Source: Mycobacterium sp. 155 (GTDB taxonomy: Bacteria; Actinomycetota; Actinomycetes; Mycobacteriales; Mycobacteriaceae). From it: a stretch of DNA of 64,000 nt. Below the pieces are notes generated by a model, which saw only the letters and a list, made by a program, of their open reading frames with translations, ran no database searches and was not told where the DNA came from. Each line of letters opens with the position of its first letter. Positions within the stretch are counted from its first letter, which is position 1. The position numbers and the translations under genes are program-made. This document shows positions 1 to 64,000 of the stretch, piece after piece. The stretch lies in NCBI RefSeq assembly GCF_000373905.1, contig NZ_KB892705.1, forward strand, positions 1,939,909 to 2,003,908. The letters are read 5' to 3'.

Positions 1-1
1 A

Positions 2-1138
2 CGGATCATCGGGTCCTGGCAGGCCGGCGACAACGAGTCGGCGTTCGCACATTTCGGTCGCCGCTTCGATGATCTGCACACTGAGGTCGCGCTGCTTGAG
101 CACCGGCTGTCTTCGGGCACCGGGGATGCCCGCAAGATCAAGTCGGCCGCCGCGGTACTGGCCGAAACCCTGCCCACCGCAGCAGTTCTCGGGGATGTCG
201 ACGCATTGAGTTCACGGCTCGCCGCAATTCTCGACCAGGCCGACTCCGCCGCGGCGACCGAGCGTGCACAGCGCGACGAGCAGCGCGCCGCGCAGACCGC
301 CCGCAAGGAGGCACTGGCTGCTGAGGCCGAGGAGCTGGCCGCCGATGCCACGCAGTGGAAGGCCGCCGGTGACAGGCTGCGGGAGATCCTCGACGAGTGG
401 CGCTCCATCACAGGGCTGGACCGCAAGGTCGACGATGCGCTGTGGAAGCGTTATTCGGCCGCACGGGAAACGTTCAACCGCCGCCGTGGCGCGCATTTCG
501 CCGAGCTCGACCGCGGCCGCGCCGGCGCCCGGCAAGCCAAGGAAGCGCTGTGTGAGAAGGCCGAGCAGCTTGCCGACTCCACGGACTGGGGTGCCACGGG
601 CGCCGCATTCCGCAACCTGCTGAACCAGTGGAAAGCCGTCGGGCGCGCGGCCAAGGACGTCGACGACGCGTTGTGGCAGCGGTTCAAGTCTGCCCAGGAC
701 GCGTTCTTCTCCGCTCGCAACGCCGCGCACGCCGAACGCGACGCCGAGTTCGAGGCCAACGCCTCGGCTAAGGAAGCGCTACTGGCCGAGGCCGAGAAAC
801 TCGAGACCGGCGATCTGGACGCCGCCCGGGCCGCGCTGCGTGCGATCGGTGACAAGTGGGACGCGATCGGCAAGGCGCCTCGCGAACGCAGCGCGGAGCT
901 CGAGCGCCGGTTGCGGGTAGTCGAGAAGAAGATCCGCGATGCCCCGACCGGTGGCGTCGATCCGGAAGCTCAAGCGCGTGCCGATCAGTTCCGTAGCCGC
1001 GCCGAGCAGTTCGAGAAGCAGGCACAAAAGGCAGAGGCGGCGGGCCGGACCAAGGATGCCGAGGCGGCCCGGGCCAGCGCCGAGCAGTGGCGCCAGTGGG
1101 CCGACGCGGCCGCGGAGTCGCTCGGCAAACGCCGATAG
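2..1138 (+). CDS. DUF349 domain protein, 5' end cut by window
   Basis: The reading frame is open from the first bases, so the start lies outside the window; about 378 residues are present. The protein is Ala/Arg/Glu-rich, almost entirely helical, and shows repeated DUF349-type units with a W..AG..L...L..W pattern (for example [15 protein letters not shown] and [16 protein letters not shown]). It looks like the orthologue of M. tuberculosis Rv2731. DUF349 proteins have no agreed biochemical function, so none is assigned. It is convergent with the next gene, with a hairpin between them. Confidence 0.85.
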
Positions 1139-1142
1139 GGCG

Positions 1143-1159
1143 GGGGTTCGGCCAACCCC
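1143..1159. terminator. Hairpin between convergent genes
   Basis: GGGGTT and AACCCC pair around a 5-base loop, in the 27-bp gap between two convergent stop codons. There is no U-tract, which is normal for mycobacteria. It could serve both directions. Confidence 0.45.
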
Positions 1160-1165
1160 GTCAGG

Positions 1166-1753
1166 TCAGGCGTCCGGGTTGTCGGGGTCGGTCGGCTTGA
1201 AGTCATCCAGCAGGTCGCGCTGGTGTCGTTTCGCGGCGGCGCGGCGACGCTCTTCCTCAGCGGCCAGCTGAACCGCGGTCCGCGACCACACCACCCGGGC
1301 CCAGTGAAAGGTCAGCAGGATCACGGCGATCCACGCGATGATCAGGCCGATACCCGGGCCGGGATGGTGCACGGCCGTCTGCCGCGACCACACCGCCAAC
1401 ATGCCGGTCGCACTGGCCACCGCCGATCCGGCGAGTGCGACCCAGGCCAGTGCCCAACGCCGCGTCAACAGCGCCAGCGTTGAGAAACCGACCGCAAAGA
1501 CGAGTGCCAGCCAGGTGAACACCCGCGATGGCAATGAGATTCCGTCGGCGACGGCCGTGGCGTCACCGACCAGAACGTCGAAACCCTTGCTGTGCCCGGT
1601 GTGCGGCAGAACGAACGACAGCAGCACGACGAACACCAGGGTCGCCACCACCAAAGCCCGGCTGCCAGGATCGAATTCCCGGGCCATCTTGCGTTCGACG
1701 GCGTCGAGATCACCCTTGAACTGGTCGAAGTGCTCGTCGGTCAACAGCTGCAT
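1166..1753 (-). CDS. Conserved membrane protein (Rv2732c-like)
   Basis: A 195-residue protein with four clear hydrophobic segments at about residues 32-50, 65-83, 88-108 and 118-137, and a charged C-terminal tail rich in Glu/Arg. Gene order (after miaB, before the DUF349 gene) matches Rv2732c. The start lies 13 bp inside the end of miaB, so translation is probably coupled to it. The function is unknown. Confidence 0.8.
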
Positions 1754-3288
1754 CCTCCCGATGATGGTTGGGCAGGCGGGGCCCCGATACGGGGCAGTCC
1801 CAGGCCTACGCCGGTGCGTGGCCGCTGCCCGGCCGCATGGGCGTCTCCCGCGCGGGTGCGCCGGTGCTGTGTCACAGGCGCGTCGGCAATCAGATGATGC
1901 GGGGCGGCCGCGGTGACGGTGGTGGTCACGATGTCGCCGGGCCGGATCTCCGCGGGCGCAATGCCGTCGGGTGTGAAGTGCACCAGCCGGCCGTCCCTGG
2001 CCCGCCCTGACATGCGCGCGGTCGCGGCGTCTTTGCGGCCTTCACCGGTGGCGACCAACAGCTCGACGATGCGTCCCACCTGAGCCTCGTTTTCCTGCAG
2101 GGAAATCCGCTCCTGGAGTTCTACGAGACGCTGATAACGCTCAGTCACAACGGCTTTCGGTAATTGATCGGCCATGGTTGCGGCCGGGGTGCCGGGCCGG
2201 ATCGAATACTGGAAAGTGAACGCCGACGCGAACCGGGCCCGCTCGACCACGTCGAGGGTGGCCTGGAAGTCCTCTTCGGACTCCCCCGGAAACCCGACGA
2301 TGATGTCGGTGGTGATCGCGGCGTGCGGGATTGCGGAACGCACCTTGTCGATGATGCCGAGGTAGCGCTCGGCCCGGTAGGACCGCCTCATGGCCCGCAG
2401 GATGCGGTCCGAGCCCGACTGCAACGGCATGTGCAACGTCGGGCACACATTCGGGGTCTGGGCCATCGCCTCGATGACATCGTCGGTGAACTCGGCCGGA
2501 TGCGGCGAGGTGAACCGGACCCGCTCAAGACCGTCGATGTTTCCGCAGGCCCGCAGCAGTTTCGAGAACGCGCCGCGATCGCGGGGCAGGTCCGGGTCAG
2601 CAAACGACACGCCGTAGGCGTTGACATTCTGGCCGAGCAGCGTGATCTCGAGCACACCCTGGTCGACCAATGTCTGCACCTCGCTCAGGATGTCGCCCGG
2701 TCGACGGTCGACCTCCTTGCCGCGAAGCGCCGGCACGATGCAGAACGTGCAAGTGTTGTTGCACCCGACGGAAATGGAAACCCATGCGGCATAAGCGGAT
2801 TCCCGCGCTGCCGGCAAGGTCGACGGAAACTCCTTGAGCGCGTCGACGATCTCGACCTGGGCTTCGCGATTGTGCCGGGCACGTTCCAGCAGGGTCGGCA
2901 GCGAACCGATGTTGTGGGTGCCGAAGACCACATCGACCCACGGGGCTTTCTTCAGCACCGCGTCGCGGTCCTTCTGCGCCAGGCAGCCGCCCACGGCGAT
3001 CTGCATGTTCGGATCGGACTGCTTGCGCGGGGCCAGATGGCTCAGGTTTCCGTACAGCTTGTTGTCGGCGTTCTCCCGCACGGCGCACGTGTTGAACACG
3101 ACGATGTCGGCGTCGGCGTCGTCGGCGGCACGCCGGTAACCAGCGGATTCGAGCAGACCGGACAGCCGTTCCGAATCGTGCACATTCATCTGGCAGCCGT
3201 ACGTGCGGACCTGGTAGGTACGCACGCCGGACTCCCCCTCGTGGGGGGTCTGAGCGCCGTGCGCCACCGTGGAAGTCACGACGAACAT
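1741..3288 (-). CDS. miaB: tRNA-2-methylthio-N6-dimethylallyladenosine synthase MiaB
   Basis: A radical-SAM methylthiotransferase that adds a methylthio group to i6A37 of tRNAs. From the chosen ATG the protein has 515 residues. The N-terminal UPF0004 domain carries three cluster cysteines (C32 in YGCQMN, C68 in FNTCAV, C102 in GGCLAQ). The radical-[11 protein letters not shown] motif gives C176, C180 and C183. A C-terminal TRAM domain follows ([18 protein letters not shown] region). The frame extends 42 codons further upstream, but that extension is not conserved and would cross the divergent glu promoter; ATG at 3288 gives the family's normal length (Rv2733c, about 512). Confidence 0.95.
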
Positions 3289-3294
3289 GTTACG

Positions 3295-3312
3295 GGGGCG
3301 CTGATACGCCCC
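3295..3312. other. Inverted repeat in the miaB/gluA divergent region
   Basis: GGGGCG and CGCCCC flank a 6-base spacer (CTGATA), about 20 bp upstream of the gluA -10 box and 7 bp upstream of the miaB start. It could be an operator or a leader hairpin; which is not known. Confidence 0.3.
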
Positions 3313-3331
3313 AAGCTGAGCGTTCCCTGGG

Positions 3332-3345
3332 TAGGGTCTGCACCC
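3332..3345 (+). promoter_or_regulatory. gluA -10 box, probably leaderless
   Basis: TAGGGT (3332-3337) fits the mycobacterial -10 consensus TANNNT and lies 8 bases before the gluA ATG. No Shine-Dalgarno sequence lies between them, so transcription probably starts at or next to the start codon. Confidence 0.5.
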
Positions 3346-4098
3346 ATGGCCACCGCGACTTCGGTCCCGATGATCTCGATACAGGGCGTCAACAAGCATT
3401 TCGGCTCCCTGCACGTACTGAAGGACATCAACCTCGACGTCGGCCGCGGTCAGGTGGTGGTGGTGCTGGGACCATCAGGCTCGGGCAAATCGACGTTGTG
3501 CCGCACCATCAATCGACTGGAAACCATCGATACGGGCACCATCACCGTCGACGGTCAGCTACTGCCGAACGAGGGCCGCCGGCTCGCGCAGTTGCGCTCC
3601 GACGTCGGAATGGTGTTCCAGTCGTTCAACCTGTTCGCACACAAGACGATCCTGGAGAACGTAACGCTCGGCCCGACCAAGGTGCGCAAGACTTCCAAGG
3701 CGAAAGCCCGCGAGTCGGCGATGGCATTGCTGGAACGCGTCGGGGTGGCCAATCAGGCCGACAAATATCCAGCGCAGCTCTCCGGCGGCCAGCAGCAGCG
3801 GGTGGCGATCGCACGCTCGCTGGCGATGCATCCGAAGGTCATGCTGTTCGACGAGCCGACCAGCGCGCTGGATCCGGAGATGATCAACGAGGTGCTCGCG
3901 GTGATGACGGCACTGGCGCAGGAGGGCATGACGATGGTCGTCGTGACCCACGAGATGGGTTTCGCCCGCCGGGCGTCAGACCGGGTGGTGTTCATGGCCG
4001 ACGGCGCGATCGTCGAGGACTCCGAACCCACCGCATTTTTCGACAATCCGCGATCGGATCGGGCGAAAGACTTTCTCGGCAAGATCCTCCACCACTAA
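3346..4098 (+). CDS. gluA: Glutamate-type ABC importer, ATP-binding subunit
   Basis: A 250-residue ATPase of the polar amino acid (GlnQ/GluA) family that powers import through the two permeases downstream. Visible motifs are Walker [10 protein letters not shown] (42-50), the Q-loop (Q92), signature LSGGQ (145-149), Walker [10 protein letters not shown] (165-173) and a switch histidine in VVTHEMGF. The reading frame is open far upstream over antisense miaB; ATG at 3346 starts exactly at the conserved ATPase fold. It is the first gene of a four-gene operon. Glutamate specificity is inferred from the resemblance to corynebacterial GluABCD; another acidic or amide amino acid is possible. Confidence 0.93.
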
Positions 4099-4124
4099 CG
4101 CCTCGGCGAAAGGAACCATCCCTC

Positions 4125-4943
4125 ATGCCTATCAAGCCCATGCGCCTGGCCAGTGCCATCGCATTAGCCATAGCCCTTCCCCTTGCCGCTACCGCATGCG
4201 GTGGTGGTGGAGGAGGGGACAACAACAAGATCGTCATCGGAACCAAGTACGACCAGCCCGGACTCGGTCAGAAAAAGCCGGACGGCACCATGGTCGGCTT
4301 CGACGTCGACGTGGCCAAGTACATCGCCAAGGAACTCGGCTACAACGAAGACCAGATCGAGTGGAAGGAATCCCCGTCCCCGCAGCGGGAGACGCTCATC
4401 GAGAACGACCAGGTGAAGTTCATCGTGGCGACCTACTCGATCACCGACGATCGCAAGAAGAAGGTCGACTTCGCCGGTCCCTACCTGATCACCGGACAGA
4501 GCCTGCTGGTGCGCGCGGACAACACCGACATCACCGGTTCGTCGTCACTGGAGAACAACAAGAAACTGTGCTCGGTGGCGGGCTCCACCCCCGCCCAGAA
4601 CATCAAGAAGGAATATCCGAAGGTCCAGTTGCAGCAGTTCGACACGTATTCCGCTTGTATCGATGCGCTCAAGAACGGTGCTGTCGACGCGGTGACCACG
4701 GATGAGGTCATCCTGGCCGGCTTCGCCGCCCAGAGCCCGGGCGCGTTCAAGGTTGTCGGCGACACGTTCACCACAGAGAAGTACGGGGTGGGCCTGAAGA
4801 AGGGCGACAGCGAACTGCGCACCAAGATCAACGACGCGATCGAGAAGATGGAATCCAGCGGCGCCTGGAAGGAAGCGTTCGAGAAGAATCTCGGCCCGGC
4901 CGGCATCAAGACGCCCGAACCGCCGGCCATCGACCGCTCCTGA
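4125..4943 (+). CDS. gluB: Glutamate-type ABC importer, substrate-binding lipoprotein
   Basis: A 272-residue periplasmic binding protein of family 3. A signal peptide ends in a lipobox-like LAATAC, so C25 would be lipidated; a Gly-rich linker follows. The body shows the family pattern MVGFDVDVAKYIAKEL and TYSITDDRKKKVDFAGPY. The longer frame upstream overlaps gluA; ATG at 4125 is preceded by AAAGGAA and begins the signal peptide. It captures the substrate for GluC/GluD. Confidence 0.93.
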   Translation: MPIKPMRLASAIALAIALPLAATACGGGGGGDNNKIVIGTKYDQPGLGQKKPDGTMVGFDVDVAKYIAKELGYNEDQIEWKESPSPQRETLIENDQVKFIVATYSITDDRKKKVDFAGPYLITGQSLLVRADNTDITGSSSLENNKKLCSVAGSTPAQNIKKEYPKVQLQQFDTYSACIDALKNGAVDAVTTDEVILAGFAAQSPGAFKVVGDTFTTEKYGVGLKKGDSELRTKINDAIEKMESSGAWKEAFEKNLGPAGIKTPEPPAIDRS

Positions 4944-4958
4944 GGTTCGGCCCCGACC

Positions 4959-5639
4959 GTGGAGATCTTCACTCAGTACCGCGACGAGGTGTTCGCGGCA
5001 TTCTGGACGACGATCCAACTGACGGTGTACTCCGCGGTCGGAGCGCTGGTTCTGGGTACCGTACTGGCGGCGATGCGGTTGGCGCCGACTCCGGTGATGA
5101 ACTGGATCGGGGCCACCTATGTGAACCTGGTCCGCAACACGCCGCTGACGTTGATCATCCTGTTCTGTTCGTTCGGCGTGGGGCAGACGCTGGGCATCAG
5201 GCTGGTGGACGCCAACTCGCCAACGGCCATCGTCGACAGTAATTTCCGATTGGCGGTACTCGGATTGACCGCCTACACGGCGTCTTTCGTGTGTGAGACG
5301 GTGCGCTCAGGGGTGAACACCATACCGTTGGGCCAGGCCGAGGCAGCCCGGTCACTCGGGCTGACTTTCGGCCAAAACCTGCGAATCATCCTGCTCCCCC
5401 AGGCTTTCCGAGCCGTCATCATTCCGCTGGGCTCGGTGCTGATCGCATTGACGAAGAACACCACTATCGCCTCGGCTATCGGAGTCGCCGAGGCCGCGCT
5501 GCTGATGAAGGAGATGATCGAGAACACCGCCGCGCTGCTGGCGGTGGGCACCATCTTCGCGGTCGGATTCCTTGTCCTGACATTGCCGTTGGGATTGTTC
5601 TTCGGGTGGCTGGGTAAGCGACTCGCGGTGGTGCGGTAA
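4959..5639 (+). CDS. gluC: Glutamate-type ABC importer, permease
   Basis: A 226-residue inner-membrane permease of the HisM/GluC type with about five transmembrane segments. The cytoplasmic EAA loop is visible as EAARSLGLTFGQNLRIILLPQAF, the site that contacts the ATPase. Translation starts at GTG, 15 bp after gluB. It forms a heterodimer with GluD. Confidence 0.92.
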   Translation: MEIFTQYRDEVFAAFWTTIQLTVYSAVGALVLGTVLAAMRLAPTPVMNWIGATYVNLVRNTPLTLIILFCSFGVGQTLGIRLVDANSPTAIVDSNFRLAVLGLTAYTASFVCETVRSGVNTIPLGQAEAARSLGLTFGQNLRIILLPQAFRAVIIPLGSVLIALTKNTTIASAIGVAEAALLMKEMIENTAALLAVGTIFAVGFLVLTLPLGLFFGWLGKRLAVVR

Positions 5640-6547
5640 TGAGTACCGCATCAGTGCTATTCGACGCTCCCGGGCCACGGGCCAAGGTGCGCAACTGGAT
5701 TCTCACGGCACTGACCGTGGTGACCGTCGGCTGCCTGCTGGCATTCGTGATCGAGCGAATGTCGGCGAAAGACCAGTTGCAGCCGGAGAAGTGGAAACCG
5801 TTCCTGACCGCCGACCTGTGGCGTACCTTCGTGCTGCCCGGCGTGGAGGGCACGCTGACCGCGGCCGCGGTATCGATCGTCTTCGCCGGTGCACTGGGCC
5901 TGCTCCTGGGCGTGGGTCGGCTGGCGCCGATCGCTCCGATCCGCTGGTTGAGTTCGGTGATCGTGGAGTTCTTCCGCGCCATCCCGGTGCTGATCATGAT
6001 GATCTTCGCGTACTTCCTCTATGCGAAGTTCGACGTGTTCCCTTCCAAGTATCTTGCGCTGGCCGGGGTTATCACGGGGCTGAGCCTGTACAACGGCGCA
6101 GTTATCGCCGAGATCGTCCGCGCCGGCATTCACTCGTTGCCTCGGGGGCAACGCGAGGCAGGATTGTCACTGGGGCTGACGTGGGGTCAGTCGATGCGGT
6201 TCATCCTGCTTCCGCAGGCCATAACCGCGATGCTTCCCGTGCTGATATCGCAGTTGGTGGTCGTCCTGAAGGACACCGCGATCGGCTACCAGATCACCTT
6301 CGTGGAGATGGTGCGTCAGGGCACCAATATCGGTTCAGCGTACGGTAACTATCTGCCCGCGCTGGTTGTCATAGCGATCCTGATGATCAGTGTGAACATC
6401 ACACTGTCGGCACTAGCCACGCAACTGGAACACCGGTTGCGCCGATCCAGCCGAGGGCCTGCCCCGCTCGAAGCCGAAGCCATCGAGCAGGAAGGCGCAC
6501 CCGGCGCGCGGGTGCTACAAGCACAGCAAGACCAGCCCCGCGGCTAG
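5639..6547 (+). CDS. gluD: Glutamate-type ABC importer, permease
   Basis: A 302-residue second permease, about five transmembrane segments, with the EAA loop REAGLSLGLTWGQSMRFILLPQA. Its ATG overlaps the gluC stop by one base, so the two are translationally coupled. The last 40 or so residues form a charged cytoplasmic tail, as in corynebacterial GluD. Confidence 0.92.
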   Translation: MSTASVLFDAPGPRAKVRNWILTALTVVTVGCLLAFVIERMSAKDQLQPEKWKPFLTADLWRTFVLPGVEGTLTAAAVSIVFAGALGLLLGVGRLAPIAPIRWLSSVIVEFFRAIPVLIMMIFAYFLYAKFDVFPSKYLALAGVITGLSLYNGAVIAEIVRAGIHSLPRGQREAGLSLGLTWGQSMRFILLPQAITAMLPVLISQLVVVLKDTAIGYQITFVEMVRQGTNIGSAYGNYLPALVVIAILMISVNITLSALATQLEHRLRRSSRGPAPLEAEAIEQEGAPGARVLQAQQDQPRG

Positions 6548-6667
6548 GCTGTGCCCGGCGGCGATGCCACACGTGCTGTTCTCCGCGTGATTCCCTTTGT
6601 CCAAGAAGAGTTTTCGCTCCTCGCGTCGCCGTGCTCAAGTGGGAAGCGGGATCACGCGGTCCATGCC

Positions 6668-6697
6668 TTTCTGCGCGCCGGCCGCACCGCGCAGAAA
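6668..6697 (+). terminator. Hairpin downstream of gluABCD
   Basis: A perfect 10-bp stem (TTTCTGCGCG / CGCGCAGAAA) with a 10-base loop, in the 213-bp gap after gluD. No U-tract follows. It most likely ends the glu transcript. The rest of the gap shows no gene. Confidence 0.5.
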
Positions 6698-6760
6698 TTC
6701 CCGCGATAGCTCGGTGCAGCCGCTAGTGTGTGCCTACACAGTTTGGCGAGGGGGTCGGTG

Positions 6761-7750
6761 ATGTCCGATCAGGACAGCGATCACCTCTCTGCACTGACCC
6801 ACCATCAACGCAATCGTGCCGTGCTGGTGGTGGTGTTGCTCCTGCTGTTCGTCTTCTCCTACAGCGAAGACATCGTGTTCGCGGTGCTCGAGGCCACCGA
6901 CCACCACCACCTCACGGGCTGGATCATCGGTCTGGTCGGACTCGACGTAGCCGTGCTTGCTGTCGTCAGCCAGCTCAAACGCTTTATCGCCCGCGCCGAC
7001 GGCGAGCCTCCGCGACTGTGGCGGTGGTGGTGGAGCTTGTTCGGTGCTGTCGTCGTCCTCGATGTGTTCTTATGCCTTCTGCCGGAAAGCCATCCGCTGT
7101 GGGTCGACCTCATTTCGTCGATCGCATTCGCCACCGTCATGGGCCTGCTGATGGCCGTGTCACTCAACGCCGATCCGCTGACGTTGGTCAGCAGCACCCA
7201 CCGGTCGACGTTACCCACCGATTGGGCACGCGTGCGCTCCATCGTCCCGTTGATGGTCGGCACGTTCGCGTGCTTCCTCGCCGCCACAGCGTTCGACGAC
7301 TACTTCGATCTCGACACCGTGCGCAGTCTCGATCCTGAGCTGCAGGCCGAGGTAGCCGCGATGCCGCTGAACGAGCGGCTCGGCGCGCTCGGCACGCTGT
7401 GCGAGGGGGCGGTGAGCCCGGCGTTCTTCCAGCAGGTAGTCGCGGTGATCCCACTCCTGCTGCTCACCCTCGGCGTCGAGTTCAACTTCTTCCGCCGTGC
7501 GCTGGTCGAGCCCGCTCAACGGGCCGCCGCTGCCGCGACCGTCACTGTCATGTCGATAAGTCTCGTGCTGGCGCTGTCCACACTGCCGTGGGAAGGGTCG
7601 GGGTGCGGCCACGTCCTCGCCTATTGGCATGAGTATCTGACCTTCGTCGTATCTGTCCAGGGTGCTGTCACCGGCCTCGCAACGCTGATCTGGTTCCTGG
7701 TGGCCAGTCGCCCCGACCAACGAATAACCGTAGGAATCAACAATGTCTGA
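6761..7750 (+). CDS. Polytopic membrane protein, tandem paralogue 1
   Basis: A 329-residue protein I do not recognise, with about eight hydrophobic segments. It shares long blocks with its downstream neighbour: FSYSE near the N-terminus, DGxxPRLWRWW, LNADPxTLxS, LPTDWARxRxIVPL, LCEGAxSPxFFxQVV, LGVEFNxFRR, LSTLPWxGxGCG and WHEY. ATG at 6761 follows a purine-rich GGCGAGGGGGTCGG; an in-frame upstream start at 6728 adds only unconserved residues. The conserved acidic and Trp residues beside membrane segments suggest a transporter or sensor; this is speculation. Confidence 0.8.
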   Translation: MSDQDSDHLSALTHHQRNRAVLVVVLLLLFVFSYSEDIVFAVLEATDHHHLTGWIIGLVGLDVAVLAVVSQLKRFIARADGEPPRLWRWWWSLFGAVVVLDVFLCLLPESHPLWVDLISSIAFATVMGLLMAVSLNADPLTLVSSTHRSTLPTDWARVRSIVPLMVGTFACFLAATAFDDYFDLDTVRSLDPELQAEVAAMPLNERLGALGTLCEGAVSPAFFQQVVAVIPLLLLTLGVEFNFFRRALVEPAQRAAAAATVTVMSISLVLALSTLPWEGSGCGHVLAYWHEYLTFVVSVQGAVTGLATLIWFLVASRPDQRITVGINNV

Positions 7751-8720
7751 GCCGGCCGTATCCTTGCGCTCCGATCGGGCGGTGTTCGGAGTCGTCTTCC
7801 TGATGTTCTTTGCGTTCTCCTACAGCGAGCCGCTGATCTCCGGTGTGTACCCGATCGTGGGCAACGGCGACACGGGATGGCGGATCGCCGTCATCGCCGT
7901 CGATGCGCTGGTGCTGGGCGTGGTCGGGGTCATGAAACGCGAAATCACCCGCACCGACGGCGACACGCCACGACTGTGGAGATGGTGGTCGACCGGGGTC
8001 GCCATCCTTCTGAGCATCGACGTATTGCGGCTGGTGTCACACCAATCCGTTCAGATCGATCTGCTGATCGCGACCATCTACGCCGCGGCGATGGGTTTCA
8101 CCACGGCGGCGTCGCTCAACGCCGATCCATTCACGCTACTCAGCACCGCCCGTCAGGTGGCTCTGCCAACCGACTGGGCGCGGGCGCGGGCCATCGTGCC
8201 GCTGGTACTGGGAACGTGGGCCTGCTATTTGGCCGCAAGCGCTTTCATCGACGTGTTCGACGTCGACACGGTGCGAACGCTCGACGCGAAGACGGCTGCG
8301 GAGATTGCCACCATGCCCGCGGCAGATGAGATCGCGCTGCTTTCTCAGCTGTGCGAAGGAGCGATCAGTCCGACTTTCTTCCATCAGGTGGTCGGGGTGC
8401 TTCCGGTGCTCGTGCTGGCACTCGGCGTCGAATTCAACTACTTCCGCCGAACGTTGACCGACGCAGGCCAGCGCGCCGCGACAGCCGCCACCGTGACAGT
8501 GATGGCGGCCGGCCTGGCGCTCGCACTCTCGACGCTGCCGTGGGATGGCAAGGGCTGCGGCGATGTCCTGTCCGCGTGGCACGAGTACGTGGCGTTTCTC
8601 TTGGCGGTTCAGGGCGTCTTCACAGGATTGGTCACCCTGGTATGGCTGCTGGTTACGAGCACGCCCGACATCGCCTCCAATGCTGACTCGATGTCCAGCG
8701 AGTCGGAGCAACAGAACTAG
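7743..8720 (+). CDS. Polytopic membrane protein, tandem paralogue 2
   Basis: A 325-residue membrane protein homologous along its whole length to the preceding gene (see the shared blocks listed there). It starts 8 bp inside the end of that gene, which implies coupled translation and a possible heterodimer. It ends 6 bp from the convergent recX stop. I cannot assign a family or function. Confidence 0.8.
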   Translation: MSEPAVSLRSDRAVFGVVFLMFFAFSYSEPLISGVYPIVGNGDTGWRIAVIAVDALVLGVVGVMKREITRTDGDTPRLWRWWSTGVAILLSIDVLRLVSHQSVQIDLLIATIYAAAMGFTTAASLNADPFTLLSTARQVALPTDWARARAIVPLVLGTWACYLAASAFIDVFDVDTVRTLDAKTAAEIATMPAADEIALLSQLCEGAISPTFFHQVVGVLPVLVLALGVEFNYFRRTLTDAGQRAATAATVTVMAAGLALALSTLPWDGKGCGDVLSAWHEYVAFLLAVQGVFTGLVTLVWLLVTSTPDIASNADSMSSESEQQN

Positions 8721-8726
8721 CCCCCG

Positions 8727-9284
8727 CTATACCCGGCGACGCTCCAGCTCACTGGCCAGCTCGACGCTGACCACGTCGAACGCCATGGACTGGCTGTAGC
8801 CACGACGAGCCAACATACCGACCAATCGGCGCGTCACCTTCACATCGTCGTCATCGCTCAGCCGCTCGCGACGAAGTTTGTCGCGAACCAATTGTTCGGC
8901 CCGTTGGCGTTCGGCAGCGGGGTCCAGATCGGCCAGTGCCGCAGAGATGACGTCGCCGTCGACCCCCTTCTTACGAAGCTCGACAGCCAAGGCGCGCTTG
9001 CCTTTTCCAGAATTGGCATGCCGGGTCCGAACCCATTGCTCGGCGAAGTCCTCGTCGTCGACCAACCCGACTTCGGCCAGCCGGTCGAGAACCCTGGCGC
9101 TCACGTCATCGGGATAGCCCCGCTTGGCGAGCTGAGCCTCCAACTCCGCCCGGGTGCGTGCCCGCACGGTGAGCAGACGCAGGCACAGGTCACGTGCCTG
9201 CTCCTCGCGCTTGCGGGGATCCTGCGTCTGCCCCTCGCGAGTGTCGGCCGCCTCAGAAGTCGACCGGGGCGGGCAGGACATCAT
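8727..9284 (-). CDS. recX: Regulatory protein RecX
   Basis: A 185-residue RecX that binds RecA filaments and inhibits recombinase and coprotease activity. The three-helix RecX repeats are visible ([46 protein letters not shown]). The start codon lies 32 bp inside the recA 3' end, the arrangement known from other mycobacteria, so it is co-transcribed with recA and induced with it. Confidence 0.96.
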
Positions 9285-10302
9285 CAGCTTCAGCGGTCAC
9301 GACGGCACCGATACCGAGTTTCTCCTTGATCTTCTTCTCGATCTCGTTGGCGACATCGACATTCTCCAGCAGGAATTTGCGGGCATTCTCCTTGCCTTGG
9401 CCCAGCTGCTCACCGTCGTAGGTGAACCAGGACCCGGACTTACGGATGAAGCCGTGCTCGACACCCATGTCGATGAGTGAGCCTTCGCGGCTGATGCCGT
9501 GGCCGTAGAGGATGTCGAACTCGGCCTGCTTGAACGGCGGCGAAACCTTGTTCTTGACAATCTTGACGCGCGTGCGGTTACCGACCGCGTCGGTGCCGTC
9601 CTTGAGCGTCTCGATACGCCGGACATCCAGGCGGACAGAGGCATAGAACTTCAAAGCCTTTCCACCCGTTGTTGTTTCGGGACTCCCGAACATCACGCCG
9701 ATCTTCTCGCGGAGCTGGTTGATGAAGATCGCGGTGGTGCCCGAGTTGTTCAGAGCGCCGGTCATCTTTCGCAGCGCCTGGCTCATCAGGCGGGCCTGCA
9801 GGCCGACGTGGCTGTCACCCATCTCGCCTTCGATTTCGGCGCGTGGCACCAGCGCGGCTACCGAGTCGATCACGAGGATGTCCAGCGCCCCGGAACGCAC
9901 CAGCATGTCGGCGATCTCCAACGCCTGCTCACCGGTATCGGGCTGGGAGACCAGCAGTGAGTCGGTATCCACCCCGAGCTTCTTGGCGTACTCGGGATCC
10001 AGCGCGTGCTCGGCGTCGATAAACGCCGCGATACCACCGGCAGCCTGGGCATTGGCCACCGCATGCAACGCCACTGTCGTCTTACCCGAGGATTCCGGGC
10101 CGTAGATCTCGACGACACGGCCGCGCGGCAGGCCGCCGATGCCGAGCGCCACGTCGAGCGCGATGGATCCGGTGGGAATGACCGAGATGGGCTGACGGAC
10201 CTCGTCGCCGAGGCGCATCACCGAGCCTTTGCCAAAGCTCTTGTCGATCTGGGCCATCGCCAGTTCGAGGGCCTTTTCGCGGTCAGGGGCCTGCTGCGCC
10301 AT
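9253..10302 (-). CDS. recA: Recombinase RecA (no intein)
   Basis: A 349-residue RecA: ATP-dependent strand exchange and LexA coprotease activity. Walker [10 protein letters not shown] is near residue 67 and the L2 loop is in [26 protein letters not shown]. The reading frame is uninterrupted, so it lacks the intein found in M. tuberculosis and M. leprae RecA. A good ribosome site (GGAGAGG) precedes the ATG. It has two upstream damage-response elements, described separately. Confidence 0.99.
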
Positions 10303-10356
10303 GGTGGTGCCTCTCCAAGTAGTCGTGTTGACCGGTGTTCCGATCGGTTGGCCGTG

Positions 10357-10379
10357 ACGCTAGGCCAAGGCACCGACAA
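10357..10379 (-). promoter_or_regulatory. PafBC-type (RecA-NDp) promoter of recA
   Basis: On the minus strand the sequence reads TTGTCGGTG, 8 bases, TAGCGT. This is an exact match to the LexA-independent damage promoter TTGTCRGTG-N8-TANNNT described in mycobacteria. The start site would be about 48 bases before the recA ATG. Confidence 0.85.
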
Positions 10380-10410
10380 GTCAGCTCGGTCCAACTGCAC
10401 CCCACATTAG

Positions 10411-10424
10411 CGAACAAATGTTCG
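10411..10424. promoter_or_regulatory. LexA (SOS) box between recA and hypA
   Basis: CGAACAAATGTTCG is a perfect 14-bp palindrome with the mycobacterial LexA core GAAC-N4-GTTC. It lies about 110 bp upstream of recA and 74 bp upstream of hypA, so in principle it could touch both divergent units; only the recA role is expected from other species. Confidence 0.85.
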
Positions 10425-10463
10425 ATCTCAAGTGGACACGCCGTGCTCGCGGTGATTGAGGCA

Positions 10464-10469
10464 TATCGT
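10464..10469 (+). promoter_or_regulatory. Candidate hypA -10 box
   Basis: TATCGT fits TANNNT and would give a leader of about 20 bases before the hypA ATG. It is the only such hexamer in a sensible position for the start of the hydrogenase locus. No clear -35 is seen. Confidence 0.3.
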
Positions 10470-10497
10470 GGGAACACCTGGCCTGAACGGGGCAGCG

Positions 10498-10827
10498 ATG
10501 CACGAGTTGGCGATAACCCAGAGCGTTGTCGATGCGGTGTGCGAGCACGCCGACGGTCGTCGGGTCCACAGTGTGCGACTCGAAGTCGGGGCGCTCTGTG
10601 CCGTCGTCCCGGACTCCATGCTGTTCTGCTTCGACCTGGTCACCCAGGGCACGGTGGCCGACGGCGCCCGCCTGGACCTCGATATACGGCCCGGCACGGC
10701 ACATTGCCGCGGTTGCGGGACTGATTTCGAACTCCCCGACCTGATCCTGCTGTGCCGGTGCGGGAGCGCCGATGTCGAGGTGACCGCCGGCCGGGATCTG
10801 CGAATTCTCTCGATGGAAGTGAGCTGA
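10498..10827 (+). CDS. hypA: Hydrogenase nickel incorporation protein HypA
   Basis: A 109-residue nickel chaperone that delivers Ni2+ with HypB to the hydrogenase large subunit. The N-terminal MHE supplies the nickel-binding His2. The zinc site is C70-x2-C73 and C86-x-C88; the second pair is CXC, where CXXC is usual. The start at 10498 is fixed because MHE must be N-terminal. It is followed one base later by hypB. Confidence 0.95.
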   Translation: MHELAITQSVVDAVCEHADGRRVHSVRLEVGALCAVVPDSMLFCFDLVTQGTVADGARLDLDIRPGTAHCRGCGTDFELPDLILLCRCGSADVEVTAGRDLRILSMEVS

Positions 10828-10828
10828 C

Positions 10829-11674
10829 ATGTGCGCGACCTGCGGCTGCGGTGACGATGGCCACGCCGGCCCGGTGATCACCCTCCCCGGCCAGGACCAC
10901 CCCCACGACCCCCATCAGCACGAAGAACACCACGGACACGACCACCACCACCACCACGACCGGCATGCGGAAACCACCTCGACGGAGACCGTCACCCTCG
11001 AACAGAAGGTGCTTGCCAAAAACGACCTCATCGCCGATGAGAATCGCCGGTGGCTGCGGCGGCGCGGCATCCTGGCCCTCAACATGACGAGTTCTCCGGG
11101 CGCGGGCAAAACGACACTGCTCGAGCGCACAATCCGCGAATTCGGGTCCCACCGGCCCATGGCGGTGATCGAAGGAGACCAGGAGACGCTGCTCGATGCC
11201 GACCGGATCAGTGCCGCGGGTGCCCGCTCGGTTCAGATCAACACCGGAGCGGGCTGTCATCTGGATGCGGCCATGGTTCACAGTGCCCTCGACGCACTCG
11301 ACCCCGATCCCGATTCGGTGCTGTTCATCGAGAACGTCGGAAACCTGGTCTGTCCGGCCTTGTTCGACCTAGGTGAAGGCAGCAAGATCGTCGTCGTCTC
11401 GGTGACCGAGGGGGCTGACAAACCGCTGAAATATCCGCACATGTTCGCGGCCGCCGACCTGGTCGTCATCAACAAGATCGACTTACTCCCCTACGTCGAC
11501 TTCGATATGCAAACCTGTTGCAAGCGTGCACGATCGGTCAATCCCGGGGTGGCCATCCTGCCGGTTTCGGCGACGCGGGGGGACGGACTCGAGCCGTGGT
11601 ATGCCTGGATCGACGCGCGGGCAAACGTCACGTTGCCAGCAACGGCCGTTGACAATACAAACCTGCGAGAGTAA
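10829..11674 (+). CDS. hypB: Hydrogenase nickel incorporation GTPase HypB
   Basis: A 281-residue GTPase. The N-terminus carries the high-affinity nickel motif CATCGC (C2, C5, C7) and a histidine-rich stretch (about 24-46) that can store nickel. Further on are the P-loop SSPGAGKTT (88-96), the metal-site motif GAGCHLDAAM and the guanine motif NKIDLLPY. It works with HypA in nickel insertion. Confidence 0.97.
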   Translation: MCATCGCGDDGHAGPVITLPGQDHPHDPHQHEEHHGHDHHHHHDRHAETTSTETVTLEQKVLAKNDLIADENRRWLRRRGILALNMTSSPGAGKTTLLERTIREFGSHRPMAVIEGDQETLLDADRISAAGARSVQINTGAGCHLDAAMVHSALDALDPDPDSVLFIENVGNLVCPALFDLGEGSKIVVVSVTEGADKPLKYPHMFAAADLVVINKIDLLPYVDFDMQTCCKRARSVNPGVAILPVSATRGDGLEPWYAWIDARANVTLPATAVDNTNLRE

Positions 11675-11721
11675 TCCAGAATTCAGCGCGGCAGAAGTTT
11701 CGGTGCGCGTTCAGACCAGAT

Positions 11722-11741
11722 ATTGGGACTCCCAGCCCGAG
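11722..11741 (+). promoter_or_regulatory. Weak DosR-like element upstream of the structural genes
   Basis: In the 87-bp gap between hypB and the small subunit, GGGACT and GCCCGA half-sites sit at the spacing of a DosR box (TTSGGGACTWWWGTCCCSAA), but the centre and several bases do not match. It is a candidate only. Confidence 0.2.
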
Positions 11742-11761
11742 TTCCCAGGAAGCTGTGACAT

Positions 11762-12817
<1,056 letters not shown>

Positions 12818-12910
12818 ACGCCCGGCGGGCCATCTCGCCCCGCTTCGCCGGTCAACCACCGGAACCGTTGGCATTCCAGGCTTTATCTGCCTATTTGAAA
12901 GAGAAATTCG

Positions 12911-14707
12911 ATGACAACCATCATCCCCGAGCCGTCACACGTGAAGCGCGAACCGGGTCAATTGGTGGAGATGGCATGGGATCCGATCACGCGCATCGTC
13001 GGCAGCCTCGGCATCTACACCAAGATCGACTTCGAGAACCGTGAAGTCGTCGAATGTCACAGCACCTCGTCGATCTTCCGCGGTTACTCGATCTTCATGA
13101 AGGGCAAGGATCCTCGCGACGCACACTTCATCACCAGTCGTATCTGCGGTATCTGCGGCGACAACCACGCCACCTGCTCGTGCTACTGCCAGAACATGGC
13201 CTACGGGGTCAAACCGCCGCATCTCGGCGAGTGGCTGGTGAACCTCGGTGAAGCCGCGGAATATATGTTTGACCACAACATTTTCCAGGAGAATCTGGTC
13301 GGGGTGGACTACTGCGAGAAGATGGTCTCCGAAACCAATCCCGGCGTCCTGGCCAAGGCCGAGAACACCGCCGCACCGCACGCAGAGGCGCACGGACACC
13401 GCACCATCGCCGACATCATGCGTGCGCTCAATCCGTTCACCGGCGAGTTCTACCGAGAAGCCCTGCAGGTCAGCAGGTGGACGCGAGAGATGTTCTGCCT
13501 CATGGAGGGTCGCCACGTGCACCCGTCGACGCTGTACCCCGGCGGCATCGGCACGACCGCCACAGTGCAGCTGATGACCGACTACATGACCCGGCTGATG
13601 CGTTACGTCGAGTTCATGAAAAAGGTCGTGCCGATGCACGACGACCTGTTCGACTTCTTCTATGAAGCCCTGCCCGGCTACGACCAGGTGGGCCTGCGCC
13701 GCACTCTGCTGGGGTGCTGGGGTTCCTTCCAGGATCCCGAGGTCTGCAACTTCGCATACAAGGACATGGAACGTTGGGGCAACGCCATGTTCGTCACGCC
13801 CGGTGTGGTGGTCGACGGGAAACTCGTCACCCATTCACTGGTGGACATCAACCTCGGCATCCGGATCCTGTTGGGTCACAGCTACTACGAGGACTGGACC
13901 GATCAGGAGATGTTCGTCAAGACCGATCCGCTGGGCAACCCGGTCGACCGGCGTCATCCCTGGAACCAGCACACCAACCCCAGGCCGCAGAAGCGCGACT
14001 TCGACGAGAACTACAGCTGGGTGATGTCGCCGCGGTGGTACGACGGCAAGGACTACCTGGCGCTGGACACCGGCGGTGGACCCCTGGCCAGACTGTGGGC
14101 GACCGCGCTGGCCGGGCTGGTCGACATCGACTACGTCAAGGCCACCGGCAACAGTGTGAAGATCAACCTGCCGAAGACCGCGTTGAAAGGCCCGGTCGAG
14201 CTCGAGTGGAAGATTCCGGACAAGGGCAGCAACACCATCGAACGCAACCGCGCCCGCACCTACTTCCAGGCCTACGCCGCGGCATGCGCGCTGCATTTCG
14301 CCGAAAAGGCACTCGGCGAGATCCGGGCCGGCCGCACCAAGACGTGGGAACACTTCGAGGTTCCCGACGAGGCCATCGGCTGCGGCTTCACCGAAGCGGT
14401 ACGAGGCGTGCTGAGCCATCACATGGTCATCCGGGACGGCAAGATCGCCAACTATCATCCCTACCCCCCGACGCCGTGGAACGCCAACCCGCGGGACAGC
14501 TACGGCACCCCCGGGCCGTACGAGGATGCGGTGCAGGGACAGCCCATCTTCGAGGAGAACGACCGCGAACACTTCAAGGGCATAGATGTCATGCGCACCG
14601 TACGTAGTTTCGACCCGTGTCTGCCCTGCGGGGTGCACATGTACCTGGGCGACGGAAAGTCATTGGAGCTCATGCATTCTCCTACCCAATCCGCAACCGG
14701 GGAATGA
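12911..14707 (+). CDS. hhyL: [NiFe] hydrogenase large subunit, group 1h type
   Basis: A 598-residue catalytic subunit holding the NiFe(CN)2CO centre. The L1 motif is RICGICGDNH (C79, C82) and the L2 motif DPCLPCGVH (C570, C573, H576). A 22-residue tail follows H576; in this family cleavage after that His closes the active site, and a protease gene is present downstream. The ATG follows a purine-rich AAAGAGAAA. The 93-bp gap after the small subunit shows no other gene. Confidence 0.97.
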   Translation: MTTIIPEPSHVKREPGQLVEMAWDPITRIVGSLGIYTKIDFENREVVECHSTSSIFRGYSIFMKGKDPRDAHFITSRICGICGDNHATCSCYCQNMAYGVKPPHLGEWLVNLGEAAEYMFDHNIFQENLVGVDYCEKMVSETNPGVLAKAENTAAPHAEAHGHRTIADIMRALNPFTGEFYREALQVSRWTREMFCLMEGRHVHPSTLYPGGIGTTATVQLMTDYMTRLMRYVEFMKKVVPMHDDLFDFFYEALPGYDQVGLRRTLLGCWGSFQDPEVCNFAYKDMERWGNAMFVTPGVVVDGKLVTHSLVDINLGIRILLGHSYYEDWTDQEMFVKTDPLGNPVDRRHPWNQHTNPRPQKRDFDENYSWVMSPRWYDGKDYLALDTGGGPLARLWATALAGLVDIDYVKATGNSVKINLPKTALKGPVELEWKIPDKGSNTIERNRARTYFQAYAAACALHFAEKALGEIRAGRTKTWEHFEVPDEAIGCGFTEAVRGVLSHHMVIRDGKIANYHPYPPTPWNANPRDSYGTPGPYEDAVQGQPIFEENDREHFKGIDVMRTVRSFDPCLPCGVHMYLGDGKSLELMHSPTQSATGE

Positions 14708-14710
14708 CAT

Positions 14711-15607
14711 ATGCCGCCCACTGCGACGCCAGTCCCGGACAATCCCGACGATGCAGCACGCTGGCGTACGGCAGGGGAACGCATCCAGACACTGCTCGAT
14801 GCCAGCGCCGCGAACGGCGTTGCCGCGCTGGAGCGTGCCGAGCAATTGGTTCGCGAGGTAACCGATCTCTACGGAGCCGGTCTGCAGCGGTTGCTGCACA
14901 TCGCCACGGCTGCGGATCCGCACCTGGCAGAGGTGATCGCCGCTGACGATCTGGTGGCGAGCCTGTTGCTGGTGCACGGGTTACATCCGCATCCCGTGCA
15001 GCGCCGCATCGCCGACGCGCTCGATTCGGTGCGCCCGTATCTCGGATCTCACGGCGGCGACGTCGATCTGCTCGAAGTCGACGGCGAAGTGGTCCGACTG
15101 CGCTTCGCGGGGAGCTGCAAGAGCTGTCCGTCCTCGGCGGCCACCCTCGAGCTGGCGATCGAAGATGCGATCAAGGCCGCCGCCCCGGAGATCTCGTCGA
15201 TCGAGGTGGTGCCCGAAGAAGGTGCTCAACAGCTCATATCTGCGCAGTCACTGATGGCGCGAGTGCACACCAACGGGCATGCCGGTTGGCAGCCCGTACC
15301 CGAGCTCGATGAGTTGACTCCGGGCGAAGTGGGCGGCTTCGCCGTCGCAGACACCCGCGTGTTGGTGTGCCGGATCGGTGCGGAGTTCTTCGCCTACCGA
15401 GATCGCTGTCCTGACTGCAACCGGCCGATGGCCGGAGCGACGCTCACCGACGCTGTGCTGCATTGCCCGCAGTGTGGGGGTGGCTTCGACGTCGTGCATG
15501 CCGGGTTGGCAACCACAGGCACAGCCGATCACCACTTGGAGCCGATTCCGGTGCTGCGCCGCTCCGGTGTGCTTTCGATGGCCATCGCCCAGGAGATCGC
15601 ATCGTGA
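14711..15607 (+). CDS. hhyE: NifU-domain / Rieske-like iron-sulfur protein (HhyE-type)
   Basis: A 298-residue soluble protein. A helical N-terminus (about 1-90) leads to a NifU-like domain (about 95-170) with C136-x2-C139 in CKSCPSS, which binds or transfers an Fe-S cluster. The C-terminal third has a Rieske fold pattern, but its ligands are C233-x2-C236 and C252-x2-C255, with cysteine where true Rieske proteins have histidine. It starts 3 bp after hhyL. A similar protein in M. smegmatis has been linked to hydrogenase activity or electron transfer to the quinone pool; I use that name from memory. Confidence 0.85.
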   Translation: MPPTATPVPDNPDDAARWRTAGERIQTLLDASAANGVAALERAEQLVREVTDLYGAGLQRLLHIATAADPHLAEVIAADDLVASLLLVHGLHPHPVQRRIADALDSVRPYLGSHGGDVDLLEVDGEVVRLRFAGSCKSCPSSAATLELAIEDAIKAAAPEISSIEVVPEEGAQQLISAQSLMARVHTNGHAGWQPVPELDELTPGEVGGFAVADTRVLVCRIGAEFFAYRDRCPDCNRPMAGATLTDAVLHCPQCGGGFDVVHAGLATTGTADHHLEPIPVLRRSGVLSMAIAQEIAS

Positions 15608-16233
15608 CCGCCTTTGACGTGCTGGCCCGGATCCGCGCCGGTCGCGGCTCACCGGCACAGCCTGGCGCGCGGTGCGAAATGTGTTCGGAGACCATCGCCG
15701 ATGAGCATCAGCATGTGGTGAATGTCGATGGCCGCCAATTGATGTGTGTCTGTCGCGGCTGCTATCTGCTGTTCACCGACACCCGGGCCGAACTGCGCTA
15801 CCGTGCTGTCCCCGACCGCTATCTGGTGTTTCCCGATTGTGCCGTGAGCCGGCGGAACTGGGAAGCCCTGCAGATTCCCGTCGGTCTCGCTTTCTTCTTC
15901 CGTAACTCGACGTTGGGGCGCGTGGTCGCGTTCTACCCGGGCCCGGCGGGCGCCACCGAATCCGAACTCGACCTGGACTCCTGGAACACCGTGAGGGTCG
16001 CCGAGCCGAGAGTCGATCTGGTCGACGACGACACCGAGGCGGTGTTGATCCGCATTCCGGACGATGAGACATGCCCTCCGACATGTTATTTGGTACCCAT
16101 CGATGCATGCTATGAGTTCGTCGGCCGATTGCGGATGCTGTGGCGCGGATTCGACGGCGGTCAGGACGTCCGCCACTACATCGATGAGTTCTTCATCGCG
16201 CTCGACGCTCGCAGCCGGGCGGTGGCGCGATGA
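15604..16233 (+). CDS. DUF5947-type hydrogenase-cluster protein
   Basis: A 209-residue protein whose GTG overlaps the previous stop by 4 bases; the longer upstream frame overlaps that gene and is not used. The N-terminus has a metal-site pattern C24-x2-C27, H35/H37 and C48-x-C50-x2-C53, resembling a zinc ribbon or small Fe-S site. Other blocks are DRYLVFPDC, LAFFFRNS and VRHYIDEFF. The family name is from memory. Its constant position next to the hydrogenase suggests assembly or an electron-transfer partner role; not proven. Confidence 0.8.
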   Translation: MTAFDVLARIRAGRGSPAQPGARCEMCSETIADEHQHVVNVDGRQLMCVCRGCYLLFTDTRAELRYRAVPDRYLVFPDCAVSRRNWEALQIPVGLAFFFRNSTLGRVVAFYPGPAGATESELDLDSWNTVRVAEPRVDLVDDDTEAVLIRIPDDETCPPTCYLVPIDACYEFVGRLRMLWRGFDGGQDVRHYIDEFFIALDARSRAVAR

Positions 16234-16886
16234 CCGGCCCGGCGGTGCCGGCGACCGAAGTCACCTTCGCCGTACTCGACATCTCCCCCGAACCGTTTGC
16301 GGTGACTCCGATTCTGACTGCACGAATCGGTGTGGCGGCGATCGGTGACGATCCCGTCCATGCCATCGCGTTGCGCGCTCAGATTCGCATCGAACCGGCA
16401 CGGCGCGGCTACACCGACGACGAGGCCGAGGGACTGCTCGACTTGTTCGGCCCACGCGAACGCTGGAGCACCACGCAGCGCACGTTCCTATGGCAACACA
16501 GCAACGCCGTAGTGCCGGGATTCACCGACACGACGCAGCTCGGGATGGCACTGGAATGCACCTACGACTTCGAGGTGGCGGCATCAAAGTACCTGCACGC
16601 GTTGCGCGGCGGCACGGTGCCGCTCCAGTTCTTGTTCAGCGGCACCGTATTCAGCCAGGGTTCACGCGGTTTCGCCGTTACCCAGGTGCCGTGGAACCGT
16701 GAGGACCGATTCGACATGCCGGTCACTGTGTGGCGCGAGCTGATCGCGCAGCACTTCCCGCACACCGGATGGCTGCGTCTGGACCGCGACACTCTCGATG
16801 CCCTGGCCGCCTTCAAGTCTCGACGTGGACTGCTCTCTTTCGACGAGGCGATCACCGCCCTGATGTCCACGCGGGAAACATCATGA
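16230..16886 (+). CDS. DUF6084-type hydrogenase-cluster protein
   Basis: A 218-residue protein, start overlapping the previous stop by 4 bases. The predicted fold is mostly beta (VTPILTARIGV, LRAQIRIEP, FLFSGTVF) with the motif LLDLFGPRERWSTTQRTFLWQH. There is no cysteine cluster and no membrane segment. It could be a structural adaptor. Function unknown; the family name is from memory. Confidence 0.8.
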   Translation: MTGPAVPATEVTFAVLDISPEPFAVTPILTARIGVAAIGDDPVHAIALRAQIRIEPARRGYTDDEAEGLLDLFGPRERWSTTQRTFLWQHSNAVVPGFTDTTQLGMALECTYDFEVAASKYLHALRGGTVPLQFLFSGTVFSQGSRGFAVTQVPWNREDRFDMPVTVWRELIAQHFPHTGWLRLDRDTLDALAAFKSRRGLLSFDEAITALMSTRETS

Positions 16887-18205
16887 GCAACACCTGGGAA
16901 CATGTCAGGGCCGTGGCCGACGCCGTGCTCTACGAGGGCTATCTGCTGTACCCATATCGGGCGGATTCACAGAAGAACCAGTCGCGCTGGCAGTTCGGTG
17001 TGCTGGGCCCTACCGACGCCGCACGCACCGGGATCGGTGAGGACAACCGCCTGTCGGCGCAGCTGCTCATCCGTCCGCAGGGCCGGCCGAGGATCTCGAT
17101 CGTCGTTCGCTTCCTTCAACTTCAGCGTCGCACCGCCGAACGTCGCCGTGCTCAACGCTTCGAAGCCGTCGATGAACTGGTCACCACCGGACACTCCTGG
17201 CTGAGCTGGGACGAGGCGGTCGAGCGGGAGATCAGCTTCGGTCCGTTCGATACCGTCGACCTCGGCTCCGGGTACACGTGTGGCATCTCAGTGCCACCGG
17301 GCACCGACGTCGAACCGGTCGACGGCGGCAGGCTGGTCCGTTCGCGGCGGGAACTGTGCGGCGAACTGAATCTTGCCCTCGAATCCGACGACGAGCTATT
17401 GCGATTGACGCTCACGGTGGGCAACACAGCCCCACCCGCGTCCGGCAAGGACGACGCCATTGCCGTGTCTTTGATCGGCACACACGCCGTGGTCGAGGTC
17501 GCCGACGGAGAATTCGTCTCTCTGCTGGACCCGCCCGCAGACGCGGGCGCCGCGGCTTCCCGGTGCCATCACCACCGTTGCTTCCCGGTTCTCGCGGGAC
17601 CGCCCGACGAGAACCGGCTCATGCTGGTGTCACCGATCATCCTCTACGACCATCCTGAGATCGCCGAACAGAGCACGGGCGCACTGTACGACTCGACCGA
17701 AATCGACGAGATCCTCACACTGCGGATCATGACGATGACCGACGACGAGAAGGCACATGCCCGCGCCACCGATCCACGCGCGGCAGCCATCATCGACCGG
17801 TGCGATTCGATGTCGCCCGAAGCAATGCTGAATCTTCATGGCGTGTTGCGTAATCCGCATGCATCCGGAGCACCGTCGGGACTGATCCCGGAAATCCCCG
17901 ACGGAATCCAGTGGTGGGATCCGCTGGCCGACAACGCGGTCGACCCTGCCGTCGACGCTGTCCTGGTCAACGGGGTTCCGGTGAGTCGCGGCAGTCGTGT
18001 CCGGCTGCACCCTTCACGCCGGGCCGACGCCCAGGATCTGTTCTTCGTCAACAGGATCGCGCGGGTGGCCTCGGTCCACGAGGACGTCGACGGTGAGCAT
18101 CATCTCGGCGTCGTGCTCGATGACGATCCGGCGGCAGACCTCCACGAGTGGTACGGCCGCTACCTGTACTTCTCACCCGATGAAGTCGAACCGCTGGTGC
18201 AATGA
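16883..18205 (+). CDS. Uncharacterised hydrogenase-cluster protein with CHHHRC motif
   Basis: A 440-residue protein starting at an ATG that overlaps the previous stop by 4 bases. I do not recognise its fold. Conserved-looking features are WQFGVLGP near 36, a possible metal site C228-H-H-H-R-C233, LMLVSPIILYDHPEIAEQS around 245-265, and a C-terminal small beta-barrel-like part with VSRGSRVRLHPSRRADAQD and YGRYLYFSPDEVEPL. It is translationally locked into the hydrogenase operon, so a role in the enzyme's assembly or attachment is likely. Confidence 0.75.
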   Translation: MSNTWEHVRAVADAVLYEGYLLYPYRADSQKNQSRWQFGVLGPTDAARTGIGEDNRLSAQLLIRPQGRPRISIVVRFLQLQRRTAERRRAQRFEAVDELVTTGHSWLSWDEAVEREISFGPFDTVDLGSGYTCGISVPPGTDVEPVDGGRLVRSRRELCGELNLALESDDELLRLTLTVGNTAPPASGKDDAIAVSLIGTHAVVEVADGEFVSLLDPPADAGAAASRCHHHRCFPVLAGPPDENRLMLVSPIILYDHPEIAEQSTGALYDSTEIDEILTLRIMTMTDDEKAHARATDPRAAAIIDRCDSMSPEAMLNLHGVLRNPHASGAPSGLIPEIPDGIQWWDPLADNAVDPAVDAVLVNGVPVSRGSRVRLHPSRRADAQDLFFVNRIARVASVHEDVDGEHHLGVVLDDDPAADLHEWYGRYLYFSPDEVEPLVQ

Positions 18206-18221
18206 AATGAGAGGAGCCACA

Positions 18222-18341
18222 ATGGCAGTCGTGGGTTGGGTCGCCGTCTTGGTGGTGGCGGCAGTCGTGATCGCCGGAGCATTGGTCGGCCTGAGGTCGA
18301 TTCCCGATGCGCGGCGGTATCTGAAGATGCGTCGCATGTAG
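18222..18341 (+). CDS. 39-residue membrane microprotein (DUF6893-like)
   Basis: ATG at 18222 follows GAGAGGAGCC, a strong ribosome site. The product has one hydrophobic helix (about residues 3-24, Val/Ala/Gly-rich) followed by a basic tail with LRSIPDARRYLKMRRM. The length and charge pattern suit a single-pass anchor with its tail in the cytoplasm. It sits between structural and maturation genes of the hydrogenase locus. It could tether the soluble hydrogenase complex to the membrane; this is inference. Confidence 0.75.
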   Translation: MAVVGWVAVLVVAAVVIAGALVGLRSIPDARRYLKMRRM

Positions 18342-18826
18342 CCGGTGCGATCACGTCCGGAGTACTGATCGCCGGTATCGGCAACATCTTCCTCGGAGAC
18401 GATGGATTCGGCCCCGAGGTGCTGAAGCATGTCCCACAACGGCCGGATGCCGCTGGAATTCGCCTGCGCGACTACGGCATTGGCGGCATGCATCTCGCAT
18501 ACGACCTGCTCGACGACTGGGATGCGCTGATCCTGGTCGATGCGCTGCCGTGCCAGGGCTCACCCGGAACACTGCACGTGTTCGAGGCCGATCTCGCAAG
18601 CCTGTCCGGCACCGCCGGTCTGGATGCCCACGCGATGGATCCGGCAGCGGTGTTCGCCGGCCTCACCGCACTCGGCGGCACAGCGCCCTACACCGTAGTG
18701 ATCGGCTGCGAAGTCGAGACTGTCGCCGACGGCATCGGCCTGTCAGATGCCGTCACCGCCGCAATCCCCGGCGCGGTTGCGGCGATCGAGGCCGCCACTG
18801 CGCGACTGTCGAACCGGGAGGGCTGA
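18236..18826 (+). CDS. Hydrogenase maturation protease
   Basis: An endopeptidase of the HycI/HyaD family that trims the large-subunit C-terminus after nickel insertion. It shows GIGNIFLGDDGFGPEV (metal/substrate Asp), DYGIGGMHLAYDL and VDALPCQG. The conserved fold begins at about 18359. The only in-frame standard start upstream is TTG at 18236, which would put the first 35 codons inside the microprotein gene in another frame. A non-standard start (ATC at 18350) or a sequence error is possible, so the N-terminus is uncertain. Confidence 0.85.
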   Translation: MGRRLGGGGSRDRRSIGRPEVDSRCAAVSEDASHVAGAITSGVLIAGIGNIFLGDDGFGPEVLKHVPQRPDAAGIRLRDYGIGGMHLAYDLLDDWDALILVDALPCQGSPGTLHVFEADLASLSGTAGLDAHAMDPAAVFAGLTALGGTAPYTVVIGCEVETVADGIGLSDAVTAAIPGAVAAIEAATARLSNREG

Positions 18827-18829
18827 ATC

Positions 18830-19084
18830 ATGTGTCTGGGAATCCCGGGGCAGGTAGTGCGAATGCTGGAAGGGTACGGTGGCCAACTCGCTCTGGTAGA
18901 CGTCGCGGGCGAGCATCGTAAAGTCAACGTCGGCATGCTGGCCGACGAGACGTTCGGCCCCGGCGACTGGGTGATCATCCACATGGGCTTCGCCGTCGAA
19001 AAGACCGATGCGGCGGGCGCCGACGCGGCCATGCAGGGACTGGAACTCATGGGCCGTGGTCGCGACTCGGGGGCGCCACCATGA
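18830..19084 (+). CDS. hypC: Hydrogenase assembly chaperone HypC (copy 1)
   Basis: An 84-residue chaperone beginning MCLGIPGQV; Cys2 is the residue that binds iron with HypD and the immature large subunit. GDWVIIHMGFA is the typical OB-fold end. It lies 3 bp after the protease and overlaps hypF by 4 bases. A second hypC occurs 5.5 kb downstream. Confidence 0.95.
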   Translation: MCLGIPGQVVRMLEGYGGQLALVDVAGEHRKVNVGMLADETFGPGDWVIIHMGFAVEKTDAAGADAAMQGLELMGRGRDSGAPP

Positions 19085-21360
19085 GCATGCGGCAACGGCT
19101 TGAAATAAGTGTCCACGGCGTGGTTCAGGGTGTGGGCTTCCGACCGTTCGTGTACACGACCGCCGCAGCGCTTGGCCTGACCGGGTGTGTACGCAACGAC
19201 AGCTCGGGTGCGGTCATCGAGATCGAGGGCGAGCCCGCCGCGATCGGCGCATTTCTGAATCGTCTGCGCGACAGTCCCCCACCGCTGGCGGTCGTCGAGT
19301 CGATCGAGACCGCGAGCCTGCCGGTCGCCGGCGGAACGGGGTTCGTCATCGCCGACACCTCGCGGTCCGACGGTGGCCGCACGCTGGTGTCGCCGGATGT
19401 CGCGATGTGCACCCAATGTGCCGCCGAGCAGCGGGATCCAGCCGACCGCCGATATCGGCACGCCTTCGTCAACTGCACCAACTGCGGTCCCCGCTTCACC
19501 ATCATCGCGTCACTGCCCTATGACCGTGTAGCGACGACGATGGCCGAATTCGACATGTGCGCCGACTGCGCTCACGAGTACTCCGACCCTGCCGACCGAC
19601 GCTTTCACGCCCAGCCGGTGTGCTGCCCCAACTGCGGCCCGACCCTGACGTTTCACGCCGGGGGCAGCACGGCCACAGGCGAATCCGGATTGCAGGCTGC
19701 CCGTCGCCTGCTGCGCAACGGTGGCATCCTCGGCGTCAAGGGAATCGGTGGGTACCACCTGGCCTGCGACACAGGCGATCACCATGCCGTCACTGAACTG
19801 CGGCACCGTAAGCGCCGTGGCGACAAACCTTTTGCGGTGATGGTTCCCGACCTTGCCAGCGCACAAGAGATCGTCGACGTCGACGACGCCGCCGCGCGGC
19901 TGCTGTGCGGGCCGGCCCGCCCGATCGTGCTCCTGCCCCGGCGCCCAAGTGCCGTGGTCGCGGAATCCGTCGCGCCGCGCAATCCCGATCTCGGTGTGAT
20001 GCTCGCCTACAGCCCGCTGCACACCCTGCTCTTCGGCCTACCCGGCGACCAACCGGGGCCCCACGTGCTGGTCATGACATCGGCCAACCTCAGTGGCGAA
20101 CCGATCTGCTTCACCGATGACGATGCACTGGGGCGGCTTTCGTCGCTGGCCGACGGTTGGCTGACCCACGACAGGGCGATCCTGGTGCCCTGTGACGACT
20201 CGGTGATCCGCCTCGTCGACGGCATCGAACTGCCGATCCGGCGCTCGCGCGGTTACGCTCCACTGCCCGTTGCCCTGCCCGTATCGGTACCGGCCACCCT
20301 CGCGGTGGGGGCGGATCTGAAAAACACCCTCGCCGTCGCCGAACACCGCTACGCCTGGCTGAGCGCACACATCGGCGACATGGACGATCTGGCCACGCTC
20401 TCCGCTTTCGGGAACGCCGTCGAGCACCTCGAGGCGTTGACCAACGTCAAACCCGAAATCCTTGTCGCCGACGCTCATCCCGCATATCGTTCGGCCGCCT
20501 GGGCTCACCGCAACGCCGATGGCCGACCGGTGCGGACCGTGCAACACCACCACGCCCACATCGCAGCCGTGCTGGCCGAAAACGGCCTGGACGGTCCGGT
20601 GCTCGGATTCGCCTTCGACGGAACCGGTTACGGCCCTGACGGTGCGGTGTGGGGCGGGGAACTGCTCGAAGCGGACTACAAGAGTTTCCAGCGGCTCGCA
20701 CAGCTGCGGTACGTGCCGATGCCCGGCGGCGACATCAGCGTACGACGGCCCTATCGAATGGCCCTGGCACATCTGCGGGCAGCCGGAATCGAGTGGGACG
20801 CTGAGCTTCCGCCGGTGCGAGCCTGCCCGGCCGCTGAGCTGAGGGTGCTCGAGCACCAGTTGCGCACGCACACCGGATGCACACCGACCTCGAGCATGGG
20901 CCGGCTCTTCGACGCCGTCTCGGCGGTGATCGGTGTGCGGCAAGTGGTGGACTACGAAGCGCAGGCCGCCATCGAGCTGGAAGGACTGTCGCGAAACGTC
21001 GACCCCGGCACAACCCGGTACGCATTCGCCGTCGACACCGGTCGACATCCTATGGTGTTCGACCCCGGGCCGGTGTTCGAGGCGATGCTCGATGACATGC
21101 GCTGCGGCGTACCGGTCGGGGTGATCGGCGCGCGGTTCCATCACGCGGTGGCCGGACTGATCGTCGAGCTGGCCGTCGCTTGCGCGATCCCAGGCCAACC
21201 CGTTGCCCTGTCCGGGGGCGTGTTCCAGAATGCGCTGCTGCTGCATCTGACGCTGATGAGTCTGCGCGCCAAGGGGTTTCAGGTCATCACCCACCGCCAC
21301 GTGCCGCCGAACGACGGTGGCATCGCGTTGGGTCAGCTCTTGGTCGGAAATGCGGGTTGA
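19081..21360 (+). CDS. hypF: Carbamoyltransferase HypF
   Basis: A 759-residue enzyme that converts carbamoyl phosphate to the thiocarboxamide on HypE, the source of the cyanide ligands. Domains in order: acylphosphatase (GVVQGVGFRPF near 13-23), two zinc fingers (CTQC...CTNC and CADC...CPNC), a YrdC-like domain (KRRGDKPFAVM region) and a Kae1-like carbamoyltransferase domain with HHHAHIAAVLAENG and GFAFDGTGYGPDG. Full length for the family. Confidence 0.97.
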   Translation: MSMRQRLEISVHGVVQGVGFRPFVYTTAAALGLTGCVRNDSSGAVIEIEGEPAAIGAFLNRLRDSPPPLAVVESIETASLPVAGGTGFVIADTSRSDGGRTLVSPDVAMCTQCAAEQRDPADRRYRHAFVNCTNCGPRFTIIASLPYDRVATTMAEFDMCADCAHEYSDPADRRFHAQPVCCPNCGPTLTFHAGGSTATGESGLQAARRLLRNGGILGVKGIGGYHLACDTGDHHAVTELRHRKRRGDKPFAVMVPDLASAQEIVDVDDAAARLLCGPARPIVLLPRRPSAVVAESVAPRNPDLGVMLAYSPLHTLLFGLPGDQPGPHVLVMTSANLSGEPICFTDDDALGRLSSLADGWLTHDRAILVPCDDSVIRLVDGIELPIRRSRGYAPLPVALPVSVPATLAVGADLKNTLAVAEHRYAWLSAHIGDMDDLATLSAFGNAVEHLEALTNVKPEILVADAHPAYRSAAWAHRNADGRPVRTVQHHHAHIAAVLAENGLDGPVLGFAFDGTGYGPDGAVWGGELLEADYKSFQRLAQLRYVPMPGGDISVRRPYRMALAHLRAAGIEWDAELPPVRACPAAELRVLEHQLRTHTGCTPTSSMGRLFDAVSAVIGVRQVVDYEAQAAIELEGLSRNVDPGTTRYAFAVDTGRHPMVFDPGPVFEAMLDDMRCGVPVGVIGARFHHAVAGLIVELAVACAIPGQPVALSGGVFQNALLLHLTLMSLRAKGFQVITHRHVPPNDGGIALGQLLVGNAG

Positions 21361-21363
21361 GCG

Positions 21364-22113
21364 ATGAGCATCGTCGGATTGCATACCCTGCCTGCTGGAT
21401 CACGGCTGTTCGCCCGTTACGCGTATCCGCCCAACGAGCTGGGGTACTGCGGGCCGGGTGAGTCCGGCGTGCTGTTGCACGGGGACGACGCGGCCGCGCT
21501 GGCGCGCCATGCCAGGGCATTCGACGGCGCCTGGCCATACCTGAGCACAATGGCGCGCGCCACGGGAACCGACCCGCTGGACGCCGACGTGGTCGGCGGA
21601 TACTGGGTCGGCGGCCCGCAGCTGCACTGCGTCGACCCCGCCGACCTGCTCGCTACTCTGCGTGCAGCGTTTTCAGGGCAGGCCACCGGGCTACTGGACG
21701 ACGTCGGATCCTCGTCGACCGTCCTGGCACACCACAGCTTTCACGTCTTCGTCGTCTACCCGTGGGTGCGCTTCCTCGATCGGGAGCCCACCACGGCACT
21801 GCGGGTGTTGCAGAACTGCCGGATACGTTGGGGCACCGTCACAGCCGTCGACGGTGAGTATGCCGTGATCGACACCTGTCCCCTCGTCCTGGACGACGGC
21901 GTGTTAGCACTGGGGTCCGCGCGTCCAGAGCGGGTGCGCTGGAGCCGAGACGGCGCGTCGTTCATCACCACACCCGAACCCGGCACGCTCGTCTCTGCTC
22001 ATTGGGACTGGGTGTGCGACACCCTGACCGGCACGGGGCGCGCGGCGCTGACCGAGGCCACCGCCACAACCCTGGACATGGTAAACGCCGTCCGAAAGGT
22101 AGGTCACTCATGA
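21364..22113 (+). CDS. DUF6390-type hydrogenase-cluster protein
   Basis: A 249-residue soluble protein of unknown function. Conserved-looking blocks are LFARYAYPPNELGYCGP near the N-terminus, YWVGGPQL, HHSFHVFVVYPWVRFLD and LQNCRIRWG. It begins 3 bp after hypF and overlaps the next gene by 4 bases. The family name is from memory. Its place among hyp genes suggests a maturation role. Confidence 0.78.
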   Translation: MSIVGLHTLPAGSRLFARYAYPPNELGYCGPGESGVLLHGDDAAALARHARAFDGAWPYLSTMARATGTDPLDADVVGGYWVGGPQLHCVDPADLLATLRAAFSGQATGLLDDVGSSSTVLAHHSFHVFVVYPWVRFLDREPTTALRVLQNCRIRWGTVTAVDGEYAVIDTCPLVLDDGVLALGSARPERVRWSRDGASFITTPEPGTLVSAHWDWVCDTLTGTGRAALTEATATTLDMVNAVRKVGHS

Positions 22114-22841
22114 CCGTCACTGCACAACCGTTCGTCGACAGCCAGCTCTCTGCCGACCTCGCGGCCGCCGCCCTGGATGTCGCTCGCAGATTTCACGACG
22201 GCGCCACCCTGTGGGTCATTGCGCCGCAATGGGAACCACACGCGCACCACGTGGCCGTCGAATTCGTCCACCCGGTCATCATGGGCAAACGTGCACTGCC
22301 GTCGGTCGCCCTCGTCGATCCGGACCCGGTCGCGGCGGCCAGGGTGGCCAGCCAGCCCGGCGACCTGCTCTTGGCCGTCGCATCCGCCAACGAACCCGCG
22401 GTCATCGATGCCATGCGACGGGCACCCGCGTGGGGCGTCACCACCGTGTGGATCGGGTCGGGCCCTCGGCCGTCGGCCGGCGCCGCCCATCACATCCTGT
22501 GGATCGAGTCCGATGACCCCATGGTGCCCGCGACCGGCCGTTTCGTCTTGATGTATCACTTGCTGTGGGAGCTCACCCACGTGTGCTTCGAACACCCGGG
22601 ACTGCTCAAAAGTCCCGACGGCGAGTGCACCGACGAAGTGTGCGTGACATGCAGTGACGACGGCCAAATCGCGGAAGTGATTCTGGCACCGCAAGACTCG
22701 AACAGTCCGGCGCTCGTCCGTACCTGCGATGGCGAACAGTGGGTCGATGTCGCACTGCTCGGCGAGGTGGCACCCGACGACCTGATCCTCGTGCACGCCG
22801 GCACCGGGATCACCACGCTGGGAACGGAGCAGGCCTCATGA
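22110..22841 (+). CDS. SIS-like domain fused to a HypC-like domain
   Basis: A 243-residue protein. Residues about 10-170 resemble a sugar-isomerase (SIS) fold related to GmhA (VEFVHPVIMGKRALPSVALVD, GDLLLAVASANEPAVIDAM, TGRFVLMYHLLWELTHVCFEHPGLL). Residues about 175-243 resemble HypC (CTDEVCVTCSDDG...DLILVHAGTGI). The start overlaps the previous stop by 4 bases; the longer upstream frame is not needed. The fusion ties a phosphosugar-binding fold to an Fe(CN)2CO-scaffold fold, suggesting a part in cofactor assembly; the chemistry is unknown. Confidence 0.78.
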   Translation: MTVTAQPFVDSQLSADLAAAALDVARRFHDGATLWVIAPQWEPHAHHVAVEFVHPVIMGKRALPSVALVDPDPVAAARVASQPGDLLLAVASANEPAVIDAMRRAPAWGVTTVWIGSGPRPSAGAAHHILWIESDDPMVPATGRFVLMYHLLWELTHVCFEHPGLLKSPDGECTDEVCVTCSDDGQIAEVILAPQDSNSPALVRTCDGEQWVDVALLGEVAPDDLILVHAGTGITTLGTEQAS

Positions 22842-23512
22842 CCACGAACGAATCCGAAAGCACCGGGTTCCTCTACCCGTTCATCGAGTCCGAAGAGACC
22901 GATGCCAGGGCGTTGCTCGAGGATCTCGCGTCCTCGGCACGCGCCAAGGCCGCCGAAAGTGCTCGGCTGCAACAGGAATCCCTACAGGAATACGATCCCG
23001 GACTGGTGCAGGCCGGCCAGGCCATGGCCGACAGATTCGCCCGCGGCGGCAGGCTGTACACGCTGGGCAACGGGGGCAGCTCCACCGATGCCGCCACCCT
23101 GGCCACGTTGTTCAGCCGCCCGGCGCGCGGCCGGCCGGTGTCGGCGTGGTCGCTGGCCGCCGACGAAGCCGTCGTCACCGCCCTGGGCAACGACGTCGGA
23201 TTCGAACTGATCTTCAAACGCCAGATCATCGCCCATGCCCGCGACCGAGATGTCGCTATCGCACTGTCGACATCGGGCAACTCCGAGGACCTCATGACAG
23301 CGATCACCGAGGCCAAGCAACGCGGACTGCTCACCATCGGATTCGCCGGCCACGACGGCGGTCGGATGAGTACCGCCGAGGATCTCGACTTCTGTTTCAC
23401 CGTCCACAGTCAGAGTATTCACCGCATACAGGAAAGCCACGCCATGCTCGGCTACCGGCTCTGGTCGGTCGCCCAGGAACAGCTGGCCCGGATCCGGGAG
23501 CGCGCATCATGA
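22838..23512 (+). CDS. SIS-domain protein, GmhA-like
   Basis: A 224-residue phosphosugar isomerase-fold protein close to sedoheptulose-7-phosphate isomerase. Visible are GGRLYTLGNGGSSTDAATLA (phosphate loop), IALSTSGNSEDLMTAI and QESHAMLGYRLW (the helix that carries the catalytic Glu/His in GmhA). There are no heptose genes nearby. It overlaps both neighbours by 4 bases, so it belongs to the hydrogenase unit. The true substrate is unknown. Confidence 0.85.
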   Translation: MTTNESESTGFLYPFIESEETDARALLEDLASSARAKAAESARLQQESLQEYDPGLVQAGQAMADRFARGGRLYTLGNGGSSTDAATLATLFSRPARGRPVSAWSLAADEAVVTALGNDVGFELIFKRQIIAHARDRDVAIALSTSGNSEDLMTAITEAKQRGLLTIGFAGHDGGRMSTAEDLDFCFTVHSQSIHRIQESHAMLGYRLWSVAQEQLARIRERAS

Positions 23513-24600
23513 CCACTACGGCGGCAACGCAACGCGAGGACCGGGTGCTGGAACGGATCGACAAGTTCCGTCAGAGGCGGCCACGGCTCCTCGACGACGT
23601 GGTCACCCTGGCCCACGGCGCGGGCGGGAAAGCTTCTGCGGCACTGGTCGACGCGGTGTTCGTGGAGGCATTCCGCAACTCCGAACTCGAGCAGCTCGGT
23701 GACGCAGCGGTGCTGACAACTCCGTCCGGTGATCGCCTCGCATTTTCTACCGACTCGTATGTGGTTGCACCGCACCGCTTCCCAGGCGGCTCCATCGGAC
23801 ACGTGGCGGTGCACGGGACCATAAACGACCTCGCTGTCTCCGGAGCCCGGCCGTACTGGATATCGGCAGGATTCGTGATCGAGGAGGGCTTCCCGATCAG
23901 CGAGTTGCGCGAGATCGTCGCCGACATGGCCGAAGCCGCCGCTCACGCGGGAGTACAGATCGTCACAGGCGACACCAAGGTGGTCGGAAAGGGTGCGGCC
24001 GACGGCATGTACATCTGCACCGCAGGTGTCGGTGTGATTCCGCACGGCCGGCGGCTGTCGCGCGAATGCGTACAACCCGGCGACAAGGTGCTGTTGTCCG
24101 GCACGATCGGCGAACACGGGATGGCAGTCATGCTCGCCCGCGGTGACCTCGCCATCGACGCCGACATCGCCTCGGACACCGCACCCGTCCACGAACTGGT
24201 CGAAGCATTGTTGGAGGCGGCGCCGTCGACACGATGGATGCGGGACGCGACCCGCGGCGGTGTCGGCACCGTGTGCAACGAACTCGTCAAGGACCGTCCG
24301 TTCGCGGTGGTTCTCGACGAGGACCGCCTCCCGATCGAACCGCAGGTGCTCGGCGCCTGCGATCTGCTCGGCATCGACCCGCTGTACGTAGCCAACGAGG
24401 GCAAGTTCCTCGCGGTCGTCGCCCCCGACGAAGCGGACGCGGCCGTAGCCGCCCTCCGCGCGCATCCTCAGGGCGTGCGCGCCGCCGTGGTGGGTGAGAT
24501 CGTCCCCGAACCACACGGGATCGTTGCGTTACGAACATCATTCGGTGGCAGCCGGATTGTCGACATGCTCGTCGGCGACCCGCTGCCACGCATCTGCTGA
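23509..24600 (+). CDS. hypE: Hydrogenase maturation protein HypE
   Basis: A 363-residue PurM/AIR-synthase-fold protein. Its C-terminal sequence PRIC puts C363 at the very end, the residue that carries the carbamoyl and then cyano group supplied by HypF. The ATP region has TLAHGAGGKAS and MRDATRGGVGTV. The true start is ATG at 23509, overlapping the SIS gene by 4 bases; the longer frame is antisense-like and rejected. Confidence 0.97.
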   Translation: MTTTAATQREDRVLERIDKFRQRRPRLLDDVVTLAHGAGGKASAALVDAVFVEAFRNSELEQLGDAAVLTTPSGDRLAFSTDSYVVAPHRFPGGSIGHVAVHGTINDLAVSGARPYWISAGFVIEEGFPISELREIVADMAEAAAHAGVQIVTGDTKVVGKGAADGMYICTAGVGVIPHGRRLSRECVQPGDKVLLSGTIGEHGMAVMLARGDLAIDADIASDTAPVHELVEALLEAAPSTRWMRDATRGGVGTVCNELVKDRPFAVVLDEDRLPIEPQVLGACDLLGIDPLYVANEGKFLAVVAPDEADAAVAALRAHPQGVRAAVVGEIVPEPHGIVALRTSFGGSRIVDMLVGDPLPRIC

Positions 24601-24626
24601 GAACAACAGAGATAGGAGCTTCCACG

Positions 24627-24899
24627 ATGTGTCTTGGAATTCCCGGTCAGGTGGTCGATTTCGTCGACACCGAAGCTCATCTGGCCAAGGTCGACGTCAA
24701 CGGGGTACGCCGCATCATCAGTGTCCGACTGCTCGCCGACGACAACCTGCAGGTCGGCGACTGGGTGCTGGTCCATGTCGGGTTCGCCATGGCCAAGATC
24801 GACGAACGCGAAGCGGCCCTGACGCTGGATCAGGTGCAGAAGATGGGCGAGAACTATCAACAGGAGATCGACGCGTTCAACGACTCCGAAATCGCTTGA
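24627..24899 (+). CDS. hypC: Hydrogenase assembly chaperone HypC (copy 2)
   Basis: A 90-residue HypC starting MCLGIPGQV with GDWVLVHVGFAM, plus a C-terminal helix. It differs clearly from copy 1 after the first ten residues. A ribosome site (ATAGGAGC) precedes it. Lying directly before hypD, it is the likely HypD partner, with copy 1 perhaps serving the large subunit. Confidence 0.95.
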   Translation: MCLGIPGQVVDFVDTEAHLAKVDVNGVRRIISVRLLADDNLQVGDWVLVHVGFAMAKIDEREAALTLDQVQKMGENYQQEIDAFNDSEIA

Positions 24900-24909
24900 G
24901 AGGCTTGAC

Positions 24910-26034
24910 ATGAAGTTCGTCGACGAATTCCGCGATCCAGCTGCCGCACGGGCCCTGGTCAAATCGATCACCGAACTGGCCGGCGGCGATGAGTTCAAAT
25001 TCATGGAGGTGTGCGGCGGCCACACCCACACGATCTACCGGCACGGCATCGAACACCTGCTCCCCGAAACCATCGAGTTGGTGCACGGCCCCGGCTGCCC
25101 GGTCTGCGTGATCCCGATGGGTCGGGTGGACGACGCGATGTGGCTCGCCGAGCAGCCCGGCATCATCTTCACCACCTTCGGCGACATGATGCGCGTACCC
25201 GGTTCACGCGGAAACCTGATCGAAGCCAAGGCCCGCGGAGCCGACGTGCGATTCGTCTACTCACCGCTGGACGCGCTCAAGATCGCCCGTGACAATCCCG
25301 ATCGGCACGTCGTGTTCTTCGCGGTCGGCTTCGAAACCACGGCGCCGTCCACGGCCGTCACGTTGGTCCGGGCCCGCACACTGGGCGTGCGCAACTTCAG
25401 CGTCTTCTGCAACCACGTCACGATCGTGCCGCCCATCAAGGCCATCCTCGAATCGCCCGACCTGCGGCTGTCCGGGTTCCTCGGGCCCGGACATGTCTCC
25501 ACCGTGGTCGGGTTGCGGCCGTACCGATTCGTCCCCGCCGTGTACGGCAAGCCCATCGTGGTCGCCGGGTTCGAACCACTCGACATCCTGGCCTCGGTGC
25601 ACATGCTGTTGCAGCAGATCCGCGACGGCCGTTGCGAAGTGGAGAACCAGTACACGCGCGTGGTGCGACCCGAAGGCAACACCCAGGCGCTGAAGTTGAT
25701 GGCCGAGACATTCGAATTGCGACCCCATTTCGAATGGCGCGGACTCGGATTCATCTCCCAGAGCGCGCTGAAGGTTCACCGCGACTACGCCGAGTACGAC
25801 GCCGAGCTGGTATTCGACATGCCGGGGGTACGGGTGGCCGACCCCAAGGCCTGCCAATGCGGTGAGGTCCTCAAGGGTGTCATCAAGCCTTGGGAATGCA
25901 AGGTGTTCGGAACGGCCTGCACACCTGAGACACCGATCGGAACGTGCATGGTGTCGCCGGAAGGTGCGTGCGCCGCGTACTACAACTTCGGCCGACTACA
26001 CCGCGAGACCGCACAGTTGCTGATTCAGCGCTGA
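24910..26034 (+). CDS. hypD: Hydrogenase formation protein HypD
   Basis: A 374-residue Fe-S scaffold on which the Fe(CN)2CO unit is built with HypC. Conserved motifs are MEVCGGHTHTIYRHG, HGPGCPVCV, GFETTAPST, FSVFCNHV, GFLGPGHVS and the C-terminal four-Cys cluster region CQCGEVLKGVIKPWECKVFGTAC. It is the last gene of the hydrogenase locus and ends next to a convergent gene. Confidence 0.97.
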   Translation: MKFVDEFRDPAAARALVKSITELAGGDEFKFMEVCGGHTHTIYRHGIEHLLPETIELVHGPGCPVCVIPMGRVDDAMWLAEQPGIIFTTFGDMMRVPGSRGNLIEAKARGADVRFVYSPLDALKIARDNPDRHVVFFAVGFETTAPSTAVTLVRARTLGVRNFSVFCNHVTIVPPIKAILESPDLRLSGFLGPGHVSTVVGLRPYRFVPAVYGKPIVVAGFEPLDILASVHMLLQQIRDGRCEVENQYTRVVRPEGNTQALKLMAETFELRPHFEWRGLGFISQSALKVHRDYAEYDAELVFDMPGVRVADPKACQCGEVLKGVIKPWECKVFGTACTPETPIGTCMVSPEGACAAYYNFGRLHRETAQLLIQR

Positions 26035-26035
26035 G

Positions 26036-26239
26036 TCAGCGGCGCCAGTGCGGGAAGTTGTCGAGATCCCGCAGTGTCATGACGAACCCGACCGCGCCGA
26101 CGGCGATGGCCAGGAAGTACCCGACCGCGGACTGCCATCCACCCAACGTCGACGCGACCAGCCAGCACAACAGAACCGCGGTGATCACGAGCAGCACACC
26201 GTAGAGCGGTGTGCGTTGTGGATGCTCACCTAGTCGCAT
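26036..26239 (-). CDS. Small two-helix membrane protein
   Basis: From ATG at 26239 the product has 67 residues with two hydrophobic segments (about 13-30 and 37-54) and ends NFPHWRR. An upstream in-frame start at 26287 would add 16 residues but overlaps the DUF3046 gene. It is convergent with hypD, one base apart. Function unknown. Confidence 0.65.
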   Translation of the reverse strand: MRLGEHPQRTPLYGVLLVITAVLLCWLVASTLGGWQSAVGYFLAIAVGAVGFVMTLRDLDNFPHWRR

Positions 26240-26280
26240 AACTCCGGTATACCCGCATAGGTGAGCTACGTCACACATCG

Positions 26281-26472
26281 CTACCACTCATCGCGTGGGA
26301 CGTCGAAGTCGGCGCACAGGGCGCGCCACACGTCACGCGGTTCCACACCCGCCTCGATGGCTTGAGCAGCCGTGTGCCCCATACCGCTCAGCACATGGTC
26401 GACGAGGATGGACCGCCCCCGCATGGTGCCGAACCGGCCGTCCACCAGCTCATGGAATTCCGTCAGCCGCAC
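26281..26472 (-). CDS. DUF3046 protein (Rv2738c-like)
   Basis: A 63-residue soluble protein beginning with GTG and carrying MRLTEFHELVDGRFG and DVWRALCADFDVP, typical of DUF3046. In M. tuberculosis the orthologue Rv2738c lies next to recA; here the hydrogenase locus separates the two. Function unknown. Confidence 0.85.
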   Translation of the reverse strand: MRLTEFHELVDGRFGTMRGRSILVDHVLSGMGHTAAQAIEAGVEPRDVWRALCADFDVPRDEW

Positions 26473-26478
26473 GTGCCC

Positions 26479-26484
26479 AACCTA
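26479..26484 (-). promoter_or_regulatory. DUF3046 gene -10 box, leaderless
   Basis: TAGGTT on the minus strand lies 6 bases before the GTG start, predicting a leaderless mRNA. The box overlaps the stop codon of the upstream glycosyltransferase gene. Confidence 0.45.
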
Positions 26485-27654
26485 CCCAGCGGGCGTCAGG
26501 GCGTCGTGGCACACCCGTACCGGATCCGCCACACCGACCACCGACGCCCCGCCCTGCTGCGCGGCCCGGCGATACGCCGGTGAGCCGAGCACCTCGCCGA
26601 CGGCCGTTGTCAGCGCCTCGGCTGTCAACGGCCGCACCAACTGGGCACTGCCCTGGCGCACAAGGCGATTGGCGATCTCCCACTGATCCCCACCGCCGGG
26701 TACCAGGACCATCGGCACGCCGGCCAGCAGGGTCTTTGACACCATGCCATGCCCACCACCGCAGATCACCACATCGGCGTGGGCGAGCAGTTCGTCCTGT
26801 CGCCCCAGCCCGACCACAGCCCATGGCGGTACCTCGACATCGGCGCCGCCCAGCCGGGACACCACCAGCCGAGACCCCTGAGGCAGGGTCTCCCCGGGCC
26901 GCAACGATTCCAATGCCAGTTCGGCCAACCCCTGGGTCCCGGTGGTCGCGGTGGACGGCGCCACGACCACGACCGGGCCCGGCCCCGGCGGCACCGCCAG
27001 CACCGCGTCCGTCGGCTCGAAATGCAGCGGCCCCACCACGACGGCCTCCGCCGGCCAGTCCGGGCGCGGCACCTCGAGCGCAGGCAGGGTCGCGATCAAT
27101 CTGCGCAGCGGTCCTGGGTCGGTCGCCGGCAGACCGATGGCCACCCTGGTCTCCGAGCGCTGCGCCAGCCCGGCCCGCCAGGACCGCGCCGTCAGTGCGC
27201 GCATCACGGAGTCGCGTATTCGGCCACGCAGTCCGACGCCTGGCGCCAGGCCGCTCCCCACGGGCGGCAGACCTTTCGACGGTAGATACAGCGGATGGGG
27301 GCTGAGTTCCACCCACGGTACCGCGAGCAGTTCGGCGGCCAGCCCGCCGCAGGCCGTGATCACGTCGGAAACCACCAGGTCAGGGCCAAGTTCCCGGAAC
27401 CGAGGGACGTTGAGCACCGCCATCCGGGCCGCGCGCCGGTGGATCTTTGCCCCGGCGTCGGTGTCGTCGTCGTACGCGGTGGGGTCAAGTCCGTCGAGTT
27501 CGACCGCCTCGACACCTGCGGCCCGCGCCGTCTCCAGCCATTCCACCCCGGTCAGCAGGGTCGGCGCGTCTCCTGCGGCCAGGAACTTCAAACACAACGC
27601 CAAGGCCGGGAAGGCGTGCCCGGGATCGGGCCCGGCAACCACCGCTACGCGCAT
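26482..27654 (-). CDS. GT-B glycosyltransferase (Rv2739c-like)
   Basis: A 390-residue protein of the MGT/UGT-like GT1 family. The N-terminal Rossmann part starts MRVAVVAGPDPGHAFPALAL. The C-terminal nucleotide-sugar site reads HADVVICGGGHGMVSKTLLAGVPMVLVPGGGDQWEIANRL. ATG at 27654 is preferred to a start 8 codons upstream. The acceptor and sugar are unknown. It is divergent from ephG. Confidence 0.88.
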   Translation of the reverse strand: MRVAVVAGPDPGHAFPALALCLKFLAAGDAPTLLTGVEWLETARAAGVEAVELDGLDPTAYDDDTDAGAKIHRRAARMAVLNVPRFRELGPDLVVSDVITACGGLAAELLAVPWVELSPHPLYLPSKGLPPVGSGLAPGVGLRGRIRDSVMRALTARSWRAGLAQRSETRVAIGLPATDPGPLRRLIATLPALEVPRPDWPAEAVVVGPLHFEPTDAVLAVPPGPGPVVVVAPSTATTGTQGLAELALESLRPGETLPQGSRLVVSRLGGADVEVPPWAVVGLGRQDELLAHADVVICGGGHGMVSKTLLAGVPMVLVPGGGDQWEIANRLVRQGSAQLVRPLTAEALTTAVGEVLGSPAYRRAAQQGGASVVGVADPVRVCHDALTPAG

Positions 27655-27684
27655 CCGGGTTACCCTGCCACAGCCCAAGAGAAC

Positions 27685-27690
27685 TAGGCT
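27685..27690 (+). promoter_or_regulatory. ephG -10 box, leaderless
   Basis: TAGGCT ends 6 bases before the ephG ATG, so the mRNA is predicted to begin at the start codon. Confidence 0.5.
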
Positions 27691-27696
27691 TCGGCC

Positions 27697-28158
27697 ATGA
27701 CTGACCGATCAACCGCTGCGGTGCAGACACCGCTGACGGGAGGAGCACACGAGGGCCCCGCCGGCACGGTCGAGATCTTCCTCAACGCACTCCAGGACGA
27801 GGATTTCGCCACCGCCGAGAACTCGCTGGCCCAGAACCTGGTGTATCAGAACGTTGGCTTGCCGACGATCTACGGGCGCAACCGGACGGTCAAATTGTTC
27901 CGTTCCATGCAGGGCCGCGTCGGTTTCGAGGTGAAGATCCACCGTATCGCCGCGGACGGTGCCTCGGTGCTCACCGAACGCACCGACGCCCTGACCTTCG
28001 GACCGTTGCGACTGCAGTTCTGGGTGTGCGGCGTATTCGAGGTACACGAAGGCCGGATCACGCTGTGGCGGGACTACTTCGACTTCCTGGACACGGCCAA
28101 GGCGACTGTCCGTGGTCTGGCTGGGATATTCATTCCGTCGCTGCGCGCATCGCTATAG
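27697..28158 (+). CDS. ephG: Limonene-1,2-epoxide hydrolase family protein EphG
   Basis: A 153-residue NTF2-like protein of the limonene-epoxide hydrolase family, orthologous to Rv2740 (EphG), which acts on cholesterol- or lipid-derived epoxides. Family residues are visible in VYQNVGLPTIYGR, VLTERTDALTFGPLRLQFWVCGVFEV and GRITLWRDYFD (the Asp-Arg-Asp catalytic set). It is followed 12 bp later by a DUF5313 gene. Confidence 0.92.
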   Translation: MTDRSTAAVQTPLTGGAHEGPAGTVEIFLNALQDEDFATAENSLAQNLVYQNVGLPTIYGRNRTVKLFRSMQGRVGFEVKIHRIAADGASVLTERTDALTFGPLRLQFWVCGVFEVHEGRITLWRDYFDFLDTAKATVRGLAGIFIPSLRASL

Positions 28159-28170
28159 GAGACACAGATC

Positions 28171-28587
28171 ATGGGCAAGACGACCGAACGCACCCGGCCG
28201 AACCTCATCCAGTTCCTGAAGTACTGCTGCGGACGCCGGCTACCGGATTCGATGCTCGACTGGGTACGCGAAGACCTGACCGGCAAGGGCGCCACGCGCC
28301 GGATGATGCTGCGCGTGCTCGTGCCCGCGTTGCTGATCCTGGCTCCATTCTGGCTGATCGACACGACGCTGTACGTACACCTGAGCATGACGGTGCCGAT
28401 CCTGATCCCGTTCATCTACTTTTCGCACGCATTGAACAAGATCTGGCGCCGCCACATGCTGCGGGTGCACGGTCTTGACCCCAACCTGATCGACAAGATC
28501 GCGCGCGAGAAGAATGCGCATATCCACGACGCCTATATCGAGAAATACGGTCCCCGATCGGGGCCGCCCAGCAGCTCCGCAGTGTGA
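28171..28587 (+). CDS. DUF5313 membrane protein
   Basis: A 138-residue protein with two central hydrophobic segments (about 47-66 and 70-86) and basic ends. It starts RPNLIQFLKYCCGRRLPDSM and ends with a loop DKIAREKNAHIHDAYIEKYG. Preceded by AGGAGA. Probably co-transcribed with ephG. It is convergent with pspM. Function unknown; family name from memory. Confidence 0.8.
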   Translation: MGKTTERTRPNLIQFLKYCCGRRLPDSMLDWVREDLTGKGATRRMMLRVLVPALLILAPFWLIDTTLYVHLSMTVPILIPFIYFSHALNKIWRRHMLRVHGLDPNLIDKIAREKNAHIHDAYIEKYGPRSGPPSSSAV

Positions 28588-28605
28588 GCGCCCCTGCCCG
28601 GCACC

Positions 28606-29424
28606 TCAGGCCTGACGCAGCCGACCAAGTTCGTCGAACGCCTGCGCCCACCCGCTGAGCCGGTCGGTGGCGTCGGTCAGCTCATTGCGGTAGCGCTGTT
28701 GGGACAACGGTGCCGTCGGCGCCCGTCCATTGTTCACTGCGGAGACGAGTTGCGCTGCGGCAGTGACCATTTCGTTGTACTGACGGACACCGTCGTGGAG
28801 TTGCGCGGTGAACGCGTTGATGGCGGGCACCAGGTGCTGGCGGGCCTGCGGCGCATTGCTGATGGTCCGTTCCATCGACACCACCTCGGTCGCGGTGGCC
28901 GCCATGGTGCGGGCGGTCTGGTTGGCCACCGCAGTCAGCTCGCGCAGCTCGTCGGCGGGCAGCATGTGGCCGCGTTCCATCACCCCGAGCAGGGAAAACA
29001 TGCCGCGCTCGGAGGCCAACAGGGTTGACATCGGCTGGCGCGCGGCCGAACCCCACGGCGGCAGCCGTCGGCCGGCAACCGGGCGTTCGGCAGGCAACGG
29101 CTCCGAGCGCAGCCAGCGGTAGCGCAGCCACAGCAAGGTCGCGGGGAACGCCGCGCCCGCGGCGATCACACCGGTGATGATCAGAACCCAGACCGGGGTG
29201 CTCCACGTCGCAAGCACCGCCGTCAGCAGGACCCAGAACCCGCAGGCAAGCGTGAAAAACACGCCGACACGCCGTGTCCACCGCCGCTTGCGCAACAGTT
29301 TCGCCCGCGGATCAGCGGCAGCACTGAGCTTTTCGGCCAACGCGCCGGACAGGTCGGCAGCGGTGTCGATACCTCGCTGCACCAACGACCACCAGGCGTC
29401 CACTCGACCGGTCTTGACAGCCAT
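28606..29424 (-). CDS. Phage-shock membrane protein PspM (Rv2743c-like)
   Basis: A 272-residue protein with two transmembrane helices (about 52-72 and 78-98) and a helical cytoplasmic C-terminal half (NQTARTMAATATEVVSMERTI). It matches the position and type of Rv2743c (PspM), which binds PspA in the mycobacterial envelope-stress system. ATG at 29424 is used; GTG two codons earlier is possible. Confidence 0.85.
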   Translation of the reverse strand: MAVKTGRVDAWWSLVQRGIDTAADLSGALAEKLSAAADPRAKLLRKRRWTRRVGVFFTLACGFWVLLTAVLATWSTPVWVLIITGVIAAGAAFPATLLWLRYRWLRSEPLPAERPVAGRRLPPWGSAARQPMSTLLASERGMFSLLGVMERGHMLPADELRELTAVANQTARTMAATATEVVSMERTISNAPQARQHLVPAINAFTAQLHDGVRQYNEMVTAAAQLVSAVNNGRAPTAPLSQQRYRNELTDATDRLSGWAQAFDELGRLRQA

Positions 29425-29442
29425 GATCACACCGCCCGCACG

Positions 29443-30246
29443 TTATTGGCCGAGCGGATTTTCGGGTGTCGCCGGCGCCGGATTGGTGGCAGGCGTCGCA
29501 GCGTTGCCGCCGGCGGGCAAGGTATCGCCGCGCATCGACGCGCGGATTTGCTCCAGTCGGGAGTGTCCGGCCATCTGCACGCTGGCCTGCTGCACCTCGA
29601 GCATGCGGCCCTGCACCGAATTCTGGGCAAGCTCCGCCGAGCCGATCGCGTTGGCGTAGCGCCGCTCGATCTTGTCGCGGACCTCGTCGAGGCTGGGGGT
29701 GTTGCCAGGCGCGGCGAGATCGCTCATCGACCGCAGCGACGCACTGACCTGTTCCTGCATCTTGGCCTGCTCAAGCTGCGACAGCAGCTTGGTACGTTCG
29801 GCGATCTTCTGCTGCAGCATCATCGCGTTCTGCTCGACGGCCTTCTTCGCCTGACCGGCGGCCTGCAAAGCCTGGTCGTGCAGGGTCTTGAGATCCTCGA
29901 CGCCCTGCTCGGCGGTCACGAGCTGCGCGGCGAAGGCCTCGGCGGCATTGTTGTAATCCGTGGCCTTGGCGGTGTCACCCGCGGCAGTCGCCTGGTCGGA
30001 CAGCGTCAGAGCCTGCCGGACGTTGACCTGAAGCTTCTCGATGTCGGCCAGCTGGCGGTTGAGCCGCATCTCCAGCTGACGCTGGTTGCCGATCACCTGG
30101 GCGGCCTGCTGGGTCAGCGCCTGGTGCTGGCGCTGCGCGTCCTCGATGGCCTGCTGAATCTGCACCTTCGGATCGGCATATTCGTCGACCTTGGAGCTGA
30201 ACAGCGCCATCAGGTACTTCCATGCCTTGGTGAACGGATTAGCCAT
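29443..30246 (-). CDS. pspA: Phage-shock protein A
   Basis: A 267-residue PspA/IM30 coiled-coil protein (35-kDa antigen type). It starts [21 protein letters not shown], an amphipathic membrane-binding helix, continues with long heptad helices rich in Gln/Ala, and ends with a Pro/Ala-rich tail. It stabilises the plasma membrane and in M. tuberculosis also controls ClgR. The order clgR-pspA-pspM is conserved. Confidence 0.96.
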
Positions 30247-30272
30247 GGGTTCGTTCCGCCTTTGTTGATTCG

Positions 30273-30290
30273 GGCCCGGCTGCCCGGGCC
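30273..30290 (-). other. Hairpin in the clgR-pspA spacer
   Basis: GGCCCGG and CCGGGCC pair around a 4-base loop, 27 bp before the pspA start. It may set the relative expression of pspA and clgR from a shared transcript. Confidence 0.3.
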
Positions 30291-30396
30291 AGGGTGACCC
30301 GTTGTCGGTCGGGTCATCGTGCGTCAGGTGCCAACTTATCGGGTTCTAGCGGACCGCCACAGTCCCCACGGGCGTTTCGTGCGGGTGCGTGCCCGG

Positions 30397-30708
30397 TCAG
30401 GCAACCGCCATTACTGCCGGCTGCGGGATCACCACCTTGGTCGCCGCGTCGATATGCGCCATCTGGGACTGTTCGCGGTGAGCCATGCGCTCCCCGGCGT
30501 CTGTCAGCACACGCGAGAGCCGCACATCGAGGGCGTCGCAGATGGAGCTGAGCAATTCGCTGGAAGCCTCCTTGCGGCCGCGTTCCACCTCCGACAGATA
30601 CCCGAGGCTGACCCTGGCGGCATCCGAGACCTCGCGCAAGGTGCGGCCCTGTTCGGTGCGGGCGTCACGCAGCACGTCACCGATTACTTCACGCAGCAAT
30701 TCCGTCAT
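30397..30708 (-). CDS. clgR: Transcriptional regulator ClgR
   Basis: A 103-residue XRE-type regulator with helix-turn-helix [30 protein letters not shown] (about 23-52). In actinobacteria ClgR activates clp protease genes and the psp operon. The C-terminus ends AVMAVA, a likely Clp degradation signal. A strong AAGGAGG site precedes the ATG. Confidence 0.95.
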
Positions 30709-30751
30709 CGCGCCCTCCTTCGGGTACCTAGTTGACGGTCGTCACTTGCCA

Positions 30752-30778
30752 AACGCTGTGACCCACCGGGATGGTTCC
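30752..30778 (-). promoter_or_regulatory. SigE-type promoter of clgR-pspA
   Basis: On the minus strand GGAAC is followed after 18 bases by CGTT, matching the mycobacterial SigE consensus GGAAC-N18/19-CGTT. The start site would lie about 35 bases before clgR. SigE control of clgR is established in M. tuberculosis. Confidence 0.65.
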
Positions 30779-30791
30779 CGCCGCACCAAAC

Positions 30792-31307
30792 TCACTGCTG
30801 CTCGACGAGCCGGCGCAACCGGGCGATCGCCTCGTTGACCGCGGCCACCCGGATATCCCAGCGAGACCCGGACAGCCTGAGCTCAACCACCTCGGTATCG
30901 ACCGGCCCGGCAAGACCCAAGAACACTGTTCCCGGCGCGTGGCCGCCGTGCGGTTCGGGGCCGGCCACCCCCGTCAGGCCCACGCCCCACGTGGCGGCGC
31001 ACCGTTGCCTCGCGCCGACCGCCAGTGCCCGCGCGGTGGGTGCCGCAACGGGTCCGACAGCATCGAGCACCTGCGGCGCCACGCCGGCCAGCCAGATCTT
31101 GGTGTTCTCGGTATAGGTGACGAGACCGCCGTGCAGCACGGCGCTGGCGCCGGGCACACCGGCCAGCGTGGCTGCGAGCAGTCCGCCGGTCAGTGATTCG
31201 GCGGTGGCCACGCTCTGGCCGTTCACCGTCAAGTCGGCGATGAGCGTGCGTGCATCGTCAGTTACGAGTGGATCGTCCACGTGAGTTCCTGATCGCCGAA
31301 ACCACAT
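30792..31307 (-). CDS. CinA C-terminal family protein (nicotinamide-nucleotide amidase)
   Basis: A 171-residue PncC/CinA-C protein with SVATAESLTGGLLAATLAGVPGAS and GVGLTGVAGPEPHGGHAPGTVFLGLA. This family deamidates NMN to NaMN in the pyridine nucleotide cycle. The N-terminus overlaps pgsA3: ATG at 31307 or GTG at 31280 are both possible. Confidence 0.88.
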   Translation of the reverse strand: MWFRRSGTHVDDPLVTDDARTLIADLTVNGQSVATAESLTGGLLAATLAGVPGASAVLHGGLVTYTENTKIWLAGVAPQVLDAVGPVAAPTARALAVGARQRCAATWGVGLTGVAGPEPHGGHAPGTVFLGLAGPVDTEVVELRLSGSRWDIRVAAVNEAIARLRRLVEQQ

Positions 31308-31863
31308 AGTCAGCGCCGGTGACCACGGTCAGCACCACCGCCGCCCACATTGTCACCCACGCCACCGTCAGCCATATCGCCGGCCAGTTGTGCAGCGGCA
31401 GCACGAACAACCCGATCGCCACGGCCTGCACCAGCGTCTTGAGCTTGCCGCCGCGGCTGGCCGGGATGACACCATGCCGCAGCACCATGAAACGCAGGAT
31501 CGTGATTCCGATCTCGCGCACTAGGATCACGCCGGTGACCCACCACGGTAAGTCGCCCAGCAGCGACAGACCGACCAACGCCGAACCGATCAGGGCCTTG
31601 TCGGCGATCGGATCGGCCAGGGTTCCGAACTCGGTGACCACGCCGTAGCTGCGCGCCAGTGCCCCGTCGAACCGATCAGTGATCACCGCGACCACAAACA
31701 CCGCGAAAGCGGCCACCCGCCAGACCGTTTCATGACCGTCACCGACGAACAGCAGTAGTAGGAAGACCGGCACCAATGCCAGCCGGGCTCCGGTGAGGAT
31801 GTTGGGGAGACTGGCCACCAGGGCATGCGGCACCACCGGATCGGTAGAAGGTGGGCCCGGCAC
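31258..31863 (-). CDS. pgsA3: CDP-alcohol phosphatidyltransferase (PgsA3-like)
   Basis: A 201-residue integral membrane enzyme that joins a CDP-diacylglycerol to an alcohol, probably glycerol-3-phosphate. The CDP-alcohol motif D-G-x2-A-R...G...D...D is present as DRFDGALARSYGVVTEFGTLADPIADK. The frame extends upstream without a plausible ATG; GTG at 31863 fits the family and has a -10 box 6 bases before it. It is followed by cinA with overlap. Confidence 0.88.
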   Translation of the reverse strand: MPGPPSTDPVVPHALVASLPNILTGARLALVPVFLLLLFVGDGHETVWRVAAFAVFVVAVITDRFDGALARSYGVVTEFGTLADPIADKALIGSALVGLSLLGDLPWWVTGVILVREIGITILRFMVLRHGVIPASRGGKLKTLVQAVAIGLFVLPLHNWPAIWLTVAWVTMWAAVVLTVVTGADYVVSAIRNSRGRSTRN

Positions 31864-31869
31864 CGCAAC

Positions 31870-31898
31870 AGAATATCGGTTGGCGAAACCGATATTCT
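31870..31898. promoter_or_regulatory. Symmetrical divergent promoter/operator of pgsA3 and argA
   Basis: A perfect inverted repeat with 12-bp arms (AGAATATCGGTT / AACCGATATTCT) and a 5-base spacer. Each arm ends in TATTCT reading outwards. That places a -10 box 6 bases before the pgsA3 GTG (31863) and 7 bases before the argA GTG (31906). Each -10 overlaps the -35 position of the other promoter. Confidence 0.6.
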
Positions 31899-31905
31899 TC
31901 CAGCT

Positions 31906-32427
31906 GTGAACGAAGCCAGCGCGCGACCGGCGGCCAGCCCCGTGGTGCGCCGGGCCCGCACCTCCGATGTCCCGCGGATCAAGGACCTCGTGGACATCTA
32001 CGCAGGCAAGATTCTCCTCGAAAAGAATCTGGTCACGCTGTACGAGGCAGTCCAGGAGTTCTGGGTGGTGGAGGTCGACGGTGAGCTGGTCGGCTGCGGC
32101 GCGCTGCACGTGTTGTGGGCAGATCTCGGGGAAGTGCGCACCGTCGCGGTGCATCCCAAGGTCCGCGGAACCGGAGTCGGACACGTTCTGCTCGAGCAGT
32201 TGCTCAACGCGGCGCGGGATCTGCACCTACAACGGATCTTCGTGCTGACCTTCGAGGTGGACTTTTTCGGCCGCCACGGCTTCCAGGAGATCGACGGCAC
32301 CCCGGTGACCGCGGAGGTGTACGACGAGATGCGTCGCTCATACGACACCGGTGTTGCCGAGTTCCTCGACCTCTCCTACGTCAAACCGAACACCCTCGGT
32401 AACACCCGAATGCTGTTGACGCTGTGA
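31906..32427 (+). CDS. argA: N-acetylglutamate synthase ArgA (GNAT)
   Basis: A 173-residue GNAT enzyme acetylating glutamate, the first step of arginine synthesis. It shows VVRRARTSDVPRIKDLVD, KILLEKNLVTLYEAVQEFWV, the acetyl-CoA motif VRTVAVHPKVRGTGVGHVLL and FFGRHGFQEID. It ends LSYVKPNTLGNTRMLLTL, very like Rv2747. GTG at 31906 is chosen because a -10 box lies 7 bases upstream; the longer frame would cross the pgsA3 start. Confidence 0.94.
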   Translation: MNEASARPAASPVVRRARTSDVPRIKDLVDIYAGKILLEKNLVTLYEAVQEFWVVEVDGELVGCGALHVLWADLGEVRTVAVHPKVRGTGVGHVLLEQLLNAARDLHLQRIFVLTFEVDFFGRHGFQEIDGTPVTAEVYDEMRRSYDTGVAEFLDLSYVKPNTLGNTRMLLTL

Positions 32428-32438
32428 AGCGACGCTGA

Positions 32439-32462
32439 CCGACACTGCACGAAAAGTGTCGG
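32439..32462 (+). terminator. Hairpin after argA
   Basis: CCGACACT and AGTGTCGG pair perfectly around an 8-base loop, 12 bp after the argA stop. The likely argA terminator. Confidence 0.55.
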
Positions 32463-32491
32463 CCGGACTGCCTCTAGGCCGGTTGTCCTCA

Positions 32492-32571
32492 CACCGGTTT
32501 GTCCTTTACCCCGATTGTCACGCTGGAGTGGCCGTCGGGGGCGAGCGCCACTCCAGCGTGACAAACCGGTG
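32492..32571. terminator. Nested inverted repeats between argA and ftsK
   Basis: An inner 18-bp perfect stem (TTGTCACGCTGGAGTGGC with its complement) spans 32515-32564 around a 14-base loop. An alternative outer stem of 12 bp (CACCGGTTTGTC / GACAAACCGGTG) uses 32492-32503 and 32560-32571; the two stems compete for five bases. It sits between convergent genes and probably terminates ftsK transcription. The length is unusual for a simple terminator. Confidence 0.55.
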
Positions 32572-32595
32572 CGGTGCGCGGGGCCGCGCAACCGC

Positions 32596-35145
<2,550 letters not shown>

Positions 35146-35152
35146 GCGTGTC

Positions 35153-35158
35153 AGCCTA
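35153..35158 (-). promoter_or_regulatory. ftsK -10 box, leaderless
   Basis: TAGGCT on the minus strand ends 7 bases before the ftsK ATG; no ribosome site intervenes. Confidence 0.5.
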
Positions 35159-35287
35159 GTCGCAGTGGCCTCATATTCACCATCTGCCACACAGGTCACA
35201 GATAGGCCAAACTTCGTCACCGTCGCCTGGGTCGATGGGGCGTGACAACACCGCGACAACAAGGCTGCGACCCAGACCGCATCGCAT

Positions 35288-35293
35288 GAGTAG
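35288..35293 (+). promoter_or_regulatory. Candidate -10 box of the ABM gene
   Basis: TAGGCT lies about 42 bases before the ATG at 35336 and would give a short leader containing the ribosome site GAGGAG. It is in the 190-bp divergent gap with ftsK; nothing else is seen there. Confidence 0.35.
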
Positions 35294-35335
35294 GCTGGAC
35301 ACCTGTCCGGCCATGTCACCGAGGAGTCTGCGCCC

Positions 35336-35650
35336 ATGCCAGTTGTCGTCGTCGCCACCATGAAGGCCAAGCCCGAGTTCGTCGACACCGTGCGGGACGC
35401 CTGCAAGCAGGCCATCGAGGCGGTGCACAACGAGCCGGGGTGTGAGCTGTACTCGCTGCACGAGGCCGATGGCACCTTCGTCTTCGTCGAGCAGTGGGCC
35501 GACGCCGACGCACTGAAAACACACAGCACGGCCCCCGCGATCGGAACCCTGTTCGGCGCGGTCGGTGAACTCCTCGACGGTGCGCCCGACATCAAGATCC
35601 TGCAGCCGGTCGTCGCTGGCGACCCGGCCAAGGGCCAGCTGCGGCCCTGA
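35336..35650 (+). CDS. Antibiotic biosynthesis monooxygenase (ABM) domain protein
   Basis: A 104-residue ABM/quinol monooxygenase-like dimeric ferredoxin-fold protein, matching Rv2749. Visible are VVVVATMKAKPEF, NEPGCELYSLHEADGTFVFVEQWAD and AIGTLFGAV. Cofactor-free oxidation of a quinol or similar is the family activity; the substrate is unknown. Confidence 0.88.
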   Translation: MPVVVVATMKAKPEFVDTVRDACKQAIEAVHNEPGCELYSLHEADGTFVFVEQWADADALKTHSTAPAIGTLFGAVGELLDGAPDIKILQPVVAGDPAKGQLRP

Positions 35651-35716
35651 TGACCGTGGGTCGATCCATGTCACAGGTGTGACACTTCCGGAGGACGCGG
35701 GTAGCGTCAACAAGCG

Positions 35717-36589
35717 ATGAGCCGCATAGATCCCGTAGCTCAAACTGCTTTAGGCCCAATGGCGTTGGCCGCCACTGAGCAGTACGAGGGTCCACGGCGG
35801 CTGGTCGACGACGATCTGGCGGAGTCATTTTTGCCGACGTCCCTGCGTGCCATGACCCGATTGATGCGCTGGCGCATACCCCGCGAATGGTCCATCCGCG
35901 CCGCGGAACGGTCCCAGCCCGGTCTGTGGGCAAACCTGTCCTGCCGCAAGCGATTCATCGATGAGTTGCTCGACGCCGCACTGCCCGACATCGACGCCGT
36001 GGTGATCCTCGGTGCCGGTCTGGACACCCGGGCCTATCGACTGGCGCGACACAGCGCCGTACCGGTGTTCGAGGTGGACCTTCCGGTCAACATCGACCGC
36101 AAACGCGCCGCAGTGCGCCGGGCGCTCGGCGCGGTTCCGAATTCGGTGCGACTGATACCCGTCGACTTCGAGCACGACGACCTCGCTACCCAACTCGCCA
36201 AGTACGGCCACCGCACGTCGGACCGCACGTTCTTCGTGTGGGAGGGCGTGACGCAGTACCTCACCGAGGCCGGTGTGCGGGCCACGTTCGACTACCTGAG
36301 CACCGCCGTACCCGGCAGTCGGTTGGTGTTCACCTGTGTCCGTGCCGATTTCATCGACGGCACCCACAGCTACGGCGCTGAATCGCTGTATCGCAGGTTC
36401 TGCGTTCGCCGGCAGATCTGGCGGTTCGGGCTGAACCCCGACGATATCGCGCCGTTCGTCGAGCCGTACGGCTGGCAGCTGATCGAGCAGGCCGGCCCGG
36501 ACTATCTGATCGAGCACTACGTCAACCCCGCTGGCCGCAAACTCGGTGCGTCGCAAGTGGAATGGACGGCCTACGCGCTGCGACAGTAA
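35717..36589 (+). CDS. SAM-dependent methyltransferase, LCMT/TIGR00027 family
   Basis: A 290-residue class I methyltransferase like Rv2751. The SAM motif is VVILGAGLDTRAYRLA, followed by VFEVDLPVNIDRKRAAVRR and the post-motif FFVWEGVTQYLTEAGVRATFDYL. Mycobacteria have many members of this family and their substrates are mostly unknown. A TAGCGT hexamer 9 bases before the ATG may be its -10. Confidence 0.9.
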   Translation: MSRIDPVAQTALGPMALAATEQYEGPRRLVDDDLAESFLPTSLRAMTRLMRWRIPREWSIRAAERSQPGLWANLSCRKRFIDELLDAALPDIDAVVILGAGLDTRAYRLARHSAVPVFEVDLPVNIDRKRAAVRRALGAVPNSVRLIPVDFEHDDLATQLAKYGHRTSDRTFFVWEGVTQYLTEAGVRATFDYLSTAVPGSRLVFTCVRADFIDGTHSYGAESLYRRFCVRRQIWRFGLNPDDIAPFVEPYGWQLIEQAGPDYLIEHYVNPAGRKLGASQVEWTAYALRQ

Positions 36590-36603
36590 CCGGCCGCGCT
36601 CGC

Positions 36604-37206
36604 TCAGCCCGCCTTCGCCGGCACGGCGGGCTCCAACACCAATGCCTGCCGCCGCTGATGCACGGTCAGATACCGCAATCCGTCCGGACCTGCCGCGAAC
36701 TGCCTGCGGGACCGCTTCGGCAGCCACACGACATCCCCCGGCCGCAACTCGACGCCGCCAAGCTCGGTGATAAGCCGACCGGATCCGCCCAGCACGTGGA
36801 TGAGCACGTCGAGATCGGGACCCGCGTGCGCATCGATGCCCGCGCCGGGAGCCAACACGATGATGTTGGAATCGAGCCCGCGGTCATGCATCTGCAGCTT
36901 CCACACCGCACCGGTCATGTCGGTGGCGTCAGAGTTCGCGGCGTTGGTGTTGGTCAGCACGCGCGGTAATGGGTTCGCCGCCAATTTGGTGATTCTGATG
37001 CGCCAGACCTGCGGGCCCGACTGGACGTACTCCCAGTCGTAGCTCCCGGGGTGGTCTACCTCGAACTCGTTGTGCAGGTGCCGGGGGTCATGGTTGTTGA
37101 CCAGGATGAGCGCGGCACCTATCGGCAGGCTGGCGTACGCGGCGAAGATCGCGGGATGCTTGTCCGGCTTGGGCAACCCCCGGACGTCGAGTTCGTGCTC
37201 GGTCAT
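36604..37206 (-). CDS. DUF2249 plus cupin protein
   Basis: A 200-residue two-domain protein. The N-terminal DUF2249 domain (about 1-75) has the core LPIGAALILVNNHDPRHLHNEF. The C-terminal cupin (about 105-185) carries APGAGIDAHAGPDLDVLIHVLGG, RPGDVVWLPKRSRRQF. DUF2249 proteins often accompany nitric-oxide and iron-sulfur stress genes. It is divergent from an HTH regulator with Cys residues. The function here is inferred only from that association. Confidence 0.8.
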   Translation of the reverse strand: MTEHELDVRGLPKPDKHPAIFAAYASLPIGAALILVNNHDPRHLHNEFEVDHPGSYDWEYVQSGPQVWRIRITKLAANPLPRVLTNTNAANSDATDMTGAVWKLQMHDRGLDSNIIVLAPGAGIDAHAGPDLDVLIHVLGGSGRLITELGGVELRPGDVVWLPKRSRRQFAAGPDGLRYLTVHQRRQALVLEPAVPAKAG

Positions 37207-37213
37207 GGGTTAA

Positions 37214-37219
37214 AGTTTA
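37214..37219 (-). promoter_or_regulatory. Cupin-gene -10 box, leaderless
   Basis: TAAACT on the minus strand ends 7 bases before the ATG at 37206. It lies in the 48-bp divergent spacer shared with the HTH regulator, where AT content is unusually high. Confidence 0.5.
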
Positions 37220-37254
37220 TACAGATCAGCATTGTGAAAACCAGGAGGACTGCG

Positions 37255-37866
37255 ATGAGTCGACGCGCCGACGTCCTCGAGATCCTCCGTTCGGCTGCTG
37301 CACCCATGACCATCATCGAGCTGGCCGATGCGCTCGACGTGCACCCCAACACCGCCCGGTTCCACCTGGAAGCACTCCTGGATGCGGGTCAGGTGGAGCG
37401 GGTGGACGCCGATCACCGCGGACCGGGCCGCCCACCCCAGTTGTTCCGGGCGGTCCGCCGCATGGATCCCGGTGGTCCGACCCGCTACCGCGTGCTCGCC
37501 GACATCCTCACCCAGGGCCTGGCGGCAGAGCAGGATCCCGGCGCACGGGCTCTCGACATCGGTCGGGCGTGGGGACGCGGGGTCCCCCAACCGAACTCGG
37601 ATACCCCGGCGGGCGCCCTGGTGGGGTTGCTCGACGAATTCGGCTTCGCCCCTGAACGATCCGTGAACGATGAGGTTCGGTTACGGCACTGCCCATTCCT
37701 CGCGCTCGCCGAAACCCGCGCGTCAGTGGTGTGTCCGATCCATCTGGGCCTCATGCAGGGCGCTCTGGAAAGCTGGCAGTCACCGATCAGCGTGGACCGG
37801 CTGGACGCATTCGTCGAACCAGACGTCTGCCTGGTTCACCTCACCACCGAAGGAGACACCCGATGA
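37255..37866 (+). CDS. HTH regulator, metal- or Fe-S-sensing type
   Basis: A 203-residue protein with an N-terminal ArsR/DeoR-like winged helix (VLEILRSAAAPMTIIELADAL...HPNTARFHLEALLDAG). The C-terminal half has HCPFLALAETRASVVCPIHLGLMQGAL and PDVCLVHL, a Cys/His arrangement like SufR-type regulators that bind an Fe-S cluster. ATG at 37255 follows CAGGAGG; the longer upstream frame overlaps the divergent gene. It probably controls the DUF2249-cupin gene and its own downstream partner. Confidence 0.8.
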   Translation: MSRRADVLEILRSAAAPMTIIELADALDVHPNTARFHLEALLDAGQVERVDADHRGPGRPPQLFRAVRRMDPGGPTRYRVLADILTQGLAAEQDPGARALDIGRAWGRGVPQPNSDTPAGALVGLLDEFGFAPERSVNDEVRLRHCPFLALAETRASVVCPIHLGLMQGALESWQSPISVDRLDAFVEPDVCLVHLTTEGDTR

Positions 37867-38300
37867 ACACCGCCGCGGCCGTGGCAGTCGCCGTCACTTA
37901 CTGCTGGATCGGCATGGTGCTGGCGATCTCGTTCCTGGAGGCTCCGCTGAAGTTCCGCGCGCCGGGCGTCACCCTGCAGATCGGGCTCGGCATTGGACGG
38001 CTGGTGTTCCGCGCTCTCAACGCAACCGAAACAGTCTTTGCAGCAATCGTCATCATCGCTCTCGCGATCGATCGACCGTCGGCCGCGGCCACCGCCGCAT
38101 TCGTGATCGCTATCGCCTCGCTTGCGGTGCAGCTGCTGGCGGTGCGCCCCAAGCTGACGCAGCGCTCCGACGTCGTACTCGCCGCCATCCCGGGTCAAGC
38201 GCCGATCGGGCGTTCACGCGTGCACTACGTCTACGTCGCGCTGGAGGCCGTCAAGATCGTCGGCCTGCTCACCGGCGGAATTCTGCTCCTGGCGGGCTAG
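37863..38300 (+). CDS. Membrane protein co-translated with the HTH regulator
   Basis: A 145-residue protein with four hydrophobic segments and a conserved-looking amphipathic stretch SFLEAPLKFRAPGVTLQIGLGIGRLVFRALNATE. ATG at 37863 overlaps the regulator's stop by 4 bases. It ends overlapping the convergent RNase J stop by 4 bases. Function unknown. Confidence 0.78.
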   Translation: MNTAAAVAVAVTYCWIGMVLAISFLEAPLKFRAPGVTLQIGLGIGRLVFRALNATETVFAAIVIIALAIDRPSAAATAAFVIAIASLAVQLLAVRPKLTQRSDVVLAAIPGQAPIGRSRVHYVYVALEAVKIVGLLTGGILLLAG

Positions 38301-39973
38301 ATCTCGATCACGGTCGGCACGATCATCGGCTGGCGACGATAGGTTTCGCCCACCCACTTGCCGACCGTGCGACGTACCGCCTGCGCGATCCTGGTTGGAT
38401 CGGTGATGTTATCGGCGGCAAGGCTTTCCAGTTCGCGCTCGACCTTCTGCGCAACCGATTCCAGCGCCTTGGGGTCCTCGGAGAAGCCGCGGGAATAAAG
38501 ATGCGCCGGCCCCGCGGGACGCCCGGTCTCCCGATGCACGACGACCGTCACAGCCACGAAACCCGATGAGAGGATGAGTCGTTCACCGAGCGTCGCGTCG
38601 CCCACATCGCCGGTGATGAGCCCGTCGACGAACATCTTGCCGACCGTCACCGCCCCGGATATCGATGCCCTGCCGGCCACCAGATCCACACTGACGCCGT
38701 TTTCGGCGATCACGATGTTCTCCGGCGGCACCCCGGTACGTGCGGCCAGCGCCGCGTTGGCACGCAGATGCCGCCAGGTGCCGTGCACCGGCATCACGTT
38801 GCGCGGGCGCACACCGTTGTATAGGAACAGCAACTCGCCCGCATAGGCGTGCCCGGAAACATGAACGCGCGCTTGGGCATTGGTGACCACCCTGGCCCCG
38901 ATCTTGGCCAGCGCATCGATCACGCCGTAAACGGCCTCCTCATTGCCAGGAATGAGCGACGACGACAGGATGATCAGGTCGCCCGCGGTCAACGTAATGC
39001 TGCGGTGCTCACCGCGCGACATTCGCGAGAGTGCGGCCATCGGCTCGCCCTGGGTTCCGGTGGTGATCAGCACCACCTTCTCCGCCGGCATCATCTCCGC
39101 CGCAGCGATGTCGAGGATGTCGGAGTCTTCGACCCGCAGGTATCCCAGGTCACGGGCGATGCCCATGTTGCGCACCATGGATCGGCCGACGAACGACACC
39201 TTGCGGCCCAGAGCCACTGCCGCATCGATGATCTGCTGCACCCGGTCGACATTCGAAGCGAAGCACGCGACGATCACCCGGCCGTCGGCACCGCGGATCA
39301 ACCGGTGCAGCGTCGGGCCCACCTCACTCTCCGACGGGCTGACACCCGGCTGTTCGGAGTTGGTGGAATCGCACAGGAACAGGTCGACCCCGGAGTCCCC
39401 CAGCCGCGACATACCCGGCAGGTCCGTGGGACGACCGTCGAGTGGCATCTGGTCGAGTTTGATGTCGCCAGTGTGCAGCACCGTGCCCGCGCCGGTGTGG
39501 ATGGCGACCGCCAGACACCCGGGAATGGAATGGTTGACGGCGAAGTACTCACATTCGAAAACGCCGTGCGTGCTGCTCTGCCGTTCGGCAACCTCCACGA
39601 GCACGGGTTTGATCCGGTGTTCGCGGCATTTCTCGCGCACCAGGGCGATGGTGAACTTCGAGCCAACCACCGGAATGTCGGGCCGCAGCTTGAGTAGGAA
39701 CGGGATAGCGCCGATGTGGTCCTCGTGCGCATGGGTGACGACGAGCGCTTCCACATCGTCGAGCCGATGCTCGATGTGCCGCAGGTCGGGCAGGATCAGG
39801 TCGACACCCGGCTCGTCATGACCCGGGAACAACACCCCGCAGTCGATGATGAGCAGCCGGCCCAAGTGCTCGAAAACGGTCATGTTGCGCCCGATTTCGC
39901 TGATACCGCCCAGCGCGGTGACTCGAAGCCCACCAGGGGCCAGCGGCTCGGGCGGTGCGAGATCGGTGCTCAA
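38297..39973 (-). CDS. rnj: Ribonuclease J
   Basis: A 558-residue metallo-beta-lactamase/beta-CASP RNase with 5'-exo and endonuclease activity in mRNA decay and rRNA maturation. The metal motif is THAHEDHIGAIPF; other blocks are HSIPGCLAVAIHTGAGTVLHTGDIK, SFVGRSMVRN and VHVSGHAYAGELLFLYNGVRP. It matches Rv2752c in length and lies 9 bp after dapA, as in other mycobacteria. Confidence 0.96.
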   Translation of the reverse strand: MSTDLAPPEPLAPGGLRVTALGGISEIGRNMTVFEHLGRLLIIDCGVLFPGHDEPGVDLILPDLRHIEHRLDDVEALVVTHAHEDHIGAIPFLLKLRPDIPVVGSKFTIALVREKCREHRIKPVLVEVAERQSSTHGVFECEYFAVNHSIPGCLAVAIHTGAGTVLHTGDIKLDQMPLDGRPTDLPGMSRLGDSGVDLFLCDSTNSEQPGVSPSESEVGPTLHRLIRGADGRVIVACFASNVDRVQQIIDAAVALGRKVSFVGRSMVRNMGIARDLGYLRVEDSDILDIAAAEMMPAEKVVLITTGTQGEPMAALSRMSRGEHRSITLTAGDLIILSSSLIPGNEEAVYGVIDALAKIGARVVTNAQARVHVSGHAYAGELLFLYNGVRPRNVMPVHGTWRHLRANAALAARTGVPPENIVIAENGVSVDLVAGRASISGAVTVGKMFVDGLITGDVGDATLGERLILSSGFVAVTVVVHRETGRPAGPAHLYSRGFSEDPKALESVAQKVERELESLAADNITDPTRIAQAVRRTVGKWVGETYRRQPMIVPTVIEI

Positions 39974-39982
39974 CGGCCCGCC

Positions 39983-40897
<915 letters not shown>

Positions 40898-40933
40898 CCC
40901 GCTCCCCCTCACGCTTCCGCCGCGATGTCGTCC

Positions 40934-41032
40934 GGCCACTCCGTCAAGCCTCCGTGGCCATTCCAGACGGGCCACTCCGTCAAGCCTCCGTGGCCATTCC
41001 AGACGGGCCACTCCGTCAAGCCTCCGTGGCCA
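40934..41032. repeat. 36-bp minisatellite between thyX and dapA
   Basis: About 2.75 copies of a 36-bp unit beginning at 40934, 40970 and 41006. The third copy contains the thyX stop codon and its last codons (ATEA-stop); the other copies lie in the spacer. Each unit holds GGCCAC...GTGGCC, which can form a hairpin. The repeat keeps codon phase because 36 is divisible by three. Confidence 0.9.
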
Positions 41033-41768
41033 AAGGCGACGTTGCCACCTCCGTACCGTCCGCAAGCGCCGCGATCTCGAAATCCGCGAACACCGCGGGC
41101 GCCACATCGACGAGTTCACGCAGGCAGGCGATGGCGAGCCGGCGGATCTCCACGTCGGCGTGCTCACTGGCCCGCATCGCGATGAAATGCCGCCAGGCCC
41201 GGTAGTTGCCGGTGACCACGATGCGGGTTTCGGTCGCGTTGGGCAGCACGGCGCGCGCGGCTTGCCGGGCCTGCTTACGGCGTAGGACCGCATTGGGCTG
41301 GTCGGCGAATTTGGCCTCCAGCCGGTTCAGCAGCTCGATGTAGGCAACCCGGCTGGCGTCGGCGGCCGCGGTGAAGATCTCCACCAGTTCCGGGTCGTCC
41401 TCCACGCCGGGTGGGATGACCACCTCGGCGTCGTGTTCGGGGACGTACCGCTGCGAGAGCTGCGAGTAGGAGAAGTGCCGGTGTCGGACCAGTTCGTGGG
41501 TGCAGGATCGGGAGATCCCGGTGATGTAGAAGGACACCGATGCGTGCTCCAGCACCGAGAAGTGGCCGACGTCGATGATGTGCCCGATGTAGGCCTCATT
41601 GGTGGCGGTCTTCGGATTGGGTTTTGACCAGCTCTGATAGCAGGCCCGGCCGGCGAACTCGGTGAGCGCCTGACCGCCCTCGGCTTCGGTCTGCCACGGC
41701 ACGTCCGGCGGCACCAGGAACTCGGTCTTGGCGATCAGTTGCACGCGCAGCGGGGCGGTTTCGGCCAC
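41016..41768 (-). CDS. thyX: Flavin-dependent thymidylate synthase ThyX
   Basis: A 250-residue FAD enzyme making dTMP with NADPH and methylene-THF. The ThyX signature RHR-x7-S is at R95 to S105 ([11 protein letters not shown]). The substrate-binding end is [23 protein letters not shown] start, with a -10 box 6 bases upstream. The genome also carries thyA, the usual mycobacterial situation. Confidence 0.97.
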
Positions 41769-41774
41769 CTGATC

Positions 41775-41780
41775 ACCCTA
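41775..41780 (-). promoter_or_regulatory. thyX -10 box, leaderless
   Basis: TAGGGT on the minus strand ends 6 bases before the thyX GTG. Confidence 0.5.
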
Positions 41781-41902
41781 CTGTCGCCACTTCGAAAGGC
41801 TCGCAAATGCTCGGCCGACTGGGCAGACGACAAGGGCGACGATCTGATCGCATTGATCGCCGGGGCATTTGCTGCGCTGGCGGCCGGTTCGTGACGCCTC
41901 CC

Positions 41903-41908
41903 TACAAT
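41903..41908 (+). promoter_or_regulatory. -10 box of the uORF/permease unit
   Basis: TACAAT ends 6 bases before an ATG at 41915, which is the first codon of a 16-codon reading frame rather than of the permease itself. Confidence 0.45.
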
Positions 41909-41914
41909 TGGCGG

Positions 41915-41965
41915 ATGCCTGGAGCCGAGTTCGCCCGTCATCAGTACGCCGGCTCGCCGTGCTGA
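41915..41965 (+). CDS. Possible leaderless upstream ORF (16 codons)
   Basis: ATG at 41915 is positioned to be the first base of a leaderless transcript. The frame reads MPGAEFARHQYAGSPC and stops 4 bases after the GTG of the permease gene, so the two overlap by 7 bp in different frames. Ending ribosomes could re-initiate at the permease start. No homologue is recognised. Confidence 0.35.
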   Translation: MPGAEFARHQYAGSPC

Positions 41966-42840
41966 TCGGTATCGCGGCAGCACTGCTGGCCTGCTTGGGT
42001 TATGGGACAGCGTCGGTCCTGCAGTCCTATGCCGCGAGCAGATCCGGATCAGGCCATGCCGCCACCTCAGAGGGCGGACCCACGCTGCGATCGACGATCA
42101 CTGCCATGCTCGCACCAATCTTCATCGCGGGAATGGCTCTTGATTTGCTCGGCTTCGTGGGCAGCCTGATCTCGGCCCGCCTGATCCCACTGTTCTTGTC
42201 CCAGACCGTCATCAGCGCCAACCTGGTCGTCACCGCAATTCTCAGCATCTTCGTGTTGCACGTGCGGCTGCACCGGCGCGACTGGATCGCCATCGCCATA
42301 GTGCTTGTGGCCCTGTGCATCCTGGGCGCCACCGCCGGACATCTGGGCGAAGGCGATCCGGGGGATGCCATGCACTGGGGTGTGCTCGTGGTGTCCGCCG
42401 TCATCCTGGCGGCAGGTGCCGCTCTGGTCCGGTTGCTCGGTCGCAATGCGGCAGTACCCGCCGGCCTCATCGCGGGCGTGCTCTACGGTGCGATGGCTGT
42501 CGCGGTGCGGGTGGTCCACGGGCTAGAGCCGCTAAACATTCGGGCGCTGCTGGCCGACCCGGCTTTATGGGCGATTGTCGTCGCTGGTCTCGGTGGCTTC
42601 TATCTGTTCACCGTTGCGCTGCAAGTCGGTTCGGTCAACGGTGTCGCCGCCGCTCTGGTCGTCGGCGAGACCGTGGTGCCGGGCGTCGTCGGCGTGCTCG
42701 TGCTGGGTGATACCGCGCGGCCAGGCTACGGCTGGCTGGTGGCACTCGCGTTTGCCGCGGCCGTGATCGGCGCTGTCGCCGTTGCGGTCTTCGGCGCGGC
42801 TGAGTACGAGCGGACGGCGTCTGTCGCAGAGAGCGGCTGA
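41959..42840 (+). CDS. DMT/EamA-like membrane protein
   Basis: From GTG at 41959 the product has 293 residues with nine or ten hydrophobic segments and the pattern of drug/metabolite or EamA-type transporters (LGYGTASVLQSYAASR, LPLFLSQTVISANLVVTAILS-like segment, GETVVPGVVGVLVLGDTARPG). TTG codons upstream in frame would lengthen it, but the promoter lies downstream of the first of them. The substrate is unknown. Confidence 0.78.
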   Translation: MLIGIAAALLACLGYGTASVLQSYAASRSGSGHAATSEGGPTLRSTITAMLAPIFIAGMALDLLGFVGSLISARLIPLFLSQTVISANLVVTAILSIFVLHVRLHRRDWIAIAIVLVALCILGATAGHLGEGDPGDAMHWGVLVVSAVILAAGAALVRLLGRNAAVPAGLIAGVLYGAMAVAVRVVHGLEPLNIRALLADPALWAIVVAGLGGFYLFTVALQVGSVNGVAAALVVGETVVPGVVGVLVLGDTARPGYGWLVALAFAAAVIGAVAVAVFGAAEYERTASVAESG

Positions 42841-42981
42841 GGAGAATTCGTGCCGTCGAGACCATGTCCCCCGATCGGTGGACCAGCAGTTCATCCCGTA
42901 GCAGTCCGATCGGCGGACAGACTCAGGACTGTCGATGAGCGAGGCTTGACGGCATCGAACGCACCGACAGAAAGGAACCAA

Positions 42982-43263
42982 ATGAGCTATCACGTCATGG
43001 ATCTGGTGTGCGAGCGGGCCAACGAGCGCGACTGGGAATTGATCTTCGACAGTGGGCCGAACGGTGACTTGCGCACCATCGTCTGGGAACACCGGTGCCC
43101 CGAAGGAGCCGGACAGCCACCCGAGTTGGAGATCACGTTCAACGTCGACGGCCGGATCGTCCAGACCGAGAAGCGCCTGGACGGCAAGTGGCTCCAGCGG
43201 TCGACGCCACCCCTCGAGTTCGCGTCGACCGAGATCCACCTGGAGACATTGAGCATGATCTGA
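42982..43263 (+). CDS. Small conserved hypothetical protein
   Basis: A 93-residue soluble protein starting MSYHVMDLVCERANERDWEL after AAAGGAACCAA. It is mostly beta strands with two short acidic segments. There is no signal or membrane helix. I do not recognise it. The 140-bp gap before it shows no gene. Confidence 0.6.
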   Translation: MSYHVMDLVCERANERDWELIFDSGPNGDLRTIVWEHRCPEGAGQPPELEITFNVDGRIVQTEKRLDGKWLQRSTPPLEFASTEIHLETLSMI

Positions 43264-43340
43264 CCCAGCCACCGATCACTCGCACCTTCCGGCGCGACCC
43301 CCAGATAGCCGGGTTCGCCGACCACTGGCAGGCTGACCGA

Positions 43341-44042
43341 CTACCGAGCCAGCACCTGCATATCGGGTGCGAGCACATCGGTCAGCTGTGACCACGGCAC
43401 CGTGACTACGGGTAGCCCGTGGGCGAATTGGTAATCCTCGAAATGAATTTCCAATCCGTCCACGGTAGGGATCCAATTGTGGAAGTTGTCCGCGACCGGC
43501 GCATTGCCCGGTTCGTCCGCCATCGGCCTACTTCCGCCATACACCGTCGGGAAGAGCAGTTTCGTTTGCTCGGAGAGCCGGTTCAATCCAGCCTGCGAGT
43601 CGGTGAAGAGGTTGTCGAGGGTTATGGGACGGCCGTTGCGACTGTCGATGACGATGGTGGTGACGTAGTCCAACGGATGTGCAGCATGCTGGTGGAAGTA
43701 CATTCCGGTCAACACCTGCGAGATCGCCGTCGGCCGAAAGCTCACCGCGGGTTTGGTTTCGAACGTCGCGTCATCGTGGATGACCTCGTCGCGATCGAGC
43801 ATGCCACCCATGGTCTTTCCGGACGCCACGCTTGCCGCGTTGAATGCCGCCGCCACCGCGCCGTCTCCCCCGGACAACTGCCCAACGTCGATTTTCCAGC
43901 CATCGCCGGGGTCGATGGACGTCGACGAGACCGTGTAGATCGCGCCGTTACTGGTCCCGCTGTCGGCGACCGCAGTTCCGGTCCCGCCGAAGACAGTCAT
44001 CAACACAACAGCGAAGGCGACAACGATTCCCCTGCTCGACAT
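43341..44042 (-). CDS. Secreted DUF3298/RsiV-like protein
   Basis: A 233-residue exported protein. A Sec signal peptide (MSSRGIVVAFAVVLMTVFGG...AVADS) is cleaved near residue 27. The body resembles mycobacterial secreted antigens with a DUF3298 fold: FRPTAISQVLTGMYFHQHAAHPLDYVTTIVIDSRNG and NLFTDSQAGLNRLS. The in-frame start 13 codons upstream is disfavoured because it would precede the signal peptide. Function unknown. Confidence 0.8.
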   Translation of the reverse strand: MSSRGIVVAFAVVLMTVFGGTGTAVADSGTSNGAIYTVSSTSIDPGDGWKIDVGQLSGGDGAVAAAFNAASVASGKTMGGMLDRDEVIHDDATFETKPAVSFRPTAISQVLTGMYFHQHAAHPLDYVTTIVIDSRNGRPITLDNLFTDSQAGLNRLSEQTKLLFPTVYGGSRPMADEPGNAPVADNFHNWIPTVDGLEIHFEDYQFAHGLPVVTVPWSQLTDVLAPDMQVLAR

Positions 44043-44102
44043 CGTTCGATTATTGTCCGAGCCAGAGGACGCCTCACACATAACGGACCGGAACGGTGAT
44101 CG

Positions 44103-45311
44103 CTACCCGGTAAGACTGCGACGCAACGCCGTGACCAGATCACCGCGCTGTCCGACTGTCACATCGTCGGCCCCGAGCCATGACGCCATCGTCCGCAGCT
44201 CTTCCGCCAACGCGTGCGCCACCCGCGACCTGTCTTGCCCGTCTTCCGTGAACGCGCCTACGACATGCAGGGCACCGTCCGTCCGCTTGAGATCCACCCG
44301 CGCTACCAGTTGCCCATCGAGCAGAAAAGGCCATACGTAGTAACCGAATTGACGTTTGGAGGCCGGCGTATAGATTTCGATGCGGTAGTGAAAATCGAAT
44401 AGCCGCTCGACGCGGGGCCGGAAGAAGATCAGCGGATCAAAAGGACACAGCAGGGCCGTACCCCGGTCCCGCCGTGGCACGATCTGCCCCGACCGCAAGA
44501 AGGCCGCCCCGCTCCATCCCTCCACATCGACGGGCTCCAGTTCCCCGTCGGCCACGAGCTTGGCGATGGCCGGCCTTACCTGTTTGGCACCCAGCCGGAA
44601 ATAGTCCCTGATGTCGGCTTCCGTGCCGATGCCGAGTGCCGCCGACGCACGCAGCGCCAGCTCTCGGATCGCTTCGTCGTCACCGATCTCGCGAGACACC
44701 ACCTCGGGTGGCAGCACATTCTCGGTGAGGTCGTAGTGGCGGGCGAACCCGACGCGCGTCGCCGTCGTGAATACCCCCGAGGCGAACAGTGCCTCGGCCA
44801 CCCATTTGGTGTCACTGCGTCCCCACCACGGACCCTTGCGCCCGCGCGGCTCGGCCTCTAGGTAAGCCTCGATCTGACCGGCGGTGGACGGACCCAACTC
44901 GGTTACGGCCGCCACGATGTCGTCGGCGAGTTTGGCGTTCTTCCGCACGATCTCGGTGCCCCATCTGCCGTGGGTGTATTCGCGCATCCGCCACCGCAGC
45001 AACGGCCAGTCGTCGACGGCCATCAGAGCGGCCTCGTGCGCCCAGTACTCCACCAACAGCCGCGGGGAGCGCGCCGAATGCGACCACGCGGCACGGTCGA
45101 CGATCTCCCGGTCATACGGGCCAAGCCGGCTGAACACCGGCGCATAGTGCGCGCGCACCGCGACCGACACCGAGTCCAGCTGCAGCACTTGAATCCGGGA
45201 GATCAAGCGGCGCAGATGTGTGCGCGTGACCGCGCCACGAGGTTTGGCTTCATGCAGCCCCTGCGCCGCGACGGCGATACGGCGGGCCTGCGCGGTGGTA
45301 AGAGTGGCCAC
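44103..45311 (-). CDS. YcaQ-family (HTH_42) DNA glycosylase-like protein
   Basis: A 402-residue protein from GTG at 45311 made of winged-helix repeats. Near the N-terminus is IQVLQLDSVSVAVRAHY: the QxD pair (Q44, D46) is the catalytic motif of the YcaQ/AlkX branch, which removes alkylated bases and unhooks interstrand cross-links. Also visible are YWAHEAALM, PWWGRS and CPFDPLIFFR. The frame extends upstream over the start of dfrA's end and is not used. It follows thyA-dfrA on the same strand, 89 bp later. Confidence 0.82.
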   Translation of the reverse strand: MATLTTAQARRIAVAAQGLHEAKPRGAVTRTHLRRLISRIQVLQLDSVSVAVRAHYAPVFSRLGPYDREIVDRAAWSHSARSPRLLVEYWAHEAALMAVDDWPLLRWRMREYTHGRWGTEIVRKNAKLADDIVAAVTELGPSTAGQIEAYLEAEPRGRKGPWWGRSDTKWVAEALFASGVFTTATRVGFARHYDLTENVLPPEVVSREIGDDEAIRELALRASAALGIGTEADIRDYFRLGAKQVRPAIAKLVADGELEPVDVEGWSGAAFLRSGQIVPRRDRGTALLCPFDPLIFFRPRVERLFDFHYRIEIYTPASKRQFGYYVWPFLLDGQLVARVDLKRTDGALHVVGAFTEDGQDRSRVAHALAEELRTMASWLGADDVTVGQRGDLVTALRRSLTG

Positions 45312-45400
45312 CTCACCATCGTTCCCCAAGCCACCGACAGAAAGCCGTGCACGCATGAAATGCGCCCGACGGCCACGACACTCCGCGACAGAGCCAGTGC

Positions 45401-45877
45401 TCACCGCCGATAGCTGCAGAACCGGTACCGCAGGCCTGAACTGCTGGTCAACCACTCTCCCACCGTGCATGCCCACGTGTCGTCGAGCGGTGGCGCCAGC
45501 GCGTCACCGTCGGTGGGTACCAAGTCGACGTCGATCTCGGTGACCTCGCATCGGTCGGCCAACGGCAGCGTCATCGCGTAGATCTGGGCACCGCCGATGA
45601 CCCAGCCCCCGATGTTCTCCGGTAGCGCCGTGACCACATCGGCCCCGTCGGCGACGAATCCGGCGTCGCGGGTGATCACGACATTGCGCCTACCGGGCAA
45701 TGGGCGCACCTTGGTCGGCAGCGATTCCCAGGTCAACCGGCCCATCAGCACCGTCTGACCCATGGTGAGTTCTTTGAACCGGGCCTGGTCCTCGGGTAGT
45801 CGCCAGGGGATGCCGTTGTCACGACCGACGATGCCGGTGCGCGACTGCGCCCAGATCAGCCCGAGGCGCCCCGTCAC
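45401..45877 (-). CDS. dfrA: Dihydrofolate reductase
   Basis: A 158-residue enzyme regenerating tetrahydrofolate. Visible are [33 protein letters not shown] (catalytic Asp after PW R), [10 protein letters not shown] and [25 protein letters not shown] at 45877 gives the normal length; an in-frame extension reaches into thyA. It is 22 bp after thyA in a dTMP-folate operon. Confidence 0.96.
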
Positions 45878-45899
45878 TGTTCGGTCCTGCAAGCAGACC

Positions 45900-46700
45900 T
45901 CATACCGCGACGGGGGCCTTGATCGCCGGGTGCGGGTCATAATTCAGGATCGCGATGTCTTCGTAGGTGTAATCGAAGATCGAATCACGGGGTGCCAGAA
46001 CCAGTTCCGGGTACGGACGGGGTTCGCGGCTCAGCTGCAACGAGACCTGTTCGACGTGGTTGTCGTAGATGTGGCAGTCCCCGCCGGTCCAGACGAACTC
46101 ACCGACGCCCAGCCCGGCCTGCGCGGCCATCATGTGGGTCAGCAGCGCGTAACTGGCGATGTTGAACGGCACCCCGAGGAACAGGTCCGCACTGCGCTGG
46201 TAGAGCTGGCAACTCAGCCGCCCCTCGGCGACGTAGAACTGGAAGAACGCGTGGCAGGGCGGCAGAGCCATCTGAGGGATCTCGCCCACGTTCCATGCCG
46301 AGACGATGTTGCGCCGGGAGTCCGGATCCCGCTTGAGCAGCTCAAGGGAGTTGCTGATCTGATCGATGTGCTCACCCGACGGCGCGGGCCACGACCGCCA
46401 CTGCACACCGTAGATGGGGCCGAGATCGCCTGTGTCAGAAGCCCATTCATTCCAAATGGTGACACCGCGCTCCTGCAGCCACCGTACGTTGGAGTCCCCG
46501 CGCAGAAACCACAGCAGCTCGTAGACGACTGACTTGGTGTGCACCTTCTTGGTGGTGATCAGTGGGAATCCCGCGGCGAGGTCGTACCGCATCTGGTGGC
46601 CGAACAGGCTGCGGGTTCCGGTGCCGGTGCGGTCGGACTTCGGCGTTCCGGTCTGCAGCACCAGCCGCAGCAGATCCTCGTACGGCGTCGCGATAGACAC
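45900..46700 (-). CDS. thyA: Thymidylate synthase ThyA
   Basis: A 266-residue folate-dependent thymidylate synthase. The catalytic Cys is in [28 protein letters not shown] and [19 protein letters not shown] are present. GTG start with a -10 box 6 bases upstream. Coupled to dfrA because its product dihydrofolate needs that reductase. Confidence 0.97.
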
Positions 46701-46706
46701 GCACTC

Positions 46707-46712
46707 AGCTTA
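46707..46712 (-). promoter_or_regulatory. thyA-dfrA -10 box, leaderless
   Basis: TAAGCT on the minus strand ends 6 bases before the thyA GTG. Confidence 0.5.
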
Positions 46713-46742
46713 CGGGCAGTGGTCAGGGGGTAGAACGGAGCC

Positions 46743-47480
46743 ATGCCGACGATCAAGGACACCATAACCATGCCCGACGGCACCTGTGCCGTGACGCTCG
46801 CGACCCCAGACGGCCATGGCCCCTGGCCGGGCGTGGTCATGTATCCCGACGCCGGCGGAGCCCGAGCGACCTTCGACGAGATGGCCGCGAAGTTGGCCGG
46901 CTACGGCTACGTCGTGCTGGTGCCGGATGTGTACTACCGCGACGCAGGCTGGAAACCGTTCGACATGGCGACGGCGTTCAGCGACACCAGAGAGCGCAAC
47001 CGGCTGTTCTCGATGATGAAGAAAGTGACCCCGGATGTCATGGCGGCCGATGCGGCAGCGTTCTTCGACTACCTGGAAAGCCGCCCGGAGGTCACCGGGT
47101 CGAAGTTCGGCATCACCGGCTACTGCATGGGTGGTCGGACGTCATTGGTGGTGGCAGGCCGGGTGCCTGATCGGGTCGCGGCGGCCATGTCTTTCCACGG
47201 CGGCGGGCTGGCTTCGGACGACCCCGGCAGCCCTCATCTGCTGGCCGACAAGATTCACGCCGCGGTATACGTTGGCGGAGCAGCGGGCGACGCGTCGTTC
47301 ACTCCCAAACAGGCTGAAACCCTGAACAAGGCACTGACCGCCGCGGGCGTCGAGCACATCATCGAAACCTACGCCGGCACACACGGATTCGCGGTACCCG
47401 ACAATGCGCCCTACAACCAGGCCGCCGACGAGCGGCACTGGGAAGCCATGGAGAGCTTCTTCGGCTCGCGGCTCGGCTGA
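46743..47480 (+). CDS. Dienelactone hydrolase family protein
   Basis: A 245-residue alpha/beta hydrolase like Rv2765. The nucleophile is cysteine, C128 in GYCMGG, as in true dienelactone hydrolases; the catalytic His is H214 in YAGTHGFAVPD. The usual substrates are dienelactones from chloroaromatic breakdown, but mycobacterial members are poorly defined. Confidence 0.9.
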   Translation: MPTIKDTITMPDGTCAVTLATPDGHGPWPGVVMYPDAGGARATFDEMAAKLAGYGYVVLVPDVYYRDAGWKPFDMATAFSDTRERNRLFSMMKKVTPDVMAADAAAFFDYLESRPEVTGSKFGITGYCMGGRTSLVVAGRVPDRVAAAMSFHGGGLASDDPGSPHLLADKIHAAVYVGGAAGDASFTPKQAETLNKALTAAGVEHIIETYAGTHGFAVPDNAPYNQAADERHWEAMESFFGSRLG

Positions 47481-47543
47481 CCTGCCGCGTGGCGTCACCC
47501 GTAGCGACGACCCCGACCATGTGCCCGCGCGCCGAGACTTCCA

Positions 47544-47996
47544 CTACTGATCGTCGCGGTGTAGGAACAACCTGACCGCCCGGAGCACACCACGGCCGGC
47601 GTACACGCCCGCGGCCACCGACACGACGATCATGGCGATGAACATCGTCAGCCAGTTGGCCCTGCTGTGGCTCACGTTCCACCAAACGATGGTGAACAAC
47701 ACCGCGCAGACAAATACGACGATGTCCCGCCAGTTGCCGCGGTAGGACATCGCCGCCTCACGAATCTCACGACTTCGATCCCCCGCCGTGATCAGCTCGC
47801 CGATCCGCTGATCGATGCTGGCCTTGAGTCGCGTCCGCAATTCGGCGTCCTCGGCCGGAAGCCGTTCCAACAGGTCCATGTCCTTGGCGATGAGCCCACG
47901 CACGTCCGGTGGCTTCAGGTTGCCTGCGATCAGGCCGAGCATGGCGCCCCCGGCGATCGGAGCGGCGCCAAGAGCTAGTTCGGCAATCCCCGGCAT
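47544..47996 (-). CDS. Membrane protein with charged N-terminal helix
   Basis: A 150-residue protein. It begins with a Gly/Ala-rich hydrophobic segment, followed by a charged helical stretch (about 35-85) and two hydrophobic segments near the C-terminus (about 92-108 and 113-132). A ribosome site GGAGGACAGG precedes the ATG. I do not recognise it. Confidence 0.7.
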   Translation of the reverse strand: MPGIAELALGAAPIAGGAMLGLIAGNLKPPDVRGLIAKDMDLLERLPAEDAELRTRLKASIDQRIGELITAGDRSREIREAAMSYRGNWRDIVVFVCAVLFTIVWWNVSHSRANWLTMFIAMIVVSVAAGVYAGRGVLRAVRLFLHRDDQ

Positions 47997-48064
47997 ACCT
48001 GTCCTCCGTCACATGGTCGCGCTACGAGATGGCTGCAATCTTGTCGAAAATACCCGCAGGGGCG

Positions 48065-48517
48065 TCAATTCATGAGCTGCGCGGCAACTGTCGCACCGAG
48101 CTCCCAGCACGCCTCCAGATCGGATTTGCTCGGCTTGCCGGACACCACGACGTCCGCTGCGGCCTTCACCCAGCCCAACCCCGTCGTGATGTTGACGACT
48201 GCCCGCTCAGCACCCTCGGTGCCTTCGTTGCCGTGCAGGTACAGGCCGTACGGTCGGCCGCGTGTCGCATCCAGGCACGGGTAATAACAGACGTCGAAAG
48301 CGTGCTTGAGCGCACCGCTTATGTAGCCGAGGTTGGCCGGGCTGCCGAGCAGGTAACCGTCGGCAGCGAGCACATCGGCCGGCGAGACGGTGAGCGCGGG
48401 GCGGCGCACGACCTCGACGCCCTCGATCTCCGGGTCCGTGGCCCCGGCGAGCACCGCCTCGAACATCTCCTGGCAGTGCGGCGACGGCGTGTGGTGGACG
48501 ATGAGCAACGTGGGCAT
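48065..48517 (-). CDS. Flavodoxin-like NAD(P)H oxidoreductase (Rv2771c-like)
   Basis: A 150-residue flavodoxin-fold protein. The phosphate loop is in LLIVHHTPSPHCQEMFEAV and the isoalloxazine region in GYLLGSPANLGYISGALKHAFDVCYY. ATG at 48517 gives the family length. It lies 1 bp after the Rv2772c-like gene in a dapB operon. Confidence 0.86.
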   Translation of the reverse strand: MPTLLIVHHTPSPHCQEMFEAVLAGATDPEIEGVEVVRRPALTVSPADVLAADGYLLGSPANLGYISGALKHAFDVCYYPCLDATRGRPYGLYLHGNEGTEGAERAVVNITTGLGWVKAAADVVVSGKPSKSDLEACWELGATVAAQLMN

Positions 48518-48518
48518 C

Positions 48519-49848
<1,330 letters not shown>

Positions 49849-49851
49849 ACT

Positions 49852-51234
49852 ATGGAAGGGCTGGTCGCCGCCAAACTCGCGGCGTTACGCGCGGCGGTCG
49901 ACGGGGTGCGCGACCTGCCGTGGGGGTCACTGTCGACGGCGGACCTGCTGGACGTCTGCTCGGGGATCCAGGATGCTCGCAACCTGTTGCCGACCGTCGA
50001 GCATGCCGCGATCACCGCCCTGTCCGACCAGAGCACCCCCGCCAAGATCGGGGCGAAGTCCTGGCCCGAAGTATTGCGGATCCGGTTACGCATTTCGCAG
50101 AAGGAGGCCCGCCGGCGATGTCGAGATGCCATCACCCTGGGCCCCCGCACCACCCTGACCGGTCAACCCATGCCGCCGCGGCGGGAAGCGATCGCCGCCG
50201 CCCAGGCCGCGGGTTGGCTGACCCCAGACCACATCGAGGAGTTGGAGAAATTTTTCACCGACTGCCCCGTCTGGGTCGACACCGAGCGGCGACAGAAATT
50301 TGAAGGAAAGCTGGTGGCCGTCGCCGCAGCCAACTGCCCCGACGTGTTGCACCGGGCTGTCGCCGAAGCCTTGTATCTGCTCAACCAGGACGGCGCCGAA
50401 CCCGTCGACCAGTGCGCGCGGCAGCGGGGCATCGTCCTCGGCCCGCAACAACCCGACGGCACCCGCACCATCCGAGGCCGCATCACCCCCGAACTCGGCG
50501 CCACCCTCGGCGCGGTCATCGGAAAATGGGGTGCGCCGGGCATGTGCAACCCCGACGACCAAACCCCGTGCGTGAGTGGCACACCCACCCAAGAACAGAT
50601 CGACACCGACATCCGCACCAGCAGTCAACGCACCCACGACGCGCTACTCACCCTCGGCCGCCACGCCCTGATGTCCGGGGAACTCGGTCAACACAACGGA
50701 CTACCGGTATCGATCGTGATCACCACCACCCTGCACGAACTCGAAGCCGGCGCCGGGATCGCAGTCACCACCACCGGGTCGAAACTACCCATCCCCGACC
50801 TCATCCGCCTGGCCGCCCACGCCCATCACTACCTCGCCGTGTTCGACACACACACGAACGTGCCGTTGTATTTGGGGCGCAGTAAACGTATCGCGTCGCC
50901 GGGACAACGGTTGGTGCTCTTCGCCCGCGATCGTGGCTGCACCCGCCCCGGCTGCACCGCATCCGGTGACCGCTGCCAAGCCCATCACGCCAACCAGGAT
51001 TTCGCCCGAGGCGGACTCACCGACATCACCGACCTCACGTTGGGGTGCGGGCCGCATCAACGCCTCGTCGGCCCCGGCAAATGGACCACCCGCATCAACA
51101 CCCACGGCCGCTGCGAATGGACCCCACCCCCACTACTAGACACCGGCCAGTCCCGCATCAACACCTATCACCACCCCCAGCAATACTTCACCGAAGACAA
51201 TGGTGACGACGAAACTGACTGTCCATCAACGTGA
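49852..51234 (+). CDS. 13E12-type HNH endonuclease-like protein (DUF222)
   Basis: A 460-residue protein of the 13E12 repeat family. An N-terminal DUF222 domain (about 10-300) includes KSWPEVLRIRLRISQKEARRR. A C-terminal HNH nuclease domain has CTRPGCTASGDRCQAHHANQDFARGGLTDITDLTLGCGPHQRLV, with zinc cysteines and the HH/N/H set. Members are repeated in mycobacterial genomes and several belong to the DNA-damage regulon. The biological role is unknown; the promoter here predicts damage induction. Confidence 0.9.
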   Translation: MEGLVAAKLAALRAAVDGVRDLPWGSLSTADLLDVCSGIQDARNLLPTVEHAAITALSDQSTPAKIGAKSWPEVLRIRLRISQKEARRRCRDAITLGPRTTLTGQPMPPRREAIAAAQAAGWLTPDHIEELEKFFTDCPVWVDTERRQKFEGKLVAVAAANCPDVLHRAVAEALYLLNQDGAEPVDQCARQRGIVLGPQQPDGTRTIRGRITPELGATLGAVIGKWGAPGMCNPDDQTPCVSGTPTQEQIDTDIRTSSQRTHDALLTLGRHALMSGELGQHNGLPVSIVITTTLHELEAGAGIAVTTTGSKLPIPDLIRLAAHAHHYLAVFDTHTNVPLYLGRSKRIASPGQRLVLFARDRGCTRPGCTASGDRCQAHHANQDFARGGLTDITDLTLGCGPHQRLVGPGKWTTRINTHGRCEWTPPPLLDTGQSRINTYHHPQQYFTEDNGDDETDCPST

Positions 51235-51280
51235 TTGACCGAGCTGGATATGAGCGTCGGCCCGGTCGTTACGGTGGGGT

Positions 51281-52051
51281 ATGCGTTCACTCCCTGCCGC
51301 GCTCACCGCCGCCCTGGCTCTTGCTGGTTGCTCGGGCACCGTAGATGCGGATAACCCGATAACCCCTGAGGGCCGAACTTTCGTGTCGATATCCGTCGAC
51401 GGTGAGCAGATTCCCGGAGGTGGGCCTTTGACGGTCAATTTCGACGAGAACCGGATCAGCACGTTCGCAGGCTGCAACCACGGCTCGGGCACCGCGGATC
51501 TATCAGGTGGACGGGTCGTCACCCAGTTGGCCAGCACCATGATGGCCTGCCCGCCACCACTCGGGGATGCCGATGCCTGGGTGTCGAAGTTCTTCCAAGC
51601 CAGTCCTTCGTGGTCGCTTACCGGCGATACGCTCACGCTCAAGACCACAACCGCCACTGTGACCATGAAGGATAAGAAAGTGGTCGACCCGGACCGCCCG
51701 CTGACTGGCACGGTATGGCTGGTGCAGAGTCTGGTCTCGCCCCAGGCGATTTCGACGTCCATCGCATTGGAACGGGCGCGGCCGACACTGACGATCAACG
51801 CCGACGGCGCGGTCACGGGCTGGACCGGCTGCAACCACGTCACGGGCCATGCCGACCTTGCCAACGCACCCGGTGATATTGCGTTCGGACCACTGACGGG
51901 TCAGGGAAACCCGTGTCCGGCAGAGGTGGGCGAAATCCAGCAAGCTGTGCTCAATGTGTTGGGCGGACATGTCCGCAGCTCAATCAACGCCGATGAACTG
52001 CGCCTCACCCGCGACGACGGCTACGGACTGATCTTGCGATCACAGGGGTGA
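51281..52051 (+). CDS. Lipoprotein with two META (HslJ-like) domains
   Basis: A 256-residue lipoprotein. The lipobox LALAGC places the lipidated Cys at residue 17. Two META repeats follow, each with the motif GCNHxxG (FAGCNHGSGTADL and WTGCNHVTGHADL) and a Cys-Pro partner (MACPPP and NPCPAE). META proteins sit in the envelope; HslJ is linked to novobiocin tolerance in E. coli. Its end overlaps the convergent aldR stop by 12 bp. Confidence 0.88.
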   Translation: MRSLPAALTAALALAGCSGTVDADNPITPEGRTFVSISVDGEQIPGGGPLTVNFDENRISTFAGCNHGSGTADLSGGRVVTQLASTMMACPPPLGDADAWVSKFFQASPSWSLTGDTLTLKTTTATVTMKDKKVVDPDRPLTGTVWLVQSLVSPQAISTSIALERARPTLTINADGAVTGWTGCNHVTGHADLANAPGDIAFGPLTGQGNPCPAEVGEIQQAVLNVLGGHVRSSINADELRLTRDDGYGLILRSQG

Positions 52052-52555
52052 CGCACCGCGCAGATGCTCGAAGATCAATGACGTCTGGGTCCCGGCGACA
52101 TCGGCATCGGCATTGAGGTTCTCGACCACGAACGCCCGCAGGTCGTCGGTATCGCGCGCAGCGACGTGCAGGATGAAATCGTCGCCACCGGCCAGGAAGT
52201 AGACGTCCATCACCTGTGGCCGCTTGCGGATCTGCGCGATGAAGCTTCGGATCTTCCCCCGGGCATTCGACTGCAGACTGACCGAGATCATCGCCTGCAG
52301 CCCCAGACCCACGGCGGCCGGATCGATATCGGTGTAGAAGCCCCGGATGACCCCGACCTCCTGAAGGCGCCGAACCCTCCCGTGACAAGTCGACGCAGCG
52401 ATCCCGACGGCGTCGGCCAAAGCACTGTTGGAGATCCGCGCGTCGGCGTGCAGAGCCAGCAAAATCCGCCGGTCGACTTCATCGATACCAGGCTGCCGAA
52501 CATCCTTCGGCGAGTGGACCGAACCCCGTGCCGTACTCGCCGATCCTTCACTCAC
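52040..52555 (-). CDS. aldR: Lrp/AsnC-family regulator AldR
   Basis: A 171-residue Lrp-type regulator. The helix-turn-helix is RISNSALADAVGIAASTCHGRVRRL and the RAM ligand domain includes AMISVSLQSNA and VYFLAGGDDFILHVAARDT. Divergent from ald; the M. tuberculosis counterpart Rv2779c represses ald and is relieved by alanine. GTG start with a -10 box 6 bases upstream. Confidence 0.93.
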   Translation of the reverse strand: MSEGSASTARGSVHSPKDVRQPGIDEVDRRILLALHADARISNSALADAVGIAASTCHGRVRRLQEVGVIRGFYTDIDPAAVGLGLQAMISVSLQSNARGKIRSFIAQIRKRPQVMDVYFLAGGDDFILHVAARDTDDLRAFVVENLNADADVAGTQTSLIFEHLRGASPL

Positions 52556-52561
52556 ACATGT

Positions 52562-52567
52562 ACTCTA
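52562..52567 (-). promoter_or_regulatory. aldR -10 box, leaderless
   Basis: TAGAGT on the minus strand ends 6 bases before the aldR GTG. Confidence 0.45.
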
Positions 52568-52591
52568 ACGAATCCTTATCGGAGATATTGC

Positions 52592-52617
52592 TCACACTTC
52601 GAATTTTCTTCACACTT
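52592..52617. promoter_or_regulatory. Candidate AldR operator region
   Basis: Two direct copies of TCACACTT at 52592 and 52610, 18 bp apart, in the AT-rich 92-bp spacer between aldR and ald. The position fits regulator binding sites; the match to known AldR sites cannot be confirmed here. Confidence 0.35.
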
Positions 52618-52647
52618 GTTTTAGACACCAACTTTGAAGGAGCGATC

Positions 52648-53760
52648 ATGCTCGTCGGTATCCCGACCGAGATCAAGAACAACGAGTACCGCGTCGCGGC
52701 CACCCCGGCCGGCGTTGCCGAACTGACTCGCCGCGGCCACGACGTGATCATTCAGGCGGGCGCCGGCGAGGGCTCGGCCATCTCGGACAACGACTTCAAG
52801 GCCGCCGGCGCGGAGATCGTCACGACCGCTGACCAGGTCTGGGCCGATGCCGAGCTGCTGCTCAAGGTCAAGGAACCTATCGAAGCTGAGTACGCCCGTA
52901 TGCGCATGGACCAGATCCTGTTCACCTACCTGCATTTGGCCGCCTCGCGGCCGTGCACCGACGCACTGCTCGCCTCGGGCATCACCTCGATCGCCTATGA
53001 GACCGTACAGACGGCCGACGGCGCATTGCCGCTGCTGGCTCCGATGAGCGAGGTCGCCGGCCGGCTCTCGGCTCAAGTCGGTGCTTATCACCTGATGCGT
53101 AGCCACAGCGGCCGCGGTGTGCTCATGGGCGGCGTCCCCGGCGTCGCACCAGCGGAGGTCGTCGTCATCGGCGGCGGCGTCGCCGGCTACAACGCTGCCC
53201 GCATCGCCAAGGGCATGGGCGCCCACGTCACGGTGTTCGACCTCAACATCACCACGCTGCGCAAGATCGACAACGAGTGTGGAAACGGCATCGAGACCCG
53301 CTACTCGTCGAGCCTCGAACTCGAGGAAGCCGTCAAGCGCGCAGATCTGGTGATCGGCGCGGTCCTCATCCCGGGCGCCAAGGCCCCCAAGTTGATCACC
53401 AATTCGACTGTCGCTCACATGAAATCGGGCGCGGTCCTGGTCGACATCGCCATCGACCAGGGCGGCTGCTTCGAGGACTCGCACCCAACCACCCACGACG
53501 ACCCGACCTTCGCCGTGCACGACACCGTGTTCTACTGCGTGGCCAACATGCCCGGCGCGGTGCCCCGCACCTCGACCTTCGCGCTGACCAACGCCACCAT
53601 GCCGTACGTGCTGAAACTGGCCGACAAGGGTTGGAAGGCGGCGTGCGCGAGTGACGCCGCGCTGGCCAAGGGCCTGTCGACCCATGAGGGCGCCCTCCTG
53701 TCCGAGCAGGTCGCCGCGGATCTCGGCTTGCCCTACACCGACCCGGCAACTCTGCTGTAA
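52648..53760 (+). CDS. ald: L-alanine dehydrogenase
   Basis: A 370-residue NAD-dependent enzyme interconverting L-alanine and pyruvate. Visible are [21 protein letters not shown] (substrate Arg), [13 protein letters not shown] strand, [37 protein letters not shown] (NAD site) and [26 protein letters not shown] precedes the ATG. An in-frame extension upstream covers the operator region and is rejected. Confidence 0.97.
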
Positions 53761-53843
53761 GAACATGAAGCCCGTCGCTCGGCTGGCATCTCATGCTGGC
53801 CGGGCGATGACTTTTGAGTCCACCTCTCCAGCTGGCGACCCTG

Positions 53844-53865
53844 CTTGACACGTGTCAAGTACCCT
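53844..53865 (+). promoter_or_regulatory. Palindromic operator and -10 box of the GXWXG gene
   Basis: CTTGACACGTGTCAAG (53844-53859) is a perfect 16-bp palindrome. Directly after it is TACCCT (53860-53865), a TANNNT -10 box 7 bases before the ATG. A regulator bound to the palindrome would cover the -35/-10 interval. The cognate factor is not next door. Confidence 0.6.
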
Positions 53866-53872
53866 GGGATGC

Positions 53873-54418
53873 ATGCTGTTGGGTGAAGTGTTACCGAATG
53901 TTCCGACGACCACCGACGAAGCTCTGGAGGTCTTCGATGCCGCCGAGGCGGTCGACCCGGCCTTCATGATCGGCACCTGGCACGGCGACGAAATCCCGAC
54001 CGGTCATCCGATGGACGGCCTTCTGGCCGCCAGCGGCTGGTGGGGCAAGCGGTTCATCGACGCGGAGACCGTCCACCCGCTGCTGTTTCCCACCAAGGAC
54101 AACACGGGCCTGTGGGCACTCAACCCGGCGTTGGCATTCGGCGGTCTCGGCGTCACGTCCAAGTTGTCGTTGTCGTTGCCGGTGTCGAGGGCGATCGCCG
54201 CGTTGCGTCCGGTCTTGCAAACCCGCTCGGCCAAGGCGCGGCTCCGCACCACGCGGTATCGCGACACCGACACCGCGACGATGATCTACGACCAGTTGCC
54301 CATCAACGATGTGTTCCGCAAGCTCTCCGACGTTGCGGTGATCGGGGCGATGGATCTGCGAGGATCACAGCCGTACTTCTTCGTTCTGCACCGCGACAAC
54401 TCACTGCCACTCGTCTAG
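53873..54418 (+). CDS. GXWXG / DUF4334 domain protein
   Basis: A 181-residue protein. The GXWXG motif is in FMIGTWHGDEIPTGHPMDG, followed by GWWGKRFIDAETVHPLLF. The C-terminal DUF4334 part has LRTTRYRDTDTATMIYDQLPINDVFRKL and GAMDLRGSQPYFFVLHR. The fold is a lipocalin-like beta barrel; a small-molecule role is likely but unproven. ATG at 53873 fits the promoter; the upstream in-frame start at 53852 lies inside the operator. Confidence 0.85.
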   Translation: MLLGEVLPNVPTTTDEALEVFDAAEAVDPAFMIGTWHGDEIPTGHPMDGLLAASGWWGKRFIDAETVHPLLFPTKDNTGLWALNPALAFGGLGVTSKLSLSLPVSRAIAALRPVLQTRSAKARLRTTRYRDTDTATMIYDQLPINDVFRKLSDVAVIGAMDLRGSQPYFFVLHRDNSLPLV

Positions 54419-54495
54419 AACCCCGCAGCGGTACGGCCAACCCACGGTCAACACTGAAATTGATTCTGCCGCAGAAGAATTCTGCACCTGATAAC

Positions 54496-55371
54496 TCAGA
54501 GCAATGACGGCACCAACAGTGCCGTCAGCTCGCCGATGAGCGGTCGCAGGTTGGCGGCCTTCGGATCGTCAGCCCGCGATCGCGTCATCACCGCGAGTAG
54601 CAGCCGCTGGCCGTCCGGACCGTAGGCGATGCCGACGTCGTTGGTGCTGCCGTAATCACCGCTACCGGTCTTGTCGGCGCTGGTCCAGTCGGCCGGGAGC
54701 CCAGCCCGCATGCTCGACGTCTCATTGCCGCGCATCCAGTCCTCGAGCTGCTGACGCTGCGGCGGGCTCAACACGTCTCCGGCCAGCAGCGCGCGGTATC
54801 CACCTCCCAGGGCCGCGGGTGTCGACGTATCCCGAAGATCACCGGGGATGGCCGTGTTCAGCGCGGTTTCCCAGCGGTCCAGGCGGGTGCGGTTGTCGCC
54901 GATGCTGCGGGCGAACGCCGTGATACCCGGCGGCCCGTCGATCATCTTGAGCAGCAAGTTCCCCGCGGTGTTGTCACTGTGCTGCAGGGCAGCCTGGCAC
55001 AGTTCGCCGATCGTCATATCGGCGCCCGCCCGTCGCTCGGTCACGGGCGAGTTGGCGACGATCGCACTCGGGTCGATGAAGATCCGGGTGTCGAGCGCCA
55101 GCTGCGCACGATCGACCTGTTGCAGCACACGTCCGACGGCGTAACCCTTGAACGTCGAACACATCGCGAACGTCTCGTCGGCCCGGTGGGCGACCGTGCG
55201 ATTCGAATCCACGTTGGCGGCGAAGATGCCGATCAACACATTGTTGCGCTGTTCAAGGCCGGCGATCTGATCATCGAGTGGAGTCGCCGACGCCGTCGGT
55301 GCTCCGATGCCGGCCAGAGTTACTGCCGCCAACGATCCGATGAGTACCTTGCGCCGCGAGAGCCCAGTCAT
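54496..55371 (-). CDS. Class A beta-lactamase, Tat-exported
   Basis: A 291-residue serine beta-lactamase. A twin-arginine signal (SRRKVLIG, R6-R7) leads to cleavage near residue 29. Active-site motifs are S72-T-F-K75, S132-D-N134, E168-x3-N172 and K234-T-G236. It strongly resembles the chromosomal enzyme of M. fortuitum as I remember it. It lies between the ald region and pepR, where M. tuberculosis has no beta-lactamase. A -10 box lies 7 bases before the ATG. Confidence 0.95.
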
Positions 55372-55378
55372 CGAGTCC

Positions 55379-55384
55379 AGACTA
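55379..55384 (-). promoter_or_regulatory. Beta-lactamase -10 box, leaderless
   Basis: TAGTCT on the minus strand ends 7 bases before the ATG. It is in the 25-bp gap after pepR, so the beta-lactamase can be transcribed independently. Confidence 0.45.
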
Positions 55385-55396
55385 CCCGCATGTGTG

Positions 55397-56719
55397 TCAA
55401 CCGGCGATAGCCTGAAGCCTTTGCGGCAGAGCCATTTCCGACGGGCCGAGCACCGCCGCGCCGTATTCCCGGGTCAGCAGCTGGCGCGCGACGGCATTGA
55501 CCTCGTCTAGCGTCACTGCCTCGATCTGGGCCAATGTGTGCTCCAGATTTCGGTGTTCGCCGTAGTTGAGTTCGCTGCGGCCGATCCGGTGCATGCGTGA
55601 CGCCGAATCTTCCAGCCCGAGCACCAGGCCGCCCCGCAACGATCCCTTGGCGATACGGCATTCGTCCGGGGTAATACCGTCGCGCGCAACAGTTTCCAAC
55701 ACATCGGTGGTTACCCGGACCACTTCGTCGAACCGCTCGGGCTGACATCCGGCGTATACCGAGAACGCGCCGCTGTCGGAGAAGGTGTCCACCGTCGAAT
55801 ACACCGAGTAGGCCAGTCCCCTGGTTTCCCGAATCTGTTGGAACAGACGGGAACTCAGACCACCACCGAGTGCAGTGTTGAGTACCGAAAGCGCCCACCG
55901 ATGCTCCCAGTGGCGGCCAGGGGTGCGCACCCCTATCGAAAGATGAGTCTGCTCACCGTCGCGTTCGATCACTTCCAGGACAGGATGCCCGATGACCCGA
56001 CCCGAACCCTTGCGGGGCGGAATCGCCGTACGCCCGGCCACCAGCTTCGGCCCGAAATACTCCCGGACCAATGCCACCACCACGTCATGGTCGACGTTCC
56101 CGGCGACCGCCACCACCATTCGGTCTGGCGTATACCGCCGAACGTGAAATGAATGCAGCTGCGCCCGAGTCATTTCCGAGATCGACTCGACGCTCCCGAT
56201 CACCGGTCGTCCCACCGGGTGATCGCCGAACATCGCCGACAGGAACACATCGCCCAGAGTGTCCTCGGGGTCGTCGTCGCGCATGGCGATTTCCTCGAGC
56301 ACCACGTCGCGCTCGACCTCGACATCCTCGACGGCACACCGTCCGCGCAACACCACGTCCGCAACGAGGTCGACCGCCAGTTCCAGGTCGGTGTCGAGGA
56401 CGTGCGCGTAGTAGCAGGTGTGCTCGCGGGCTGTGAACGCGTTCAGCTCACCACCAACGGCGTCGACGGCCTGTGCGATGTCCACCGCACTGCGCGACGG
56501 CGTCGATTTGAACAGCAGGTGTTCCAGGAAGTGGGCGGCACCCGCGACGCTACGACCTTCGTCGCGAGAACCGACGCCCACCCATACCCCGACCGATGCG
56601 GAACGCACCGACGGGACGTACTCCGTGACCACCCGCAGTCCGCCGGGCAGGATGGTCCGGCGGACCTGCGAGGTATCCAGTTTCGACGCCTTGCGATCAG
56701 GCTTCGGCGGGCGCGGCAT
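55397..56719 (-). CDS. pepR: M16 zinc protease PepR
   Basis: A 440-residue metallopeptidase with the inverted zinc motif H63-F-L-E66-H67 and the third ligand in ERDVVLEE (about 136-143). The C-terminal M16 half has [16 protein letters not shown]. It matches Rv2782c. The start overlaps the pnp end by 23 bp, so the two are co-translated. Confidence 0.94.
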
Positions 56720-58961
56720 CGGCAGGTGCAGCCGACTCTGCGGCCTCTGCTGCCGGTTCTTCTTCGGCCACCAGGATCAGCGAGATCTTGCCGCGGTTGT
56801 CGATATCGGCGATCTCCACCTGCAGCTTGTCGCCGACCTTGACCACATCCTCAACCTTGGCGATGCGCTTACCGCGGCCCAGCTTGGAGATGTGCACCAG
56901 ACCGTCGCGGCCCGGCAGCAGTGAGACGAACGCACCGAAATCGGTGGTCTTGACCACGGTGCCGAGGAACCGCTCGCCGATCTTCGGCAGCTGCGGGTTG
57001 GCGATCGCGTTGATCTTGTCGATCGCGGCCTGCGCGGACGGACCGTCCGCCGCGCCGACGAACACCGTGCCGTCGTCCTCGATGGAGATCTGGGCGCCGG
57101 TCTCCTCGGTGATCGAGTTGATCATCTTGCCCTTGGGCCCGATCACCTCGCCGATCTTGTCGACCGGCACCTTGATGGTGGTGATGCGCGGTGCGTACGG
57201 GCTCATCTCGTCGGGTGCGTCGATGGCCTCGGCCATCACCTCGAGGATGGTCAGCCGCGCGTCCTTGGCCTGGGACAGGGCCCCGGCCAGCACCTTCGAC
57301 GGGATGCCGTCGAGCTTGGTGTCGAGCTGCAGCGCGGTGACGAAGTCCTTGGTGCCGGCAACCTTGAAGTCCATGTCGCCGAAGGCATCCTCGGCACCGA
57401 GGATGTCGGTCAACGCGACGTAGCGGGTCTCACCGTTGACGTCGTCGGACACCAGGCCCATCGCGATGCCCGCGACCGGAGCCTTCAATGGCACACCCGC
57501 GTTGAACAGCGACAGCGTTGAGGCGCACACCGAACCCATCGAGGTGGAGCCGTTGGAGCCCAGCGCCTCGGACACCTGCCGGATCGCGTAGGGGAACTCC
57601 TCCACACTGGGCAGCACGGGTACCAGCGCCCGCTCGGCGAGCGCACCGTGGCCGATCTCGCGGCGCTTGGGCGAGCCGACGCGACCGGTTTCACCGGTCG
57701 AGTACGGCGGGAAGTTGTAGTGGTGCATGTAGCGCTTGGTGGTCTCGGGCCCCAGCGAGTCGATCTGCTGAGCCATCTTGACCATGTCCAGCGTGGTGAC
57801 ACCCATGATCTGGGTCTCGCCGCGTTCGAACAGCGCGCTGCCATGCGCCCGGGGCACCACGGCAACCTCGGCGCTCAGGGCGCGGATATCGGTGATGCCG
57901 CGGCCGTCGATGCGGAAGTGATCGGTCAGGATGCGCTGGCGCACAAGCTTTTTGGTCAGCGACCGGAACGCGGCACCGATTTCCTTCTCGCGGCCGGCGA
58001 AGTTCCCAGAGGCCCCGGCCAGGCGCTCCAGTACGTCAACCTTGATCTCGTCGGTGCGCTCGTTGCGCTCATTCTTGCCGGCGATGGTCAGCGCCTCCGA
58101 CAGAGCCTCGGTGGCCACCGAGGCGACCGAGTCGTAGACGTCCTCGGCGTAGTCGGGGAAGACCGGGTAGTCGCCGGTCTCCTTGGCGGCAGCCTCGGCC
58201 AGCTCCTGCTGGGCGGCGCACAGCACCTTGATGAACGGCTTGGCAGCCTCGAGTCCCTCGGCGACGACAGCCTCGGTCGGCGCCTGCGCACCACCGGCCA
58301 CCAGCTCGATGACTTTCTCGGTGGCCTCGGCCTCGACCATCATGATCGCCACATCGGCGCTATCGCCGTCTCCGACGATTCGCCCGGCGACGACCATGTC
58401 GAACACGGCCTTCTCCAGCTGCTCGCCGGTCGGGAATGCAACCCACTGACCATCGATGAGGGCAACGCGAGTACCGCCGACCGGGCCGGAGAACGGCAGG
58501 CCAGCCAGCTGGGTGGACGCCGAAGCCGCGTTGATCGCCAGCACGTCGTACAGATCCTTGGGGTCCAGGCTCAGCACGGTCACCACAACCTGGATCTCGT
58601 TGCGCAGGCCGTCGACGAATGACGGACGCAGCGGACGGTCGATCAGGCGGCAGGTCAGGATCGCATCCGTGGACGGACGGCCTTCGCGGCGGAAGAACGA
58701 GCCGGGGATACGGCCCGCGGCGTACATGCGCTCCTCGACGTCGACCGTCAGCGGGAAGAAGTCGAAGTGGTCCTTGGGGTTCTTGCTGGCAGTGGTGGCG
58801 CTCAGCAGCATCGTCTCGTCGTCGAGATATGCGACGACCGAGCCGGCGGCCTGCTTTGCCAGCCGTCCGGTCTCGAAACGGATCGTGCGGGTGCCGAACG
58901 ACCCGTTGTCGATGACGGCGGTGGATTCGAACACACCGTCTTCAAGTTCAACTGCAGACAT
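56697..58961 (-). CDS. pnp: Polyribonucleotide nucleotidyltransferase
   Basis: A 754-residue 3'-to-5' phosphorolytic exoribonuclease. It has two RNase PH domains (second with [27 protein letters not shown]), then KH ([23 protein letters not shown]) and S1 ([33 protein letters not shown]) domains. The C-terminus is Ala/Glu-rich. It is also called GpsI in mycobacteria. Part of RNA decay together with RNase J. Confidence 0.98.
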
Positions 58962-59378
58962 TTAGTCCGGTGGCCTCTCTGATTCACTCAGTCGTTGTTT
59001 CGCGTCGTCACGCCGGTGAACACCACAGACCTCGATACGGCTACGGCCGTCGATCGAAGCGGCCGGATATACCCCAATTCTGGAGTTCCCGGCGGCCACT
59101 ACCGAAGACCGCCCGATCGGGCGGGTCCTATGTGACTCGCAGGAACGGCGCCCGCCGATATGCAGGTACCGCACCCATGTTCGAAATGGCTGTCGAACGC
59201 ACTCATGGTACACGGCAGCAACAGCCCGATCGTCATCACGGCGCTGCTTACGCCGCGTCCTCCGCACATACGGTGAACTGCTGTTCTGGGCCGCCCGTGA
59301 ACACGGGCTGAGGGCCATAGACAGAACGACGGCCGCCCCGAAGAAGGCGGCCGCCGTTCTGATGCCATATACGCTGCG
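58962..59378. other. 417-bp spacer upstream of pnp
   Basis: No convincing gene. It holds the rpsO hairpin at its right end and a perfect 16-bp palindrome CCGCCCGATCGGGCGG at 59109-59124, about 150 bp upstream of the pnp start. A long pnp leader, possibly a target for autoregulation as in E. coli, would lie here. Confidence 0.5.
59323..59360 (-). terminator. Strong hairpin terminator after rpsO
   Basis: A 15-bp stem with one mismatch (AGAACGACGGCCGCC against GGCGGCCGCCGTTCT) and an 8-base loop, 19 bp after the rpsO stop. No U-tract follows, as is common in mycobacteria. Confidence 0.7.
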
Positions 59379-59648
59379 TCAGCGACGCAGCCCAAGGCGC
59401 TCGATCAGCGAGCGGTAGCGCTCGACGTCAACCTGCGCAACGTACTTGAGCAGCCGGCGACGCCGACCCACGAGCAGCAACAGTCCGCGCCGCGAGTGGT
59501 GGTCGTGCTTGTGCTCCTTGAGGTGTTCGGTCAGGTCCGAGATCCGCTTGGTCAGCAACGCAACCTGAGCCTCCGGCGAACCGGTGTCGGTCTCGTGCAG
59601 GCCGTAAGAGCCCAGGATTTCTTTTTTCTGCTCGGCGGTAAGCGCCAC
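59379..59648 (-). CDS. rpsO: 30S ribosomal protein S15
   Basis: An 89-residue primary 16S rRNA-binding protein. It reads [35 protein letters not shown] and ends LIERLGLRR, with the classic [12 protein letters not shown] rRNA contact segment. It lies between ribF and pnp as in M. tuberculosis. Confidence 0.99.
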
Positions 59649-59675
59649 GAAACAACTCCATCAAATCGGTCCGCG

Positions 59676-59681
59676 AACATA
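59676..59681 (-). promoter_or_regulatory. Candidate rpsO -10 box
   Basis: TATGTT on the minus strand, about 28 bases before the rpsO start, would give a short leader containing GATGGAG as ribosome site. Confidence 0.4.
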
Positions 59682-59745
59682 TTCTCGACACAGCCACCGC
59701 GGCCTGCAGCGTGTGCCGGATCGCCGGAAAGCTTAGCAGTGGGCC

Positions 59746-59893
59746 GCGGCGAGCCGCGAATTCAGCTTCCGCGGCGAGCCGCGAATCCAGCTCCAGCGGC
59801 GAGCCGCGAATTCAGCTTCCGCGGCGAGCCGCGAATCCAGCTCCAGCGGCGAGCCGCGTCCAGCTTGAGGGGCGAGCCGCGAATTCAGCTTGA
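59746..59893. repeat. 25-bp minisatellite between ribF and rpsO
   Basis: About six copies of a 25-bp unit starting GCGGCGAGCCGCGAAT. Copies 1 and 3 are identical and copies 2 and 4 are identical, so a 50-bp pair has been duplicated; copy 5 is shortened and copy 6 has one change at its start. The last copy contains the ribF stop codon. GCGGC-GA-GCCGC in each unit can form a tight hairpin. Confidence 0.9.
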
Positions 59894-60877
59894 GTGCGCA
59901 GAAAGAATCGATCGGGCACAGTCGGTGTCGGTCCTCATCTCCATCACCAGGTCGTCGACCGAATTGAACTTCTCCTGGCCGCGGATGCGGGCCACGAAGT
60001 CGACTGCCACGTGCTGGCCGTACAAATCGGCATTGGTGTCGAGGACGAACGCCTCTACGGTGCGCGTGCGGCCGGAGAATGTCGGATTGGTACCGACCGA
60101 CACGGCTGCCTGGTACCGCTCCCCGGGAATGACCGTGCCCATCATCGGCCCGTGGCCCAGCACCGTGAACCACGCCGCATATACGCCGTCGGCCGGAATC
60201 GCCGAGTACATCGGCGGGGCCACGTTGGCGGTGGGGAATCCCAACACCCGGCCGCGGCCCTCGCCACGCACCACGACACCCTCGACACGATGTGGCCGGC
60301 CCAGCGCCTCCGCCGCCGCTACCACGTCACCGGCATCGACACAGGACCGGATGTAGGTGGACGAGAAGGTGACGCGCTCGTCGCGGTGCTCGGGGTCGAG
60401 GGGTTCGGTCACCAACGACATGGCCTCGACCGCGAAACCGAAGCGTTCACCGGCGTCGCGCAGCATGTCGACATTGCCTGCGGCCTTCTTGCCGAAGGTG
60501 AAGTTCTTCCCCACGACCACCTCGACCACATGCAGGTGCTCCACCAGCAGCTCGTGGATGTAGCGCTCGGGGGTGAGCTTCATGAAGTCCGAGGTGAACG
60601 GCATCACCAGAAACACGTCGACCCCGAGCTCTTCGATGAGTTCGGCGCGTCTGGCCAGCGTGGTGAGCTGCGCCGGATGACTGCCCGGGAACACCACTTC
60701 CATCGGATGGGGGTCGAAGGTCATCAGTACCACCGGTATCCCGCGGGATCTGCCCGCTTTCACCGCATGACTGATCAGCTCGGCATGTCCACGGTGCACA
60801 CCGTCGAACACCCCGATGGTCACCACACATCTGCCCCAGTCCGTGGGGATCTCGTCCTGCCCACGCCAGCGCTGCAC
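59885..60877 (-). CDS. ribF: Bifunctional riboflavin kinase/FAD synthetase
   Basis: A 330-residue enzyme making FMN and FAD. The N-terminal adenylyltransferase half has VVTIGVFDGVHRGHAELI and VVGKNFTFGKKAAGN; the C-terminal kinase half has VVVRGEGRGRVLGFPTANV and SVGTNPTF. GTG start. The last codons fall in the 25-bp minisatellite, so the C-terminal SS may vary between strains. Confidence 0.97.
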   Translation of the reverse strand: MQRWRGQDEIPTDWGRCVVTIGVFDGVHRGHAELISHAVKAGRSRGIPVVLMTFDPHPMEVVFPGSHPAQLTTLARRAELIEELGVDVFLVMPFTSDFMKLTPERYIHELLVEHLHVVEVVVGKNFTFGKKAAGNVDMLRDAGERFGFAVEAMSLVTEPLDPEHRDERVTFSSTYIRSCVDAGDVVAAAEALGRPHRVEGVVVRGEGRGRVLGFPTANVAPPMYSAIPADGVYAAWFTVLGHGPMMGTVIPGERYQAAVSVGTNPTFSGRTRTVEAFVLDTNADLYGQHVAVDFVARIRGQEKFNSVDDLVMEMRTDTDCARSILSAHSS

Positions 60878-60943
60878 AGCAGTTAGCCTACGGCCCGCCC
60901 GCGCCAGGATCTGCTCTAGTGCCCGGATGAGGTGATGATTGCC

Positions 60944-60949
60944 TAAACT
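60944..60949 (+). promoter_or_regulatory. mntR -10 box, near-leaderless
   Basis: TAAACT ends 8 bases before the mntR GTG; no ribosome site lies between. Confidence 0.45.
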
Positions 60950-60957
60950 TCCTCACT

Positions 60958-61665
60958 GTGAGTCCTTCCGGTAACCATCGCGACCTCTCGACGGTTGCCC
61001 AGGACTATCTGAAGGTCATCTGGACGGCGCAGGAATGGTCACGCGAGAAGGTCAGCACGAAGCTGCTGGCCGAGCGGATGAGCGTATCGGCCTCCACGGC
61101 CTCCGAATCCATCCGCAAGCTCGCCGATCAAGGCCTGGTCGACCACGAGAAGTACGGTGCGGTGACGCTGACCGAGGCCGGCCGCCAGGCCGCCCTCGCG
61201 ATGGTGCGCCGGCACCGGCTGATGGAAACCTTTCTCGTCCAAGAGCTCGGCTACGGCTGGGACGAGGTGCACGACGAAGCCGAAGTCCTAGAGCATGCCG
61301 TGAGCGACCGGATGCTCGACCGCATCGACGCCAAGCTCGGCTTCCCGACCCGGGACCCGCACGGCGACCCGATCCCGGCCGCCGACGGTCAAGTGCCGAC
61401 GCCGCCGGCCCGTCAACTCTCGGTCTGTCAGAACGGCGACGCAGGCACGGTGGCACGAATCTCCGACGCCGATCCTGAGATGCTGCGGTACTTCGACAGC
61501 GTCGGCATCAGCCTCGACTCGCGGTTGCGGGTGCTGGCCCGACGGGATTTCGCGGGCATGATCTCGGTGGCGATAGAGCAGCCGGGCACTGCATGCGATT
61601 CTGCTACCGAAGTCACGGTCGATCTGGGTAGCCCTGCGGCAGAAGCGATCTGGGTCGTCGCCTGA
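60958..61665 (+). CDS. mntR: DtxR-family manganese-responsive regulator MntR
   Basis: A 235-residue DtxR-family repressor. The winged helix is VSTKLLAERMSVSASTASESIRKLADQGLV; the metal/dimer domain has MVRRHRLMETFLVQELGYGWDEVHDEAEVLEHAVSD; an SH3-like C-terminal domain follows (LRVLARRDFAGMISV). Rv2788, annotated SirR, is the counterpart and acts as a Mn sensor. GTG start. Confidence 0.92.
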   Translation: MSPSGNHRDLSTVAQDYLKVIWTAQEWSREKVSTKLLAERMSVSASTASESIRKLADQGLVDHEKYGAVTLTEAGRQAALAMVRRHRLMETFLVQELGYGWDEVHDEAEVLEHAVSDRMLDRIDAKLGFPTRDPHGDPIPAADGQVPTPPARQLSVCQNGDAGTVARISDADPEMLRYFDSVGISLDSRLRVLARRDFAGMISVAIEQPGTACDSATEVTVDLGSPAAEAIWVVA

Positions 61666-61708
61666 TCTCCCCGGTAGCCCGACCGCTCCGAATCGCAAAG
61701 TCCGCGGT

Positions 61709-62623
61709 CTACAGGGTCGCCGGCCGCAACACCACTACCGACTTGGTTCGCAACGAACCGTCCTGCAGCAATGCGATGACCTGGCCGTCAGGTGAAGTTG
61801 CCGCGTAAACACCGTCGATCCCGGCGGGTTTCAACGACCTGCCATGCCTGGTGTCCTCGGTTTCATCCGCGCTCAGATCACGGCGCGGAAACCCGATCAG
61901 GCAGGCCTCGTCGAGTGAGTAACTCAGCCGCGCCTGTTCGGCGAGATCGTCGAGAGTGCGCGCCTCGTCGAGGCCGTAGCGACCGACTTTGGTCCGCCGT
62001 AACGCCGTCAGGTGGCCCCCGACGCCGAGTGCCGAGCCGACGTCGCGCGCCAGCGCCCGGATGTAGGTGCCCGACGAACAGTCCACCTCGACGTCCACGT
62101 CGACGAAGTCGTCGATGCGCCTGACGGCGACCACATCGAATCGGTCGATCCGCACCGGGCGTGCGGCCAACTCGACGACCTGGCCTTCCCTGGCCAGCTT
62201 GTAGGCCCGCTGACCGTCGACCTTGATCGCGCTCACCGCCGACGGCACCTGCTGGATCTCGCCGCGGAGCGCCGCCACTGCGTCGGCGACGCATATATCG
62301 GTGACGTGCGAAGCCGAGACAGTCTGCAGCACTTCACCTTCGGCGTCTTCAGTGCTGGTGGTCCGGCCCAGCCGGATGGTCGCGCTGTACGACTTGTCGG
62401 TGGCGGTCAGCAGACCCAGGATCTTGGTGGCCCGCTCGATACCGATCACCAGCACTCCGGTGGCCATGGGATCGAGGGTGCCGGCATGGCCGACCTTGCG
62501 GGTACCGAACAGCCGACGGCATCGGCCGACCACGTCGTGGCTGGTCATGCCAGCCGGCTTGTCGACGATCACCAATCCCGGGCTCGGGTTTGGATTGTTC
62601 CTCGCGTGCGCAGGCATATTCAC
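61709..62623 (-). CDS. truB: tRNA pseudouridine-55 synthase TruB
   Basis: A 304-residue enzyme making pseudouridine at position 55 of tRNA. It has [19 protein letters not shown], the catalytic Asp in [18 protein letters not shown] and a C-terminal PUA-like end. GTG at 62623 overlaps the pptT stop by 4 bases, supporting that start; ATG two codons later is possible. Confidence 0.97.
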
Positions 62624-63285
62624 AGCACGATCGCCGTCAGCGTCACACCGTCACGCACCGACCAACGACCTTCGAGCAGGTTGAGCGGTGGACCGTGCTC
62701 GGCGGCCGGATCGATGAGGATTTCCGACCAGAAGCCGCCGGTGGTACCGGAATCATCAACGTCGAAGGTGATGTGCGCATCCTCGAAGCCCAACCAGCGG
62801 TGCGTCAACGGAAACCACGCCTTGTAGGTTGCCTCCTTGGCGCAGAACAGGATTCGATCCCAGTGCAGACCATCTGGCAGGCCGCCCAGCTCGGTGCGTT
62901 CGGCCGGCACCGTGATCGCGTCGAGCACCCCGTCCGGCAGGACGTCATGGGGCTCGGCGTCAATCCCGACCGACCGGACCTCGACAGTACGGCCCACGAC
63001 TGCGCCGCGAAATCCCCTGCAGTGCGTCAGGCTACCGACCACGCCATCGGGCCAACATGGTTCGCCTTTGTCCCCCTTGAGGATCGGGACAGGTCCGATG
63101 CCCAGCTCCCCCAGTGCCTGACGCGCGCAGTAACGCACTGTGACGAACTCGTTGCGGCGCTTGGCCACTGACCGCGCGATGAGTGGTTCTTCTTCTGGCA
63201 GCGGTGACAGCCCCGGTGGATCGTCGTACAACTCGGCAGACGCCACCGCGTCCGGGAGCACCTGGGTGAGCAGCATGCCGCTCAT
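62620..63285 (-). CDS. pptT: 4'-phosphopantetheinyl transferase PptT
   Basis: A 221-residue Sfp-type transferase that activates the carrier domains of mycolic-acid, polyketide and siderophore enzymes. Visible are the Mg-binding GIDAEP (107-112) and [11 protein letters not shown] (147-157), plus [12 protein letters not shown] at 63285 overlaps the stop of the metallophosphoesterase by 4 bases; the longer frame is rejected. Confidence 0.96.
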
Positions 63286-64000
63286 GCTCTCCTCGATTGA
63301 ATCCGGTCCCGCACCTGCTCGGCATGGGCTCGCATCTCCGGGGTGATCTCGAAATGACCGCCGAACTCGTTGAGATAGCCGGGTGCGTATTTCGGATCGG
63401 GCAGGATCTGCCGCAGCCACCGGTAAGGCTTGCGCCGGCGCCACTCCCGCGGGTAGCCGACCGACACCTCTTCGAAGCGCACGTCGTCGTACCAGGTGGT
63501 GCGGGGAATATGTAGATGCCCGTAGACCGAGCAGATGGCGTTGTACCGGATGTGCCAGTCTTTGGTCGCGGTGGTCCCGCACCACAACGAGAACTCGGGA
63601 TAGAACATCGCGTCGCAGGGTTCCCGCACCAGCGGGAAGTGGTTGACCAGAACGGTCGGCGTGATCCAGTCGAGGTCTTCGAGCTTCTCGCGAGTCTGCT
63701 TGACCCGGTCACGGCACCACGCGTCGCGGGTCGCGTACGGCTCACACGACAGCAGGAACTCGTCGGTACCCACCACGTTGCGTTCTCGCGCCACAGCCAA
63801 GCCCTCGGCCTTGGTCGCCGTACCGGCGGGCAAAAACGTGTAGTCGTATAGCAGAAACATCGGCACGATGGTGGCCGGGCCACCTTGCTCGGTCCAGACC
63901 GGGAAGGGATGTTCGGGGGTGACGATGCCCATCTGGTCACACATGTCGACCAGATAGTCGTAGCGGGACCGGCCGAAGATTTGCATCGGGTCTTTGTTGG
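63282..64000 (-). CDS. Metallophosphoesterase, 5' end cut by window
   Basis: The frame is open to the window edge, so the N-terminal part with the first metal ligands is missing; about 238 residues are present. The remaining motifs are VLVNHFPLVREPC (metal His) and SVYGHLHIPRTTWYDDVRFEEVSVGYPREW (GHLH). It matches Rv2795c, which pairs with pptT; in M. tuberculosis that protein (PptH) removes the phosphopantetheine group and opposes PptT. Confidence 0.92.
   Translation of the reverse strand, partial: NKDPMQIFGRSRYDYLVDMCDQMGIVTPEHPFPVWTEQGGPATIVPMFLLYDYTFLPAGTATKAEGLAVARERNVVGTDEFLLSCEPYATRDAWCRDRVKQTREKLEDLDWITPTVLVNHFPLVREPCDAMFYPEFSLWCGTTATKDWHIRYNAICSVYGHLHIPRTTWYDDVRFEEVSVGYPREWRRRKPYRWLRQILPDPKYAPGYLNEFGGHFEITPEMRAHAEQVRDRIQSRRA

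Follow-up and report, generated by a model that had tools for sequence, protein, structure and literature searches.

Two complementary GmhA-like SIS proteins encoded among hyp genes are a candidate factor for [NiFe]-hydrogenase maturation

Results

The SIS genes belong to a hyp gene set

The window, the whole stretch of 64,000 nucleotides from Mycobacterium sp. 155 that was analyzed here, contains the following genes.

10829..11674, + strand: hypB
12911..14707, + strand: [NiFe]-hydrogenase large subunit, group 1h-type by comparison with annotated 1h clusters
18830..19084, + strand: second hypC, N-terminal MCLGIPG
19081..21360, + strand: hypF
21364..22113, + strand: DUF6390 gene, ATGA overlap with the fusion gene
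22110..22841, + strand: SISa-HypC' fusion gene, with the GmhA-like SIS domain SISa (about 22110-22619) and the HypC-like domain HypC' (about 22620-22841)
22838..23512, + strand: SISb gene, GmhA-like
23509..24600, + strand: hypE, ATGA overlap with SISb
24627..24899, + strand: hypC, N-terminal MCLGIPG
24910..26034, + strand: hypD, of the SIS-linked HypD lineage

The fusion gene, the SISb gene and hypE are consecutive and joined by ATGA overlaps. A genome scan revealed one hypD and three HypC-type domains in the window's genome. Outside the window, the same genome has a further gene for a large subunit of [NiFe]-hydrogenase type (frame of 434 aa, G000:C1:2321676-2322812), and a second hypD to match it was not found in this genome. 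Auxiliary genes lie between hhyL and the protease gene (14711-18205), at positions matching the NifU, DUF5947 and DUF6084 genes annotated in locus L006. The DUF6390 gene is located 3' of hypD in a Mycobacterium intracellulare plasmid (L004:23827-24582).

With patterns derived from aligned SISa and single-SIS sequences, we scanned a genome collection of 84,980 species and recovered at least 594 stretches and at least 588 relatives, and 80 tandem loci were retrieved among the matches listed. These span Acidobacteriota, Meiothermus, Thermomicrobia, Gemmatimonadota, Bacillota, Methylacidiphilum, Eremiobacterota, Pirellulales, Rhodothermales and Actinomycetota. At least one hyp gene was in view in 76 of the 80. 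Since seven loci are shorter than 6 kb, gene counts in this set are lower bounds. The coupling of both SIS proteins to hypE, as originally predicted, is seen in the gene overlaps of the window, and the pair is consistently linked to hyp genes across many phyla. SIS genes are also present on plasmid records from Thermus, Sulfobacillus, Cupriavidus, Methylocystis, Afipia, Bradyrhizobium, Mesorhizobium, Sphingopyxis, Novosphingobium and M. intracellulare; for Pseudomonadota, all evidence comes from such plasmid records. In C. necator H16, a single SIS gene adjoins hypD on plasmid pHG1. The SIS pair is very probably a hydrogenase maturation factor.

Next to the SISa-SISb tandem, 47/80 loci have a glutaredoxin-like gene ("Uxx-star" in the Thermus annotation), often 5' of hypF (e.g., L009:15336-15596), and its product may be a redox partner of the SIS module. 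On the M. intracellulare plasmid (437,571 bases), genes of the Calvin cycle (RuBisCO, phosphoribulokinase) flank a huc-type hydrogenase cluster that includes the SIS pair.

The GmhA residues are divided between SISa and SISb

Three of the metal ligands of GmhA (His, Glu and His) come from one subunit, and the fourth is a Gln lent by the neighbouring subunit. SISa of the window has the metal ligands His47, Glu51 and His150. SISb has the phosphate loops (Ser81 and Ser144-Ser146) together with Gln198, and the His/Glu metal ligands are absent. The same division, with His-Glu-His in SISa and phosphate loops plus Gln in SISb, was found in 98 of 100 loci, a count in which three rows (L083, L088 and L101) were assigned to SISa by hand. 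A single domain with the complete GmhA set was found in none of the 100. The original prediction of an intact GmhA-like second protein therefore does not hold, as the two proteins are complementary halves. In Thermus numbering, the invariant SISa residues are H65, E69, H72, H161 and H168 (16 rows), and the phosphate loops are retained by SISb in nearly all rows.

Both domains have the SIS alpha/beta fold, the search on the fusion covering residues 1-164, i.e., the SISa part. The four zinc ligands, which GmhA has in one protein, are split between SISa and SISb. Five single-SIS relatives from Pseudomonadota all retain every residue in one domain. Because the ligands are divided, neither domain is complete and the single-SIS relatives are whole, the pair has the appearance of one composite active site, and judging from these residues SISa and SISb probably form a single metal site. 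Several databases label the module protein as a heptose isomerase; SISb scored 108.3 bits against the gmhA model TIGR00441, below its curated cut-off of 209.45.

HypC' differs from HypC and is not universal

The fusion of a degenerate isomerase domain to a HypC-like domain had been predicted and was recovered, although the HypC-like part needs qualification. HypC' of the window is internal to the fusion and carries a CVTC motif in place of the N-terminal Met-Cys of HypC. In the readable alignment rows a CxTC[GS]D motif stands where HypC begins with Met-Cys, and a VHxG-type motif is retained. PF01455 matched HypC' with 25.8 bits (cut-off 28.5), and with 28.8 bits together with its neighbours in the genome scan. 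Mycobacteria have HypC' fused to SISa. In Thermus, SISa and SISb make up a single protein, and HypC' (75 aa) is encoded on its own beside hypC and hypD; in Sulfobacillus it is likewise a separate short protein. HypC' was detected in only 17 of the 80 tandem loci, and we rejected a universal link to the SIS pair. In two loci (L077 and L082) a CxTC-type HypC' gene adjoins hypD with no SIS pair in view.

The SIS pair follows one HypD lineage

We built a tree of 120 HypD proteins, a sample that leans towards SIS since 80 loci entered it by way of SIS. All 74 SIS-linked proteins fall inside one branch of 83 (SH-aLRT 94) and the HypX-linked proteins lie elsewhere. The SIS label changes nine times on this tree, compared to a mean of 36.8 after shuffling (quick method). 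Hence, the SIS pair tracks one HypD lineage that is present in many phyla. Large subunits encoded beside SIS-linked clusters are 1h-type or 2a-type, with a 1d-type in Afipia (L010), by self-built profiles with few seeds in which low-scoring 1h matches (about 500 bits) may be other types. Consequently, the pair is not bound to one hydrogenase type, and we rejected the idea that it goes with hydrogenase type in favor of the HypD lineage.

The SIS pair and HypX are found in different clusters

HypX is a formyl-THF decarbonylase. The check that the original prediction had named, a genome-wide search for hypX in the window's genome, found none, in agreement with that prediction, and a hypX elsewhere in this genome was rejected as the CO source. 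The prediction had also placed the SIS pair in the position of a CO-forming enzyme. This part is partly supported at the level of gene clusters: the 120 hypD genes comprise 74 linked to SIS, 15 to HypX (including L049, whose hypX lies on L044) and 31 to neither, and in this SIS-biased sample none of the 120 has SIS and hypX within 15 kb of the same hypD. In the 80 tandem loci only two weak HypX matches were seen (48 and 28 bits, versus 673-905 for true HypX). Clusters of the 1h-type have one, the other or neither factor. Of 40 large subunits of group 1h-type placed in a tree, 27 are linked to SIS, 10 to HypX and 3 to neither, and HypX-type clusters appear at two points at least among SIS-type clusters.

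HypX was found in none of 49 named SIS carriers, the genomes of 49 of the 80 loci, and a control plasmid was positive. This count is weak by itself, since few Acidobacteriota have HypX in any case (2 of 247 genomes, with up to five candidates scored per genome). The two HypX-positive Acidobacteriota have no SIS pair and only GmhA-like single domains; in one of them (L224) HypX is encoded beside hypC, hypD and hypE.

At the level of genomes the picture is less strict. We picked 79 hypD-positive Actinomycetota genomes from 189 for family spread, before searching for SIS and HypX. HypX was found in 11 of them and in a Kitasatospora record. One genome has both factors, 24 SIS only, 10 HypX only and 44 neither (Fisher p = 0.16), the 25 SIS genomes being our reading of match positions. 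In four (G013, G017, G083 and G089) SIS and the listed hypD are on different contigs, and G017 has hypD pieces on other contigs. The genome with both is G083, where they are on different contigs. In the group f5/g8, Streptomyces-like by inferred name, 10 of 11 genomes have HypX and no SIS near hypD. With p = 0.16, we rejected a strict exclusion of SIS and HypX at the genome level. The absence of a shared cluster, the 49 carriers without HypX, the alternation in the 1h tree and the HypX-positive Acidobacteriota without SIS pair together fit a replacement of one factor by the other.

Some clusters lack both factors

The genomes that have neither module also speak against a simple substitution for a CO-forming enzyme. 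In two from the window's genus (G038 and G363) and in G172, a 1h large subunit is encoded along with hyp genes, and SIS and HypX are both absent. Both are also absent from G290, which carries hyp genes. Maturation without either therefore seems possible; a substitute for both modules was not found in these four genomes. The Actinomycetota hyp clusters L066, L067, L068 and L070 have no SIS or HypX, and three of these clusters adjoin the gene of a 1h-type large subunit. L066 and L068, which come from the genomes above, are among the window's nearest relatives in the 1h tree.

In G249 (L069:7083-7718), the fusion gene has a decayed SISa motif and kept HypC', SISb is absent, and a 2a-type hydrogenase is encoded alongside. 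Both SIS halves were thus lost together, and the pair is dispensable. An Octadecabacter plasmid, of which 21 kb were in view (L207), has a huc-type cluster without SIS. According to a passage of a recent review, about 10 nM external CO outcompetes the endogenous precursor (PMC12134894), and uptake of external CO might explain lineages with neither factor.

Discussion

We propose that SISa-HypC' and SISb would form a heteromeric maturation enzyme, derived from duplication of a GmhA-like isomerase. One SISa/SISb pair would make up one composite site with one metal, zinc or iron, and this site might bind a phosphorylated hydroxy-carbonyl compound and use enediolate chemistry like that of GmhA. 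The module would be part of the Hyp machinery for Fe(CN)2CO assembly. In aerobes with this Hyp lineage, it could serve the CO-ligand step, which HypX serves elsewhere, by making or presenting a CO precursor to the iron on HypC/HypD, and HypC', where present, may be the docking part. The computed basis is gene linkage, complementary residues, fold, a common HypD lineage and the absence of a cluster shared with hypX. We give this reading as a whole, a heteromeric maturation enzyme with a composite site acting most likely at the CO-ligand step, a probability of roughly 0.4; it is the best explanation at hand. We infer action at the CO step from the alternation of HypX with the SIS pair, and hold this assignment as tentative, with chances somewhat below even; a role in CO supply is plausible. 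The most specific version is possible and on balance unlikely: SISa-SISb would supply the CO ligand of aerobic [NiFe]-hydrogenases independently of HypX, as a metal-dependent phosphosugar enzyme in two halves that releases CO by enediolate cleavage or decarbonylation for the iron on HypC' or HypCD.

Other functions have to be weighed. The composite site could bind iron and pass it to HypC/HypD, with HypC' as carrier and no sugar chemistry. The His, Glu and His together with further His residues conserved in SISa would suit such metal handling, as would the CxTC motif of HypC' and the Fe(CN)2CO group that HypC-type proteins carry, as stated in a passage of PMC8692609. Iron carriage has no need of sugar-phosphate loops, however, and nearly all SISb rows keep them; moreover, it would then be a coincidence that HypX and the pair alternate at the CO step. 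We regard this function as rather improbable.

About equally improbable is a non-catalytic O2 shield or scaffold for nascent Fe(CN)2CO in aerobic assembly, similar to the HupF/HupK or HoxL/HoxV pairs. The named SIS carriers, which we take to be mostly aerobic lineages, and the HypC-family domain in the fusion would be in line with it, and the review text reports that HupF is required at high O2 (PMC12134894). But a scaffold would not require the metal ligands and phosphate loops, which are kept though divided, and HypC' is missing from the detected domains of most tandem loci.

Still less probable is a phosphosugar sensor, where the pair would bind a sugar phosphate and gate hydrogenase maturation by carbon status: between them, the two halves retain all of the metal ligands of GmhA, and sensors such as GKRP are not known to require a metal site. 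An ordinary GmhA, i.e., heptose isomerases near hyp genes by chance, is suggested by sequence similarity and database names, but we rejected it as highly improbable given the divided residues and metal ligands, the score under the gmhA cut-off and the hyp linkage across many phyla.

SIS genes near hydrogenase or hyp genes have been listed before. In a 2025 survey of gene neighbourhoods, a "SIS domain" cluster (cluster 37, 68 genes) appears among conserved neighbours of the [NiFe]-hydrogenase large subunit (PMC12727194, Table 1); the retrieved text of that survey does not mention its function, the split pair, HypC' or HypX. M. smegmatis MSMEG_2706 is given as gmhA among hyp genes in a microarray appendix (PMC5445863, excerpt); in M. 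smegmatis mc2 155 it adjoins the fusion gene. A 2015 paper points out that some high-affinity H2 oxidisers lack hypX (PMC4767420), and the CO source without HypX is called unresolved in the review section seen (PMC12134894). In the retrieved portions of the open-licence literature we found no description of the split SIS pair, its maturation role, its HypC' partner or its relation to HypX.

Many aerobic H2 oxidisers carry a split sugar-isomerase-like enzyme in their hyp set, which may carry out a so far unrecognised step, for example supply of the CO ligand. The SIS module is a two-gene candidate with testable residues, present in atmospheric-H2 consumers and in tractable hosts. Whatever step it serves, it is a widespread component of the Hyp gene set that databases name a heptose isomerase.

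Compared to known systems, the pair resembles GmhA in its SIS fold, in the phosphate loops of SISb and in having His-Glu-His in SISa and Gln in SISb. It differs in consisting of two unlike halves, neither complete, that are hyp-linked, with SISb below the gmhA cut-off. Tandem-SIS proteins (GlmS isomerase domain, AgaS, NagB-II, GKRP) also have two packed SIS domains, and a tandem model superposes over both; here, in contrast, both halves are GmhA-like, and metal ligands and phosphate loops lie on separate halves. With the chaperones HypC, HybG and HupF the fusion shares its C-terminal domain and the VHxG motif, whereas HypC' has CxTC[GS]D for the N-terminal Met-Cys and is either joined to a SIS domain or encoded close to one. 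HypX, finally, is likewise an extra factor in the hyp sets of aerobic H2 oxidisers and occurs in other 1h clusters without the SIS pair. The two have no common domain: HypX consists of a formyltransferase and an enoyl-CoA hydratase-like domain, and neither the fusion nor SISb gave matches to these.
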